From: Streptacidiphilus neutrinimicus
Lineage (GTDB): Bacteria; Actinomycetota; Actinomycetes; Streptomycetales; Streptomycetaceae
DNA length: 52,084 nt
Assembly: GCF_000787815.1 (NCBI RefSeq)
Contig: NZ_BBPO01000046.1
Location: 12,847 to 64,930, forward strand
Direction: 5' to 3'
Part shown: positions 1-52,084 of the stretch, piece after piece
How the letters are laid out: each line of letters starts with the position of its first letter
Position numbering within the stretch: the stretch's first letter is position 1
Position numbers and translations under genes: made by a program
The notes under the pieces: generated by a model
The model's input: the letters and a program-made list of their open reading frames with translations, nothing else
Databases searched by the model: none
What the model was told of the DNA's origin: nothing

Positions 1-32
1 CCGAGCCCGGGCAGGCCGCCTGGGCCCGACCC

Positions 33-764
33 ATGGAGCAAGCCCGCGTGACCCCGAGTAACACGACTGGTCAGACCCCCGTCCCGGGACGTCCCTTCAC
101 CCACGAGATGGTGATCGTCCACCGGGTCTTCCGCCGGGAGTCGGCCCTGCTGCCGCGGCTGGTCCGCGCCGTGCCCGAGGGCGACGCCGCCCGCGCGGGA
201 CGTCTGGCGGCGTACGTGCGCGAGTACCTGGACGGCCTGCACGTCCACCACCGGACCGAGGACGAGCTCATCTGGCCCCTGTTGCGCGCCCGGGCCGACC
301 GCGACGATCTGGTCGCGCGGATGGAGGAGCAGCACGAGCGCATCGACGCCGGGCTGGACGCGGTCACCGGCCGGCTGCCGGTGTGGGAGCGCGCGGCGGA
401 CCGTCCCGCCCGGGACAGCCTCGCCGACGCCCTGGACGAGCACCGGGCCGCGCTGCTCGACCATCTCGCCGACGAGGAGCACCTGGTGCTCCCCCTGGTG
501 GAGGAGCACCTGACCGTCGCGGAATGGGCGCTGGTCGGCCGACGGGGCATGGAGCACATCCCGCGCAACAAGCGCATGCTCGCCCTCGGCGCGATCCTGG
601 AGGAGGCCACCGAGACCGAGGCCGCCTTCTTCCTCGGCCAGGTCCCGGCCGTCGGGCGCCTGCTGTGGCGGGCTGTCGGCCGCCGTCAGTACGCCGCCCG
701 CTGTCGCGCGCTGCGCGGGGCGCTGGACCCGGCGGGCGCGGCGGACGGGGAGCACACGCCGTGA
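33..764 (+). CDS. Hemerythrin-like HHE domain protein
   Basis: A 243-residue protein with a hemerythrin-like cation-binding four-helix bundle. Residues about 20-165 carry the expected spaced His/Glu pattern: an early HEMVIVHRVFRRE segment, then LHVHHRTEDELIWP, an EEQHERID helix and a final DEHRAALLDHLADEEHLVLP helix. These residues would ligate a di-iron or other metal centre. The C-terminal 70 residues are helical and include FFLGQVPAVGRLLW, common in actinobacterial HHE proteins. The stop overlaps the next start in a GTGA, so the two are probably translated together; the partner is an FMN-binding protein, consistent with an oxygen- or redox-handling pair (inference). The ATG lacks a strong ribosome binding site; the GTG at 48 is an alternative start. 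Confidence 0.85.
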   Translation: MEQARVTPSNTTGQTPVPGRPFTHEMVIVHRVFRRESALLPRLVRAVPEGDAARAGRLAAYVREYLDGLHVHHRTEDELIWPLLRARADRDDLVARMEEQHERIDAGLDAVTGRLPVWERAADRPARDSLADALDEHRAALLDHLADEEHLVLPLVEEHLTVAEWALVGRRGMEHIPRNKRMLALGAILEEATETEAAFFLGQVPAVGRLLWRAVGRRQYAARCRALRGALDPAGAADGEHTP

Positions 765-1744
765 CCGCCCTCGACTCCCTGTCCGCCGACGTCCTGGACG
801 TCCTGGACGCCTACCGCACCTGCGAGTTCGCGACTCTCGGCCGTGACGGAACCCCGATCGCGTGGCCGACGGCGGCGCGACGACGCGAGGACGGCACGCT
901 GCTGGTGACCACCTCGGTCGCGTTCGCGCAGAAAGCGCTCAACGTCCGTCGCGACGGGCGGGTGGCCCTGCTGTTCTCCGAGCCGACCGGCAGCGGTCAC
1001 GACGCCCCGCCGCAGATCGTCGTGACCGGCCGGGCCGTCTGCTCCGACGACGTCACCGGCAGCCCCCGGGGCGCAGAGGAGTACTGGCGCACGCTGTTCG
1101 AGCGGCAGCCGCACAGCCGCGCCTACGTCCGCCGACCGGTTCGGTCGCTGATGGACTGGTACTACCTGCGTCTGCTCATCACGGTGACGCCCGAGCAGGC
1201 CGCCGTGCGGTCGCCCCTGCCGCCGACGTTCAAGCCGCCCCGAGGGACCGCGGCGGCCGGGCTGGTGGGAGCGGAACAGCTCGCCCAGTATCCGACGGCC
1301 GTGCTCGCCGCCCGCGACTCCACCGGCGCTCCGGTGCTCGCGCGCACCCGCCCCGCACCGGCCCCCGCGGGCGACGGCTTCACGCTGCGGCTCCCCGACG
1401 ACTGCCCGGCGGTGCCCGGCCCGGCGTCGCTGCTGGTCCACCGGCACGACGAGCGACTGAACGGCATGCACAACGCGGTGGTCCGCGGCGTGCTGCGCGC
1501 CACCGGCGACGGCTGGGCGCTCGCACCCCAGCGCGTCGTCGAGCCCATAGGCACCGGCAGCCCCGGCGACGCCCTGCGCGTCCTGCGTCAGGTACGCGGC
1601 GCGACCCGGCGCTACTTCGACCGGCGCGGCCTTGAGCGCCCCCGCGTGCACTGGGATGAGTTCCGGTCCCTCGCTGCGCCCTCGCGGCGTCCGGGCGGCG
1701 CCCCCGGATCCGGCGACATCACCACCTCGCGACCCGAGCTCTGA
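761..1744 (+). CDS. Pyridoxamine 5'-phosphate oxidase-like FMN-binding protein
   Basis: A 327-residue protein starting with GTG inside the stop of the preceding gene. The first about 145 residues have the split-barrel pattern of the pyridoxamine phosphate oxidase/flavin reductase-like superfamily: TCEFATLGRDGTPIAWP followed by VAFAQKALNVRRDGRVALLF and a QIVVTGRA strand. The second half (about 160-300) has a weaker repeat of the same fold (LVGAEQLAQYPTAVLAARD, then SLLVHRHDERLNGMHNAVVRG), so it may be a tandem-domain member. Such proteins bind FMN, F420 or heme; the ligand cannot be told from sequence alone. Overlap with the hemerythrin-like gene suggests a shared redox role. Confidence 0.8.
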   Translation: MTALDSLSADVLDVLDAYRTCEFATLGRDGTPIAWPTAARRREDGTLLVTTSVAFAQKALNVRRDGRVALLFSEPTGSGHDAPPQIVVTGRAVCSDDVTGSPRGAEEYWRTLFERQPHSRAYVRRPVRSLMDWYYLRLLITVTPEQAAVRSPLPPTFKPPRGTAAAGLVGAEQLAQYPTAVLAARDSTGAPVLARTRPAPAPAGDGFTLRLPDDCPAVPGPASLLVHRHDERLNGMHNAVVRGVLRATGDGWALAPQRVVEPIGTGSPGDALRVLRQVRGATRRYFDRRGLERPRVHWDEFRSLAAPSRRPGGAPGSGDITTSRPEL

Positions 1745-1812
1745 CGCGCCCCGTCCCACGTTTCGTTCCACGAGGGCATTCCGCTCTTCCCACGTCGTCG
1801 CAGGTCAGATGG

Positions 1813-1828
1813 GGTGGAACGTTCCACC
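1813..1828. promoter_or_regulatory. 16-bp perfect palindrome, candidate operator upstream of the L,D-transpeptidase gene
   Basis: GGTGGAACGTTCCACC is a perfect inverted repeat in the 218-base gap between the FMN-binding protein gene and the L,D-transpeptidase gene. A further GTTCCAC half-site lies at 1766-1772. No gene is seen in the gap. A regulator binding site is the simplest reading; the regulator is unknown. Confidence 0.4.
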
Positions 1829-1962
1829 GTTCCGTCAGGGGCGGTGAACGCGCCGCGGGCGACGAGATCGGCGGCAAGGTGGTGCACCGCAGCCCTGGAC
1901 CACGACCACGTCCGGGCTGCGGGAAACCGAGCGGGTCGAACTGATGGTGTGGGAGCGGGCAC

Positions 1963-2973
1963 GTGGGGCGGATCAAGGGCTGCATCGGCATAGCGCTGCT
2001 GACGAGCGCGGTGGTGGCCGGGGCGAGCGGCTGCGGGAGGAGCGCGTCCCCCGGGGCGGGCGCGGCGTCGGGCCCGCAGGCCGGAGCGAGTGCGAGTGCC
2101 GGCACGGCTACGGTCGGGAGCGCGGCTCCCTCACCGACGCACCCGTCCGGGCCGCCGTTGCAGCTGAACACCGTCACTCCGGCCGACGGCAGCACGGTCG
2201 GCGTCGCCATGCCGATCTCGATCGAGTTCACCAAGCCGGTCGCGGCCTCCGCGCGCAGGACGGTCGAGCAGCACCTCAAGGTCACCACCTCGGCGCCGGT
2301 CACCGGAGCCTGGCACTGGTTCGGGGGCGGCCGCGTCGACTGGCGTCCGCAGGCGTACTGGACACCCGGCACCAAGGTCACCGTCCACGCGGACCTGGAG
2401 GGCGTCAGCGACGGCAACGGCCGGTACGGCACCCGCGCCTACACGCACAGCTTCACCATCGGTCCCGACATCGAGACCACCGTCAGCGCCCCCGGACACA
2501 CCATGGTGGTCAAGCGCGACGGCACGGTCGTCAAGACCCTGCCCATCGACGCGGGCAGCCCCTCGTTCCCGTCCTGGGACGGCACGATGGCCGTGATGGA
2601 CAAGCAGCCCGAGGTGCACATGACCTCCTGCAGCGTCCACATCACCTGCGACCCGGGAAACCCCGACTTCTACGACGTGACCCTGCCCTGGGACGTCCAC
2701 CTGACCGGGTCCGGCACCTACGTCCACTACTCCGACGGTGACAAGCACCCGGGCCACAGCGTCGGATCGCACGGCTGCGTCCATTTGTCGCTTGCCGACG
2801 CGACCTGGTTCTACAACTACGTCCACGTCGGGGACCCGGTCACCATCACCGGATCCCCGCGCGGCGCCGCGCGGGCGGACAACGGCTACGCGTCCTTCGA
2901 CCTCACATGGCAGCAGTGGCTCGCGGGCAGCGCGAACGGCCCGGAGACCACCACGGCCGGCGCCTCCGACTGA
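1963..2973 (+). CDS. L,D-transpeptidase lipoprotein (YkuD domain)
   Basis: A 336-residue exported cell-wall enzyme making 3-3 peptidoglycan cross-links. Residues 1-24 form a lipoprotein signal ending in a lipobox (ASGC, Cys24), followed by a low-complexity Ala/Ser/Gly linker to about 60. Residues 65-165 are the Ig-like domain found in mycobacterial-type Ldts (NTVTPADGSTVGVAMPISIEF; WRPQAYWTPGTKVTV). The catalytic YkuD domain follows, with the motif HSVGSHGCVHLS placing the nucleophile at Cys272 and its partner at His270. Length and order fit the Ldt family with an Ig-like domain. The GTG start is supported by the signal peptide and an upstream GGGAGCGGG. Confidence 0.92.
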   Translation: MGRIKGCIGIALLTSAVVAGASGCGRSASPGAGAASGPQAGASASAGTATVGSAAPSPTHPSGPPLQLNTVTPADGSTVGVAMPISIEFTKPVAASARRTVEQHLKVTTSAPVTGAWHWFGGGRVDWRPQAYWTPGTKVTVHADLEGVSDGNGRYGTRAYTHSFTIGPDIETTVSAPGHTMVVKRDGTVVKTLPIDAGSPSFPSWDGTMAVMDKQPEVHMTSCSVHITCDPGNPDFYDVTLPWDVHLTGSGTYVHYSDGDKHPGHSVGSHGCVHLSLADATWFYNYVHVGDPVTITGSPRGAARADNGYASFDLTWQQWLAGSANGPETTTAGASD

Positions 2974-2978
2974 CGCGC

Positions 2979-3026
2979 GTTCACGGCTCCTGGTCGGCTC
3001 CGGTCGGTGGCGGTGGTTCGGCGTCG
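2979..3026. repeat. 48-bp direct repeat, copy 1
   Basis: This segment matches 8061-8108 in 47 of 48 positions (single difference at 3008). In the other copy the sequence is the last codons and stop of the DUF779 gene. Here it follows the L,D-transpeptidase stop codon and belongs to no gene, so it is probably a displaced fragment of a DUF779 3' end. Confidence 0.85.
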
Positions 3027-3072
3027 GCCGTTTTCGACCGGGTAGCGGCGGCTGCCGACGGTGCAAGCCGGG

Positions 3073-3600
3073 TCAAGCGGCCGGTACCTGCTCGTGGGCG
3101 GTGTGGGCGCGGGCGGCGAGGCTGAGGGTGCGGGTGAGCATCATGGACAGGGCCATCAGCAGCAGGGCGTCGGTCAGTGCGTCGGAGGTGACCTGGTGTG
3201 TGGTCATCCAGGCGGCCAGCTGCGGGCCGAACCAGTGCGCGGAGCCGTAGGAGAAGAGGGCACGGGCGCCGGTGACGACGGTCCACAGCGCGGCGTAGCC
3301 GAAACCGGCGCGGCTGACGGGCCGACCTGTACGGGGGCTGCGGTATACGCGGGTCAGGCTCGCGGCGGCCGCACCGCACAGAAGACCGACGGCGGTCAGC
3401 GCGATCTCCAGGGCCAGGCCGGTGCCCCGGGTGGTGAGGTCCTTGATGAACAGCGGCACCAGGACTCCGGCGGTCAGCAGCGGTCGCAGGATACGGAAGG
3501 CGCCGATCTTGCGGTGCGGGCCGAGGTCGGCCTCCAGGACTGCCAGCAGCACCGCGCCATTGATGATCATTGCCTGGGCCAGGGGGGACATCGTGTTCAC
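3073..3600 (-). CDS. Four-helix integral membrane protein, CcdC/DUF1453-like
   Basis: A 175-residue, very hydrophobic protein with roughly four to five transmembrane segments: ALAQAMIINGAVLLAVL, ILRPLLTAGVLVPLFI, ALEIALTAVGLLCGAAAASL and a C-terminal LLLMALSMMLTRTLSL. The arrangement (basic loop followed by an ILRP-type segment, then VYRSPRTGRPVSRAGFGYAALW) resembles the CcdC/DUF1453 membrane family; no enzymatic motif is visible. It is divergent from, and appears paralogous to, the membrane protein encoded at 3854-4600. The GTG at 3600 is followed three codons later by an ATG that could also be the start. Confidence 0.7.
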   Translation of the reverse strand: MNTMSPLAQAMIINGAVLLAVLEADLGPHRKIGAFRILRPLLTAGVLVPLFIKDLTTRGTGLALEIALTAVGLLCGAAAASLTRVYRSPRTGRPVSRAGFGYAALWTVVTGARALFSYGSAHWFGPQLAAWMTTHQVTSDALTDALLLMALSMMLTRTLSLAARAHTAHEQVPAA

Positions 3601-3746
3601 GCCTTCCGGTCGGTCGCTTCGAGGACACCCTCAGACTCCGGCCCGACCTGGGGTCAAAGCGTCGCCGCACGAGGTGACTTGACGGGTGACCCGGTGCCGC
3701 GCGGCGGTGGTCCCCGGTACTACGCGCGCGGGCCGGTTTCACCCCG

Positions 3747-3769
3747 GGCGTCACCCTACGGGTGACGCC
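3747..3769. promoter_or_regulatory. 23-bp perfect palindrome in the divergent promoter region
   Basis: Ten-base perfect arms, GGCGTCACCC and GGGTGACGCC, around a TAC centre. It ends 19 bases before a candidate -10 hexamer (TAGCGT, 3789-3794) of the membrane protein/two-component operon, so it would cover the -35 region. A further GGGTGACC half-site occurs near 3685. Likely the binding site of a dimeric regulator, possibly the NarL-type response regulator encoded downstream (inference). Confidence 0.55.
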
Positions 3770-3788
3770 GTGGCCGCACCGCGGTTCC

Positions 3789-3794
3789 TAGCGT
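3789..3794 (+). promoter_or_regulatory. Candidate -10 element (TAGCGT)
   Basis: TAGCGT fits the TANNNT pattern of actinobacterial vegetative promoters and lies about 60 bases before the GTG at 3854. The same CTAGCGTG string occurs before the NHL protein gene (23019) and before the PKS gene (50206). Confidence 0.4.
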
Positions 3795-3853
3795 GGTGGT
3801 CGAGCGCGGCGGGGGAGCGGCCCCCGCTTCTGGCCCTGCGAGGGTGGTGCCCG

Positions 3854-4600
3854 GTGAACGGAATACTGGAAGTGCTTCTGGCACTGGCGATCGTGATGTA
3901 CGTGATAGTGCGCCAGGTTCGTGGGGAAGCGTTGCGGGGCAAGCGGGTGGTGGTGTTGCCGCTGGTGGTGGCGGTGGTCGGATTCTGGCCGTTGGGCACG
4001 CGCCCTGGCCGCCTGGGCGCGGCGGACCTCGGCTGCCTGGCGGTGGGCGCGGTGCTCGCGCTGGGGGTGGGGGTTGGGCAGGGCGCGTCGATGCGGCTCG
4101 AATCGCGCGGCGGGGCCCTGTGGGGGCGGATGCCCGTGCGCGGCCTGTGGTGGTGGGCGGCGCTGATCGCCTCGCGGCTGGCGATGACGGTGGTGGCCCA
4201 CTCGGTGCACGCGCAGGTGGCGGCGTCGACCGCGCCGGTGCTGGCGCTGCTGGGACTCAACCGCGTCGGGCAGGCGGTGGTGATCGCCCCGCGCGCGCTC
4301 AGGGGCTCGGTTCCCTTCGCCCCTGAGCGCGACGGCTCGGTCTTCGGCCGTGGCGGCATGTCCGGGTCGCGCTTGGCGTCCCGTCTCCTGCCCGCCCGGC
4401 CTCCGTTGGACGACCGGAGCGGATCTGGGTTCGACGGCTCCGTGACGCCCCGGGCCCAGCAGGACGCCCCCGGGATACCGCAGCCGCGGCCTGCATCGCC
4501 GGCCCCGGAGCAGGACTCACGCGGCCGGAATGCACGCAGGGCTGGCCGCGGTCGCGACCGCTCCGGCCGGGACCGCTCCGGCCGGGCGCGGCGTCGGTGA
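3854..4600 (+). CDS. Integral membrane protein, CcdC/DUF1453-like, first gene of a two-component operon
   Basis: A 248-residue protein. Residues 1-165 contain about five hydrophobic helices (GILEVLLALAIVMYVIV, VVVLPLVVAVVGFW, DLGCLAVGAVLALGVGVG, LWWWAALIASRLAMTVVA, APVLALLGLNRVGQAVVIA). The remaining 80 residues are a hydrophilic, Arg/Pro-rich tail ending in duplicated RDRSGR encoded by a 15-base tandem repeat (about 4556-4585). The start is placed at GTG because the reading frame upstream is non-hydrophobic and overlaps the promoter. Its stop overlaps the next GTG (GTGA at 4597), so it is probably translationally coupled to the histidine kinase and could modulate it. No catalytic motif is seen. 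Confidence 0.7.
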   Translation: MNGILEVLLALAIVMYVIVRQVRGEALRGKRVVVLPLVVAVVGFWPLGTRPGRLGAADLGCLAVGAVLALGVGVGQGASMRLESRGGALWGRMPVRGLWWWAALIASRLAMTVVAHSVHAQVAASTAPVLALLGLNRVGQAVVIAPRALRGSVPFAPERDGSVFGRGGMSGSRLASRLLPARPPLDDRSGSGFDGSVTPRAQQDAPGIPQPRPASPAPEQDSRGRNARRAGRGRDRSGRDRSGRARRR

Positions 4601-5901
4601 ACGACCGGACCGGGGCCATGACGAGGCGTCATTCTCCGCTTCCGCAAACGGTCCCGTGGCAGGTCCCGAAGCGCCGCTCCACTGGCCTCCCCTTCCCGCA
4701 GCGGACCCGCTATCTTGGGGGCGTGCTGGGCACAGTCCTGTGGGCGCTGCGAGTCGGTGCACTCCTCTTCGCCGGCTTCGAGACCTTCGGGCGCACCGCC
4801 TCCCTGGGCGGCGGCGAACGGGCCGTCGTCATCACCGCTGTCACTCTCAGCGCGCTGGGCATGGTCTGGTGGTGGCGCCAGGAAGCCCGCCATGGCCTCG
4901 CCGACCCGGCCCGCCTGCCGGCCGCGTCCACGCGATTGGTCGTGGTGCTGGCAGTGATGGGTGCAGCCGGAGGGTTCGCCAGTTCCTTCCCGCAGGCCGG
5001 AGCCCTGCTGGCGATCCCGATGATGACCGTGTCGCGCGCCGGCAGCGAGCCGCGCCTGGCCGCCGGACCGGCGGTCACCTGCAGCGCGGTAGCCGCCATC
5101 GAGGCGGGGGCGCTGGTCACCGGTGCGGGGACCGGAATCGTGCTGGGTTTTCCGCTCGGACTGCTGGTCGCCCTGCTGATCGGCGGCAGCCGCCGGGCCT
5201 ACCGCCTGGTCGCCGCGCAGAACGCCGAACGCCTCGCCCAGGCAGAGGAGTTGCGTGTGCAGCAGCAGCGCAATGCTGTCCTCGACGAGCGCGCCCGCAT
5301 CGCCCGCGAGATCCACGACGTCCTGGCCCACTCGCTGGGCGCGCTGAGCATTCAGATCCAGACCGCGCGCACCCTGCTGGAGCACGAGCAGACGCAGCGC
5401 GCGGCCGGTCTCCTCGACACAGCGCAGCGTCTGAGCGCCGAGGGCCTGGTGGAGACCCGCCGCGCCGTCCAGGCCCTGCGGACCGACACCCCGCCGCTGC
5501 CCCAGACGCTGGAGCGCCTTGCCGAGGAGCACTGGGACCGCCACCGCTCACCGGCCACGGTAACGGTGGCGGGCACGCCGTCCGCACCCAGTCCGGAGAC
5601 CACGCTGTGCCTGGTGCGCACGGCCCAGGAGTGCCTGACCAACGCCGCCAAACACGCCGCCGGCCAGCCCGTGCGGCTGGCCCTGGACTACGAGGACGAC
5701 CACGTGACCCTGACCGTCACCAACCCGCTCGGCAGCGCCGCCGGCACCGACGGTACCGGTGCCCCCAGGCCGCGCCTGGCGACCGTCAACGGGGGCTACG
5801 GTCTGACCGGGATGCGCGAGCGCCTGCTGCTCATCGGCGGCACCCTGACCGCCGAAGCCACCGCGGGCACCTGGACCGTGACGGCGCGGACCGCCCCGTG
5901 A
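4597..5901 (+). CDS. NarL-type sensor histidine kinase (HisKA_3)
   Basis: A 434-residue membrane kinase. After a basic N-terminus there are several transmembrane segments between about residues 40 and 200 with no obvious extracytoplasmic sensor domain, then a coiled linker. The HisKA_3 dimerisation helix reads ARIAREIHDVLAHSLG with phosphoacceptor His240. The ATPase domain shows the N-box region QECLTNAAKHA and the G-box GGYGLTGMRERLLLIGG. The GTG start overlaps the previous stop; GTG at 4723, just before the first hydrophobic segment, is an alternative. It should phosphorylate the response regulator encoded immediately downstream. Confidence 0.9.
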   Translation: MNDRTGAMTRRHSPLPQTVPWQVPKRRSTGLPFPQRTRYLGGVLGTVLWALRVGALLFAGFETFGRTASLGGGERAVVITAVTLSALGMVWWWRQEARHGLADPARLPAASTRLVVVLAVMGAAGGFASSFPQAGALLAIPMMTVSRAGSEPRLAAGPAVTCSAVAAIEAGALVTGAGTGIVLGFPLGLLVALLIGGSRRAYRLVAAQNAERLAQAEELRVQQQRNAVLDERARIAREIHDVLAHSLGALSIQIQTARTLLEHEQTQRAAGLLDTAQRLSAEGLVETRRAVQALRTDTPPLPQTLERLAEEHWDRHRSPATVTVAGTPSAPSPETTLCLVRTAQECLTNAAKHAAGQPVRLALDYEDDHVTLTVTNPLGSAAGTDGTGAPRPRLATVNGGYGLTGMRERLLLIGGTLTAEATAGTWTVTARTAP

Positions 5902-5921
5902 ACCCCCCAGAGACGACACCG

Positions 5922-6587
5922 ATGAGGATCGTGGTCGCCGACGACCAGGCCGGCATCCGCGAAGCGCTCGCGGTCATGCTCGACCTGGTCGAGGGGATCG
6001 AGGTCGTGGCCACGGCCGCGAACGGCAGCCAGGCGCTCGACCAGGTCGCCGCACACCTGCCCGACGCGATCCTGCTCGACCTCCACATGCCGGTGCTGGA
6101 CGGAACCGAGGCCACCCGTCGGCTGACCGAACGCTTCCCCCAGGTGGCCGTCGTCGTGCTGACCACCTACGCCGACGACGACCTGGTCCTCGAGACGCTG
6201 CGGGCCGGCGCCCGTGCCTACCTGACCAAGGACGCCGACAAGGCCCACATCGTGCGCACCCTGCACAGCGCCGTCACCGGCCTGACCGTCCTGGACCCGA
6301 GGGTCCAGGCCACGCTCCTGGCCGCCGCGCAGCGGCCGGTCGTCGTCACCGGTGACGGGCAGCAGCCGTCGCCGGAGCCGCCGCAGGAGCGGCCGGACGC
6401 CCTCACACCGCGCGAGGCCGAGATCCTCACCCTGCTGGCCCGCGGGCTGAGCAACCAGGAGATCGCCGCCGCTCTGTTCCTCAGCCACAACACCGTCAAG
6501 ACCCACGTCAACCGGATCTTCACCAAGACCGGCTCCCGCGACCGCGTCGCCGCCGCCCACTACGCCCGCCGCCACCACCTGGACTGA
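5922..6587 (+). CDS. NarL/FixJ-family response regulator
   Basis: A 221-residue regulator. The receiver domain (1-120) has the acidic pair in VVADDQ, phosphoacceptor Asp53 (ILLDLHMP), the Thr in VVLTTY and the Lys in YLTKDA. A linker rich in Pro/Gln leads to a LuxR-type helix-turn-helix (about 158-215) with LTPREAEILTLLARGLSNQEIA and SHNTVKTHVNRI. A GTG at 5898 inside the kinase stop is an in-frame alternative start adding eight residues. Cognate partner of the preceding kinase; the palindrome at 3747-3769 is a candidate autoregulatory target. Confidence 0.93.
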   Translation: MRIVVADDQAGIREALAVMLDLVEGIEVVATAANGSQALDQVAAHLPDAILLDLHMPVLDGTEATRRLTERFPQVAVVVLTTYADDDLVLETLRAGARAYLTKDADKAHIVRTLHSAVTGLTVLDPRVQATLLAAAQRPVVVTGDGQQPSPEPPQERPDALTPREAEILTLLARGLSNQEIAAALFLSHNTVKTHVNRIFTKTGSRDRVAAAHYARRHHLD

Positions 6588-6763
6588 CCCGCATCCGGCA
6601 CAGGCTCGGCAATCGGCAGCTCCGCCGGGCCGTGCGAAGACCGGCAGCGCATCGCCGGCATCCGTCACCGATGGGAGCGGTGCCGTTCTGCCGAGAGCGT
6701 CAGAGCTCGGAAGACGGGCCGCGACAACACTACGGTCATCGCCCTGTGGGGCGAAGACCGGCT
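6588..6763. other. Intergenic, no gene seen
   Basis: No coding frame with consistent third-position GC bias, and no convincing terminator, is visible in this 176-base stretch between the response regulator and the decayed regulator fragment. Confidence 0.5.
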
Positions 6764-6985
6764 TCAGAGCTGCGGGCGGGTGGCTGCGTCGCGGTGCTCC
6801 CGGATCTCGCCGTGGTGGTCGGCGGCCCAGGAGATCAGCTGCCTCACGATCTCGTGCAGACCGCGGCAGAGGGGGCGAGGGCGTACTCCACGCGCAGGGG
6901 GAGCCCGGCGTAGGCGGCCCGGGTGAGCAGGCCGTCCCGCTGCAACTGCTTGGGCCTCTGCGTCAGCATCCGCTGCGTGCCGGAG
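6764..6985 (-). pseudogene. HxlR-family transcriptional regulator, C-terminal fragment, frameshifted
   Basis: The minus strand encodes RMLTQRPKQLQRDGLLTR and then YAGLPLRVEYALAPSA, the recognition helix and wing of HxlR-type winged-helix regulators. It continues in another frame as LHEIVRQLISWAADHHGEI, the usual C-terminal dimerisation helix. A frameshift separates the two parts, and the N-terminal half is missing, replaced by a transposase-like sequence. It cannot make a working regulator. Confidence 0.65.
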
Positions 6986-7141
6986 TGCGCTGATGGCGAG
7001 GTTGCGCAGGACGGCCATCGCCCGGGGTGCGGTCCCGGTGCGCACGCGGGACGCGTCCGGAGGGCCGACGGCGTGATCGTCGGTACCGAGTACGGCGGCT
7101 ACCCGTGCGGCTGGGACACCCACGCCCAGGCCGGGAAGCAA
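6985..7141 (-). pseudogene. Transposase C-terminal remnant (ISAs1-like)
   Basis: The translated segment DDHAVGPPDASRVRTGTAP followed by RAMAVLRNLAISALRHA resembles the C-terminal end of ISAs1/IS4-type DDE transposases, where a 'MATLRNLAI' helix is highly conserved. Only about 50 residues remain, and it runs directly into the HxlR fragment, so this looks like a deletion junction. Assignment rests on motif memory, not on a search. Confidence 0.5.
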
Positions 7142-7153
7142 GTCGAGCTGCGG

Positions 7154-7370
7154 GCGTCGGGCTTACCGGGGCTGGCCTGGTGCGTCCGGTGAGTCCGTAC
7201 TTCAACGCTGGTACGAGATCCGGTTCAAGGTCACGGTGGGCAGGAACGTGCACGTGGGCACCTGGCACCTGAGTGCGAACGTGGAAGCCATCACTGGACC
7301 GAACGCGACGCAGGCACCGCCCTTCGAGTGGCTGCACAGCCCAGACCACCTTATGAGCGTCCACCGCTGA
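7154..7370 (+). other. Possible C-terminal fragment of an unidentified protein
   Basis: One frame reads VLQRWYEIRFKVTVGRN, VHVGTWHLSANVEAI and ends PPFEWLHSPDHLMSVHR before a stop at 7368-7370. The sequence is plausible protein but has no nearby start codon, and the frame is lost upstream. No family recognised. Confidence 0.3.
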
Positions 7371-7390
7371 CCTAGCGGCCCGACCCGCAC

Positions 7391-7427
7391 GAGGCCCCCG
7401 ATGCCGTAGCCGTGGCATCGGGGCCTC
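7391..7427. terminator. Strong hairpin, probable (bidirectional) terminator
   Basis: Arms GAGGCC(C)CCGATGCC and GGCATCGGGGCCTC pair over 14 bases with one bulged C and an eight-base loop; the right side is followed by CTGTTTG. It closes the preceding decayed region before the small gene at 7563. Confidence 0.65.
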
Positions 7428-7562
7428 CTGTTTGACCTGGGCGGTAGTGGTGATACGCCTGGTGCCGTGGCAGATCCCGCGCGGGGTCCGCCTCGGCGGC
7501 AGGCGCCCCGGGCACATCCGTCGCTCCGTCCCGGGGCGCCGCAGACGATCCGGGAGGCTGCC

Positions 7563-7793
7563 GTGGTCCGCTACCTGCTGCGCGCAGAAGATCTTCATGC
7601 GGACGATGCCGTGATCCCGTGCGGGCAGCGCTGGCATGTCGCCCGGGTCGGGGCGGTCTTCGCCTTGTGCACGCGCCGGCTGCCACCCGCGACGAGCGTG
7701 CGCCCCATCCAGGAGGCAGACAACGTCCGCGCGGCAGAGCGCTGCCCGGAGTGCTGGGCGCGGGCCTTCAACGACCTGAAGCTGCCGGCCTGA
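7563..7793 (+). CDS. Small Cys/His protein, possible zinc-binding; function unknown
   Basis: A 76-residue protein with a clear ribosome binding site (GGGAGG, five bases before GTG). The potential metal ligands are Cys19, His24, Cys35, Cys60 and Cys63; the last two form a CPEC knuckle, so a small zinc ribbon-like fold is plausible. The core RWHVARVGAVFALCTRRL is echoed by LWHIVEVGRWRSLCGHTV encoded in the fragment just downstream, so the two belong to the same small family. No characterised function known to me. Confidence 0.65.
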   Translation: MVRYLLRAEDLHADDAVIPCGQRWHVARVGAVFALCTRRLPPATSVRPIQEADNVRAAERCPECWARAFNDLKLPA

Positions 7794-7840
7794 CCGGACT
7801 ACCCGAGGCGGAACCCACCAGGGGAAGGAGGCCCCGTCAT

Positions 7841-8003
7841 CAGCTAGAACTGCCGGAGCAGGACGTCACCCCGGAAGACTGCCAGCCCTCCGGGCTGTGG
7901 CACATCGTCGAGGTCGGCCGCTGGCGCTCCCTGTGCGGACACACCGTCGACGCGGCCGCGGCGACCCGGCCTTTGGCGGAGGCCTGTCGGCTCCCACCGT
8001 GGC
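7841..8003 (+). pseudogene. Fragment of a second small Cys/His protein
   Basis: The frame gives LPEQDVTPEDCQPSG, LWHIVEVGRWRSLCGHTVD and ATRPLAEACRLPPW, sharing the WH-x(9-10)-LC core with the preceding small protein. A good Shine-Dalgarno (GGGGAAGGAGG, about 7821-7831) is present, but no start codon follows in this frame and the expected C-terminal CxxC is missing, so it is probably broken at both ends. Confidence 0.45.
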
Positions 8004-8060
8004 TTGCGGCGGGGACGGGTCCGAGACTGTTCAGGCCGTTCAGCCGGGCCCGTTCGGCAG

Positions 8061-8108
8061 GTTCACGGCTCCTGGTCGGCTCCGGTCGGGGGCGGTGGTT
8101 CGGCGTCG
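8061..8108. repeat. 48-bp direct repeat, copy 2 (DUF779 3' end)
   Basis: Matches 2979-3026 with a single difference. This copy overlaps the last about 15 codons and stop of the DUF779 gene and is therefore the likely parental copy. Confidence 0.85.
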
Positions 8109-8472
8109 ATGCGGGCGAGTTCCGCGTCCGTGAGGAGGCGGGAGCGGATGAGGAAGCGGACGCCTTCCGGGGCTTCGACGGAGAAGCCGCTGCCGCGGCC
8201 GGGGACGACGTCGACGGTGAGGTGGGTGTGCTGCCAGTAGGCGAACTGGTCGGCGCTCATCCAGAACGGCGTGTCCTCGTCGAGGATCCCCAGGAGCACG
8301 TCCCTCGCGCCGACGCGGAACTCGCCGCGCGGGTAGCACATGGGCGCGCTGCCGTCGCAGCAGCCGCCGGACTGGTGGAACATCAGCGGGCCGTGCAGAC
8401 CTGCCAGCCGCCGCAGGAGCGCGGCGGCCGGCTCGGTCAGCTCCACCCGCGCGACGCGCGGGGCGGGGCCCA

Positions 8473-8473
<1 letters not shown>
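8063..8473 (-). CDS. DUF779 family protein, aldehyde dehydrogenase partner
   Basis: A 136-residue protein of the DUF779 family, known for being encoded next to ExaC/Adh-type aldehyde dehydrogenases; its own role is not established. The hallmark region is MFHQSGGCCDGSAPMCYP, with three Cys that could bind metal, then FWMSADQFAYWQHTHLTVDV. Its ATG overlaps the stop of the aldehyde dehydrogenase (TGATG), so the two are translationally coupled. The C-terminal codons are duplicated far upstream at 2979-3026. Confidence 0.9.
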
Positions 8474-9990
<1,517 letters not shown>

Positions 9991-10196
9991 GTCAAGCTCC
10001 TCATCGAGCGTCGGGTGGGTTCCCGGACACTCTCGCCGCCCAAGGTTGGCGAAAGGTTGGCGCCGCGCACGGCCGGCGTCCCGCCGCGCCGGGCGGGAGG
10101 AGCGGACCGGTCCCGATAGTCAGTCGGGTCGGCAGCGCGTTCCGGACGTCGGCTGAGTGGATGCGAGCGTGAACGGCGGTCGGCGTCGGGGCGGGA

Positions 10197-10590
10197 TCAC
10201 GCGTTGGGCGTGGGCCTGGATGGTTCGATGGCCCGCAGGCGCACCCTTGGGAAGCTGACATCCTGGCCGAGTTTGGTCGTGTATTCGGCCGGCTCGATCC
10301 CGAGCGAGCAGAGGAACGGTTCGGATTGGGCCAGCGACCCATCAGGGTGTGCAGGTTGAACTCGCGATGCGTCAGGAGCGCCCAGCCGGTGCTGCGGTAC
10401 TCGAAGATTCCGAGTCCTGGTGCGGCGGCCAGGCGGAGTGCCTTCGTCCCCGGGTCGGGTCGGCGCCTCACCGCCCAGCATCGCGCGGATAGCGTGCGCC
10501 GTTGCCGGACGGCGGGTGGTGACCAGCCAGGTGGATCGCACCTCCACGACCCGTTCACCTGACACGAGGTAACTGCGGAATCGGCCTGCT
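10197..10590 (-). pseudogene. Frameshifted remnant, recombination-directionality-factor-like
   Basis: Three minus-strand frames, read in order, give AGRFRSYLVSGERVVEVRST and WLVTTRRPATAHAIRAMLGG; then ALRLAAAPGLGIFEYRSTGW and HREFNLHTLMGR; then LGIEPAEYTTKLGQDVSFPR ending at a stop. The order and the 'APGLGIFEY' and 'EYTTK.G.DVS' motifs resemble actinophage/mobile-element recombination directionality factors, but the family call is from memory. At least two frameshifts, no intact start, and the usual Cys-rich middle is absent, so it is non-functional. Confidence 0.45.
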
Positions 10591-10894
10591 GACGCCCCTG
10601 GTGTCCCTCCATCTCGTGCGAGGGCTCCGAGGCCTGGGCCACGGTCCACAGCGAGCAATGCCCGGTCAGCCTTCCTCGCCCTTCTGTTTGTCCTCGCGCG
10701 CGCGGGCATTGTGCTCAACGGGGTCAGCCTGCTTCGTCGCGTCACCTTTCAGGCAGACAGTCCTCAGGACGCTCTGACGCTCACCCGATACATTGACGTC
10801 CACCTCGCGGAGACCCGCCCCGCGCCGCTCCTGGGACACGTTCGAGCTCGGTGTGACGATCGATAAGAGCGTTGATGGAAGGGGAAGGGACACC
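10591..10894. other. Intergenic stretch, only promoter-like content
   Basis: No frame with a sustained coding pattern. The last part (GCGTTGATGGAAGGGGAAGGGACACC) supplies the ribosome binding site of the gene starting at 10895. Confidence 0.45.
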
Positions 10895-11371
10895 GTGACG
10901 ATGAGCCCCGACGGCCCCGGCGAGACCCCGAGCATGCCACCGAGGCCGCAACTTCCCGATCTCGCGGCGGCCCGCGAGCTTGGACCTGCGGCGACCGTGG
11001 AGGCACGCTGGCAGCAACTGCTGCTCGTCTGGCGGTGGCATCACACGCGGCACGAGATCTTGAAACCGGGCACTGCCTACCCGGGCATCGTGTCCCTGAT
11101 CGAGGCGGCCGGAGCTGAGCCGAGACTGCGGCAGCTCTACCCTTTCACCAGCCACTACAACCTGAACTTCAGCAGCTTTACGAGCTACCCCTGGTCAATC
11201 CAGGTGCCGTCGGTAGACCCGCTGCATGACGGGTGGTTCCGCGTCCGCCGCCGCCGTAGTGCCGAGGTCCTCGGGTTCGCACGCACCGCGGACACCGCCG
11301 TGTCCCTCGTCGTCGGCAACCTCCCCGCAGGGCTCGGCCCGGCCGTCGCCCATCAGCAGACCGGCCGCTGA
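10895..11371 (+). CDS. DUF6193-like protein, function unknown
   Basis: A 158-residue soluble protein. The C-terminal half has the pattern LRQLYPFTSHYNLNFS, YPWSIQVPSVDPLHDGWFRV and TADTAVSLVVGNLP, which resembles the actinobacterial DUF6193 family (sometimes labelled natural-product associated, without proven function). The N-terminal part is helical with RWQQLLLVWRWHHTRHEIL. The GTG start is chosen for the GGAAGGGGAAGGGA immediately upstream; ATG at 10901 is an alternative. Convergent with the next gene. Confidence 0.6.
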   Translation: MTMSPDGPGETPSMPPRPQLPDLAAARELGPAATVEARWQQLLLVWRWHHTRHEILKPGTAYPGIVSLIEAAGAEPRLRQLYPFTSHYNLNFSSFTSYPWSIQVPSVDPLHDGWFRVRRRRSAEVLGFARTADTAVSLVVGNLPAGLGPAVAHQQTGR

Positions 11372-11436
11372 CGCGGACCGGATAGCTCTATGACATCCGG
11401 CGCCATAACGGGAGCCACGAGCGGCACCGGCCGGCG

Positions 11437-12009
11437 TCAGGCGTGGAACTGGCCGTTGCGGTGCTCCTCGTGCGGCAGCGAGTCCCATTCGGTATTCGCG
11501 CCGTCGCGCGTCACCATGAACAACGGGCGCGATAGAAGTGCCTGTCCAAATCGTTGCCCGCGCATCACGACCCCGGAATCGTCCGGTCCTGCGTAGCCCT
11601 CAGGTGTGTAGCGGACGTGCCCGTCCACTGATTCGGCATACGCGATGGCGTCGCGCTCCAGCTCGGACAGGTGTCTGCCGACCAGCGCGAATCCGGCGTA
11701 CGCGACTTGGGGACCGTGCACGGCGTCGGCGGCCACGCAGAACAGTCCCGCTGCTTGACTCACGTAGGCCGTGACGGCAGGCGCAGAAGGAGCCCTGCCG
11801 CGACGGTGGACCTCGATCTTCCACGTCGGCGAGAAGATCGCGGGGCCCGGTGGACAGTCGCTGATGCTCGACTGGCCGAGCGTCTCTGCCGCCTCGACCA
11901 CTTCGTCGACGGTCATGCCGAACCGGAGCGGCCCGACCCCGGCAGCTGGCGAATAGGACCACTCGTCCCGTTCGGCCAATCCGGCATCGGCTTCGGTGTT
12001 GAACGGCAT
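11437..12009 (-). CDS. Hypothetical protein, 190 aa
   Basis: Starts at an ATG eight bases after GGAGGGG. Key sequence near the N-terminus: YSPAAGVGPLRFGMTVDEVV, the 'G.G.LRFGMT..EV' pattern seen in several uncharacterised actinobacterial families, followed by strands (WKIEVHRRG, AVTAYVSQAAGLFCVA) and a LVGRHLSELERDAIAYAES helix. Predicted soluble, no signal peptide. Its upstream side abuts transposase debris, so the promoter may have been altered. Function unknown. Confidence 0.65.
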   Translation of the reverse strand: MPFNTEADAGLAERDEWSYSPAAGVGPLRFGMTVDEVVEAAETLGQSSISDCPPGPAIFSPTWKIEVHRRGRAPSAPAVTAYVSQAAGLFCVAADAVHGPQVAYAGFALVGRHLSELERDAIAYAESVDGHVRYTPEGYAGPDDSGVVMRGQRFGQALLSRPLFMVTRDGANTEWDSLPHEEHRNGQFHA

Positions 12010-12059
12010 AGTCGCCCCTCCGGGACAGCTGAGACTTGAGCCGATTGAACAGGCAGGGA

Positions 12060-12206
12060 ACGAATGGATCAAGGTGCGAACCTGCCATAGGGGTTCAGTG
12101 GGTCCAGGAGAGCGGTGAGAGGCCGCGCCGGTCTGCCTCGGTGAGCTTGTTCGCCCACTTGGGCTCGGCCAGGACCTCTTGGAGCAGGAGCGTGTTGACG
12201 TAACCG
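12060..12206 (-). pseudogene. Tn3-family transposase fragment (C-terminal side)
   Basis: Minus-strand translation gives YVNTLLLQEVLAEPKWANKL and TEADRRGLSPLSWTH, followed after a one-base shift by VNPYGRF. The 'LAEP.W...LTE.DRRGL.PL.WTHVNPYG' string is characteristic of the C-terminal part of actinobacterial Tn3/Tn4556-type transposases. Less than 50 residues remain. It abuts the oppositely oriented transposase relic. Confidence 0.55.
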
Positions 12207-12214
12207 GGGAGCGC

Positions 12215-12870
12215 GGGGCGAAGCCGGGTGAGCACCTGATCGACGCCGGCTACACCTCCGCCGCGATCATTTTGACCACTCGCGCCCAGGGCATTGACCT
12301 GGTCGGGCCGCTTCCCACGGCCAGTGACCGGCAGAGCCGAGCCGGAGAGGGTTTCGCCCTGACCGACTTTGAGATCCACTGGGACCAGCAGTACGCGGCC
12401 TGCCCCAAGGGAGCCAAGAGCCGCTACTGGGGCAGCAGCCGGATACACGGTCACCCGCGGACCGTGGTCATCTTCCCGAGTGGGACTGCCGTACCTGCAA
12501 GGTCCGCACCTCATGCACCAGCGGCTTCACCCGCCGTCTGACCCTGCACCCCCGAGACGAGCACGAACTCCTCCAGCACCAGAGCACCGAGCAGGAGACC
12601 GACGCCTGGAAGAGGCGCTCCAACAAGCGTGCCGGCGTCGAGGGCACCATCTCCCAAGCCGTCCGCACCACCGGCATCCGCCGCAGCCGCTACCGAGGCC
12701 AGGCCAAGCCCGGTCTCTCGCCCACGTCTTCAGCGCCGCCGCCCTCAACCTGCACCGCATCGAAGCCCACCTGACCGGACACCCCGCAGGCACCACATGC
12801 CGCACCCACTTCGCCGATCTCGACCTCGAAACCCCCACCACGCAGGAAGAAACCCCGCACACGCCACCCG
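12215..12870 (+). pseudogene. IS1182-like transposase, 5' truncated and frameshifted
   Basis: The plus strand encodes GEHLIDAGYTSAAIILTTRA, GIDLVGPLPTASDRQSRAGE and FEIHWDQQYAACPKG, then in another frame EWDCRTCKVRTSCTSGFTRR, LTLHPRDEHELLQHQSTEQE and RAGVEGTISQAVRTTGIRRS, then in a third AHVFSAAALNLHRIEAHLTG. This order matches the C-terminal two thirds of IS1182-type DDE transposases (second catalytic Asp region, Cys cluster, the E of 'GVEGTIS'). At least two frameshifts and loss of the 5' part make it dead. No terminal inverted repeats found. Confidence 0.7.
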
Positions 12871-12905
12871 TGAATCGGGCGACAGAGTCCCACAGCGGCG
12901 CGATG

Positions 12906-14312
12906 TCAGCCCAGTGGCGTGCCGGTGCCCGCGATGACCTCGGGCCGGAGCAGGGCCGAGAGCTTGTCGAGCGGGAGGAGTCCCTTCTCCAGGACGAGTT
13001 CGGCCACGCCGCGGCCGCTGATGAGGGCCTCTTTGGCGATGTCGGTGGCGGCCACGTAGCCGATGTGCGGATTGAGTGCGGTGACCAGGCCGATGGAGTT
13101 CTCGACGGTCGCGCGCAGCACGTCGGTGTTGGCGGTGATGCCGGCCACGCACCGTTCGGCGAGGGTGAGGCAGGCGGCGCGCAGGTGGGTGACGGACTCC
13201 GACAGGGAGTGCAGGATGATCGGCTCGAACGCGTTCAGCTGGAGCTGGCCGGCCTCGGCGGCCATGGTGATGGCGACGTCGTTGCCGATCACCTCGAAGG
13301 CGACCTGGTTGACGACCTCGGGGATGACGGGGTTGACCTTCCCGGGCATGATGCTCGAACCGGCTTGCACCGGAGGCAGGTTGATCTCGCCGAGGCCGGC
13401 GCGCGGGCCGGAGGACAGCAGCCGCAAGTCGTTGCAGCTCTTGGAGAGTTTGACGGCGATGCGCTTGAGCACGCCGGACATCTGGACGAACGCGCCGCAG
13501 TCCTGGGTGGCCTCGACCAGGTTGGCCGCGGTGACCAGAGGCAGTCCGGTGACCTCGGCGAGGTGGCGGCGGGCGGCTTCCGCGTAGCCGACGGGTGCGT
13601 TCAGCCCGGTGCCGATCGCGGTCGCGCCGAGGTTGATCTCGTGGATCAACTGGACGGCCTCCGCGAGCCGGCTTCGGTCCTCGTCGAGCATCACGGCGAA
13701 CGTGGAGAACTCCTGACCGAGCGTCATCGGCACCGCGTCCTGGAGCTGGGTCCGGCCCATCTTCAACACGTCGCGGAACTCGACGGCCTTGCGGGCGAAC
13801 GCGTCCTGCAACTCGGCCATCGCCTCCAGCAGGCCCCGCGTCGCGAAGACGGTGGCGATCCGGACAGCGGTGGGGTAGACGTCGTTGGTGGACTGGCTCA
13901 GGTTGACGTGTTCGTTGGGGTGCAGGTGCTGGTACTGCCCCTTGGTGTGGCCGAGCAGTTCCAGCGCCCGGTTGGCGACGACCTCGTTGGCGTTCATGTT
14001 GGTCGAGGTGCCGGCGCCGCCCTGGATGACGTCGACGACGAACTGGTCGTGCAACGCGCCCGCGCGGATCTCCTGGCACGCGGCGACGATCGCGGCCGCC
14101 TTGGCGGGTTCCAGCAGGCCCAGTTCCTGATTGGCGAGGGCGGCGGCCTCCTTGACGGCGGCCAGGGCGTCGATCAGGTGCGGATACGTGGAGATGGGCG
14201 TGCCCGTGATGGGGAAGTTCTCGGTAGCGCGCAGGGTGTGCACGCCCCAGTAGGCCTCTGCGGGCACGTCGCGGTCGCCGAGCAGGTCGTGCTCGCTGCG
14301 GGGGGCGGTCAT
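12906..14312 (-). CDS. aspA: Aspartate ammonia-lyase (aspartase)
   Basis: A 468-residue member of the fumarase/aspartase superfamily, catalysing L-aspartate to fumarate plus ammonia. The signature GSSIMPGKVNP (the flexible catalytic SS loop) is intact, as are GGAGTSTNMNANEV and HPNEHVNLSQSTNDVYPTA. The GGAGTSTNMN form and the neighbours favour aspartase over fumarase. Last gene of the asparagine/aspartate cluster, separated from the asparaginase by 106 bases without a gene, so it could be cotranscribed or have its own promoter. Confidence 0.92.
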   Translation of the reverse strand: MTAPRSEHDLLGDRDVPAEAYWGVHTLRATENFPITGTPISTYPHLIDALAAVKEAAALANQELGLLEPAKAAAIVAACQEIRAGALHDQFVVDVIQGGAGTSTNMNANEVVANRALELLGHTKGQYQHLHPNEHVNLSQSTNDVYPTAVRIATVFATRGLLEAMAELQDAFARKAVEFRDVLKMGRTQLQDAVPMTLGQEFSTFAVMLDEDRSRLAEAVQLIHEINLGATAIGTGLNAPVGYAEAARRHLAEVTGLPLVTAANLVEATQDCGAFVQMSGVLKRIAVKLSKSCNDLRLLSSGPRAGLGEINLPPVQAGSSIMPGKVNPVIPEVVNQVAFEVIGNDVAITMAAEAGQLQLNAFEPIILHSLSESVTHLRAACLTLAERCVAGITANTDVLRATVENSIGLVTALNPHIGYVAATDIAKEALISGRGVAELVLEKGLLPLDKLSALLRPEVIAGTGTPLG

Positions 14313-14418
14313 GGGAAGGCGGATCCTCTTCCTCGAAGAAGTCGAGACGGCAAGCTGGTGAGCAGGAGTGGTTCGGCGGCGAGCGGGCCAAGGGGCCGCG
14401 CCGTGGCCTCGGCGCGGG

Positions 14419-15468
14419 TCAGCGGGAGAGTGCGTCCACCGGCTGGACGCGCCCGACCGGCCGCCCGCCGCCGAGCAATGGCTCGCCCGCCAACCCGGCA
14501 GGCAGCTCGAGGGAGACCCCGGCCCGCGCGAGAGCCGCGGCGGCGACCGGGATGCGCGCCCGGTTCGCCCCGTCGGCGATCTTCACGGCGACCGCCCGGC
14601 CGTCCGGCAGTGCAGCGACCTGGACGCCCTCGAAGCCGTCCTTGGCAAGCAGCCCGGAAACGGCCCGCATGAGCGCGGCCACGTCCCGGCCGGAGCCGGA
14701 GGCCATCTCGGGGTGGGAACGCATCGCATCCGCGACCCGTGCCTCGGGCGTCCCGGGCGCGGCGGTAGTGAGACGGGCAGCGGCGCGGGCGAGGCCGTGG
14801 AGCGAGACCGCGAACAGTGGTGCGCCGCAGCCGTCGACCGTGACCCGCGCGACGCGCTGCCCCGTGAGGTCCTCGACGGTCGCCGCGACGGCCCGCTGGA
14901 GCGGGTGTGCGGGGTCGAGGTAGTCGCTCCGGGGCCAGCCGTTGAGCTCGCAGGTGACGAGCATGGCCGCGTGCTTGCCGGAGCAGTTCTGCGCGAGCCG
15001 CGAGGGCCGACGACCCTCGCGTATCCAGGTGTCGCGCACGGCCGGGTCGTACGGCAGGTCCTCCACGTTGCGCAGGTCGCGCTCCGCCAGGCCCGCCAGT
15101 TGCAGGATCCGGCAGGTCCCGGCGAGGTGGCGCTCCTCGCCGGAGTGGCTGGCGGCGGCCAGCGCCAGCAGGTCGCCGTCCAGCGGCAGCCCGGACCGCA
15201 CCATGGCGACGGCCTGGACGGGCTTGAGCGCCGAGCGCGGGTAGAAAGCGGCTTCGATGTCGCCGAGTTGGAACTCGACCTGGCCGTCGGCGCCGAGGAC
15301 GACCACGGAGCCGTAGTGGACGCCCTCGATGACGCCGCCGCGCACGAGGTGGGCGACGGGGGCGTGCCGCGGCTCGCGGACCGCCGGCGCGTCCGCCAGG
15401 AGGGTGGGGAAGGAGCTGTGCATCACGGCCTGACGGGATGAGTGGACATGGATCGGTGTGCGGTTCAC
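14419..15468 (-). CDS. L-asparaginase II (AnsA, Rhizobium etli type)
   Basis: A 349-residue asparaginase of the Asparaginase_II family, hydrolysing asparagine to aspartate and ammonia. The catalytic Ser-x-x-Lys pair is in [20 protein letters not shown] and VDGCGAPLF carry the conserved Cys/Lys residues shown in the R. etli enzyme to bind zinc and substrate. The GTG start overlaps the permease stop (GTGA) and has GGAAG upstream; an ATG at 15423 is an alternative giving 334 residues. Product feeds the aspartase encoded downstream. Confidence 0.9.
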
Positions 15469-16940
15469 GCGTCGCTTCCGGCGGACGTCCGCGTCACGCG
15501 GGCGCGGACCACGTACCAGCCGGCGACCAGCGCCGCGGCGATCAGCGGCACACACACCACGGTGGTGCGTCCGGCGCCGCCGTCGGTGTACATGAGGACC
15601 AGGACGGTGGCGAGGAAGGCCAGGGTCACGAGCTCGGTCCAGGGGGAGCCCGGCAGCCGGTAGCCGGGCCGGGTGAGCTCGCCCTGGCGGGTCTTCCTCC
15701 AGAAGAGCAGGTGGCAGATCATGATCATGCCCCAGGTCGTGAGGATGCCGATCGCCGCGAAGTTGAGCACGATCTCGAACGCGCTCGCCGGGACCACGAA
15801 GTTCAGGCCCACGCCGAGGACGCACATGCCGCTCGTCAGCAGGATTCCGCCGTACGGCACCTGACGGCTGCTCATGCGGGCAGTGAACCGGGGCGCGGAG
15901 CCGTTGACGGCCATCGAGCGGAGGATACGGCCGGTGGAGTACAGGCCGGAGTTGAGCGAGGACATGGCGGCGGTCAGCACGACCAGGTTCATCACGCTTC
16001 CGGCCGCTGGGAGACCCAGGTGGGACAGCACGGTCACGAAGGGGCTCTCGCCAGCGTGGTAGTGGTTCCACGGGAGCAGCATCGACAGCAGGACGACCGA
16101 GCCGACGTAGAAGAGGCCGACCCGCCACATGATCGAGTTGATCGCCTTCGGCATGATCTGCTCGGGGTTCTCGGTCTCCCCGGCCGCGACGCCGACCAGC
16201 TCGACCGAGGCGTAGGCGAACACCACCCCCTGGATGATCAGCAGCATCGGCATCAGGCCGTTGGGGAAGATCCCGCCGTGGGCGGTGATCAGGCCCGGGC
16301 CGGGGGTGGCGCCGTCGACCGGGTGACGGGTGACCAGCAGGAGGATGCCGACGCCCATGAACGCGACCAGCGCGCCGACCTTGACGATCGCGAACCAGAA
16401 CTCCAACTCGCCGAAGAACCTCACCGAGATCAGGTTCACCGAGACGACGACGGCCAGAGCGACCAGGGCGATCACCCACTGCGGTACAGCCGAGAACATG
16501 GCCCAGTAGTGGGTGTAGGTGGCTACCGCGGTGATGTCGGCGATGCCGGTGGTGGCCCAGTTGAGGAAGTACATCCAGCCTGCGGTGTACGCGCCCTTCT
16601 CACCCAGGAACTCCCGGGCGTACGACACGAACGCGCCGGACGAGGGCCGGTATAGCACAAGTTCGCCGAGAGCGCGGACGACCAGGAACGCGAAGACGCC
16701 ACAGACCCCGTACGCGATGAACAGGGAGGGGCCCGCCTGGGCCAGGCGCCCGCCGGCGCCGAGGAACAGACCGGTGCCTATCGCGCCGCCGATGGCGATC
16801 ATGTTGACATGCCGGGACTTGAGGGCCTTGCTGTAGCCCACGTCGCCGATGTCGACATGATCCGCCGAAGGGTGTGATTCGCCGGTACGGATGTGCCGGT
16901 CGGGCTTCGGAGCCACTTGGTCGCCGATGAGGTCGCTCAC
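15465..16940 (-). CDS. Amino acid permease (AAT family, probable asparagine/aspartate importer)
   Basis: A 491-residue APC-superfamily transporter with about 12 transmembrane helices. The first helix carries the substrate-binding [13 protein letters not shown] motif, and the conserved [14 protein letters not shown] and [15 protein letters not shown] are present, typical of AnsP/GabP-like amino acid transporters. Substrate asparagine or aspartate is inferred from context: its stop overlaps the asparaginase start and its GTG start overlaps the regulator stop. Proton-coupled uptake is expected from the family. Confidence 0.9.
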
Positions 16941-17671
16941 GCCTCAGATCCGCCTTCCGTGGGGGTCTTCGCGCGCCCGGGGCGCACGATGTCGGTGAGG
17001 GTCGTGTCGACGCGTTCGAGGTGGTGGGCCATGGCCGCCACGGCGTCGTGCTCGCTGCCGTCGACCAGTGCCTCGACGATCGCCCGGTGCTCCCGGTTGG
17101 ACTGCTCACGCCGACGGCCGCCCAACTCGGTGAGGAAGTACGACTGGCGGGCCAGAGCGTCGCGGATCTCCTCGATCACCCGACGGAAGACGGGGTTCTG
17201 GGCGGCCTCTGCCACGGCCAGGTGGAAGAGGCTGTCCATGGCGACCCACGCGGTGGTGTCGGTCTCCCGCTCCATCCGCTCCAGCAGGTGCGCCAAGCGG
17301 TCCAGGTCCTCCGGGGTACGGCGCAGCGCCGCGTACCCGGCGACCGGGAGCTCGACGTGTTGGCGCACCTCAACCAGGTCGCGGGCCGCGTAGTCGCCGA
17401 AGGTGGGGTCCTCGACGGTGTTCGCCAGAACGAACGTCCCCTTGCCCGTCTTGGACACGGTCAGCCCCATGGCCTGCAGGGCCCGCAGGGCCTCCCGCAG
17501 CACGGGTCGGCTGACCTCGAGTGTGCGGCACAGTTCCGCCTCGGAGGGGAGCTTGTCGCCCACGGCGTAGTCACCGCGCTCGATGGCGCGGCGAAGGTGA
17601 CCGAAGACCGCTTCCATCGCGCTGACGCGCCGCGGTGCTCCATCACCTGTCTGGCTGTCTGACAGGTTCAC
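16937..17671 (-). CDS. GntR/FadR-family regulator with FCD domain
   Basis: A 244-residue repressor-type regulator. The winged helix-turn-helix (about 18-85) includes [20 protein letters not shown] and [20 protein letters not shown]; residues 95-225 are the helical FCD ligand domain with [36 protein letters not shown] and [10 protein letters not shown], whose Asp/His residues bind metal and a carboxylate effector in the family. First gene of the asparagine/aspartate cluster, so the effector is probably one of its substrates (inference). GTG at 17671 is used; ATG at 17617 is plausible and would place the palindrome at 17655 in the leader. Confidence 0.9.
17655..17665. promoter_or_regulatory. 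Candidate FCD-regulator operator
   Basis: CTGTCTGACAG is a perfect palindrome around a central T and fits the tnGTnnnACna half-site logic of FadR/FCD operators. A second CCTGTCTG half lies just before it (17647-17654). It sits over the first codons (or leader) of the regulator gene, the expected place for autorepression. Confidence 0.5.
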
Positions 17672-17741
17672 GGGAGTGATCCTGGGCGTTGCCGCACGGG
17701 GCTGTCAAGACTGCGACGGCCGACAACCTTATCCGCGTGGC

Positions 17742-18187
17742 TCAGGCGGCATGTCGGTACTCGTGGATGACGCCGCCGAGGCGGTCTCTCCGGCGTATGT
17801 CCAGGCGGGTGATCTGCCCGGCATCGAGCGGCTCGGGGACGGCGCGTAGTGGTGCCGCTTGGTTCATGGCTTGATGGGGCCGGTGGGCGTTGTGATGCTG
17901 CTCGAACTCGCTCAGCGCCCGGCGTAGGTGGCTCTCGTTCGGGATCAGAGTCCGGTCCAGGAATTCGTGGCGGCAGGTCTGCGCCCAGCGCTCCATGACG
18001 GAGTTCATGCGCGGCATCCGGAAGCCGGTGAGCACGACCTGGATGCCGGCGTCGGCCAGGATTGGGTCGAACAGGGCTGGGTACTTGGCGTCCCGGTCCC
18101 GGATCAGGTATCTGACGGTGGCTCCGGCGTCCTCCAGGTCCATGACCAGGTTCCCTGCCCCTTGCGTGACCCAGCTCGTGCGCTGGC
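17742..18187 (-). pseudogene. IS transposase (integrase-core) C-terminal fragment
   Basis: About 145 residues of an rve-fold transposase: WVTQGAGNLVMDLEDAGATV, RYLIRDRDAKYPALFDPILA, PRMNSVMERWAQTCRHEFLD and HHNAHRPHQAMNQAAPLRAV. The final Glu of the DDE triad lies in the NSVMERW segment and the HRPHQ motif closes the domain. The 5' half (first catalytic Asp and helix-turn-helix part) is missing, cut at the junction with the PucR-like relic. The right end lies within the bases 17690-17741 (GCTGTCAAGACTGCGACGG...). Confidence 0.8.
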
Positions 18188-19050
18188 ACCCGGAGCCTGG
18201 GTCGTCCCCTGCCCCGTCTACCACGACCACGTGCTGGTTCTCGCCCCCGCCGAGCCCGTCGAGACATCCTCCTGTGCCCTCGCCTCGACGCTGGCCGGAG
18301 CGTTGGGCGACTGCCTGGTAGGCGTCAGCGACAGCGTTCCGCTACGCGACACGGCCACCGGCTACGAGCAGGCCTTCCGGGCCCTGGTCACCGCGCGGAG
18401 CCGCGTCGGCCGCTGGGCGACCTTCGCGCACCGCCCCGATCCGGTCCTGGTCATCGGCCCGGAACTGCGACACTGGGCCCGGCAACTGCTGGCCCCCCTC
18501 CACTGCCACCTGCCCCGGCGCCCGCAGGACCCGGACAGTGCCGAGCTGGCCGTCACAGCCGCCTCCTGCTCGCCTTCTCCGCAAAGGGGGCCGAGTTGCT
18601 AAAGATCCACCGCAACACCGTCTCCGCACGCCTGCGCCAGGTCGAGGCCCTGCTCGCGCTCGACCTGGACCGTCTCCCCGACCAGGCTCTACTGGCCCTG
18701 GCCCTGGCCCTGCGCGCCGAGGCGCAGGGTGCGGAAACGTCGGACGCCGTCTCGCCGTCCAGCCCCCTGCCCTGCTCGACGACCTACTGACCCGCCCCGC
18801 CGTGCTGGCCTGGGCGCACGGCCTGCTTCGTCCCATCGACGAGTCGGGCCTCGGGCCGACGCTGGACACCTGGATGCGCCATGACGCGCGCCTCGCCCCG
18901 ACCGCCGCCGAGCTCTGCATCTCCACCACCGCCGCCCGCAAACGCCTCACCCGGATCGAGGAACTCCTCGAACGCCCACTGCTGCGTCCCCCCAGCGACC
19001 GCTACGAACTCTGGCTCGCCCGGCGCGCCCAGCTCCTCGAGGGCCGATAA
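18188..19050 (+). pseudogene. PucR-type helix-turn-helix regulator, 5' truncated, frameshifted
   Basis: Three successive frames: ALASTLAGALGDCLVGVSDS, EQAFRALVTARSRVGRWATF and GPELRHWARQLLAPL; then LLKIHRNTVSARLRQVEALL and DQALLALALALRAEAQ (the PucR C-terminal HTH); then RPAVLAWAHGLLRPIDES, DARLAPTAAELCISTTAARK and RLTRIEELLERPLLR, a second HTH-like unit, ending in a stop. The N-terminal half is gone at the IS junction and at least two frameshifts separate the parts. Originally a sensory regulator; now non-functional. Confidence 0.65.
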
Positions 19051-19118
19051 CGGCGTTGGGCACCGCGAGGAGCAGGGCGCGCCGCGAGGCGGAGGGTAGG
19101 GAGTTTGCTATGCGCGTG

Positions 19119-19311
19119 CTACGACAGCGTCGCATCCTCGCGCGTGAAGCTCGGAACCCGCGACGTCGCGAGCTCTTCGCCAGGATGGTCGGCGTCGCCT
19201 GGAATCACGCTGTCGCGCCACAGGTCCCAGTCCGGCGGGGCGGCAAGGTGGGCCATCGGCTCCAGGTCCACCGGTGATCGCGGCGAGCTCGTCGCGGTAG
19301 GCGTCGCGCAT
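19119..19311 (-). pseudogene. PhoU-like N-terminal remnant
   Basis: A good ribosome binding site (GGGAGAGGAG) precedes ATG and MRDAYRDELAAIT, almost the canonical start of actinobacterial PhoU. After about 14 codons the frame is lost; the PhoU-like continuation DLEPMAHLA and DSVIPGDADHPGEEL is in the next frame, ending at a stop near 19119. The rest of PhoU is absent. Call based on remembered family pattern. Confidence 0.45.
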
Positions 19312-19491
19312 CGCGCTCCTCTCCCTGCTGGCCGTGGTAGCCCTCTTCTTCCGGTCCAGGGTCCCAGGGATACACCACCGGGGTGAACCGGGCCGGCTCC
19401 GGCCTGCGGCGCAGCGGGCATGGCCAGTGGCCGCGGGTAGCGTTCGTCTCGGCTGGACGCGGCCCGTCGCGGGCGCCGCCCGGCCTCTGCG
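19312..19491. other. Intergenic, probable promoter of the PAS-PP2C gene
   Basis: No coding frame seen. Divergent from the PhoU-like remnant; no clear -10/-35 pair could be fixed. Confidence 0.4.
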
Positions 19492-20754
19492 GTGTCGGGC
19501 ACGGATCGGGTGCGGGGGCGGCTGCTGGTGACGGATGCGGGCATCGACTACCGCGAGGTGTTCCAGGCGCTGCCGGGCATGGTGGCGCTGCTCGACCCTC
19601 GGCTGGTGTTCGTCGACGCGAACGCCGACTTCGTCCGTATCTCCGGCCAGCCGCGTGAGCGGCTGCTCGGCCGCTTCCTGTTCGACGTCTTCCCCGACAG
19701 CCCCGACAACCCGGCCGGAGGCGCCCGGAACCTGGAGGCGTCGCTGCGGCGGGTGCTCGCGACGGGGGAGCGCGACAGCATGGCACTGCAGCGCTACGAC
19801 GTGCAGTCGGTGGAGCGCCCCGGTGAGTGGGAGGAGAGGTACTGGAGCCCGGTCAACGCCCCCGTCCTGGACGGCGCCGGGCATGTGGTGCTGGTGGTGC
19901 ACAGGGTGGAGGAAATCACCGAGCTGATCCGGGCCCGCGAACTGCCGGAGCAGGACCGGCAGCGGGTGCTGGAGGCCGAGCTCTACACCCGCGCCCGCGA
20001 ACTGCAGCAGGTCAACGAGCGGCTGCGCCAGGCCCACGCCCGCGAACGCGAGGTCGCGCTGGTCCTGCAGCGCGCGATGCTCCCGCACCACCGGCCATTG
20101 CGCCAGCACCGCGCAGCCGTGCGCTACAGGCCCGCGACCGGGGCGCTCAACGTGTGCGGCGACTGGTACGACATCACCGACCTCACCGGTGGCGACCGCG
20201 TGGGCGTCTCCGTCGGCGACGTGGTCGGCCACGGCCTGGAAGCCGCCGGGGTCATGGGCCAGCTGCGCAGCGCGCTCGCCGCCGCCTCGCGGGTCGCCGA
20301 TGGCCCCGCCCAGGCCCTCGACGTGCTCGGCCGCTACGCGAGCTTTGTCGACGGCGCCGAAAACGCCACCGCGGTGACCTGCTTCATCGACTACGACCGG
20401 CACACCGTCACCTACTCCAGCGCCGGCCACCCGCCACCCGCCCTCCTCCACGTCGACGGGACGGTGAGCTGGCTCGACCAGGCCCTGGACCCGCCGCTGG
20501 ACGCTTCCCCCGACCCCGGCCCCCGCCCCGAGGCGACCACGGCGTTCGTCCCGGGCGAGGCCCTGGTCCTCTACACCGACGGGCTCATCGAGCGACGCCA
20601 CCAGGACATCACCACCGGCCTGGACCGCCTCGCCGTCTCCCTCGCCCGCCACCAAGGCGCGGATCCCGAGAATCTGGCCGACGCAGTGCTGCGGGACATG
20701 CTGCCCCGCGTCGGCGTCACCGACGACACGGCCCTAGTCGTCCTCCAACTCTGA
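19492..20754 (+). CDS. PAS domain-containing PP2C/SpoIIE-type serine phosphatase (RsbU-like)
   Basis: A 420-residue phosphatase. Residues about 20-145 are a PAS domain (YREVFQALPGMVALLDPRLV; FVDANADFVRISGQ), then a coiled coil (ELYTRARELQQVNERLRQAH), then the PP2C domain (190-420). Metal-binding motifs are intact: VCGDWYD, VGDVVGHGLEAAGVMGQLR, LYTDGLIE and DDTALVVL. Such proteins dephosphorylate STAS anti-anti-sigma factors in response to the PAS signal. Stand-alone gene ending at a strong hairpin. The GTG start is tentative. Confidence 0.88.
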   Translation: MSGTDRVRGRLLVTDAGIDYREVFQALPGMVALLDPRLVFVDANADFVRISGQPRERLLGRFLFDVFPDSPDNPAGGARNLEASLRRVLATGERDSMALQRYDVQSVERPGEWEERYWSPVNAPVLDGAGHVVLVVHRVEEITELIRARELPEQDRQRVLEAELYTRARELQQVNERLRQAHAREREVALVLQRAMLPHHRPLRQHRAAVRYRPATGALNVCGDWYDITDLTGGDRVGVSVGDVVGHGLEAAGVMGQLRSALAAASRVADGPAQALDVLGRYASFVDGAENATAVTCFIDYDRHTVTYSSAGHPPPALLHVDGTVSWLDQALDPPLDASPDPGPRPEATTAFVPGEALVLYTDGLIERRHQDITTGLDRLAVSLARHQGADPENLADAVLRDMLPRVGVTDDTALVVLQL

Positions 20755-20792
20755 GCCGCCGGGCACCGGCACAGCCGCAGACGCACAGCAGT

Positions 20793-20845
20793 GGCTTCCG
20801 GGACCGCTGGGCGGTCCCCCACAGACCGCGACGGTCCCGGAAGCC
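20793..20845 (+). terminator. Large hairpin terminator after the PAS-PP2C gene
   Basis: Perfect 14-base arms GGCTTCCGGGACCG and CGGTCCCGGAAGCC, with an inner GCGGTC/GACCGC stem in the loop. Starts 38 bases after the stop codon. Confidence 0.75.
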
Positions 20846-21061
20846 GCCCCGCTCCCAGGGCAAGGCAACGACCGCTCCTCTTCCCCTCGGAGCAGCCGTG
20901 ATTACGGGGATCGATCAGTACGTTACACGGAGTTTGCACGTACATCATCAAATGGCGAGAAAATCCCCGGTATCCCTCTGCCCGAACGGCCGTGCCTCTC
21001 GGCGTAGCCAGGCCCATGGGACGGGAGCTACTCCAGGCCCTGCCGGGAATGGACCGTATCC
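20846..21061. other. Intergenic, nothing recognised
   Basis: Locally lower GC (GATCAGTACGTTACACGG, TACATCATCAAATGG) than the surroundings, but no gene or clear regulatory site identified. Confidence 0.4.
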
Positions 21062-21339
21062 ATGCCGGGCAGCTCCTTCACGCGTTGCACCCTCCACTGG
21101 CTCTGCGCCACGCGACTGGGCCTGACGGGTTGGGACGCGGACCTGGCCGCGACCACCTCATGCCTCCTCCCCGACGACACCGAGGTCATCCAGTTCTCCT
21201 TCGCCGTCACCCCAGCCGACGACGCGGAACCGTCGTGGTCCGGCCGTACGCTGTGGTGGCCCCCCGCACCGAGTCCCCGAAGCTCCACCGCCCCTCCCGG
21301 CCGCTCGTGGAACTGCTCTTCCTCCCCGGGCCTGACTGA
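21062..21339 (+). pseudogene. Hypothetical protein with an apparent frameshift
   Basis: From ATG the frame reads SFTRCTLHWLCATRLGLTGW, LAATTSCLLPDDTEVIQFSF and SGRTLWWPP with a good coding pattern. Near 21270 the coding pattern moves to another frame (PKLHRPSRPLVELLFLPGPD, stop). Read together this is a protein of about 92 residues. Family unknown; could be a pseudogene or a sequencing indel. Confidence 0.4.
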
Positions 21340-21406
21340 CCATCAGGGACCCTTCCGCACGGCTGTCCGCTGGATCTCGTCCCGCCACGGGATGGGTGGC
21401 CACGGC

Positions 21407-21658
21407 TCAGGTATGCCGACGGCTGTCTCCTCGCGCGCCCCCGTCGTGGCACGCACAGTCGCAGCCGTACGGGCCGCAGCCGAGCGTGACGACCACGCCG
21501 ACGGGGCAGGACGCCCCGGCCGTGCAGCTGTTGGTTCCGGTGCAGGCGCCGAAGTACGACGATGCCGGCGCCATCCACGTCCGCTGCCCCGGCTCGGGCC
21601 GTTCCCGCCTGCGCAGCGCCGGAAGCGCCGGCCTCGCTTCGACTCGCTCGTCGCTCAT
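21407..21658 (-). CDS. Small cysteine-rich protein, candidate RiPP precursor; function unknown
   Basis: An 83-residue protein with strongly coding third positions and AAGGAG 12 bases before ATG. The N-terminal 30 residues are charged and Arg/Glu/Pro rich (MSDERVEARPALPALRRRER), followed by WMAPASSYFGACTGTNSCTA, SCPVGVVVTLGCGPYG and CDCACHDGG. Seven Cys fall within about 38 residues together with Thr/Ser, the layout of a leader plus a Cys/Thr/Ser core in lanthipeptide-like precursors. No signal peptide or membrane segment. No lanthipeptide or other maturation enzyme is encoded nearby in the window, so a metal-binding or disulfide-rich protein is equally possible. Confidence 0.55.
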   Translation of the reverse strand: MSDERVEARPALPALRRRERPEPGQRTWMAPASSYFGACTGTNSCTAGASCPVGVVVTLGCGPYGCDCACHDGGARGDSRRHT

Positions 21659-21676
21659 AGGAGCCGCTCCTTGGTC

Positions 21677-21850
21677 TCACGGGTCCGGCGCAGGCAGTCG
21701 TGGCTCCGGCCGGGGTAGCCCGAGCGTCTCCTCGACGTGGGCCCGGGTGTCGCGGGTACACGGGCGTTGCGCCGTACAGCGAGCCCACGACAGCATCGGC
21801 CGTGTGGATCCGGTACACCTCGCACTCGGCGTCATGGGACGACTTCCTGG
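21677..21850 (-). pseudogene. Frameshifted remnant of an unidentified small protein
   Basis: One frame gives HDAECEVYRIHTADAVVG and SLYGATPVYP; after a one-base shift the next gives RDTRAHVEETLGLPRPEP and a stop 18 bases before the cysteine-rich gene start. Third-position GC supports both parts as former coding sequence. No family known to me. Could be intact in truth if the shift is a sequencing error. Confidence 0.35.
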
Positions 21851-21854
21851 CGCT

Positions 21855-22060
21855 CACGCCGTCTTTGTCCTCGGCAAGGGCCCAGGCGGGGTCCGGGTGT
21901 GCACCTGCGGAGGAATGGCTCGGTGGTGGCGCCCGCCGTATGGTCTGCGCGAGCAGCAGGCCCAGCACCGCACACGGCCGCGAGCTCGTCTGCCGACGGG
22001 CGGCCGCGCACCACGTGCAGGGACGATCCGGCGGTGTTCGTGCTCCGCGGGTCCGGGCCG
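21855..22060 (-). pseudogene. Possible acyl-CoA carboxylase epsilon-subunit-like remnant
   Basis: The frame SLHVVRGRPSADELAAV followed in a second frame by VLGLLLAQTIRRA resembles the short AccE/epsilon subunits of actinobacterial acyl-CoA carboxylases (an 'RG.P..EELAAV..LLLA' helix). No start codon in the right place and a frame change in the middle. Low-confidence call; no carboxylase beta subunit is nearby. Confidence 0.3.
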
Positions 22061-22101
22061 ATCCTTCCGGGCGGGGGGCGGGCCGCGGCAAGTGTGCGCC
22101 T

Positions 22102-22509
22102 TCAGTCGCGGAAGAGCGGCGCCACCTGGGCGGTGTCCTCGGTTCCTCGGTAGTGGACGATCAGGCCGTCGCGGAAGGTGAACCAGTGGTGCAGGTCCAT
22201 GGCCACACGCCTGCCGTTGGCTCGGTGATGGGCTTTCAGTCGAACCACCGTCATGACCTCGGTGTCGTTCGCCGCGAACGTGACCGGGGTGAACTCGTCG
22301 ACCTCCATGGACGAGCCGAAGTCCTCGAAGAAGGAACGCACCTCGTCCTTTCCGGTGCGTACGCCGTACCACGGCGCGCCACCTTCGGACGCGGCCTCCG
22401 CGGCCCAGTCCACGTCGTCGCTGAGCCCGTCCAAGATGGCCTGCACGTCGCCGCGCCCGAACGCCTCGTAGATCGATTTAATGGTGGCGATGTTGCTGTC
22501 CGCGCTCAT
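22102..22509 (-). CDS. SnoaL-like / NTF2-fold protein
   Basis: A 135-residue protein with the cone-shaped NTF2/SnoaL fold pattern: NIATIKSIYEAFGRGDVQAI, LDGLSDDVDW, PWYGVRTGKDEVRSFFEDFG, then VDEFTPVTFAANDTEVMTVV and WFTFRDGLIVHYRGTEDTAQ. Members include polyketide cyclases, isomerases and many of unknown function; no catalytic assignment is possible here. A GAAGG Shine-Dalgarno lies before the ATG. Stands alone among decayed sequences. Confidence 0.8.
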   Translation of the reverse strand: MSADSNIATIKSIYEAFGRGDVQAILDGLSDDVDWAAEAASEGGAPWYGVRTGKDEVRSFFEDFGSSMEVDEFTPVTFAANDTEVMTVVRLKAHHRANGRRVAMDLHHWFTFRDGLIVHYRGTEDTAQVAPLFRD

Positions 22510-23076
22510 GGCCCGCCTTCGATGTCTCGACCTGGCAACGATTGCCTCGCGCGCTCACGGTATGCGCCGGACTCACGCCCGGGGTGACGGTCCACCGGTG
22601 TCGGCCGGGCCGCCACTCGAACAGCCCTCCCGTGCGCCCAATCAGCGGACCCAGGACCGATCTGGCTCCGCGAAGTGTGCCCGACCGGGTCGAAATACTG
22701 TCTGGCACAGTCCGGTCAGGCGGTGGTCGCGGCCGATCCACCAGCAGCGCACTCGCCGGCTACTGCGGCGCATCGACGGTCCGCTTTGAGCATCCGCCAG
22801 CCGCCGCCACCATCTCCGACCAGTCCGCGAGCCCGGCCGCCGGAAGGCGCTCCCGCCGCCCGACAGGGCAAAGCAACTGACGCCGGACCAGTCAACCGGC
22901 ACGCTCCCCGCAGGGAAGGCGTCTGCGGGGCGAAGCCGTACTGCATGCCTCTGTTCCATCCGGCTGGTCTCCCGGACGCCACAGCGCGTGTCCGCGCGAT
23001 CACGGCGGCTTCGCTGCCTAGCGTGGCGGTCGGTTTGCCCGATTTTCGGGCCGGAGGACATCACGGAAGGACGCTC
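22510..23076. other. Non-coding stretch with candidate promoter for the NHL protein gene
   Basis: No convincing gene on either strand. TAGCGT at 23019-23024 matches other candidate -10 elements in the window, followed by a small GCCCGA/TCGGGC hairpin (about 23038-23050) and the GGAAGG ribosome binding site. Confidence 0.45.
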
Positions 23077-24195
23077 GTGAAAACTGGACTACTCGCCTGC
23101 CTGACCACCTTCACCGGACTGGCGGCCACGGCCGCGTTTGCCGCACCCGCCACGGCCCACGGGCCGTTCGTGGGCCCGCTCAACACCGTCCGCACCATCG
23201 CCTCGACCGTCCCGGCCAACGGCGACGTGAACCCCTACGGCACCGTGCTCGTCCAGCACTCCGACGGGAAGCTGCACCGCGGCGACATCCTGGTCAGCAA
23301 CTTCAACAACAGCGCCAACCAGCAGGGCACCGGAACGACGCTGGTCGAGGTGAGCCCGCGCGGCAAGGTCACCCAGTTCGCCCAGATCGACCCCGCCCAG
23401 GTTCCGGGGTCCTGCCCCGGCGGCATCGGGCTGACTACGGCGCTCTCGGTCCTACCCGGTGGCTGGGTCGTCGTCGGCAGCCTGCCCACCACCGACGGCA
23501 CCGCCGCCACCGCCCAGGCCGGCTGCCTGCTCGTCCTCGACAACCACGGCAAGGTCCGGGAGACCATCGCCGGTCACGGCATCAACGGCCCCTGGGACAT
23601 GACGGCCGCCACGCACGGCGACACGACCGACCTGTTCGTCACCAACGTCCTCAACGGCACCGTCCGGGCCAACGGGAAGATCGTCCGCAGGGGCACCGTG
23701 CTGCGGGTGACGCTCTGCACCCGGGGCGAGAACCGTCCGCCGACGCTCATGTCCACCACGCGGATCGGCTCCGGCTTCGCCCAGCGCACCGACCCGAACG
23801 CGCTCGTGATCGGACCGACCGGTGTCGGCCTCGGCCGCGACGACACGCTCTACGTCGCCGACACCCTCGGCAACCGCGTCACCGCCATCCGCGACGCCTC
23901 CACCCGCCACGACAGTGCGGGAACCGGACGGGTCGTCACCTCCGGCGGGGCGCTGAACGGCCCGCTCGGACTCGCGATCGCACCCGGCGACGAGATCCTC
24001 ACCGTCAACAGCGGCGACGGCAACCTCGTCGATACCGCCGCCAACGGTCGGCAGCTCGCCGTCCGCACGCTCGACAGCAGCGGCAGCCCCGCCGGCGCCG
24101 GGGCCCTGTTCGGCCTCGCCGTCGACCGGGAACACCACAAGGTCTACTTCGTCGACGACGCCACCAACACGCTCAACGTGCTCGAACGCCCCTGA
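23077..24195 (+). CDS. Secreted NHL-repeat / beta-propeller protein
   Basis: A 372-residue exported protein: a Sec signal peptide (KTGLLACLTTFTGLAATAAF, cleavage after TAHG or AFA) and then propeller blades with NHL-like strands, such as GDILVSNFNNSANQQGTG, TLVEVSPRGKVTQFAQI, LYVADTLGNRVTAI and LFGLAVDREHHKVYFVDD. No catalytic residues recognised; such proteins bind ligands or polymers outside the cell. GTG start supported by GGAAGG and the signal peptide. Confidence 0.85.
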   Translation: MKTGLLACLTTFTGLAATAAFAAPATAHGPFVGPLNTVRTIASTVPANGDVNPYGTVLVQHSDGKLHRGDILVSNFNNSANQQGTGTTLVEVSPRGKVTQFAQIDPAQVPGSCPGGIGLTTALSVLPGGWVVVGSLPTTDGTAATAQAGCLLVLDNHGKVRETIAGHGINGPWDMTAATHGDTTDLFVTNVLNGTVRANGKIVRRGTVLRVTLCTRGENRPPTLMSTTRIGSGFAQRTDPNALVIGPTGVGLGRDDTLYVADTLGNRVTAIRDASTRHDSAGTGRVVTSGGALNGPLGLAIAPGDEILTVNSGDGNLVDTAANGRQLAVRTLDSSGSPAGAGALFGLAVDREHHKVYFVDDATNTLNVLERP

Positions 24196-24286
24196 ACCTG
24201 CACGACGCTCCCCAGCATCCCGCCTCGGCCCGGACCGGCGGCGTCCGGGCCGGGCGGCCCACCTTCACGGACCGGGGCAGCGGCCA

Positions 24287-25528
24287 GTCAGCCAGGTCGA
24301 CGAGCTGCAGCTGGCCAACCAGCAGACCCGGTACACCCTGAACTTCGTCGGAACCCAGTTCAGCGGCACCATGACCGACAATGCGAACGAGGGCCACAGC
24401 GGCTACGAGATCCAGGGCATCCTCGACAACATCGACGGCTACCTGGCGGCCAACCACCCCGACGCCGTGCTGCTGCACATCGGCATCAACGATCTCAACA
24501 ACAACGACAACGACCACGCAGCTGCGGCCACCCGGGCCGAGACCCTCATTGACCGGATCTTCACCGACCAGCCCAACGTCACGGTCATGATGCAGGGACT
24601 GATCCCGACCACCGCGGGCATCCCGGCCAACCCGGCTCTGCAGGCCCTCATCACGGACTACAACAACCAACTGCGCGCCTGGGCGCCCAGTGAGGTACAG
24701 GCGGGCAAGCACTTCACCTTCGTCGACGCGCCCGCTCTGACCTCAGCGCAGTTCGCCGACGGCCTGCACCCCAACGACGCCGGCTACAGCCAGCTGGCCC
24801 AGGCCTTCTACACCCCGCTCGACCAGGCCTTCACCAACGGCTGGGTGGTCGGCGGCCCGCCTACCCCGTACGAGACGCCGGCTTCGTCGCGTCCGGCGCG
24901 GGTGGCGGCGGGTGACTTCAATGGTGACGGGAAGCTGGACCTGGTCGGTATCGACGCGAACAGCAACATGCAGTTCTATCCGGGCAACGGGGCCGGTTCG
25001 GTCAGCGGCCCGGGGACCGCGATGCTCGGCACCACCGGGTTGTGGGCGAACTTCAAGGCGGTCGCCTCTGGTGACTTCAACAGTGACGGCAAGACCGATG
25101 TCGCGGGTATCGACGCCAACAACAACCTGATGCTGTACACCGGTGACGGCGCGGGCCATCTGACCGGCGGCACCAACATGATGCCGGGCACCAGCGGCCT
25201 GTGGGCGGGCTTCAAGGCCATCACCGCTGGTGACTTCACCGGTACTGGGCACCTCGGTATCGCCGGGATCGACGCCAACAACAACCTGAAGTTCTACCCC
25301 GGGGACGGCGCAGGGCACGTCGGCGGTGGTACCGACATGCTCGGCAGCACCGGGCTGTGGGCGGGCTTCCACGCCGTCATGGCCGGTGACTTCACCGGTA
25401 CCGGGCACCTCGGTATCGCGGGCATCGACGCCAACAACAACCTGAAGTTCTACCCCGGCGACGGCACCGGCCACGCCAGCGGCGGCACCCAGATGCTCCC
25501 CGGCAACGGCCTCTGGGCCGGCTTCTAA
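24287..25528 (+). pseudogene. GDSL/SGNH hydrolase with FG-GAP repeats, lacking the catalytic serine block
   Basis: The open frame begins abruptly as VDELQLANQQTRYTLNFVG and continues with SGNH block III (LHIGINDLNNN) and block V (FADGLHPNDAGY, the catalytic Asp-His). The upstream block I, which should hold the GDS nucleophile and signal peptide, is absent. The C-terminal half has four FG-GAP/VCBS-type repeats of about 53 residues (GDFNGDGKLDLVGIDANSN; later copies GDFTGTGHLGIAGIDANNN have lost the DxDxDG calcium site). An internal ATG at 24371 could start a truncated protein, but without the nucleophile or an export signal. Confidence 0.75.
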
Positions 25529-25558
25529 CCACCCAGCCCCGTCTTCTGGTCGCCGTCC

Positions 25559-25593
25559 GGCCCTGCGCATCCCGATCAAGGATGCGCAGGGCC
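25559..25593 (+). terminator. Perfect 14-bp hairpin terminator
   Basis: GGCCCTGCGCATCC and GGATGCGCAGGGCC around a seven-base loop, 31 bases after the FG-GAP protein stop. No T-run, as usual in high-GC actinobacteria. Confidence 0.75.
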
Positions 25594-25819
25594 TCGGCGC
25601 GTAGCGAAACGTCCCAGCTCGGCGGCACCTCGCCGACCAACGGCGACAGCAGTATCGGGCTGACCTGCACCGCCGCCACCGGCAACTCACTCGTGCCGCG
25701 CTGAAGGCCGCCACCTGGGGTCCGCTATCGCTGCAGATGGGGCGCGGCCGATCGCCCTCGGCCTGGCCGCGCTCGGCGTCCGCGCGATAGCCGCGTCAAG
25801 CGTGAGCGGCAATCTCCTC
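25594..25819. other. Non-coding stretch with a possible protein fragment
   Basis: One plus-strand frame (about 25611-25704) reads SQLGGTSPTNGDSSIGLTCT and AATGNSLVPR then stop, resembling the tail of a secreted protein, but has no start. Otherwise nothing seen. Confidence 0.3.
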
Positions 25820-25877
25820 CTCCACACATCCGGAGGCGTGACCTCCAGCTCCACACCCCCGGAGGTTTGACCTCCAG
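25820..25877. repeat. Two tandem 29-bp repeats, each with a GGAGG/CCTCC hairpin
   Basis: 25820-25848 and 25849-25877 match at 25 of 29 positions; each contains GGAGG-N5-CCTCC. They lie directly after the stop of the YjbR-like gene (minus strand) and could act as its terminator. Confidence 0.7.
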
Positions 25878-26225
25878 TCACCGGCTTTCCGGGCGGAAGC
25901 TCTCCAGGAGCCGTTCGGGTGCGGCCTGCTTCCAGGAGTCCACCAGAATGTCGTACAGCTCGGCGCTGCCTTCCAGGGCGCCGAGCCGCACACGCACCCA
26001 TGCGGAAGACGCCTCGTGCGGCGGTACCCAGAACTTCCGCGGCTCCGCGGCGATCAGCTCCGCCCGATCGTGTTTCGGACACCGAACGGCGAAGGACGTC
26101 TGGTCGTCGGGGACCGTGACGAACATCTTTCCGGCGACCCGGAACGTGGGCATGTTCCACGCCTCCTTTTCCACGGTCTCCGGGAGGGACAAGGCGATAC
26201 GGCGGACATCATCGGCGTCGACCAT
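25878..26225 (-). CDS. MmcQ/YjbR family protein
   Basis: A 115-residue protein of the MmcQ/YjbR family (CyaY-like fold, DNA-binding suggested for one member). Features: VRRIALSLPETVEKEAWNMP, TFRVAGKMFVTVPDD, SFAVRCPKHDRAELIAAEP and the C-terminal WVRVRLGALEGSAELYDILV then DSWKQAAPERLLESF, the usual 'W..aP..L' ending. ATG at 26225 is preferred over an upstream start because the alignment-like pattern begins with DADDVRRIAL. Confidence 0.85.
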   Translation of the reverse strand: MVDADDVRRIALSLPETVEKEAWNMPTFRVAGKMFVTVPDDQTSFAVRCPKHDRAELIAAEPRKFWVPPHEASSAWVRVRLGALEGSAELYDILVDSWKQAAPERLLESFRPESR

Positions 26226-26305
26226 GGTCGCCACCCTAGACGCGCGGGGCGGCCGGGCCGGCATCAGCCACCCGCTCGGGCCGAAGTCTCGGATCGGTGG
26301 CCGGG

Positions 26306-26527
26306 TCAGAAGATGCCTGAGCCAGGGGAACGGTCAGCTGGCCGAGAAGGACGTCGGGGCCGCATGCAGACGCCGCGTCCCGCGGCTTCGTGGGCGGTGA
26401 ACAGGTCGGTCGGGTCGCCGACGGCGCTCGCAGCGACGGGGTTGCTGTTGCCGACGGTGTTCCAGTGGCTGACGGCGCCGCCGGCGCTGACCTGGGTGGT
26501 GCCGCACAGCTTCCGGGCGAGCAGCAC
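26306..26527 (-). other. Possible coding fragment, unidentified
   Basis: Nearly every third base is G or C across KLCGTTQVSAGGAVSHWNTV and GNSNPVAASAVGDPTDLFTA followed by HEAAGRGVC, suggesting former coding sequence. A GTG lies at 26527 directly after a TAG. Two Cys bracket the segment. No signal peptide remains; family unknown. Confidence 0.3.
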
Positions 26528-26559
26528 CTACGTCAGAGGCATCGGGAGGCGGGCGGTGG

Positions 26560-27720
26560 TCACCCGGCCAGCGCCGCGTGGGAGAACCATGGGTTCCCGC
26601 CGAGCACCCAGACAGACACGTTGGTGACCCCGAGGGCCTTCAGGACGACGAGTTTGGCGTCCAGGCCCGCCTGGTCGGTGTAGTCGTAGAGGGTGCCCTT
26701 GTCGGTCCAGCGGATCTCGCCCGAGCCTGCGTCCCGGCGTGCGGCCACGGTGGCCGGGGCGTCGCTGTAGCCGGGTTGGTCCCGGGTGTCCGCCAGCGGG
26801 ACGCTGTCCTTGATATTTCCGGGGTCGCAGGGGTCCGGTGCACTGAAGCCGTAGGAGGCCAGGCCGATCACCAGCTTGTCGGGGTCCTTCACCTTGGACC
26901 GGATGTAGGTGACGCCGCCGCGGACCCAGTCGTTCGGCGAGATTGCCCAGCACGTGCTGCCCCTCGGGGTGTTGAACATGCGGCCGTAGTCCATGACGAC
27001 CAGCTGGTCGGCTCCCGCCCGGACCAGAGCGGCGTAGTCGAACGGCGAGTCCCCGTCGGCGAGCTCCATCGGCCCGTCGAGCTGCAGGCGCAGGCCTGCG
27101 GCATGCAGAGAGCCCGCGAGCTCGGAGACGAACGCCTCGTAGCCGTGCTCATCGTCCTGGGACCAGTTCCAGAAGTCCTCGAAGTCGATGTCCACGCCGG
27201 TGAAGCCGATGCGTCGGGTGAACCCGACGAGCTTCGCGACGGCGTTCGAGCGGCGCCCCGCGTCGTCGACCAGCGCGGCGACGGTGGCTCGGTCCATGGC
27301 CGAGACGGTGACGTACTGGGCTGCCGAGTGTGCTTTGACGTCGGCCGCGTTGGCGGCGCTGAACCCGTTGCAGGGCAGGTCCGCGGCGCTCTGCAGGGCG
27401 AGGTCGCCGTCCTTGCCGACCTGCCAGTACTCCGGCTTGAGGACGCCGTTCTCCAGTCGTCCGTCGCGGTATTCGGCGGGTGCCTGGCAGGTGGGTTCCC
27501 CCGTTGAGCCCGGGTACACCCAGGCCTGCAGGGCCACGCTCGTCGCCGCCGCCTGACCCGGACTCGCGTCGGCAGCCGGGCCGTGCGGCCGGTCGACGCT
27601 GCCGCAGGCGGTCAGCCCCAGGACCAGCGCGCACACGGTGGCCGACGCGGCGCCCTGCGGGAGGCGGGCGCCGCGCGGTCGGATCGAGGACAGGGGAGCC
27701 TTCCGGCGCAGGTCGAACAT
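26560..27720 (-). CDS. GH18-type glycosidase-like lipoprotein
   Basis: A 386-residue surface lipoprotein: basic N-terminus, hydrophobic stretch and lipobox LTAC (Cys39). The mature part is a TIM barrel of the glycosyl hydrolase 18 type, with the active-site signature GFTGVDIDFEDFW giving Asp177, Asp179 and catalytic Glu181. Other strands: YVTVSAMDRATVAALVDD, DQLVVMDYGRMFNT, KLVIGLASYGFS and LGVTNVSVWVLGGNPW. It could hydrolyse chitin or other GlcNAc-containing polymers, or bind them; no carbohydrate-binding module is present. Confidence 0.85.
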   Translation of the reverse strand: MFDLRRKAPLSSIRPRGARLPQGAASATVCALVLGLTACGSVDRPHGPAADASPGQAAATSVALQAWVYPGSTGEPTCQAPAEYRDGRLENGVLKPEYWQVGKDGDLALQSAADLPCNGFSAANAADVKAHSAAQYVTVSAMDRATVAALVDDAGRRSNAVAKLVGFTRRIGFTGVDIDFEDFWNWSQDDEHGYEAFVSELAGSLHAAGLRLQLDGPMELADGDSPFDYAALVRAGADQLVVMDYGRMFNTPRGSTCWAISPNDWVRGGVTYIRSKVKDPDKLVIGLASYGFSAPDPCDPGNIKDSVPLADTRDQPGYSDAPATVAARRDAGSGEIRWTDKGTLYDYTDQAGLDAKLVVLKALGVTNVSVWVLGGNPWFSHAALAG

Positions 27721-27802
27721 GTGGCGATCTTGCCACGCCGCATTCCACCGCCCCTGAACGAGTCGCGGCCCCGCCTGCTGCCGGGCGGGGCACAGAGCAG
27801 CA

Positions 27803-28171
27803 CTACTCCCGGGCGCGGGCGTCCCGGAACGCCGCGATCGCCTGATCCACGTCGGCGTGCAGCGTGAAGATCTGGTCGAGGCCGACGATGGAGAAGACGT
27901 GCTGAAGGTCCTCGCTCATGCCGGCCAGGGCGAGGGGCGCGGCCGCGGCCTGGGCGCGCCGTTGGGCGGCGAGCAGGGCGGTGAGGCCGGTGGAGTCGCA
28001 GTAGGTGAGGGCGGTGAGGTCGAGAACCACGCCGGCGGTCGTGAACGGTGCTGCTTCGATGGCTTGGCGCAGATTCGCGGCGGTGCTGTACTCGAGTTCA
28101 CCTTCCACCGTGACCACGGCGGCGCCGGTCGGGTGGGCCTGCGTGGTCACAGCGAGGACGTGGTCGGTCAC
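27803..28171 (-). CDS. STAS-domain anti-sigma factor antagonist
   Basis: A 122-residue RsbV/SpoIIAA-like protein. The phosphorylation loop is TYCDSTGLTALLAAQ; its Ser is the expected target of an anti-sigma kinase. Strands GAAVVTVEGELEYSTAANLR and helix AIEAAPFT fit the STAS fold. Start GTG placed after AGGAG with five bases' spacing. It is divergent from the 1433-residue kinase-phosphatase gene, which carries both a candidate kinase and a phosphatase for it. Confidence 0.88.
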   Translation of the reverse strand: MTDHVLAVTTQAHPTGAAVVTVEGELEYSTAANLRQAIEAAPFTTAGVVLDLTALTYCDSTGLTALLAAQRRAQAAAAPLALAGMSEDLQHVFSIVGLDQIFTLHADVDQAIAAFRDARARE

Positions 28172-28419
28172 GGTGCTCCTGGGGATGTCGGACGGTTGGC
28201 TGGGGCGGGCCAACGAAGCAGGTGCTGCGCCTCCCCGGGCTTTGACGAGTCTCGGTCGCACAGTCTGCGTGTGCCCCAGGAGGGCGTCCGGCACCGGTGT
28301 GACTTCGGTCCGCCCACTGTATCCGGCGCTGCTGTGCCCAGTCCGACACCGTATTCTTCGACGAGCCGGTGTGTGCGGGCGGCCTGGTTCCGCGCCCGCC
28401 AGGGAGGGACTGACGACGC

Positions 28420-31400
28420 ATGAGTGGTGCAGCCGGGAGCGGACCGACGGGACCGCACAGCGGCCGTGCCCCGTTTGCGGACACGGCGGACGTGTTCTCG
28501 GCCGACGCGGAGATCGGCCGGGACCTGGCCGGGGTGGACTGGGAGGGCACGCCGCTCGGCCCGCCGCAGCACTGGCCGCAGAGTCTGCGGACCGCGGTCA
28601 GCATCCTGCTGTCGTCCCGGTTCTCCATGTGGATGGCCTGGGGGCCCGAGCTGACGTTCTTCTGCAACGCCGCCTACCGCCGCCACACGCTGGGTCAGAA
28701 GTACCCGTGGGCGCTGGGGCGGCCCGCGAGCGAGGTCTGGGCGGAGGTCTGGAAGGACGTCAGCTCCCGGGTGGAGAACGTCCTGAGCACGGGGGAGGCG
28801 ACCTGGGACGAAGCGCTTCTCCTGTTCCTGGAGCGGTCGGGCTACCCGGAGGAGACCTATCACACGTTCTCCTACAGTCCGCTGCGCGACGACGCCGGCG
28901 CCGTGGTGGGCATGCTCTGCGTGGTCAGCGAGGAGACCGAACGAGTCATCGGGGAACGCCGCATGGCGATCCTGCGGGACCTGGGCTCGGAGCCGGGCGT
29001 GCTTCGGACCGAGCCGGAGCAGTTGGCCTTCGCCGGGCGGCAGCTCCAGCGCAACCCGGAGGATCTGCCCTTCACCCTCACCTACCTGTTCGAGGGCGAC
29101 GACGACCACGGCGACGGTCACGGCGACCACGGTGGCCACGGACACGCCCGCCTGGCGGCGGCGACTGGCGTCCCGGCCGGGCACCCGGTGGCCCCTGCGA
29201 CGCTGGCGCTCGCCGACGCGGGTGCGTTGTGGCCGGCCGCGACGTCGGCCAGGGGCGAGGAGGCGCTGGTGGCGTTGGACGGACCGCCGTTCACGCGGCT
29301 GCCGTCAGGAGTGTGGGCGGCGCCGCCCACACAGGCACTGGTGGTGCCGCTGTTGCGGCAGGGCGGTGCGCCCTACGGGTTCCTGGTGGCTGCGTTGAAC
29401 CGCTACCGGCCCCTGGACGACGGGTACCGGGGGTTCGTGGAACTGGTGGCCGGACACATCGCCGGCGGGATCGGCGCGGCCCGCGGTTACCACGCGCAGC
29501 AGCGGCGGACGGAGGAGCTGGCCGAGCTGGATCGGGCCAAGACCGCGTTCTACACCAACGTCAGCCACGAGTTCCGCACGCCTCTCACCCTGATCATGGG
29601 CCCTGTGCAGGAGTTGCTGTCCGCTGAGAGCGATCCACGGGTCCGGCAGGAGCTGGAGGTGGTTCGCCGCAACGGGGCGAGACTGGGGAAGCTGGTCAAC
29701 TCCCTGCTGGACTTCTCCCGCATCGAGGCCGGACGCATGCAGGCCCACTACGAGCCGGTGGACTTGGCGGCGACCACCGCTGAGCTCGCGAGCGTCTTCC
29801 GGTCCGCGACGGAGAAGGCGGGGCTCGCGTTCGAGGTCGACTGCCCGCCCCTCCCGCAACCCGTGTACGTGGACCGGGCGATGTGGGAACGGGTGGTGCT
29901 GAACCTGCTGAGCAACGCGCTGAAGTTCACCTTCGACGGCACCATCCGAGTCGCCGCGGGGTCTCGCGGAGGGCAGGCCGAGGTCACGGTCTCCGACACC
30001 GGCATCGGCGTGCCGGAGCACGAGATGCCGCGGTTGTTCGAGCGGTTCCACCGCATCGAATCCGCCCGTTCACGTTCCCACGAGGGCAGCGGCATCGGGC
30101 TGGCCCTGGTCAAGGAGCTCGTCGGGCTGCATGGCGGCACCATCGCCGCGGAGAGCCGGGAAGGCGAGGGCACCGCGTTCACCGTCCGGCTGCCCTTCGG
30201 CTCCGCGCACCTCCCCGCCGACGCAGTCGTGCACCACAGTCGCGAGGCCACCCCGCCCCTCGCCGCGGAGCCCTACGCGGAGGAGGCCTTGCGCTGGCTG
30301 GCGGACCCCGTGCGCGAGGACGCGGAAGGCGTCGTGGCCCCACCCGCGCCGGCCCTACCCGCGCCGGCCCCACCCGCGCCGGCCCTACCCGCGCCGGTCC
30401 CACCCGTGTCGGCCCCGGTCGTCGTCGCTCCGCCGCCTCGATCGGACCGAAGCGACCAGCCGGCGCCCGCGGGGAACCTGCTGGTCGCGGACGACAACGC
30501 GGACATGCGCGGCTACCTCACCCGCCTGCTCCGGGCCGCGGGCTACGCCGTGCGTCAGGTCCCCGACGGACAGACCGCGTTGGACGCGGCCCGGGCCGAG
30601 CGTCCCGACCTGGTGGTCAGCGACGTGATGATGCCCCGACTCGACGGCCTCCGTCTCGTGGAAGCGCTGCGGGCGGACCCGCGTACGGAGGGCATCCCCG
30701 TCGTCCTGCTGTCGGCGCGCGCCGGACCGGAGGCCTCGATCGAGGGCCTGGAGGCGGGCGCGGACGACTACCTGGTCAAACCGTTCTCCGCCGCCGAGCT
30801 CCTGGCGAGGGTCCGCGCGAACGTGCGGTTGGCCAGGCTGCGCACCGCCCACGCCCGGTGGCGAACGGCCCTGGTGGACTCGCTGCAGGAGGCGTTCTTC
30901 GTCTGTGACGAGGACGGCGCAGTCGTCGAGATCAACAACGCGTTCACGGACCTGCTCGGCTACGGTCCGGAGGGTCTGCCCTACCGCGACCGTCCGTGGT
31001 GGCCCGACGTGGAGACCGACCCGGAGGCGCACCGCGCGACGGCGCAGGCCGCCGCCTTCGCCCGCTCCCAGGAGCGGGGCGCCTGCACGGCTCCGGCAAC
31101 CCACCGCGACGGGCGCAGGCTGTGGCTGACGGCGACCTTCAGCCAGGTCGGCGACCCCGACAGCGGACGCAGCGTCACGGTCGGCACCCTGCGCGACGTG
31201 ACGGCCGAGCACTACACCGCGCAGCGCGAGACCGCGGTGGCCGCCATGAGTCTGCGCCTGTCGCGGGCCGACAGCCTGGGCGAGGCCCTCGACGGAGCCC
31301 TGGAGGAACTGCGTGCCGTATGGCACGCGGACCGGGTGGTCGCCGCCGTCTTCGGCGCTGCCGGTCCGACCGTGATCGCCACCGACCCGGACGCGGCCTG

Positions 31401-32721
31401 GGAGCGTCTGAGCGACGAGCAACGGTCGGCCGTCACGGCGTTGAGGGACGGACCACCGCTCACTCCCTCCGACGGGAGCGGCGGTGCCGGCGTGCGCCTG
31501 GAGCACCCTCACGGCCCGATGGTGCTCTGGCTCGATCTGGCCGGCCGTCGGCCCTTCACCGACCAGGACCACCTCCTGCTCTCCCTCCTGGCCGGCCATC
31601 TCGTCCAGGGGCTGGCCCGTGCGCACCAGATCGACGAGCAGCGGGAGACGGCCCTCGCCCTGCAGCGCGCGATCCTCGGCCCTTCCCGGCTGCCGGGCGG
31701 ATTCGCGGTGCGTTACGAGCCCGCCGCCCGGCCGCTGGAGGTCGGCGGCGACTGGTACGACACGATCCCCTTGCCCGACGGGCGGATCGGCATCGTCGTG
31801 GGGGACTGCGTCGGGCGCGGCCTGAGCGCCGCCACCGTCATGGGACAGCTCCGCAGCGCGTGCCGCGCTCTGCTGCTCCAGGACCCTCGCCCCGAGCAGG
31901 CGCTCGCGGCGCTGGACCACTTCGCCGCGGGCGTGCCCGGTGCGCTGTGCACCACGGTCTTCTGCGGGGTCCTGGACCCCGGCACCGGACAGTTGGTCTA
32001 CTCCAGCGCGGGTCATCCGCCCGGCATCCTGGTCCACCCCGACGGGACCGTCCGCCTGCTGGAGGAGGGCCGCGCCACACCGCTCGCGGTCCGCGTCGGC
32101 GCCGTCCGGCCCTCGGCCGAGCACACGGTACCGGGCCGGGCGACCCTGCTGCTGTACACCGACGGGCTCGTCGAACGCCGTCGTCGCCGCCTGACCGACG
32201 GCATCGTCCAGGCGGGTGAGGCCGTCCGGGACGGCTGGGACGCCGACCTGGAGGGCGTGGCCGACCAGGTGATGGCCCGGCTCGCCCCGGCCGAGGGGTA
32301 CGACGACGACGTGGCGCTGCTGCTCTACCGCCATCCCACCTCGCTGGACCTGGCCTTCCCGGCCGAGGCCGGGCAGCTTGCCCGGGTCCGTGGGGCCTTG
32401 CGCGACTGGCTGAGCCGGTGCGACCTGCCGCCCCGCCTGGTGCAGAGCGTGCTCGTGGCCGCGGGCGAGGCGTGCGCGAACGCCATCGAACACGGCCACC
32501 GCGACCTCCCCGGGCAGACCGTCCGCCTGCACGCCGAAGCCGTGAGCGACCGCGTGCGGGTGACTGTCGCCGACACCGGTCGCTGGAAGCCGCCCGGGTC
32601 CCACGCGAACGCCGATCGCGGGCGCGGACTGACCCTGATGCGCGCGATGATGCAGGACGTCACCATCGCGCCAGGACCTACTGGCACCACCGTCGAGATG
32701 CACGCCAGGATCGCCCGATGA
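28420..32721 (+). CDS. Giant hybrid: PAS-GAF-histidine kinase-receiver-PAS-GAF-PP2C-RsbW-like kinase
   Basis: A 1433-residue cytoplasmic protein. Order: PAS-like sensor (about 55-175), GAF-like (180-365), HisKA with phospho-His383 (NVSHEFRTPLTLIMGP), HATPase (N-box LLSNALKF; TDTGIGVPEHEMPRLFERFH), an Ala/Pro linker (640-665) from a 15-base repeat, receiver with Asp735 (VVSDVMMPRLDG), PAS (810-930), GAF (940-1065), PP2C (about 1080-1310; GGDWYD, VGDCVGRG, LYTDGLVE, YDDDVALLL) and a C-terminal RsbW/SpoIIAB-like ATPase (VLVAAGEACANAIEHGHRDL; DRGRGLTLMRAMM). So phosphorelay, antagonist phosphatase and anti-sigma kinase are in one chain. The stop overlaps the next STAS gene (ATGA). Ribosome binding site AGGGAGGGA. 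Confidence 0.93.
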   Translation: MSGAAGSGPTGPHSGRAPFADTADVFSADAEIGRDLAGVDWEGTPLGPPQHWPQSLRTAVSILLSSRFSMWMAWGPELTFFCNAAYRRHTLGQKYPWALGRPASEVWAEVWKDVSSRVENVLSTGEATWDEALLLFLERSGYPEETYHTFSYSPLRDDAGAVVGMLCVVSEETERVIGERRMAILRDLGSEPGVLRTEPEQLAFAGRQLQRNPEDLPFTLTYLFEGDDDHGDGHGDHGGHGHARLAAATGVPAGHPVAPATLALADAGALWPAATSARGEEALVALDGPPFTRLPSGVWAAPPTQALVVPLLRQGGAPYGFLVAALNRYRPLDDGYRGFVELVAGHIAGGIGAARGYHAQQRRTEELAELDRAKTAFYTNVSHEFRTPLTLIMGPVQELLSAESDPRVRQELEVVRRNGARLGKLVNSLLDFSRIEAGRMQAHYEPVDLAATTAELASVFRSATEKAGLAFEVDCPPLPQPVYVDRAMWERVVLNLLSNALKFTFDGTIRVAAGSRGGQAEVTVSDTGIGVPEHEMPRLFERFHRIESARSRSHEGSGIGLALVKELVGLHGGTIAAESREGEGTAFTVRLPFGSAHLPADAVVHHSREATPPLAAEPYAEEALRWLADPVREDAEGVVAPPAPALPAPAPPAPALPAPVPPVSAPVVVAPPPRSDRSDQPAPAGNLLVADDNADMRGYLTRLLRAAGYAVRQVPDGQTALDAARAERPDLVVSDVMMPRLDGLRLVEALRADPRTEGIPVVLLSARAGPEASIEGLEAGADDYLVKPFSAAELLARVRANVRLARLRTAHARWRTALVDSLQEAFFVCDEDGAVVEINNAFTDLLGYGPEGLPYRDRPWWPDVETDPEAHRATAQAAAFARSQERGACTAPATHRDGRRLWLTATFSQVGDPDSGRSVTVGTLRDVTAEHYTAQRETAVAAMSLRLSRADSLGEALDGALEELRAVWHADRVVAAVFGAAGPTVIATDPDAAWERLSDEQRSAVTALRDGPPLTPSDGSGGAGVRLEHPHGPMVLWLDLAGRRPFTDQDHLLLSLLAGHLVQGLARAHQIDEQRETALALQRAILGPSRLPGGFAVRYEPAARPLEVGGDWYDTIPLPDGRIGIVVGDCVGRGLSAATVMGQLRSACRALLLQDPRPEQALAALDHFAAGVPGALCTTVFCGVLDPGTGQLVYSSAGHPPGILVHPDGTVRLLEEGRATPLAVRVGAVRPSAEHTVPGRATLLLYTDGLVERRRRRLTDGIVQAGEAVRDGWDADLEGVADQVMARLAPAEGYDDDVALLLYRHPTSLDLAFPAEAGQLARVRGALRDWLSRCDLPPRLVQSVLVAAGEACANAIEHGHRDLPGQTVRLHAEAVSDRVRVTVADTGRWKPPGSHANADRGRGLTLMRAMMQDVTIAPGPTGTTVEMHARIAR
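30337..30411. repeat. Five 15-bp tandem units encoding an Ala/Pro linker
   Basis: Units of GCCC(C/T)ACCCGCGCCG encode AP(A/P)PAP repeats between the histidine kinase and receiver parts of the giant hybrid; the fifth unit is degenerate. In frame, so copy number can change the linker length without breaking the gene. Confidence 0.85.
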
Positions 32722-33041
32722 CCACGCCCCTGACCCTCACCGCCGACACCCGTGGCGACGGCAGCCCCGTCCTGGCCGCTACGGGTGAGATCGACATGAG
32801 CAACAGCGCCGAGCTGGCGGCCGCGCTCGGCGCGGTCATCGGACAGGACAGTCGCCCGGTGCTCGTCGACCTCAGGGGCGTCGGCTACCTCGACAGCGCG
32901 GGACTGACCGTCCTGCTCACCCACGCCTCCGACATCGAGGTCCTCGCCACCCCGTTGCTCGCTCCGGTGCTGACCATCTGCGGACTCACCGACCTGACCA
33001 GCGTGCACGGGCTGGACGCCGAGGACGCGGGCGACTCTTGA
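32718..33041 (+). CDS. STAS-domain anti-sigma factor antagonist
   Basis: A 107-residue RsbV-like protein whose ATG overlaps the stop of the giant hybrid (ATGA). Pattern: PVLAATGEIDMSNSAELAAA, PVLVDLRGVGYLDSAGLTVL with the phosphorylatable Ser in LDSAGL. Immediate coupling to a protein with both PP2C and RsbW-like domains makes it the obvious substrate of both (inference). Confidence 0.9.
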   Translation: MTTPLTLTADTRGDGSPVLAATGEIDMSNSAELAAALGAVIGQDSRPVLVDLRGVGYLDSAGLTVLLTHASDIEVLATPLLAPVLTICGLTDLTSVHGLDAEDAGDS

Positions 33042-33061
33042 ACGAACCGGGGAACGGACAG

Positions 33062-33078
33062 TTGCCGTTTGACAATAG
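33062..33078. promoter_or_regulatory. Candidate shared regulatory motif, copy 1
   Basis: TTGCCGTTTGACAATAG resembles TTGCCGAACGACAACAG at 34997-35013 (consensus TTGCCGnnnGACAAnAG, 13 of 17 identical). It contains TTGACA, a possible -35 hexamer. Further inverted TTGCC/GGCAA and GACAA/TTGTC elements follow within 30 bases. Confidence 0.4.
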
Positions 33079-33177
33079 TAGCCGTGAGGCAACAATCTTG
33101 TCCCGGGTGCTGGAGCGGCTGCTGGGAGGTGGGTGCGCGATGTCACGCACAGCGCGAGCCTGCTCGCCCGGAAGTTC

Positions 33178-33657
33178 TCACGCGGTACGCGCGTCGCCGT
33201 TCGTCTCGCCGTGCAGCTCGTCGTACGCGGCGTCGCGAAAGGCCTCCAGGCCGCGTACGAGTGCCTGGCGTTTGCCGGAGGGCATGCGGGCCAGGACGCT
33301 CTGCAGCTCCTGCACGCGACGGGTCCGCAGCTCGCCGAGCACGGCGTGGCCGGACTTGCTGAGGTGCAGCCGCACCTCCCGTCGGCTGGCGGGGCTCGGG
33401 GTGCGTTCGATCATGCCCATCGCCTCGAGTCGGTCGCACAGGCGGCTGACGGACGGAGGGGTGGAATCCATCGTCCCTGCCAGCGTCCGCAGGTTGATTC
33501 CGTCGTTGTGTTCGAGAATGAACATGGCACGCAACTGCGACGAGGACACCGGCCCGGCCAGAGCCCGCCCCCACAGAACTTCGAGCAGTTCGACGGCATC
33601 CGAAGCGATGCGCGCTGCATCGGTGCGCGGCTGCTGCTCGAGCTCGGAGGGATCCAC
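33178..33657 (-). CDS. MarR-family transcriptional regulator
   Basis: A 159-residue winged-helix regulator: helix AARIASDAVELLEVLWGR, ALAGPVSSSQLRAMFILEHN, the HTH INLRTLAGTMDSTPPSVSRL and wing MIERTPSPASRREVRLHLSK, then the C-terminal dimer helices. GTG at 33657 is the chosen start; GTG at 33699 is possible. Divergent from the PP2C-like gene starting at 33757 with only 99 bases between, so it probably controls that gene. It resembles the other MarR protein in the window (39689-40198) in length and layout. Confidence 0.85.
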   Translation of the reverse strand: MDPSELEQQPRTDAARIASDAVELLEVLWGRALAGPVSSSQLRAMFILEHNDGINLRTLAGTMDSTPPSVSRLCDRLEAMGMIERTPSPASRREVRLHLSKSGHAVLGELRTRRVQELQSVLARMPSGKRQALVRGLEAFRDAAYDELHGETNGDARTA

Positions 33658-33756
33658 AGTGACACTTTGGCAGGCTTGGCCGGGGATGTCAGCCTGCACC
33701 CGCACTGCGGACGGGTCCTCTCGCGGCCTCGAGGAGAACAGGCGGACGGCATCATC

Positions 33757-34917
33757 GTGAACAGGTTCCACGCGGTAGAGCGCGCGCTGCGCCGGGCTGC
33801 CCCCCACCAGTTGCTGGATGTGCTCCGCGAAGAGCTGGCCGGAAGGTACGCCGCCTCCTCCGTCGCTCTGTACATGGCCGACTACGGGATGAGCGTCCTG
33901 CAGCCGGTGTCCGTGCTCCCGCACACCGACGAGCCGATCTCCGTGCACAACACCGCGCCCGGCCGGGCCTTCGGCTCCCAGGAGCCGTTCGTCGAGGAGA
34001 AGGCGGAAGGACCGAGGGTGCACCTGCCGGTGACGGTGCGCGGCGACCGCCTCGGCGTGTTGACCCTGTCCTTCGCGGGAGAGGGCCTCGTGCCGGAGAC
34101 GGTCGAGGAGCTTCAGGAGATCGCCGAGGTGCTGGGCCACGAGGTGCTCGTCGCGGAACGCGACACGGACCTCTACCTGCAGGCCAGGCGCAAGAGCCGG
34201 CTGACCTTGGCGGCGGAGATGCAGTGGCAGCTGCTGCCCGGCCGCTCGTGCGCGCGGCGGGAGTACGAGATCGGCGCGGGGCTGGAGCCCGCGTACGCGA
34301 TCTACGGGGACAACTTCGACTGGTCGGCCACCGCCGACCGGCTGATGCTGTACGTCACCAACGGCATGGGCGAGGGAATCGAGGCCTCGCTGCTGACCAA
34401 CCTGGGCATCAACGCGCTGCGCAACGCCCGCCGCGCCGGGATCTCCATCGAGGACCAGGCCGCGCTGGCAGACCAGGCGATCTTCGCTCAGCACCGGGGC
34501 AGCCTGTACCTCTCGGTGCTGCTGCTCGACTTCGACCTGGCCAGCGGGCGGGTGAAGGTGGTGGATGCGGGATCGCCGCGGATGCTCCGCATGCGGGCGA
34601 AGGGCGCGGTGGAGATGGTCGACCTGGACGCGCAGCTGCCGCTGGGCATGTTCGAGGAGACCGACTACATCCCGCAGGAGTTCCACGTCGAGCGGGGGGA
34701 TCGGCTGCTCTTCGTCAGCGACGGGGTGTACGAGGTCGCGTCTCCCCTGGGGGAGCGGTACGGGGAGAAGGCCCTGGCGCAGGCGATGCTGGCCACGCGC
34801 CTGCTGCCGGCCGCGGAGGTGCCGCGGGCGGTGCTGCGGGAGCTGACCGTGTACCGGGGCCGGCCGATGCCGGACGACGACGCCCTGGTGGTCTGTCTGG
34901 ACTGGTACGGCCGGTGA
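33757..34917 (+). CDS. GAF/PP2C-like protein with an altered metal site
   Basis: A 386-residue protein: helical N-terminus, GAF-like domain (about 10-130; SSVALYMADYGMSVLQPVSV, VHLPVTVRGDRLGVLTLSF), coiled linker, PP2C/SpoIIE-like domain (155-386). The first metal motif is kept as YGDNFD (Asp185), and VSDGVYE and PDDDALVV are present. The usual 'GDVxGHG' motif is VTNGMGEG, with Asn202 in place of the metal-binding Asp. Activity may be reduced or lost. GTG start is a choice; a longer start would overlap the divergent MarR gene. Confidence 0.82.
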   Translation: MNRFHAVERALRRAAPHQLLDVLREELAGRYAASSVALYMADYGMSVLQPVSVLPHTDEPISVHNTAPGRAFGSQEPFVEEKAEGPRVHLPVTVRGDRLGVLTLSFAGEGLVPETVEELQEIAEVLGHEVLVAERDTDLYLQARRKSRLTLAAEMQWQLLPGRSCARREYEIGAGLEPAYAIYGDNFDWSATADRLMLYVTNGMGEGIEASLLTNLGINALRNARRAGISIEDQAALADQAIFAQHRGSLYLSVLLLDFDLASGRVKVVDAGSPRMLRMRAKGAVEMVDLDAQLPLGMFEETDYIPQEFHVERGDRLLFVSDGVYEVASPLGERYGEKALAQAMLATRLLPAAEVPRAVLRELTVYRGRPMPDDDALVVCLDWYGR

Positions 34918-34996
34918 CGGACGTCATAACGTTCGTGAATCCTGAGACGTACCACACCCGCTCCGGGCTGTCGGGCCTGTCCCGCTCCGAGTAAAA

Positions 34997-35013
34997 TTGC
35001 CGAACGACAACAG
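34997..35013. promoter_or_regulatory. Candidate shared regulatory motif, copy 2
   Basis: TTGCCGAACGACAACAG, almost palindromic (TTGCCG-AA-CGACAA), lies 58 bases before the rsbR-like start and matches the motif at 33062. Candidate operator for one of the MarR regulators, or a promoter element. Confidence 0.45.
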
Positions 35014-35070
35014 ATGCTCGATGGCATCGAAACGGCATCGAGTGTCCGGTCATCCGTAGGCGAAAGGTCA

Positions 35071-35973
35071 GTGCGCGTGTCCGAGCAGCAGATCGGCGAC
35101 GAGTGGTCGTCGGCGGGCCAGGTGGGGCAGGCACTACGTCACCGCCGTGAACAGATCGCCCAGCGCTGGGCCGACACCCCGCTGTTCCGTACGGTCTTCA
35201 CCGTCTCGAGGGACGAGGCGGTGGAGGCCTGCAAGGCCGTGCTCGACGCGCTGGCGGAGGTGGCGGAGGCCGGGCGCGTGGAGGACGTGGACGCTCCCGG
35301 GTTCTTCGTGGTGCGCGAGCAGTTGGCGCGGATGTCCGCCTCCCGGGCCCGTACGGGCCTGAGCCCGGCGCAGATCGCCGGGGAGGTCGCCGCGCTCCGC
35401 TCGTCCGCCGTCGAGCACCTGACGGCGGAGTTCGAGCAGGAACCGGCGGCCGTGGTCCACGGCGCGCTGCTGGCGCTGACGATGCTGATGGGCACGCTGC
35501 GGCTGGTCGTGATGGAGACCGCGCTCAGCGACGGCGCCGAGTTGATCAACCGTCAGCGACAGCAGCTGCTGGAGGTCGCGACGCCGGTGATCAAGCTGTG
35601 GGACGGGGTCGTCGCCGTGCCGCTGATCGGCACCCTGGACAGCGCCCGGAGCCAGGTGGTGATGGAGAGCCTGCTGGAGGCGATCGTCGCGCAGCAGGCC
35701 CAGTACGCGATCCTGGACATCACCGGGGTGCCCACCGTGGACTCGCTGGTGGCGCAGCACCTGATGAAGACCGTCGCCGCCGCGCGCCTGATGGGTGCGG
35801 AGTGCGTGGTCTCCGGGGTCCGTCCCGCGATCGCCCAGACCATCGTGCAACTCGGCCTCGATCTGGGCGGGGTGGTCACCCGCGCGACGCTCGCCGACGC
35901 CCTCGCCTTCGCGCTGCGCGGGCTGGGGGTGGGATTCGGGCCGACTTCGCATCAAGGGGTGGTCGCCCGATGA
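35071..35973 (+). CDS. rsbR: RsbR-like stressosome scaffold protein
   Basis: A 300-residue protein: an all-helical N-terminal sensor domain (LRHRREQIAQRWADTPLFRT; globin-like in RsbRA) and a C-terminal STAS domain (about 185-290; PLIGTLDSARSQVVMESLLE, AILDITGVPTVDSLVAQHLM). In B. subtilis RsbRA two threonines are phosphorylated by RsbT; here the first position is Ser225 (VDSLV) and the second Thr257 is kept (AIAQTIVQLG). First gene of a coupled rsbR-S-T series. GTG at 35077 is an alternative start; AAAGG lies upstream. Confidence 0.92.
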   Translation: MRVSEQQIGDEWSSAGQVGQALRHRREQIAQRWADTPLFRTVFTVSRDEAVEACKAVLDALAEVAEAGRVEDVDAPGFFVVREQLARMSASRARTGLSPAQIAGEVAALRSSAVEHLTAEFEQEPAAVVHGALLALTMLMGTLRLVVMETALSDGAELINRQRQQLLEVATPVIKLWDGVVAVPLIGTLDSARSQVVMESLLEAIVAQQAQYAILDITGVPTVDSLVAQHLMKTVAAARLMGAECVVSGVRPAIAQTIVQLGLDLGGVVTRATLADALAFALRGLGVGFGPTSHQGVVAR

Positions 35974-36404
35974 CGGAGCAGCCCGGGTGGCTGCCCCAGG
36001 CGCACGTCCCGGTCCTGCGGCTGGACGACGTGCTGCTGGTGGCCATCCAGGGCGACCTGCGGGACGAGAACGCGGAGCGGCTCCAGTACGACGTCCTCCA
36101 GCACATCGCGGACAGCCCGGCGACGGGGGTGGTCATCGACATCTCCTCCGTCGAGGTGGTCGACTCCTTCCTCGGCCGGGTGCTCGCGGAGATCGCCGCC
36201 GGGGCCGAGCTGCTCGCCGCGCGGACGGTCGTGGCCGGCATGCGCCCCACCGTCGCGATCACCCTGGTGGAACTGGGACTGACCCTCACCGGGCTGCGCA
36301 CGGCACTGGACGTCCAGAGCGCACTGCGCATGCTCCGCGAACACCCCGCACCGGCCGCGCGCGAACACGGTGAGCGAGGCGCGTATGACTACGACCGGTC
36401 CTGA
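35970..36404 (+). CDS. rsbS: RsbS-like STAS protein
   Basis: A 144-residue stressosome core protein starting inside the rsbR stop (ATGA). The STAS domain shows VLLVAIQGDLRDENAERLQY, VIDISSVEVVDSFLGRVLAE with the RsbT target at Ser66 (equivalent to Ser59 in B. subtilis) and GMRPTVAITLVELGLTL. The C-terminal tail is longer than usual and overlaps the start of rsbT by about 20 bases. With RsbR it would build the icosahedral complex that sequesters RsbT. Confidence 0.93.
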   Translation: MTEQPGWLPQAHVPVLRLDDVLLVAIQGDLRDENAERLQYDVLQHIADSPATGVVIDISSVEVVDSFLGRVLAEIAAGAELLAARTVVAGMRPTVAITLVELGLTLTGLRTALDVQSALRMLREHPAPAAREHGERGAYDYDRS

Positions 36405-36840
36405 CACGCACCGTGGATCGCCAACCTGCCTGCCGATCCGCTCCGACATGGATCTGATGTGGATCCGCCAGGAGGTCAGGCGACTGGCCACCGAGGTGCA
36501 GTTCTCACTGGTGCAGCAGACCAAGCTGGTCACCGCGGCCAGTGAGCTCGCCCGCAACACCCTGGTGCACGGGGGCGGCGGCCACATGGAGGCCACCGTG
36601 CTGCACGACGGCGTCCACACCGCGGTGCGTCTGGTCTTCGCCGACTGCGGGCCCGGGATCGCGGACGTCGACCAGGCCATGTCCGACGGCTACACGTCCG
36701 GCGGAGGCCTGGGCCTGGGCCTGGGGGGAGCGCGCCGGCTGGTTCACGAGTTCCGCCTGGAGAGCCAACCCGGACGTGGGACGACCATCACGGTCCTCAT
36801 GTGGCACGGCGGCGTGCCGCCCACCCGGCAGGCCCTCTGA
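36385..36840 (+). CDS. rsbT: RsbT-like serine/threonine kinase
   Basis: A 151-residue GHKL kinase. Motifs: LVTAASELARNTLVHGGGG (N-box), VFADCGPGIADVDQAM (G1) and GGGLGLGLGGARRLVHEFRL (G2). In the stressosome it phosphorylates RsbR and RsbS, is released, and activates an RsbU-type phosphatase. The ATG at 36385 is preferred (GCGAGG before it); a GTG at 36370 is possible. TGATG links it to the next gene. Confidence 0.93.
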   Translation: MTTTGPDTHRGSPTCLPIRSDMDLMWIRQEVRRLATEVQFSLVQQTKLVTAASELARNTLVHGGGGHMEATVLHDGVHTAVRLVFADCGPGIADVDQAMSDGYTSGGGLGLGLGGARRLVHEFRLESQPGRGTTITVLMWHGGVPPTRQAL

Positions 36841-37904
36841 TGCCGGAGCTGTGGGAGATCCCGGTGCAGGACACCACCCGCGTTCACGACGCGCGGGTGG
36901 CCGCCGAGACCGCGGCCCAGCAGGCCGGGCTCGGGCCCGACCGCGTGGCCGCCGCTGCCCTGGTGGCCACGGAACTGGCCACCAACCTCCTCAAGCACGC
37001 GGGCGGCGGGCGGATCCTCATCGACGAGGTCGCCTGCGGACCGGCCGGGCAGCCGCACCACGACGAGCCGGTGGTGCAGATCGTCGCCGTCGACCACGGT
37101 CCGGGCATGCCGGATGTGGCGCGGGCACTGCGCGACGGATACTCCACGACCGCTTCCCTCGGGGCCGGCCTGGGCACCTGCCGCCGCCTCGCGGACGCCT
37201 TCCACGTGCACAGCACACTCGGCCGGGGCACGGTGGCCGTGGCCCGGCTGACGGTCAAGGGCGATCGTCGCCCCCCGGCGGCGTCCGTCGACGCGCCGGT
37301 GCGCGTCGGGGGGATCCGCGTGGCCCTCGGTGCGGCGCGGAGCTCCGGCGACGCCTGGACCAGCGTCGTCCGTCAGGACCGGTTCGTGGTGCTGCTGGCC
37401 GACGGCCTGGGCCACGGTCCGGCCGCGGCAGCTGCCGCCCACAGTGCCGTCACGTCCCTGCGCAGCCGGCCCGAACATGATCCGGTGGGAATCCTGGACC
37501 GCCTCGACGCCGAGCTGCGCGGCACGCGCGGCGCGGCCGTGGCCGTGGCCAGCATCGATCTCCGCACCGAGACGCTGCTCTTCGCCGGGATCGGCAACAT
37601 CGGCGCGCGTATCGGCCACACCGACAGCTGGGAGCACCTCATCAGCCACCCGGGCATCGCCGGAGCACATCGCCCCGCGCGGGTGCCGCTGCGCCAGGCC
37701 GGCTGGCGCCCCGGCAGCGTCCTGGTCCTGCACAGTGACGGGCTGCCCAGCCGGTGGGAGCCGCCGCACGATCCGGTCCTGCACCACCACGACCCCGCGG
37801 TGCTCGCGTCCGTGATCCTGAGGGACGCCAGCAGCGCCGCCCTTCCCGCGCGTGACGACACCACCGTGACGGTCGTGACCGACTTCCGCGGAGGCGGGGC
37901 ATGA
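36840..37904 (+). CDS. Anti-sigma-type kinase fused to an RsbX-like PP2C phosphatase
   Basis: A 354-residue two-domain protein. Residues 1-140 are a second GHKL ATPase (ALVATELATNLLKHAGGGRI; VDHGPGMPDVARALRDGYST; LGAGLGTCRRLADAFHVHST). Residues 160-354 are a small PP2C domain of RsbX/SpoIIE type ([56 protein letters not shown]). In B. subtilis a stand-alone RsbX resets the stressosome; here the reset phosphatase carries its own kinase-like module. Overlaps rsbT and the next gene. Confidence 0.9.
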   Translation: MPELWEIPVQDTTRVHDARVAAETAAQQAGLGPDRVAAAALVATELATNLLKHAGGGRILIDEVACGPAGQPHHDEPVVQIVAVDHGPGMPDVARALRDGYSTTASLGAGLGTCRRLADAFHVHSTLGRGTVAVARLTVKGDRRPPAASVDAPVRVGGIRVALGAARSSGDAWTSVVRQDRFVVLLADGLGHGPAAAAAAHSAVTSLRSRPEHDPVGILDRLDAELRGTRGAAVAVASIDLRTETLLFAGIGNIGARIGHTDSWEHLISHPGIAGAHRPARVPLRQAGWRPGSVLVLHSDGLPSRWEPPHDPVLHHHDPAVLASVILRDASSAALPARDDTTVTVVTDFRGGGA

Positions 37905-39562
37905 GGCCGGCCGCGCACGCGACGTGGCCCGTCGTGTCGTCGCAGGACCTGGCACCCGTGCGAGCCGCGCTCTCGCACGCGCTTGCGGCAGCCGGCACTC
38001 CCACCCCGGAGCGCCTGCGGCTGCTCACCGAGATGACCGCCCACCTGGGCGGCGCCCTCGATCAGACCGCCGTCCACCAGGTGAGCGTGCACCCCGGGCC
38101 GAGTGGCAGCGGCACGACCAGGAGCGAACAGCGGCTGACCGTCCGCTGCGCCGCACCGTCGGCGGACCGGCTCGCATGGGAGCGCACGGTCCCCTGCCGC
38201 GACCCGCAGGCGGGGCTGCTCGCGGCCGCCACGGGCACCGCCGCCGGCGACCTCGACGCGGCGCTCGTCGGCGCGGAGCGGGACGTCGCGGAGCTCCTCG
38301 CCCACCTCGACGAACAGTCGGAGCTGATCCGATCGCACCGCGAGGAACTGCACCACACCAACCAGGGCGTCCTCGCCCTCCACGCCGAACTCGACACGGC
38401 CGCCAGGGAACAGCGTCGCCTGTTGAGCGCGGAGCGCGCCGCCCGGGCTCAGGCCGAGGAAGCGCGGCGCCGTCTGGTCTTCCTGACCGACACCAGCGCC
38501 GCACTCGCGGCCTCGCTCAGCCACGACGCCATCATCACCTCACTGCAGGACCTGCTGGTCCCCGCGTACGCCCGCGCTGCCGAGGTGTGGCTGCCCGACG
38601 ACGGAGAACTCCTCGGCGGGCGGCGCAACCGGGCCGCGGTCACCGGGCCTGACGCGGTGACGGGTCGGGAACCGGCCCCGCTGAGGCTGCCGCTGACGGC
38701 CCGACGCACCACCATCGGTGTGCTGAGCCTGGTCCCCGTGGGCGAGGCCTTCGCCGCGGACGACATCACCATGCTCCGCGAGCTGGCCCACCGCACAGCC
38801 GTCGCACTCGACAACGCCCTGCGCTACGAGCGCCACCGCGACACCGCCGAGACCCTGCAACGCGCCTTGCTGACCGATCTCCCGGACACCCGGGCCGTTC
38901 GTCTCGCGGCCCGCTACCTCCCCGCCACCCGCGGTCTCAACATCGGCGGCGACTGGTACGACGCCTTCACCCTGCCCGACGGCAGCGTCACCCTCGTGGT
39001 CGGCGACGTCACCGGCCACGGGCTGCGCGCCGCGGTGATGATGGGGCAACTGCGCACCGCGCTGCGCGCTTACGCCGTCGCCGGGGACGGCCCGGGCACC
39101 TTGCTCGCGAAGCTCCACGCGTTCATTCACCACCTCGACCAGGAGCTCTACGCCACCGCTGTCGTCGCGCGGATCCAGCCGGGCGAGCCGACCGTCACCT
39201 GGGCCGCCGCCGGGCACCCCCCACCGCTCCTGCTCGGCCCGGGCGACCACGTCCGCCTGCTGGAGGAGAAGTCCGGGCCCATGCTCGGCCTGCCCCTTCA
39301 GCGCCCGTTCGAGGAGTACACGGCGCCGTTCCCACCCGGCTCCACGTTCCTGCTCTACACCGACGGCCTGGTCGAACGGCGCGCCGAGGGAATCGACCTC
39401 GGCATCGACCGCCTCGGCCGCGCCCTGGCGGCCCTCGACGTCTCCGGGCTGTCCGACGGCCTCGAGGACGCCGCCGACCTGCTGCTCACCCCGATGCTGG
39501 CCGACCACGAGGGCGAGGACGACGTCTGCCTGCTGCTCTGCCACGCGCCCCAGCTCCCGTAG
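37901..39562 (+). CDS. GAF/PP2C serine phosphatase (RsbU-like output)
   Basis: A 553-residue protein starting in the previous stop (ATGA). Domains: N-terminal helical region (1-125), long coiled coil (about 130-200; ELHHTNQGVLALHAELDTAA), GAF-like domain (205-320) and PP2C (325-553) with IGGDWYDAF, VGDVTGHGLRAAVMMGQLR, LYTDGLVERR and GEDDVCLLL. All metal residues are present. By position it is the phosphatase expected to be switched on by released RsbT; its substrate would be a STAS antagonist. Confidence 0.92.
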   Translation: MRPAAHATWPVVSSQDLAPVRAALSHALAAAGTPTPERLRLLTEMTAHLGGALDQTAVHQVSVHPGPSGSGTTRSEQRLTVRCAAPSADRLAWERTVPCRDPQAGLLAAATGTAAGDLDAALVGAERDVAELLAHLDEQSELIRSHREELHHTNQGVLALHAELDTAAREQRRLLSAERAARAQAEEARRRLVFLTDTSAALAASLSHDAIITSLQDLLVPAYARAAEVWLPDDGELLGGRRNRAAVTGPDAVTGREPAPLRLPLTARRTTIGVLSLVPVGEAFAADDITMLRELAHRTAVALDNALRYERHRDTAETLQRALLTDLPDTRAVRLAARYLPATRGLNIGGDWYDAFTLPDGSVTLVVGDVTGHGLRAAVMMGQLRTALRAYAVAGDGPGTLLAKLHAFIHHLDQELYATAVVARIQPGEPTVTWAAAGHPPPLLLGPGDHVRLLEEKSGPMLGLPLQRPFEEYTAPFPPGSTFLLYTDGLVERRAEGIDLGIDRLGRALAALDVSGLSDGLEDAADLLLTPMLADHEGEDDVCLLLCHAPQLP

Positions 39563-39615
39563 CTCGGACGCTCCGGCCTCCGCTGCCCCTACTGACTTCG
39601 ATCCGGTTCGGCGGC

Positions 39616-39700
39616 GTCGCTCACGCGTCGGCGTCGCTCACGCGTCGGCCTCGCTCACGCGTCGGCGTCGCTCATGCGTCGGCCTCGCTCATGCGTCGGC
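39616..39700. repeat. Five 17-bp tandem repeats across a MarR gene's 3' end
   Basis: Units of (G/C)TCGCTCA(C/T)GCGTCGGC, five copies plus a partial. On the minus strand each unit encodes the tail of the MarR protein and a stop (EADA-stop), so the repeat is a ladder of successive stop codons in shifting frames. Confidence 0.85.
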
Positions 39701-40198
39701 CTCGGCTTTGCCCGGCCCGCCGTCGCCAGGGTGGCCGACGTCGTTGGCGTGCAGCGCCCGCAGGCCGCCCACCAGGGCTTCCCGATCTCCCGGCGCCATA
39801 CGCGCCAGCGAGGCGGCCAGATCATGATGACGTCGCGCGGTGACCGCCCGGACCACGCGACGCCCCTCCGGGGTGACACCCAGGACCACTTCCCGGCGAT
39901 TGCCGGGGTGAGTACGCCGCTCGAGCAGACCGGCCGTCTCCAGCCTCCCGCACAGCCTGCTGCACGCGGGCGCGCCCACGCGCAGCGTTTCGGCGAGCCC
40001 CGTCACGTTCACTCCCGGCTCCCGATGGACCGCCTCCAGGGCGCGGAACTGGTAGCCGGACAGTTGCGGCGCGACCTTGCCCAGAGCCGAACTCCACAGG
40101 GTCACGAGCCTCGCCACGGCCTGCGACACCTCATCGGCGGCCGCCGCGTCGGGGCCCTCCAATGACAGAGGATGAAGCCAGTTCTCGTCCGTTTGCAC
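39689..40198 (-). CDS. MarR-family transcriptional regulator
   Basis: A 169-residue winged-helix protein: helix DEVSQAVARLVTLWSSALGK, LSGYQFRALEAVHREPGVNV, HTH TGLAETLRVGAPACSRLCGR, wing LERRTHPGNRREVVLGVTPE and C-terminal LAASLARMAPGDREALVGGL. GTG at 40198 is chosen by analogy with the MarR protein at 33178-33657; ATG at 40240 is possible. Its last codons and stop lie in the 17-bp tandem repeat. Divergent from glgX and convergent with the stressosome operon. Confidence 0.82.
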   Translation of the reverse strand: MQTDENWLHPLSLEGPDAAAADEVSQAVARLVTLWSSALGKVAPQLSGYQFRALEAVHREPGVNVTGLAETLRVGAPACSRLCGRLETAGLLERRTHPGNRREVVLGVTPEGRRVVRAVTARRHHDLAASLARMAPGDREALVGGLRALHANDVGHPGDGGPGKAEADA

Positions 40199-40394
40199 AC
40201 TCGTCGCGATAGCCGTCACCAGGAACTCTCGCGAGCGCATACCCCGGCGCACGGCGCGCAACCGCGGATCTGCCGACGGCTCGACCAGGGGGCCGGTGAG
40301 CGCACGGAGCGCCGCACGGTTGCGCCCGTGGTGGTGAGGGCAGGCGTGAAGAGGCATGCCGTCATGAGATGACCATCAGTGCGGGGAGGCCGGG

Positions 40395-42536
40395 GTGCAG
40401 ATCTGGCGGGAGAGTGCGGACACGAGCCGTCGACCGGGGCGGGCGTGGCCGTTGGGGGCGACGTTCGACGGGGCGGGCACCAACTTCGCGGTGTTCTCCG
40501 GAGCGGCCGAGAAGGTGGAACTGTGCCTGTTCGACGAGGACGGCAGCGAGGAGCGGGTCCTGCTGAAGGAGGTGGACGGGTTCGTTCACCACATCCATCT
40601 GCCCGACGTCAGCCCGGGGCAGCGGTACGGATTCCGCGTGCACGGTCCGCACCGTCCCGGGCAGGGGGTGCGCTGCAACCCCGCCAAGCTGCTCCTGGAT
40701 CCTTACGCGAAGGCGATCGAGGGCGGCGTCGACTGGCACGAGGCCCTGTACGGCTACCAGTTCGCCAACCGCGGCCGGCGCAACGACCTCGACTCCGCCG
40801 CGTACGCGGCCCGTTCGGTCGTCGTCAATCCGTACTTCGACTGGGGCAACGATCACCCCCCGCAGACCCCGTACAACGAGTCAGTGATCTACGAGGCCCA
40901 TGTGAAGGGGATGACGCGCACCCATCCGGCCGTCCCCGAGGCACTGCGCGGCACGTACGCCGGCCTGGCCCACCCGGCGATCGTCGACTACCTCACCAAG
41001 CTCGGGATCACGGCCGTCGAACTGATGCCCGTCCATCAGTTCTTCCCAGACCACGTCCTGGTGGAGAAGGGCCTGTCGAACTACTGGGGCTACAACACCA
41101 TCGGGTTCTTCGCGCCGCACAACGCCTACGCGGCCTCCGGGCAACGGGGCGAGCAGGTGCAGGAGTTCAAGGCGATGGTGAAGGCGCTGCACGAGGCCGG
41201 GATAGAAGTCATCCTCGACGTGGTGTACAACCACACCGCCGAGGGCAACCAGCTCGGCCCCACGCTGTCGTTCAGGGGGCTCGACAACGCCGCCTACTAC
41301 CGGCTGGCCCCCGACAATCCCCGCTACTACTGGGACACCACAGGCACCGGCAACAGCCTGCGGATGGACCATCCGCACACCCTTCAGCTGATCATGGACT
41401 CGCTGCGCTACTGGGTGACCGAGATGCACGTCGACGGGTTCCGCTTCGACCTGGCCGCCACTCTGGCCCGCCAGTTCCACGAGGTCGACCGGCTCTCCTC
41501 CTTCTTCGACCTGGTGCAGCAGGACCCGGTCGTCTCGCAGGTCAAGCTGATCGCCGAGCCCTGGGATCTCGGCGACGGGGGCTACCAGGTGGGCAACTTC
41601 CCACCGCTTTGGACCGAGTGGAACGGCAGGTACCGCGACTGCGTCCGCGACTTCTGGCGCGGCGAGGGCGGCACACTGGGCGAGTTCGCCTCCCGGCTCA
41701 CCGGCTCCGCCGACCTCTACCAGGACGACGGCCGACGGCCGCACGCGTCGGTCAACTTCGTCACGGCGCACGACGGCTTCACCCTGAGGGACCTGGTCTC
41801 CTACAACGACAAACACAACGAGGCCAACGGCGAGAACAACCGGGACGGCGAGAACCACAACCGCTCCTGGAACTGCGGCGCCGAGGGGCCCAGCCACGAC
41901 CGCAAGGTCCTGGAGCTCCGGGCACGACAGCAGCGCAACATGCTCGCCACGCTGATGCTCTCCCAGGGCGTGCCGATGCTGCTCCACGGCGACGAACTCG
42001 GCCGCACCCAGCGCGGCAACAACAACGCCTACTGTCAGGACAACGAGCTCACCTGGATCGACTGGCCGTCGATAGCCGAGAACGGAAGCGAACTCCTCGA
42101 CTACACCAGCAGGCTGATCCGGCTCCGCCGCGAGCATCCGGTCTTCCGCCGCCGTCGCTTCTTCAAGGGAAGGGCTCCGCGGGGCAGCCGTGACGGACTC
42201 AAGGACATCGCCTGGTACACGCCGGGCGGGAAGGAGATGTCCGACACCGACTGGCGGACCGGCTTCGCGAAGTCACTGATGGTCCATCTCAACGGCAAGG
42301 CCATCACCGAACCCGACCTGCGCGGCCTGCCGGTCGTCGACGACTCGTTCCTGATGCTGTTCAACGCGCACTGGGAGCCGCTGCGCTTCACGGTCCCCAA
42401 GGACGTCGACCCGTGGTGGGCCGTCGAGGTCGACACGGCCATTCCGTACACCGAGTTCCGGCCGTTGATCAAGGCCGGCGCGTCGGTCGAGGTGGAGGGA
42501 CGTGCCCTGCTGGTGCTGCGCGGCGCCGAGGCGTGA
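40395..42536 (+). CDS. glgX: Glycogen debranching enzyme GlgX (isoamylase type)
   Basis: A 713-residue GH13 enzyme hydrolysing alpha-1,6 branches in limit glycogen. N-terminal CBM48 (GRAWPLGATFDGAGTNFAVF), then the catalytic barrel with VDGFRFDLA (nucleophile Asp352), IAEPWD (general acid Glu388) and VTAHDGFTL (Asp460). GENHNRSWNCGAEG is typical of GlgX/TreX. Start GTG follows CGGGGAGG. A small palindrome GTCATGAGATGAC (40361-40373) lies upstream. Its place within the stress island suggests stress-linked reserve mobilisation (inference). Confidence 0.95.
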   Translation: MQIWRESADTSRRPGRAWPLGATFDGAGTNFAVFSGAAEKVELCLFDEDGSEERVLLKEVDGFVHHIHLPDVSPGQRYGFRVHGPHRPGQGVRCNPAKLLLDPYAKAIEGGVDWHEALYGYQFANRGRRNDLDSAAYAARSVVVNPYFDWGNDHPPQTPYNESVIYEAHVKGMTRTHPAVPEALRGTYAGLAHPAIVDYLTKLGITAVELMPVHQFFPDHVLVEKGLSNYWGYNTIGFFAPHNAYAASGQRGEQVQEFKAMVKALHEAGIEVILDVVYNHTAEGNQLGPTLSFRGLDNAAYYRLAPDNPRYYWDTTGTGNSLRMDHPHTLQLIMDSLRYWVTEMHVDGFRFDLAATLARQFHEVDRLSSFFDLVQQDPVVSQVKLIAEPWDLGDGGYQVGNFPPLWTEWNGRYRDCVRDFWRGEGGTLGEFASRLTGSADLYQDDGRRPHASVNFVTAHDGFTLRDLVSYNDKHNEANGENNRDGENHNRSWNCGAEGPSHDRKVLELRARQQRNMLATLMLSQGVPMLLHGDELGRTQRGNNNAYCQDNELTWIDWPSIAENGSELLDYTSRLIRLRREHPVFRRRRFFKGRAPRGSRDGLKDIAWYTPGGKEMSDTDWRTGFAKSLMVHLNGKAITEPDLRGLPVVDDSFLMLFNAHWEPLRFTVPKDVDPWWAVEVDTAIPYTEFRPLIKAGASVEVEGRALLVLRGAEA

Positions 42537-42557
42537 CCCCGCCGGGGCCGGGTCAGG

Positions 42558-43007
42558 TCAGGTCAGACGGGGGAGCTTGACCACCGTGACGAAGAACTCG
42601 TCGATCTGGCGTACGGCCTGCATGAACTCGTCCAGGCCCACGGGCTTGGTGACGTAGGCGTTCGCGTGGAGCTTGTAGCTGCGCAGCACGTCCTCCTCGG
42701 CTGCCGAGGTCGTCAGCACCACGATGGGGATATGGGCGAGTTCGGGGTCGGACTTGATGGTCTGCAGGACCTCGCGGCCGTCGTACTTGGGCAGGTTGAG
42801 GTCGAGCAGGATCAGGTCGGGGCGGACCGCGTCGGTGTGGGCGCCGCGGCGGTACAGGAAGTCGAGGGCCTCCTCGCCGTCGCGCACGACGTGGAGGTTG
42901 TTGCGGATCTTGTTGTCCTCGAAGGCCTCGCGGGTCATCAGTTCGTCGCCCGGGTCGTCCTCGACGAGGAGGACGTCGATGGGCGTGGCGGCGGTCGGCT
43001 GAGTCAC
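42558..43007 (-). CDS. Single-domain response regulator (Rcp1-like)
   Basis: A 149-residue receiver without output domain: acidic pocket LLVEDDPGDELMTREAF, phosphoacceptor Asp69 (LILLDLNLPKYDGREVL), Thr in VVLTTSAAEEDVL and Lys in AYVTKPVG. The layout is that of regulators paired with phytochrome-type or CHASE3 kinases. GTG start overlaps the kinase stop (GTGA). Last gene of a three-gene operon; it may carry phosphate on to another protein. Confidence 0.92.
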   Translation of the reverse strand: MTQPTAATPIDVLLVEDDPGDELMTREAFEDNKIRNNLHVVRDGEEALDFLYRRGAHTDAVRPDLILLDLNLPKYDGREVLQTIKSDPELAHIPIVVLTTSAAEEDVLRSYKLHANAYVTKPVGLDEFMQAVRQIDEFFVTVVKLPRLT

Positions 43008-44635
43008 GAGGGGCTTCCTTCGCGTTCGGGTGCGGGCAGGGCGGTCGACGGCGGCAGCGGATCCGACGGCTGGGTCGGGAGCGTGAAGCAGATGCGGGTG
43101 CCGCCGGTGTGTGCGGTGTCGACCCAGATGCGGCCGCCGTGGTACTCGACGATCTTCTTGCACAGAGCCAGCCCGATGCCGGTGCCCTGGTAGGCGTCGC
43201 GGCCGTGCAGGCGCTGGAAGATGACGAAGACCTTCTCGGCGAACTGCGAGGGGATGCCGATGCCGTTGTCGGTGACGCTGATCAGCACGACGTCGCGTTC
43301 CTCGGGATGCGGCGCGGCTTCGACGACGATCGAAGGAGCCTGGTCGGGCTGACGGAACTTGATGGCGTTGCCGAAGAGGTTCTGCCAGAGCATGCCCACG
43401 AGGGTCGGGTCGCCGGTGACGGTGGGCAGGTGGGCGGGCAGGTCGATGCGGGCGTGGCTGTCGTCCACGGCCGCCTGCAGGTCGCCCAGGGCCTTCCGGG
43501 CGCTGGCTCCGAGGTCGACCGGAATGCGGGCGTCGTTGACCCGTCCCACCCGGGAGAAGCCGAGCAGGTCGTTGATGAGGATCTGCATGCGCTTGGCGCC
43601 GTCGACGGCGAAGTCGATGTACTGGCGGGCGCGGTCGTCGAGGTGGTCGCCGTACCGTCGCTCGAGGAGCTGGCAGAAGGAGGCGACCTTGCGCAGCGGC
43701 TCCTGCAGGTCGTGGGAGGCGACGTAGGCGAACTGCTCCAGCTCGCTGTTCGAGCGCTGCAGTTCGACAGCCTGGTCGGTCAGGGCGTCGTGCTTGCGCG
43801 CCGCCTCGTCGAGCGCGTCGGCCAGACGCCCGCGCATCGCGTCGACGTCCTTGCCCAGCGCGCGGATGTCCGACGGGCCGCTGAGAGGCAGCGGCTCGTC
43901 GAAGTGGCCTGCGACGACGGTGTGGACGGCCGCGCGGAGGACGCGCAGCGGCCGCAGCACGGTCACGTGCAGCAGGACCGTGAGCGCGACGGCGCTCAGC
44001 AGGAAGACGGTGAGCATCGCCGCAAAGGCCCAGTCGCGGGTCCGCCGGGCCTGGACAAGCGTCGCCGTGGCGGAGGCGCGCTCGGCGTCGAGCTGGTGCT
44101 GCGCGCCGACGAACAGGGTGCGCATCCGGTCGAAAGCCGCCTTGCTGGACGCCAGTTGTGCGTCGCCGACGTGGCGTCCGCCGTGTGTCTGGTCGATGAA
44201 CGGCTGGGCGTAGCCGGCCTTCCACGCTGCCGCGGCGTGCTCGATGGCGGCCGTGTCGGCCAGCGCTCGGGGATGGCCGGTGAGCGATCGGCTCAGCGAG
44301 GAGAGGGCTTGCCGCTCGATCGGCTCGCCCTGTTCGTAGGGCTGGAGGAACTCCGGGTTGCCGGTGAGGATGTAGCCGCGCACGCCGGTCTCCTCGTCGA
44401 CGAGCGCGGCTTCCAGCCCGGCCAGCTGAGCGGCCGCCGGATCGAGGTGGCCGACCAGGTTGTCGGACGCCGTCGTGGTGCGGTCCAGCAGGACCGCGCC
44501 GACCACCGCGAAGACGACCACCAGCACGACCATCGACGACACGATGGCAAGGAACCAGCTCCGCACACTCCAGTTTCGGGGCGTCCCCGTGAGCACTCCG
44601 GGTGCTGTCGCGGAAGGGGCGGCGGGCCCGGTCAT
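43004..44635 (-). CDS. CHASE3-domain sensor histidine kinase
   Basis: A 543-residue membrane kinase: transmembrane segment 28-50, extracytoplasmic CHASE3 domain (about 55-195, with DEETGVRGYILTGNPEFLQP), second transmembrane segment 203-227, HAMP (228-280), HisKA with phospho-His308 (FAYVASHDLQEPLRKVASFC) and HATPase (FGNAIKFRQP; VTDNGIGIPSQFAEKVF; GTGIGLALCKKIVEYHGG). Start overlaps the upstream stop (ATGA). Between the receiver-PP2C protein and a single-domain receiver, so both are candidate phosphate acceptors. Confidence 0.94.
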   Translation of the reverse strand: MTGPAAPSATAPGVLTGTPRNWSVRSWFLAIVSSMVVLVVVFAVVGAVLLDRTTTASDNLVGHLDPAAAQLAGLEAALVDEETGVRGYILTGNPEFLQPYEQGEPIERQALSSLSRSLTGHPRALADTAAIEHAAAAWKAGYAQPFIDQTHGGRHVGDAQLASSKAAFDRMRTLFVGAQHQLDAERASATATLVQARRTRDWAFAAMLTVFLLSAVALTVLLHVTVLRPLRVLRAAVHTVVAGHFDEPLPLSGPSDIRALGKDVDAMRGRLADALDEAARKHDALTDQAVELQRSNSELEQFAYVASHDLQEPLRKVASFCQLLERRYGDHLDDRARQYIDFAVDGAKRMQILINDLLGFSRVGRVNDARIPVDLGASARKALGDLQAAVDDSHARIDLPAHLPTVTGDPTLVGMLWQNLFGNAIKFRQPDQAPSIVVEAAPHPEERDVVLISVTDNGIGIPSQFAEKVFVIFQRLHGRDAYQGTGIGLALCKKIVEYHGGRIWVDTAHTGGTRICFTLPTQPSDPLPPSTALPAPEREGSPS

Positions 44636-45858
44636 ACGTCTGCCTTTCGCTGCAGGTACAGCACGGCCACGTCGTCCCCTGATCCCAGGACGCCCGCTCG
44701 GCCCTCCGGATGGGCGGCCTGCTCGGCCCGGCTCAGATCGATGAGCGTGTCGACGAACTCCTGAGCCGGCAGGCCGCCGAGCGTGTCGGCGAGGTGGGTC
44801 AGCCGCTGCTCGCCGAGCCTCTCGCCGCCGGTCAGGCGCGTCTCGTACAGGCCGTCGGTGAACATCACCAGCGCTTCCTCCGGCCGGTGGTCCACCGGGC
44901 GCTGCGGCCAGTCCCCGACGCCGGGAACCAGGCCCAGAGCCGGCCCGTGCTCGGGTTCCACCAGGCGCACCCTCCGCTCGGACCGCAGCAGCACCCCGGG
45001 ATGCCCGGCGCGGGTGATCGTCAGCCCGCCCCCGCGGGGGAAGGTGGCCATCACCAGGGTCGCGAACGCCTCGGGCGTCCGCCGCTCTGCCAGCAGCAGC
45101 TGCTCCAGCTTCCGCAACAGGTCGGCTCCGCGATGGCCGGCCATGACGAGCGTGCGCCAGCCCACCCGCAGGCCCGCGCCCAGTGCCGCCTCGTCCGGGC
45201 CGTGGCCGGACACGTCGCCCACGACCGCGTGCACGTCCCCGTCCGCCGTCTCGATCACGTCGTAGAAGTCGCCGCCGAGCAGGGCGCCGGCCCGGCTCGG
45301 GCGGTAGCCGCACGCCACCTCGATGTCCGCGTCGCGCAGGAGCGGGGTGGGCAGCAGCCCGCGTTCCAGTCGCGCGTTCTCCTGGGCGCGCCAACGGGCG
45401 GCCGCGAGTGCCGCGGCGGCCTGCCCCGCCTGCTTGCGCTGCACCGCATAGCGCACGGTCCGCGCGAACCACTCGCCCTCGACCTTGCCCTTGACCAGGT
45501 AGTCCTGGGCGCCCGCCTGGACCGCCGCGAGACCCGCCGCGCGGTCGTCGAGCCCGGTCATCACCACCACCGCGGTGACCCCGACCTCGCGCAGGAATTC
45601 GGCGAGCGCACCGATGCCCGCCAGGTCCGGCAGGTGCAGGTCCAGGACGAGGCAGTCGGCCGCGCCTTCGGCCACCGCCCGGCGCGCGTCCGCCGCGGAG
45701 CGCACCCACGTCAGCGAGGCGTCCAGATCGCCGTCGGCCAGCAACTCCTCCACCAACAGGGCATCGGCCGGATCGTCCTCCGCCAGGACGATCCTCAGCC
45801 GAGTCGCCTGCGCCTGCCCCGCCACGCGGCGCTGCACCACTGTCACCGGACTCCACAT
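44632..45858 (-). CDS. Receiver-PP2C phosphatase (RssB/IcfG-like output)
   Basis: A 408-residue response regulator with a phosphatase output. Receiver (about 20-140): VLAEDDPADALLVEELL, phospho-Asp73 (CLVLDLHLPDLAG), VMTGLDDRAAGL and YLVKGK. PP2C (about 185-405): GGDFYDVIE, VGDVSGHGPDEAALGAGLR, MFTDGLYETR and SGDDVAVLYL. Phosphorylation by the CHASE3 kinase would gate dephosphorylation of a STAS antagonist, joining two-component and partner-switching signalling. First gene of its operon. Confidence 0.93.
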   Translation of the reverse strand: MWSPVTVVQRRVAGQAQATRLRIVLAEDDPADALLVEELLADGDLDASLTWVRSAADARRAVAEGAADCLVLDLHLPDLAGIGALAEFLREVGVTAVVVMTGLDDRAAGLAAVQAGAQDYLVKGKVEGEWFARTVRYAVQRKQAGQAAAALAAARWRAQENARLERGLLPTPLLRDADIEVACGYRPSRAGALLGGDFYDVIETADGDVHAVVGDVSGHGPDEAALGAGLRVGWRTLVMAGHRGADLLRKLEQLLLAERRTPEAFATLVMATFPRGGGLTITRAGHPGVLLRSERRVRLVEPEHGPALGLVPGVGDWPQRPVDHRPEEALVMFTDGLYETRLTGGERLGEQRLTHLADTLGGLPAQEFVDTLIDLSRAEQAAHPEGRAGVLGSGDDVAVLYLQRKADV

Positions 45859-45922
45859 CCGCGCGTCCTGCGCGTCGTCGACGCAGGGACCATCAGGGAA
45901 ACCACCACGCGCACTCGGCGCC

Positions 45923-46201
45923 TCAGTCGGCGGCGAGTTGCTCGCGCAGCTTGCCCAGCGCGGCCGCGAGGAGTCGCGAGACCTGCATCTGTGACACGCC
46001 GACCCGTCGGCGCCGCTCGAACAGCACGCGGCTCAGGTCCTTCGCGGTCGCCGTGTCGACGGGCGAGGCGCGGGTGACGTCCGGCAGTTCGCGGCCGGCG
46101 GTCACCAGCGCGGGGACGCCGTCGCTCGCGCCCGCGCCGCAGCCGTCCTCACGGACCGCCAGGGTGCGCGCGGCGGCGGGTGCGGTTTCGGTGCGGGGCA
46201 T
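45923..46201 (-). CDS. Internally deleted SigB/SigF-family sigma factor remnant (mini-sigma)
   Basis: A 92-residue protein with a strong ribosome binding site (AAGGAG six bases before ATG). After a variable N-terminus it has DTATAKDLSRVLFERRR, the conserved start of SigB/F/G-family factors (normally continuing 'L..LEEGT.EYQYVRN'). It then jumps to VGVSQMQVSRLLAAALGKLR, the last helix of sigma region 4.2 and the usual C-terminus. Regions 2, 3 and most of 4 (about 170 residues) are missing. It cannot form a working sigma factor; whether it is a relic or a decoy binder is unknown. Divergent from a STAS-RsbW pair. Confidence 0.6.
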   Translation of the reverse strand: MPRTETAPAAARTLAVREDGCGAGASDGVPALVTAGRELPDVTRASPVDTATAKDLSRVLFERRRRVGVSQMQVSRLLAAALGKLREQLAAD

Positions 46202-46221
46202 CAGGGCTCCTTCGGCGCGTA

Positions 46222-46249
46222 GGACCCCGCCGCTGGTGCGGCGGGGTCC
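46222..46249. terminator. 12-bp perfect hairpin in the leader of the mini-sigma gene
   Basis: GGACCCCGCCGC-TGGT-GCGGCGGGGTCC, ten bases upstream of the mini-sigma Shine-Dalgarno. On the minus strand it could terminate or attenuate transcription before the gene; no gene on either side needs it as an ordinary terminator. Confidence 0.55.
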
Positions 46250-46429
46250 GGCTTCATCAGGCGTCCTTCGCCGTGTACCCCGATTCACCGAGATGATGTG
46301 CCGTCCCTCCGCGCGGGCTCGACGCGGCCTGTGCCGATGGCGGCCCCTTCAGGGGCGGCGGCCGGGGACAGGTGTGGCAACGATAGCCTCTGCCGAAAGC
46401 CGACCACCGATGCGCTGGAGCGTGCAAGC

Positions 46430-46810
46430 ATGTCCGAACCGGAGAACACGCCGGCCGCCCCTCCCGAGGCGGATCGGCTGACCGTCGCGGTTCGCACGGC
46501 GGAGGAGGCGGGGTACGTCCTGCTGGCAGGCGAGCTCGATCCCGACACCGCGCCCGAAGTCGCGCTCGCCACGGGTTCGCTCATGGACGCGGGGGTGACC
46601 AGAATCGTCCTCGACTGCTCACGGCTGGGCTTTTGCGACTCCTCCGGGCTCAACGTCCTCTTGAGGGCCCGGCAGCAGGTCAGCGACGTCGGCGGACGGC
46701 TGGTCCTGGCCGCGCCGACGCGGCAGCTGCTGCGTCTGCTCGAACTGACCGGTGCCCTTTCCGTGTTCGAGACCCAGCCGGACGTCGCCTGCGCCCTGGC
46801 GGAAGCATGA
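46430..46810 (+). CDS. STAS-domain anti-sigma factor antagonist (RsbV-like)
   Basis: A 126-residue protein: AGYVLLAGELDPDTAPEVAL and RIVLDCSRLGFCDSSGLNVL with the target Ser in CDSSGL, then RLVLAAPTRQLLRLLELTGA. Start ATG follows GGAG. Its stop overlaps the start of the RsbW-like kinase (ATGA), the classical antagonist/anti-sigma pair. Confidence 0.9.
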   Translation: MSEPENTPAAPPEADRLTVAVRTAEEAGYVLLAGELDPDTAPEVALATGSLMDAGVTRIVLDCSRLGFCDSSGLNVLLRARQQVSDVGGRLVLAAPTRQLLRLLELTGALSVFETQPDVACALAEA

Positions 46811-47256
46811 GCGGCGCAAGCGTCGAGTCCGAGGCGCTGATCCGGACTCCGTCCCGGCAGGTCCGACGGCTCGGCCTGCACGGCGTCGTCGGGGCCGTGG
46901 GTCGCGCCCGTGACTTCACGGGCGGCGTGCTGCGCGAATGGGTCTGGACGGATCCGGAGGGCATCGACCCCAAGGGGCGGGAACGGGCAGAGGACATCCT
47001 GCTGGTCGTCTCCGAACTGGTCGCGAACGCGATGGCTCACGGTGCCGGTGTTCAGGAGATCGCGGTCACGGTCGACGAGCGAGTTCTCACGGTGGCCGTG
47101 ACGGATGGCGAAGCTGCTGTGCCCGCGCCCCTTCCGCCGGGTGACCCGGCCCGACCCGGCGGCTACGGACTGCATGTGGTGGAGCTCCTGAGCCGGCAGT
47201 GGGGAACGACGTGCCACGCATCGGGCAAGACCGTGTGGGCGGTGTTCGACTGCTGA
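46807..47256 (+). CDS. RsbW-like ATP-binding anti-sigma factor
   Basis: A 149-residue GHKL protein: ERAEDILLVVSELVANAMAH (N-box), TVAVTDGEAAVPAPLP (a weak G1 box, 'DGE' in place of 'D.G') and RPGGYGLHVVELLSRQWGTT (G2). Residues 20-50 resemble the anti-sigma 'VGRARDF....L.EW' helix. It would bind a SigB-type sigma factor and phosphorylate the adjacent STAS protein. The likely original partner is the gene now reduced to the mini-sigma. Confidence 0.85.
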   Translation: MSGASVESEALIRTPSRQVRRLGLHGVVGAVGRARDFTGGVLREWVWTDPEGIDPKGRERAEDILLVVSELVANAMAHGAGVQEIAVTVDERVLTVAVTDGEAAVPAPLPPGDPARPGGYGLHVVELLSRQWGTTCHASGKTVWAVFDC

Positions 47257-47267
47257 CGCGGCGCCAC

Positions 47268-47298
47268 GGGAGCGGCCGCCCGAACGGCGGCCCCTCCC
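47268..47298. terminator. Hairpin terminator after the STAS-RsbW operon
   Basis: GGGAGCGGCCGCC and GGCGGCCCCTCCC pair over 12 of 13 positions around a CGAAC loop, 12 bases after the stop. Confidence 0.65.
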
Positions 47299-47326
47299 GG
47301 CTGCTGCTCAGTTTCCCGACCGTTGC

Positions 47327-47557
47327 TCAGTCCGGCGTCTCATGAGAGTCCGGCGTCTCATGGGTCTCATGGGGGAGACTCGATGTCGCCTGCCGCTCGC
47401 TCAAGCCGCTGACGAGACTCGACGGATCCGGCCCGTCGGGAGTGCCGGGCGGGGCCGGAAGGTCCGGAGTCAGCAGGACCTTCTGCGTCTTCGACGGACG
47501 CGGCGCTTGTGGCTCCGGCGGCTTGGGCGAAATCGGCACTGCCGCTTGATCGATCAT
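47327..47557 (-). CDS. Small Pro/Thr-rich hypothetical protein
   Basis: A 76-residue protein beginning MIDQAAVPISPKPPEPQAP with AGGGGA before the ATG. Pro-rich throughout (KTQKVLLTPDLPAPPGTPDG), no Cys, no signal or membrane segment, and ends in a HETPDSHETPD duplication from an 18-base-period DNA repeat (47330-47362). Likely disordered. May be a real short gene or a chance reading frame. Confidence 0.4.
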   Translation of the reverse strand: MIDQAAVPISPKPPEPQAPRPSKTQKVLLTPDLPAPPGTPDGPDPSSLVSGLSERQATSSLPHETHETPDSHETPD

Positions 47558-47645
47558 CGGGTCCCCTGTCCACGGATTCGGTGCCGGCCCGCCGGGCCGG
47601 CTCGGTCTGCGCCTACCCCTCAACTCTTGATCGACACGTTGCCGA

Positions 47646-48644
47646 TCACCGCCACGGCAGCAGCAGGGTGAGACCGGGAAGCAGCAGCAGGGTGCTCAAG
47701 CCCAGGAACGCCCGCCGGTCGTACCAGATGACGGCGACGAACTCCCGCGTGGTGGCGGTGAGCCAGTACACGGGCGCGGTTCGCGCTCCCACGACGCTGC
47801 CCCGCAGGCCGAGCCGCTCCATGACCATCGCCGCGCGCAGCACATGGAAGTCGCTCGTCACGACCACACATCGCGGACCTGTCCCGACGCGCTTCATCAG
47901 CACGGCGCTGTAGGTGAGGTTCTCGTCGGTGTTGCGGGAGTGGTTCTCGCGGCGCACGCGTGTCCCCGGCACGCCGCGGGCCAGGACGTAGCGGGACATC
48001 GCCTCAGCCTCTGAACGCTCCTCGTCCGGGCCCTGCCCACCGGAGACGATGAAGTCCGGGTCTGCGCCCCGGGCCACGAGGGCCCGATAGACGGCGACGG
48101 CGCGGTCCAGCCGACCGGCGAGCAGCGGTGTGACCTCGCCTTCGTCCAGCCCCGCTCCCAACACCACGACGTGGTCGGTGGGGTGACGCGACCAGAGGCG
48201 CCCGCGCGCCTTCGACACCACGAGGAAGCACACGAAGAGCGAGGTGAGATAGGCGGTCGGCACGCCCAGGGCGAGCGTCGTCCCGGCGAGTGCTCTGCCG
48301 CCTCGCACGGCGATGAGCACGGCCAGCCCGACGACCGTCGCGAGGACGAGCCCTCCCGCGAATGTCGCCGCCTGCGGCCGGGCCAGGCCCTCTCTCCGCA
48401 GGACCAGCAGGCCGTCCGCGGCCAGCAGCACCGCGAGAGCGGCGACGGCTGCGCTGAACCCCGCGGCCAGTGTCCAGGCCACGACCCTGGCCGGGCCGGG
48501 CGGCGCGACCAGATCCGGTACGAGGACCAGGCCCGTCGACGTCATGCACAGCGCCACCAGGGTGCAACGCCACAGGGGCCGACGGGTCGAACAGGCCCCG
48601 AGGAGGAAGACCAGCGCGAGTGACGCTTCGACGGTGCGCATCAT
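47646..48644 (-). CDS. YdcF/ElyC-like membrane protein (DUF218)
   Basis: A 332-residue protein with about five to six transmembrane helices in the first 175 residues (ASLALVFLLGACSTRRPLW, ATFAGGLVLATVVGLAVLIA, LTSLFVCFLVV), then a cytoplasmic or surface DUF218 domain: DHVVVLGAGLDEGEVTPLLA, DFIVSGGQGPDEERSEAEAM, ENHSRNTDENLTYSA and CVVVTSDFHVLRAAMVMERL. YdcF binds S-adenosylmethionine and ElyC is linked to envelope biogenesis; the exact role of this subgroup is unknown. ATG pair at 48644/48641 follows AGAAGG. Confidence 0.85.
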   Translation of the reverse strand: MMRTVEASLALVFLLGACSTRRPLWRCTLVALCMTSTGLVLVPDLVAPPGPARVVAWTLAAGFSAAVAALAVLLAADGLLVLRREGLARPQAATFAGGLVLATVVGLAVLIAVRGGRALAGTTLALGVPTAYLTSLFVCFLVVSKARGRLWSRHPTDHVVVLGAGLDEGEVTPLLAGRLDRAVAVYRALVARGADPDFIVSGGQGPDEERSEAEAMSRYVLARGVPGTRVRRENHSRNTDENLTYSAVLMKRVGTGPRCVVVTSDFHVLRAAMVMERLGLRGSVVGARTAPVYWLTATTREFVAVIWYDRRAFLGLSTLLLLPGLTLLLPWR

Positions 48645-48703
48645 AAGCCTTCTGTTGCCGCGATCATGCACGGCAAACGGGCTGTTCGAGGCAGGTGGAA
48701 GCG

Positions 48704-48737
48704 CCGGCCCCCCGGCGGTCTCTCGCCGGGGGGCCGG
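48704..48737 (-). terminator. Strong 14-bp hairpin after the ureohydrolase gene
   Basis: CCGGCCCCCCGGCG and CGCCGGGGGGCCGG around GTCTCT. It lies 80 bases downstream of the ureohydrolase stop (minus strand) and upstream of the YdcF-like gene, separating the two transcripts. Confidence 0.75.
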
Positions 48738-48817
48738 TGTGTCCGGTGTGACCGGTCCGGCGGCGGGGGCCTGCCGGCCGGGGCTTGTGGGCCGGTGGGG
48801 AGACGGAACGGGGCGCG

Positions 48818-49966
48818 TCAGCCCATGGGGAACTTGACCTGGCCGGAGACGATGGGGTTCAGGTAGTTCGGGCCGGTGATCTTCAGGCGGTTCATCGCCA
48901 AGCCGGTGAGGCCCTCGAAGATGGCGCGGCGGGCGTTCATCGTGGTGGAGTAGCCGGCGTCCAGGTGCGGCGCGACCTCGACCACGTCCATGCCGATGAC
49001 CTTGGTCTCGTGGCAGATCCGGCGGAAGGCCGGGAACAGCTCGCGGTTGGTCAGGCCGCCGGGCTCGGGGGTGCCGGTGCCGGGGGCGAACGCCGGGTCG
49101 AGCACGTCGATGTCCAGGGACAGGTAGACGAACTCCGCGTTCTCCTGCACCTCGGCGATCGCCTTGTCGAGGACGGCGTGGAAGCCGATCTGTTCGATCT
49201 CCGCCATGAAGTGCGACTTCATGCCCTGGCGGCGCATCCAGTTGAACAGCTGGTTGTCGGGGCCGGTGACGGTGCGCAGCCCGACCTGGACCACGTTGCC
49301 CGCCGGGATCTTCTCGTCCTCGATGATCCGCCGGATCGGGGTGCTGTGGGTCACCCGATGGCCGAGCATGGTGTCGTGGCAGTCCGGGTGGGCGTCGAAG
49401 TGGATGACGCCGATCTTCTCCGGGCCGTAGACGTCGGCCAGCGCGCCCACGCTCGGCCAGAGCAGCGAGTGGTCGCCGCCGAGCAGCACCGGCACGGCCC
49501 CCACCTCGGCGATCTCGCGGACCAGTTCCCGGATCGGGCCGATCGAGTTCGCGGTGCTGAAGGGGTCCACGGCCGCGTCGCCGTAGTCGACGACCTTCAG
49601 TACGTCGAACGGGTTGATCCGGGTGCTGGCGTTGATCATCGCCTCGGGCGTGTTGAAGACGTAGCGCTCGTCGGACCGGATCATGCGGGGGCCGTAGGAG
49701 GCGCCACGGTGGCCGACCGAGGCGTCCAGCGGGATGCCCAGCACGGCCACGTCGACGTTCCCGGCCCGCAGGTCCTCCTGGTTGAGGCAGTACGGGACAC
49801 CCATGAACGTGGCGATGCCCGAGTAGGCCGGGTGCGCGTAGTACCGGCGGAGGTCGATCGGCCCCGGCTCCCGGCCGGGAGCCGCCGACCGGTCGATCTC
49901 CAGGCGATGCTCGGGCGTCTGAGGCTTGTCGTTCAACACATCTCCCCGATGGATCTCGCGTCGCAT
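48818..49966 (-). CDS. Agmatinase/guanidinobutyrase-family ureohydrolase
   Basis: A 382-residue Mn2+-dependent ureohydrolase, releasing urea from a guanidino compound. Metal-binding motifs: LLGGDHSLLWP, HFDAHPDCHD and YLSLDIDVLDPAFAPGTGTP. Substrate-loop features fit SpeB/guanidinobutyrase rather than arginase. Divergent from a modular PKS gene; in several actinomycete polyketide pathways that use a guanidinobutyryl starter such an enzyme unmasks an amine. The start is uncertain: ATG at 49966 lacks a ribosome binding site, while TTG at 49936 has GGGGAG five bases upstream. Confidence 0.9.
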   Translation of the reverse strand: MRREIHRGDVLNDKPQTPEHRLEIDRSAAPGREPGPIDLRRYYAHPAYSGIATFMGVPYCLNQEDLRAGNVDVAVLGIPLDASVGHRGASYGPRMIRSDERYVFNTPEAMINASTRINPFDVLKVVDYGDAAVDPFSTANSIGPIRELVREIAEVGAVPVLLGGDHSLLWPSVGALADVYGPEKIGVIHFDAHPDCHDTMLGHRVTHSTPIRRIIEDEKIPAGNVVQVGLRTVTGPDNQLFNWMRRQGMKSHFMAEIEQIGFHAVLDKAIAEVQENAEFVYLSLDIDVLDPAFAPGTGTPEPGGLTNRELFPAFRRICHETKVIGMDVVEVAPHLDAGYSTTMNARRAIFEGLTGLAMNRLKITGPNYLNPIVSGQVKFPMG

Positions 49967-50164
49967 TCCACATGCGATTCGTGCAGCCGGTTCACGGACT
50001 GGTTCGCATACCTTGCTGGTGTGCCAGCCTAGGCAGCGCGAGAAATCCGCCGAACCCCGGACGGCCTCCTGATCGACCCCTTCGACCCCTGTTCGGAGCT
50101 GGGTTCACCCCTATTCGCGGCGACCGGCGATGCGCTCGCCGCACGACGAATCACCCGACGTCAC

Positions 50165-50186
50165 CTAGGGGTTGGCTAGGGGTTGG
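50165..50186 (+). promoter_or_regulatory. 11-bp tandem repeat, candidate SARP-type operator
   Basis: Two perfect head-to-tail copies of CTAGGGGTTGG. Direct repeats with an 11-base period overlapping the -35 region are the hallmark of SARP activator sites. The last copy ends 19 bases before TAGCGT (50206-50211). Confidence 0.5.
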
Positions 50187-50205
50187 CGGCCTGCGGGGGT
50201 CGCCC

Positions 50206-50211
50206 TAGCGT
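50206..50211 (+). promoter_or_regulatory. Candidate -10 element of the PKS promoter
   Basis: TAGCGT fits TANNNT and lies about 80 bases before the PKS ATG, downstream of the tandem repeat. Confidence 0.4.
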
Positions 50212-50288
50212 GACGCCGGATATTGACTCGATCACAAGCGGCCCCACCGCAGGTCGGCAGCCGGAACGCCGTAATGAGGTCACGTTAA

Positions 50289-52084
50289 ATGGCGAATGAA
50301 GAGACACTCCGCGGCTATCTCAAGCGGGTGACGGCCGATCTGCACCAAACCCGGCTGCGGCTGCGCGAGGTGGAGGCCAAGGACCAGGAACCCATCGCCA
50401 TCGTCGCGATGAGTTGCCGGTTCCCGGGCGGGGCCTCCTCGCCCGAGGAGCTGTGGCAGCTGGTGGCCGCCGGCGAGGACGCGATGTCCGAGTTCCCGGC
50501 CGACCGCGGCTGGGACGTGGAGAACCTCTACCATCCGGACCCGGACCACCCCGGCACCTCGTACACCCGCGAGGGCGGCTTCCTGCACGACCTCGCGCAC
50601 TTCGACCCGACCGTCTTCGGCATCTCGCCGCGCGAAGCTCTGGCGATGGACCCGCAGCAGCGGCTGCTGCTGGAGACGTCCTGGGAGGCGTTCGAGCGGG
50701 CCGGCATCGATCCGCTGTCGGTGCACGGCAGCCGGGTCGGCGTCTTCGCGGGGACCAGCGGTCAGGACTACCTGGCCGTGCTGATGAACTCCACGGACGA
50801 CGTCGAGGGCTACCTCGGCACCGGCAACGCGGCCAGCGTCGTCTCCGGCCGGATCGCCTACAGCCTGGGCCTTGAGGGCCCGGCGGTGACGGTCGACACC
50901 GCCTGCTCGTCCTCACTCGTGGCGCTCCACCTCGCGGTTCAGGCGCTGCGCAACGGCGAGTGCTCGCTGGCCCTGGCCGGGGGTGTCACGGTGATGAACA
51001 CCCCGGGCACCTTCATCGACTTCAGCCGTCAGCGCGGGCTGGCGGCCAACGGCCGCTGCAAGTCCTTCGCTGACGCCGCCGACGGCACCGGCTGGGCCGA
51101 GGGCGCGGGCATGCTCCTGGTGGAGCGGCTCTCGGACGCGCGGCGCAACGGTCACCCGGTGCTGGCGATCGTGCGCGGCAGCGCGGTCAACCAGGACGGC
51201 GCGAGCAACGGTCTGACCGCGCCGAACGGCCCCTCGCAGCAGCGGGTCATCCTTCAGGCCCTGGCCAGCGCCCGGCTGACGCCCGACGAGGTCGACGCCG
51301 TCGAGGCGCACGGCACGGGCACCCGGCTCGGCGACCCGATCGAGGCGCAGGCGCTGCTGGCGACTTACGGTCAGGACCGTGAACGCCCGCTGTGGCTGGG
51401 CTCGTTGAAGTCCAACATCGGGCACACCCAGGCTGCCGCGGGCGTCGGCGGTGTGATCAAGGCGGTGATGGCGATCCGCCACGGCGTGCTGCCGAAGACG
51501 CTGCACGTGGACGAGCCGACCCGGAACGTGGACTGGTCGGCGGGCTCGGTGGAGCTGCTGACCGAGGCGCGGGACTGGCCGGAGACCGGGCGGCCGCGGC
51601 GCGTCGGCATCTCCTCGTTCGGCATGAGCGGCACCAACGCGCACACCATCATCGAGCAGCCGCCCGTCGTCGAGGACGCGGAGACCGCTACCGAGCCGGT
51701 GATCCCGGCGCCCGCCGTGCTGCCCTGGCCGCTGGCCGGGCGCAGCGAGGACGCGCTGCGCGCCCAGGCGTCCCGGCTGAGGGATCGGCTGGAGGGCGAG
51801 CCCGGGCTCGAACCGCTCGACGTGGGCCACTCGTTGGCGACCGGTCGTGCCGCGCTGGAGCGCCGGGCCGTGCTGGTGGCCGCTGACCGCGAGGAGTTCC
51901 TGCACGGGCTCGCTGCCCTGGCGGCGGGGGAGCCGGACGCGAGTGTCGTCCGCGGCTCGGTGGTGGAGGGCCGGACGGCGTTCCTGTTCACCGGCCAGGG
52001 CAGTCAGCGTGCCGGGATGGGCCGGGAGTTGTATGAGGCGTTCCCGGTGTTCGCGGCGGCGTTCGACGCGGTGTGCGCGGAGGT
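50289..52084 (+). CDS. Modular type I polyketide synthase, 5' part (docking, KS, start of AT)
   Basis: The first 598 residues of a PKS open at the window edge. Residues 1-35 ([20 protein letters not shown]) are a coiled-coil N-terminal docking segment, so this protein probably receives a chain from an upstream PKS or loading protein. The ketosynthase (about 36-460) is complete and active by sequence: [10 protein letters not shown] (Cys206), VEAHGTGT (His341) and KSNIGHTQ (His379). It is not a KSQ loading domain. A linker leads into an acyltransferase starting [14 protein letters not shown]; its active-site Ser and specificity motif lie outside the window. Confidence 0.96.

Follow-up and report, generated by a model that had tools for sequence, protein, structure and literature searches.

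An in-frame remnant of a SigB-family sigma factor gene, probably in decay, beside a STAS–HATPase pair in Streptacidiphilus neutrinimicus

The window analysed here, a stretch of 52,084 nucleotides from Streptacidiphilus neutrinimicus, contains a short open reading frame (45923..46201, reverse strand) that we call mini-sigma. It encodes some 62–65 N-terminal residues of a SigB-family sigma factor followed directly by the second helix and the tail of region 4.2, and is probably what remains of a redundant SigI-type, SigB-family sigma gene that is decaying and no longer works as a sigma factor. A single in-frame deletion of about 630–639 bp would have removed regions 2, 3 and 4.1 together with the first helix of region 4.2. 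Sigma region 2 binds the RNA polymerase core and recognizes the -10 element; the product, if made, would be unable to hold the core or read a -10 element, and so would not be a sigma factor. Leader, ribosome site and frame have so far been preserved, which would place the locus at an early stage of decay.

In the ORF reading of the window, the frame starts at an ATG at position 46201 and encodes 92 residues. An AAGGAG ribosome site (46207..46212, reverse strand) lies 5 nt upstream of this ATG, in a position common to all four full-length loci described below, where it reads GGAGG or GGAGC. Third-position G+C is 91%, against 94–96% in the full-length relatives. The 92-residue product, open frame and strong ribosome site of the original prediction are thereby confirmed.

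Both ends of the protein are homologous to SigB-family sigma factors. Four full-length members (299–310 aa), found in a 61-genome search and then compared by local alignment, match mini-sigma over residues 1–65 at the N-terminal end and residues 65/66–92 at the C-terminal end (the last helix of region 4.2); both ends of a single sigma gene are therefore present, in order and in frame. Three of the relatives belong to congeneric species: G006:C105 (305 aa; identity 57% at the N-terminal end and 68% at the C-terminal end), G012:C4 (310 aa; 52% and 67%) and G008:C75 (304 aa; 50% and 70%). The fourth, G000:C171 (299 aa; 50% and 68%), is a paralogue from the same genome. The N-terminal match, which takes in the motif VDTATAK(E/D)LSRVLF, has E-values of 2.7e-12, 1.6e-11 and 9.4e-9 for the three congeneric proteins and 7.1e-7 for the paralogue. 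All identities are those of the local alignments; MAFFT put the C-terminal end and, in one alignment, the N-terminal motif in wrong columns.

Profile searches point to the same family. Residues 65–89 match the last positions of the NCBIfam models for SigF (PRK07122; E 1.1e-6, 28.1 bits, cut-off 372) and SigB/SigF/SigG (TIGR02980; E 2.3e-5, 24.2 bits, cut-off 234.35). The protein also matches positions 29–50 of the 50-position Pfam model Sigma70_r4 (E 0.0041, 17 bits, cut-off 24.1), and its C-terminal end the SigF chain of PDB entry 8jzt (E 4.2e-4). Such sub-cut-off scores are as expected of a fragment: mini-sigma shares the end of the family models, but falls far under their cut-offs and has neither region 2 nor region 3. 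Its N-terminal end matches no family profile in Pfam or NCBIfam, and Pfam gives no Sigma70_r2 match, the residues aligned to region 2 in the relatives being absent. The predicted SigB/SigF-family ends are thus borne out by the alignments to four full-length proteins. The 'C-terminal helix of region 4.2' that had been proposed stands insofar as the second helix and tail are kept, but the first helix is replaced, so that a complete helix-turn-helix is absent; where the relatives have the hydrophobic and small residues of EIGxRIG, mini-sigma has ERRRRVG.

Between LSRVLF and GVSQMQ, 630 bp are missing relative to three relatives and 639 bp relative to one, in each case a multiple of three of about 210 codons. 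The missing stretch corresponds to about residues 59–269 of the full-length paralogue and covers regions 2, 3 and 4.1 plus the first helix of region 4.2. A G+C-rich stretch encoding FERRRRVG, at approximately 45998..46020 (reverse strand), contains the junction. The breakpoint is ambiguous by about 6–7 bp, with several positions scoring equally or within one base, and a slip between short repeats is a plausible origin. An internal in-frame deletion had been named as the simplest origin, and the matches of the four relatives to both ends, leader and divergent neighbours lend it support. A random deletion keeps the frame one time in three, and in DNA so rich in G+C both shifted frames across the junction would stay open for 51 codons or more; the open frame alone is therefore weak evidence of function.

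An assembly error hiding a full-length gene would give the same appearance. The sequence, junction included, comes from a draft assembly of 184 contigs. However, the junction lies inside a contig of 64,930 bp, the breakpoint ambiguity of 6–7 bp is too short to mislead an assembler, and no orphan sigma middle piece occurs among the 15 matches that a full-length sigma query (from G012) finds in the assembly, which leaves an artefact only a very slim chance. These matches comprise ten SigB-family sigma factors (E ≤ 5.8e-63), four weaker sigma matches and mini-sigma itself. Since ten SigB-family paralogues remain, the mini-sigma gene was redundant in kind, and would have been expendable.

Within the genomes searched, the deletion appears confined to this one. 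A search for the same deletion in related genomes, as the original prediction had advised, found no second copy in the 393 other Streptomycetaceae genomes: in a set of 394 drawn evenly from a larger group (E ≤ 0.001, scoring up to 13 candidates in each genome), a contiguous match to residues 1–92 occurs in one, the window's own, among the candidates scored. The 61-genome search (E ≤ 10) likewise gave no second mini-sigma among the matches listed. A contig scan kept at least 80 loci, of which the one spanning residues 23–91 (L122) is a full-length sigma gene. Nine loci were considered as further mini-sigmas and rejected. L006, L013, L122, L233, L236 and L268 each encode a full-length sigma factor, the query's alignment falling on sequence ahead of region 4.2 or on one end; L005, L269 and L270 have no frame of at least 80 residues with a region 4.2 motif. 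This reading excludes some further matches spanning both ends, such as G119:C126 and two in G336, and, from the 61-genome search, G000:C111, G010:C143 and ones in G015, G027 and G034. A mobile origin was also rejected: 48 stretches of viral contigs fit a pattern and none encodes a relative, the best PHROGs match reaches only E 0.037, and none of six plasmid records covers 80%.

Mini-sigma is divergent from a STAS protein resembling RsbV and ArsI (46430..46810, forward strand; PF13466, E 5.5e-17) and a HATPase_c_2 protein resembling RsbW and PrsI (46807..47256, forward strand; PF13581, E 4.1e-9), so that the RsbV/RsbW-like pair originally noted beside it is indeed there. Related pairs (57–60% identity by tblastn) stand divergently beside full-length sigma genes; that of the paralogue in the same genome is 59–60% identical, and G012 has the layout of the window with a full-length sigma gene. 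In Streptomyces coelicolor, according to an excerpt of PMC8346170, ArsI and PrsI are encoded divergently upstream of SigI (SCO3068). The window shares this arrangement of a sigma gene divergent from a STAS and HATPase pair, but its sigma gene lacks the middle that makes SigI full length; we call the locus SigI-type for its layout, which does not imply orthology to SCO3068. An extra RsbW-like gene directly precedes the sigma gene in G006, G008 and the paralogue. A second deletion, removing such a gene upstream of mini-sigma, was considered and dropped, as G012 too lacks an RsbW-like gene beside its full-length sigma gene.

The likeness to full-length loci continues upstream of the start codon. 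Over the window and the four full-length loci, the 100 bases 5′ of the start show 83% mean column identity. Here lies a GGGGTAC box (46275..46281, reverse strand), whose GGGTA is invariant in the five loci and resembles the -10 element of SigB-type promoters (consensus in the excerpted PMC8346170); no convincing -35 element was seen. Between the box and the ribosome site, a strong hairpin, GGACCCCGCCGC-ACCA-GCGGCGGGGTCC (46222..46249, reverse strand), has a related counterpart in all four full-length loci and folds in five of five. In one of its pairs (62–78), both bases have changed in the copy of the window, but the covariation term (+1.28) is on the whole unfavourable, so that the predicted hairpin is backed by its folding and position and not by covariation. 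This hairpin, common to all five loci, may act in attenuation or in the control of translation. Rfam gave three weak matches, all under the gathering score, and a scan covering only sigma-70-type promoters and T-tailed terminators returned neither.

A recent deletion would account for the undamaged frame, leader and ribosome site, but so would retention of the ORF to drive the phosphatase and kinase genes that follow. Beginning 64 bp past the mini-sigma stop, a response regulator–SpoIIE phosphatase resembling RsbU (44632..45858), a histidine-kinase-like protein (43004..44635) and a response regulator (42558..43007, start approximate) form a run on the reverse strand. Beyond the window, the phosphatase (61%) and the kinase (54%) have their best relatives outside the genus. 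Mini-sigma might thus be retained as the translated first part of the phosphatase/kinase transcript, its promoter, hairpin leader and ribosome site driving the RsbU–kinase–response regulator genes, with selection on the leader and the protein a by-product. The shared strand, the 64-bp gap and the strong conservation of the leader would suit such a role, as would locus L222 (G035), where a full-length sigma gene of this family directly precedes an RsbU–kinase pair on the same strand. Nevertheless, only two of the 19 other phosphatase loci fetched (L222 and L223) have a sigma gene of this family within about 1.5 kb, 17 lacking one in flanks of this size, and common descent with the full-length loci explains the leader equally well; we consider retention for the leader's sake unlikely.

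Like a pseudogene, mini-sigma has lost domains that are essential in its intact homologues. Counting against decay are the retained leader, ribosome site and frame, as well as the pattern of substitution. Most differences from the relatives in the kept segments fall at third codon positions; compared with the paralogue, differences at first, second and third positions number 1/2/7 over 15 codons of the N-terminal motif and 4/5/12 over 24 codons of the C-terminal segment. Of the 24 residues in this segment, mini-sigma differs from the relatives at 6–8 and the relatives from each other at 4–6, the corresponding third-position differences being 9–12 and 4–9. Over the 15 residues of the N-terminal motif there are 2 differences between mini-sigma and the relatives, and 0–1 from one relative to another. 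No ruined residue was seen in the kept helix, nor any positive sign of drift after the deletion. These counts come from two short segments in five loci, the four relatives all lacking the deletion; they show constraint over most of the branch, and the divergence may all predate the deletion. Under decay, mini-sigma would be inactive and drifting, as we infer.

Retention of the frame had also raised the idea of a decoy or anti-sigma sponge. The peptide would bind the neighbouring HATPase, or another RsbW-like kinase, and free a full-length SigB-family sigma factor. What speaks for it is the open frame and ribosome site beside a STAS–HATPase pair, together with the full-length paralogue and its related pair (59–60% identity) in the same genome. 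In contrast, the deletion has removed regions 2 and 3 as well as the first helix of region 4.2, and with them the part of the sigma factor that such anti-sigma factors hold. According to an excerpt of PMC7340262, Asp148 of SigF is the residue competing with the anti-anti-sigma factor SpoIIAA, and the SpoIIAB complex structure 1L0O holds a fifty-residue stretch of SigF (excerpt of PMC10141391). By alignment to 1l0o chain C, the Asp148 neighbourhood would correspond to about residue 189–191 of the full-length paralogue, placing it, by sequence only, inside the missing stretch (about 59–269). A sponge would therefore need another surface. In addition, residues 1–40 are predicted to be disordered, the model (pTM 0.32) has no Foldseek match in the PDB, and among 394 genomes the deletion was seen in one. 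The decoy idea finds no support and is weak rather than refuted; we grant it very little likelihood. Among the matches listed in a literature search of titles and abstracts, none describes a SigB-family sigma factor that acts as a decoy after an internal deletion; the 'truncated sigma factor' in the excerpted PMC9205884 is a different thing, namely constructs without terminal extensions.

Another way to function would be as a small DNA-binding peptide, in which an N-terminal helix and the recognition helix form a new two-helix unit acting on -35-like DNA or RNA polymerase. The AlphaFold2 model (mean pLDDT 64.1, pTM 0.32) has a disordered first half and helices at 50–67 and 71–91 (block pLDDT 81–93), and a weak POU-domain match covers residues 53–86 (E 0.18). 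On the other hand, the first-helix EIGxRIG has become ERRRRVG, the rows of the model's alignment cover the C-terminal end only, making the N-terminal half a single-sequence guess, and Foldseek against the PDB (E ≤ 10) matched nothing. We see the faintest of chances for such a predicted peptide. Taken more broadly, the deletion might have given rise to a novel, expressed regulator of 92 residues, consisting of a disordered tail and a two-helix unit that ends in the -35-reading helix, under the old sigma promoter beside the partner-switch pair and acting on the paralogous sigma system or -35 DNA; this, too, is highly improbable. If such a peptide is functional, one deletion can turn a sigma factor into a short regulator. 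The two-subunit sigma factor SigO–RsoA of B. subtilis (excerpt of PMC10141391) is alike in that part of a sigma factor is encoded as a short protein, but each of its subunits holds a whole domain and mini-sigma holds none.

Ordinary gene decay caught early is thus the most likely meaning, the alternatives being an ORF kept for its leader or, at low odds, a working peptide. The nearest relative (G010) bears on decay. At its locus G010:C19, DNA identity to the window is 87% for the STAS–HATPase pair and 93% for glgX, and a STAS plus HATPase tree groups the two together (support 1.000), separate from the other five loci. The 3,856 bp that lie between these neighbours in the window, and include mini-sigma and the phosphatase/kinase genes, correspond in G010 to 314 bp of unrelated sequence without a sigma gene. 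As the full-length loci share the leader and layout with the window, the sigma gene was probably once present in G010 and has since been lost outright; the phosphatase block may also have been inserted in the window lineage. A further pair at C108, accompanied by an RsbW-like gene that the start of the contig cuts off, shows that the paralogous type of locus exists in G010 as well. If decay is the explanation, as is likely, the locus is a small example of an expanded stress-sigma family losing members, with the gene hollowed in frame in the window lineage and gone in its nearest relative while the partner-switch pair stays. This raises what the orphaned STAS–HATPase pair now controls. The pair (window 46430–47256, forward strand; L176 2719–3542) is 79–82% identical at the protein level; its G010 copy lacks an adjacent sigma gene and may therefore act on a sigma factor encoded elsewhere. 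Upstream of glgX in the same G010 locus (L176, G010:C19), a frame at 6247–6576 extends up to the end of the contig and terminates with the tail of a region 4.2 (QTQIGSRLGISQMQVSRILSRTLARLRAQLLSER); no sigma sequence is recognizable before this tail, and the frame is perhaps another sigma relic.
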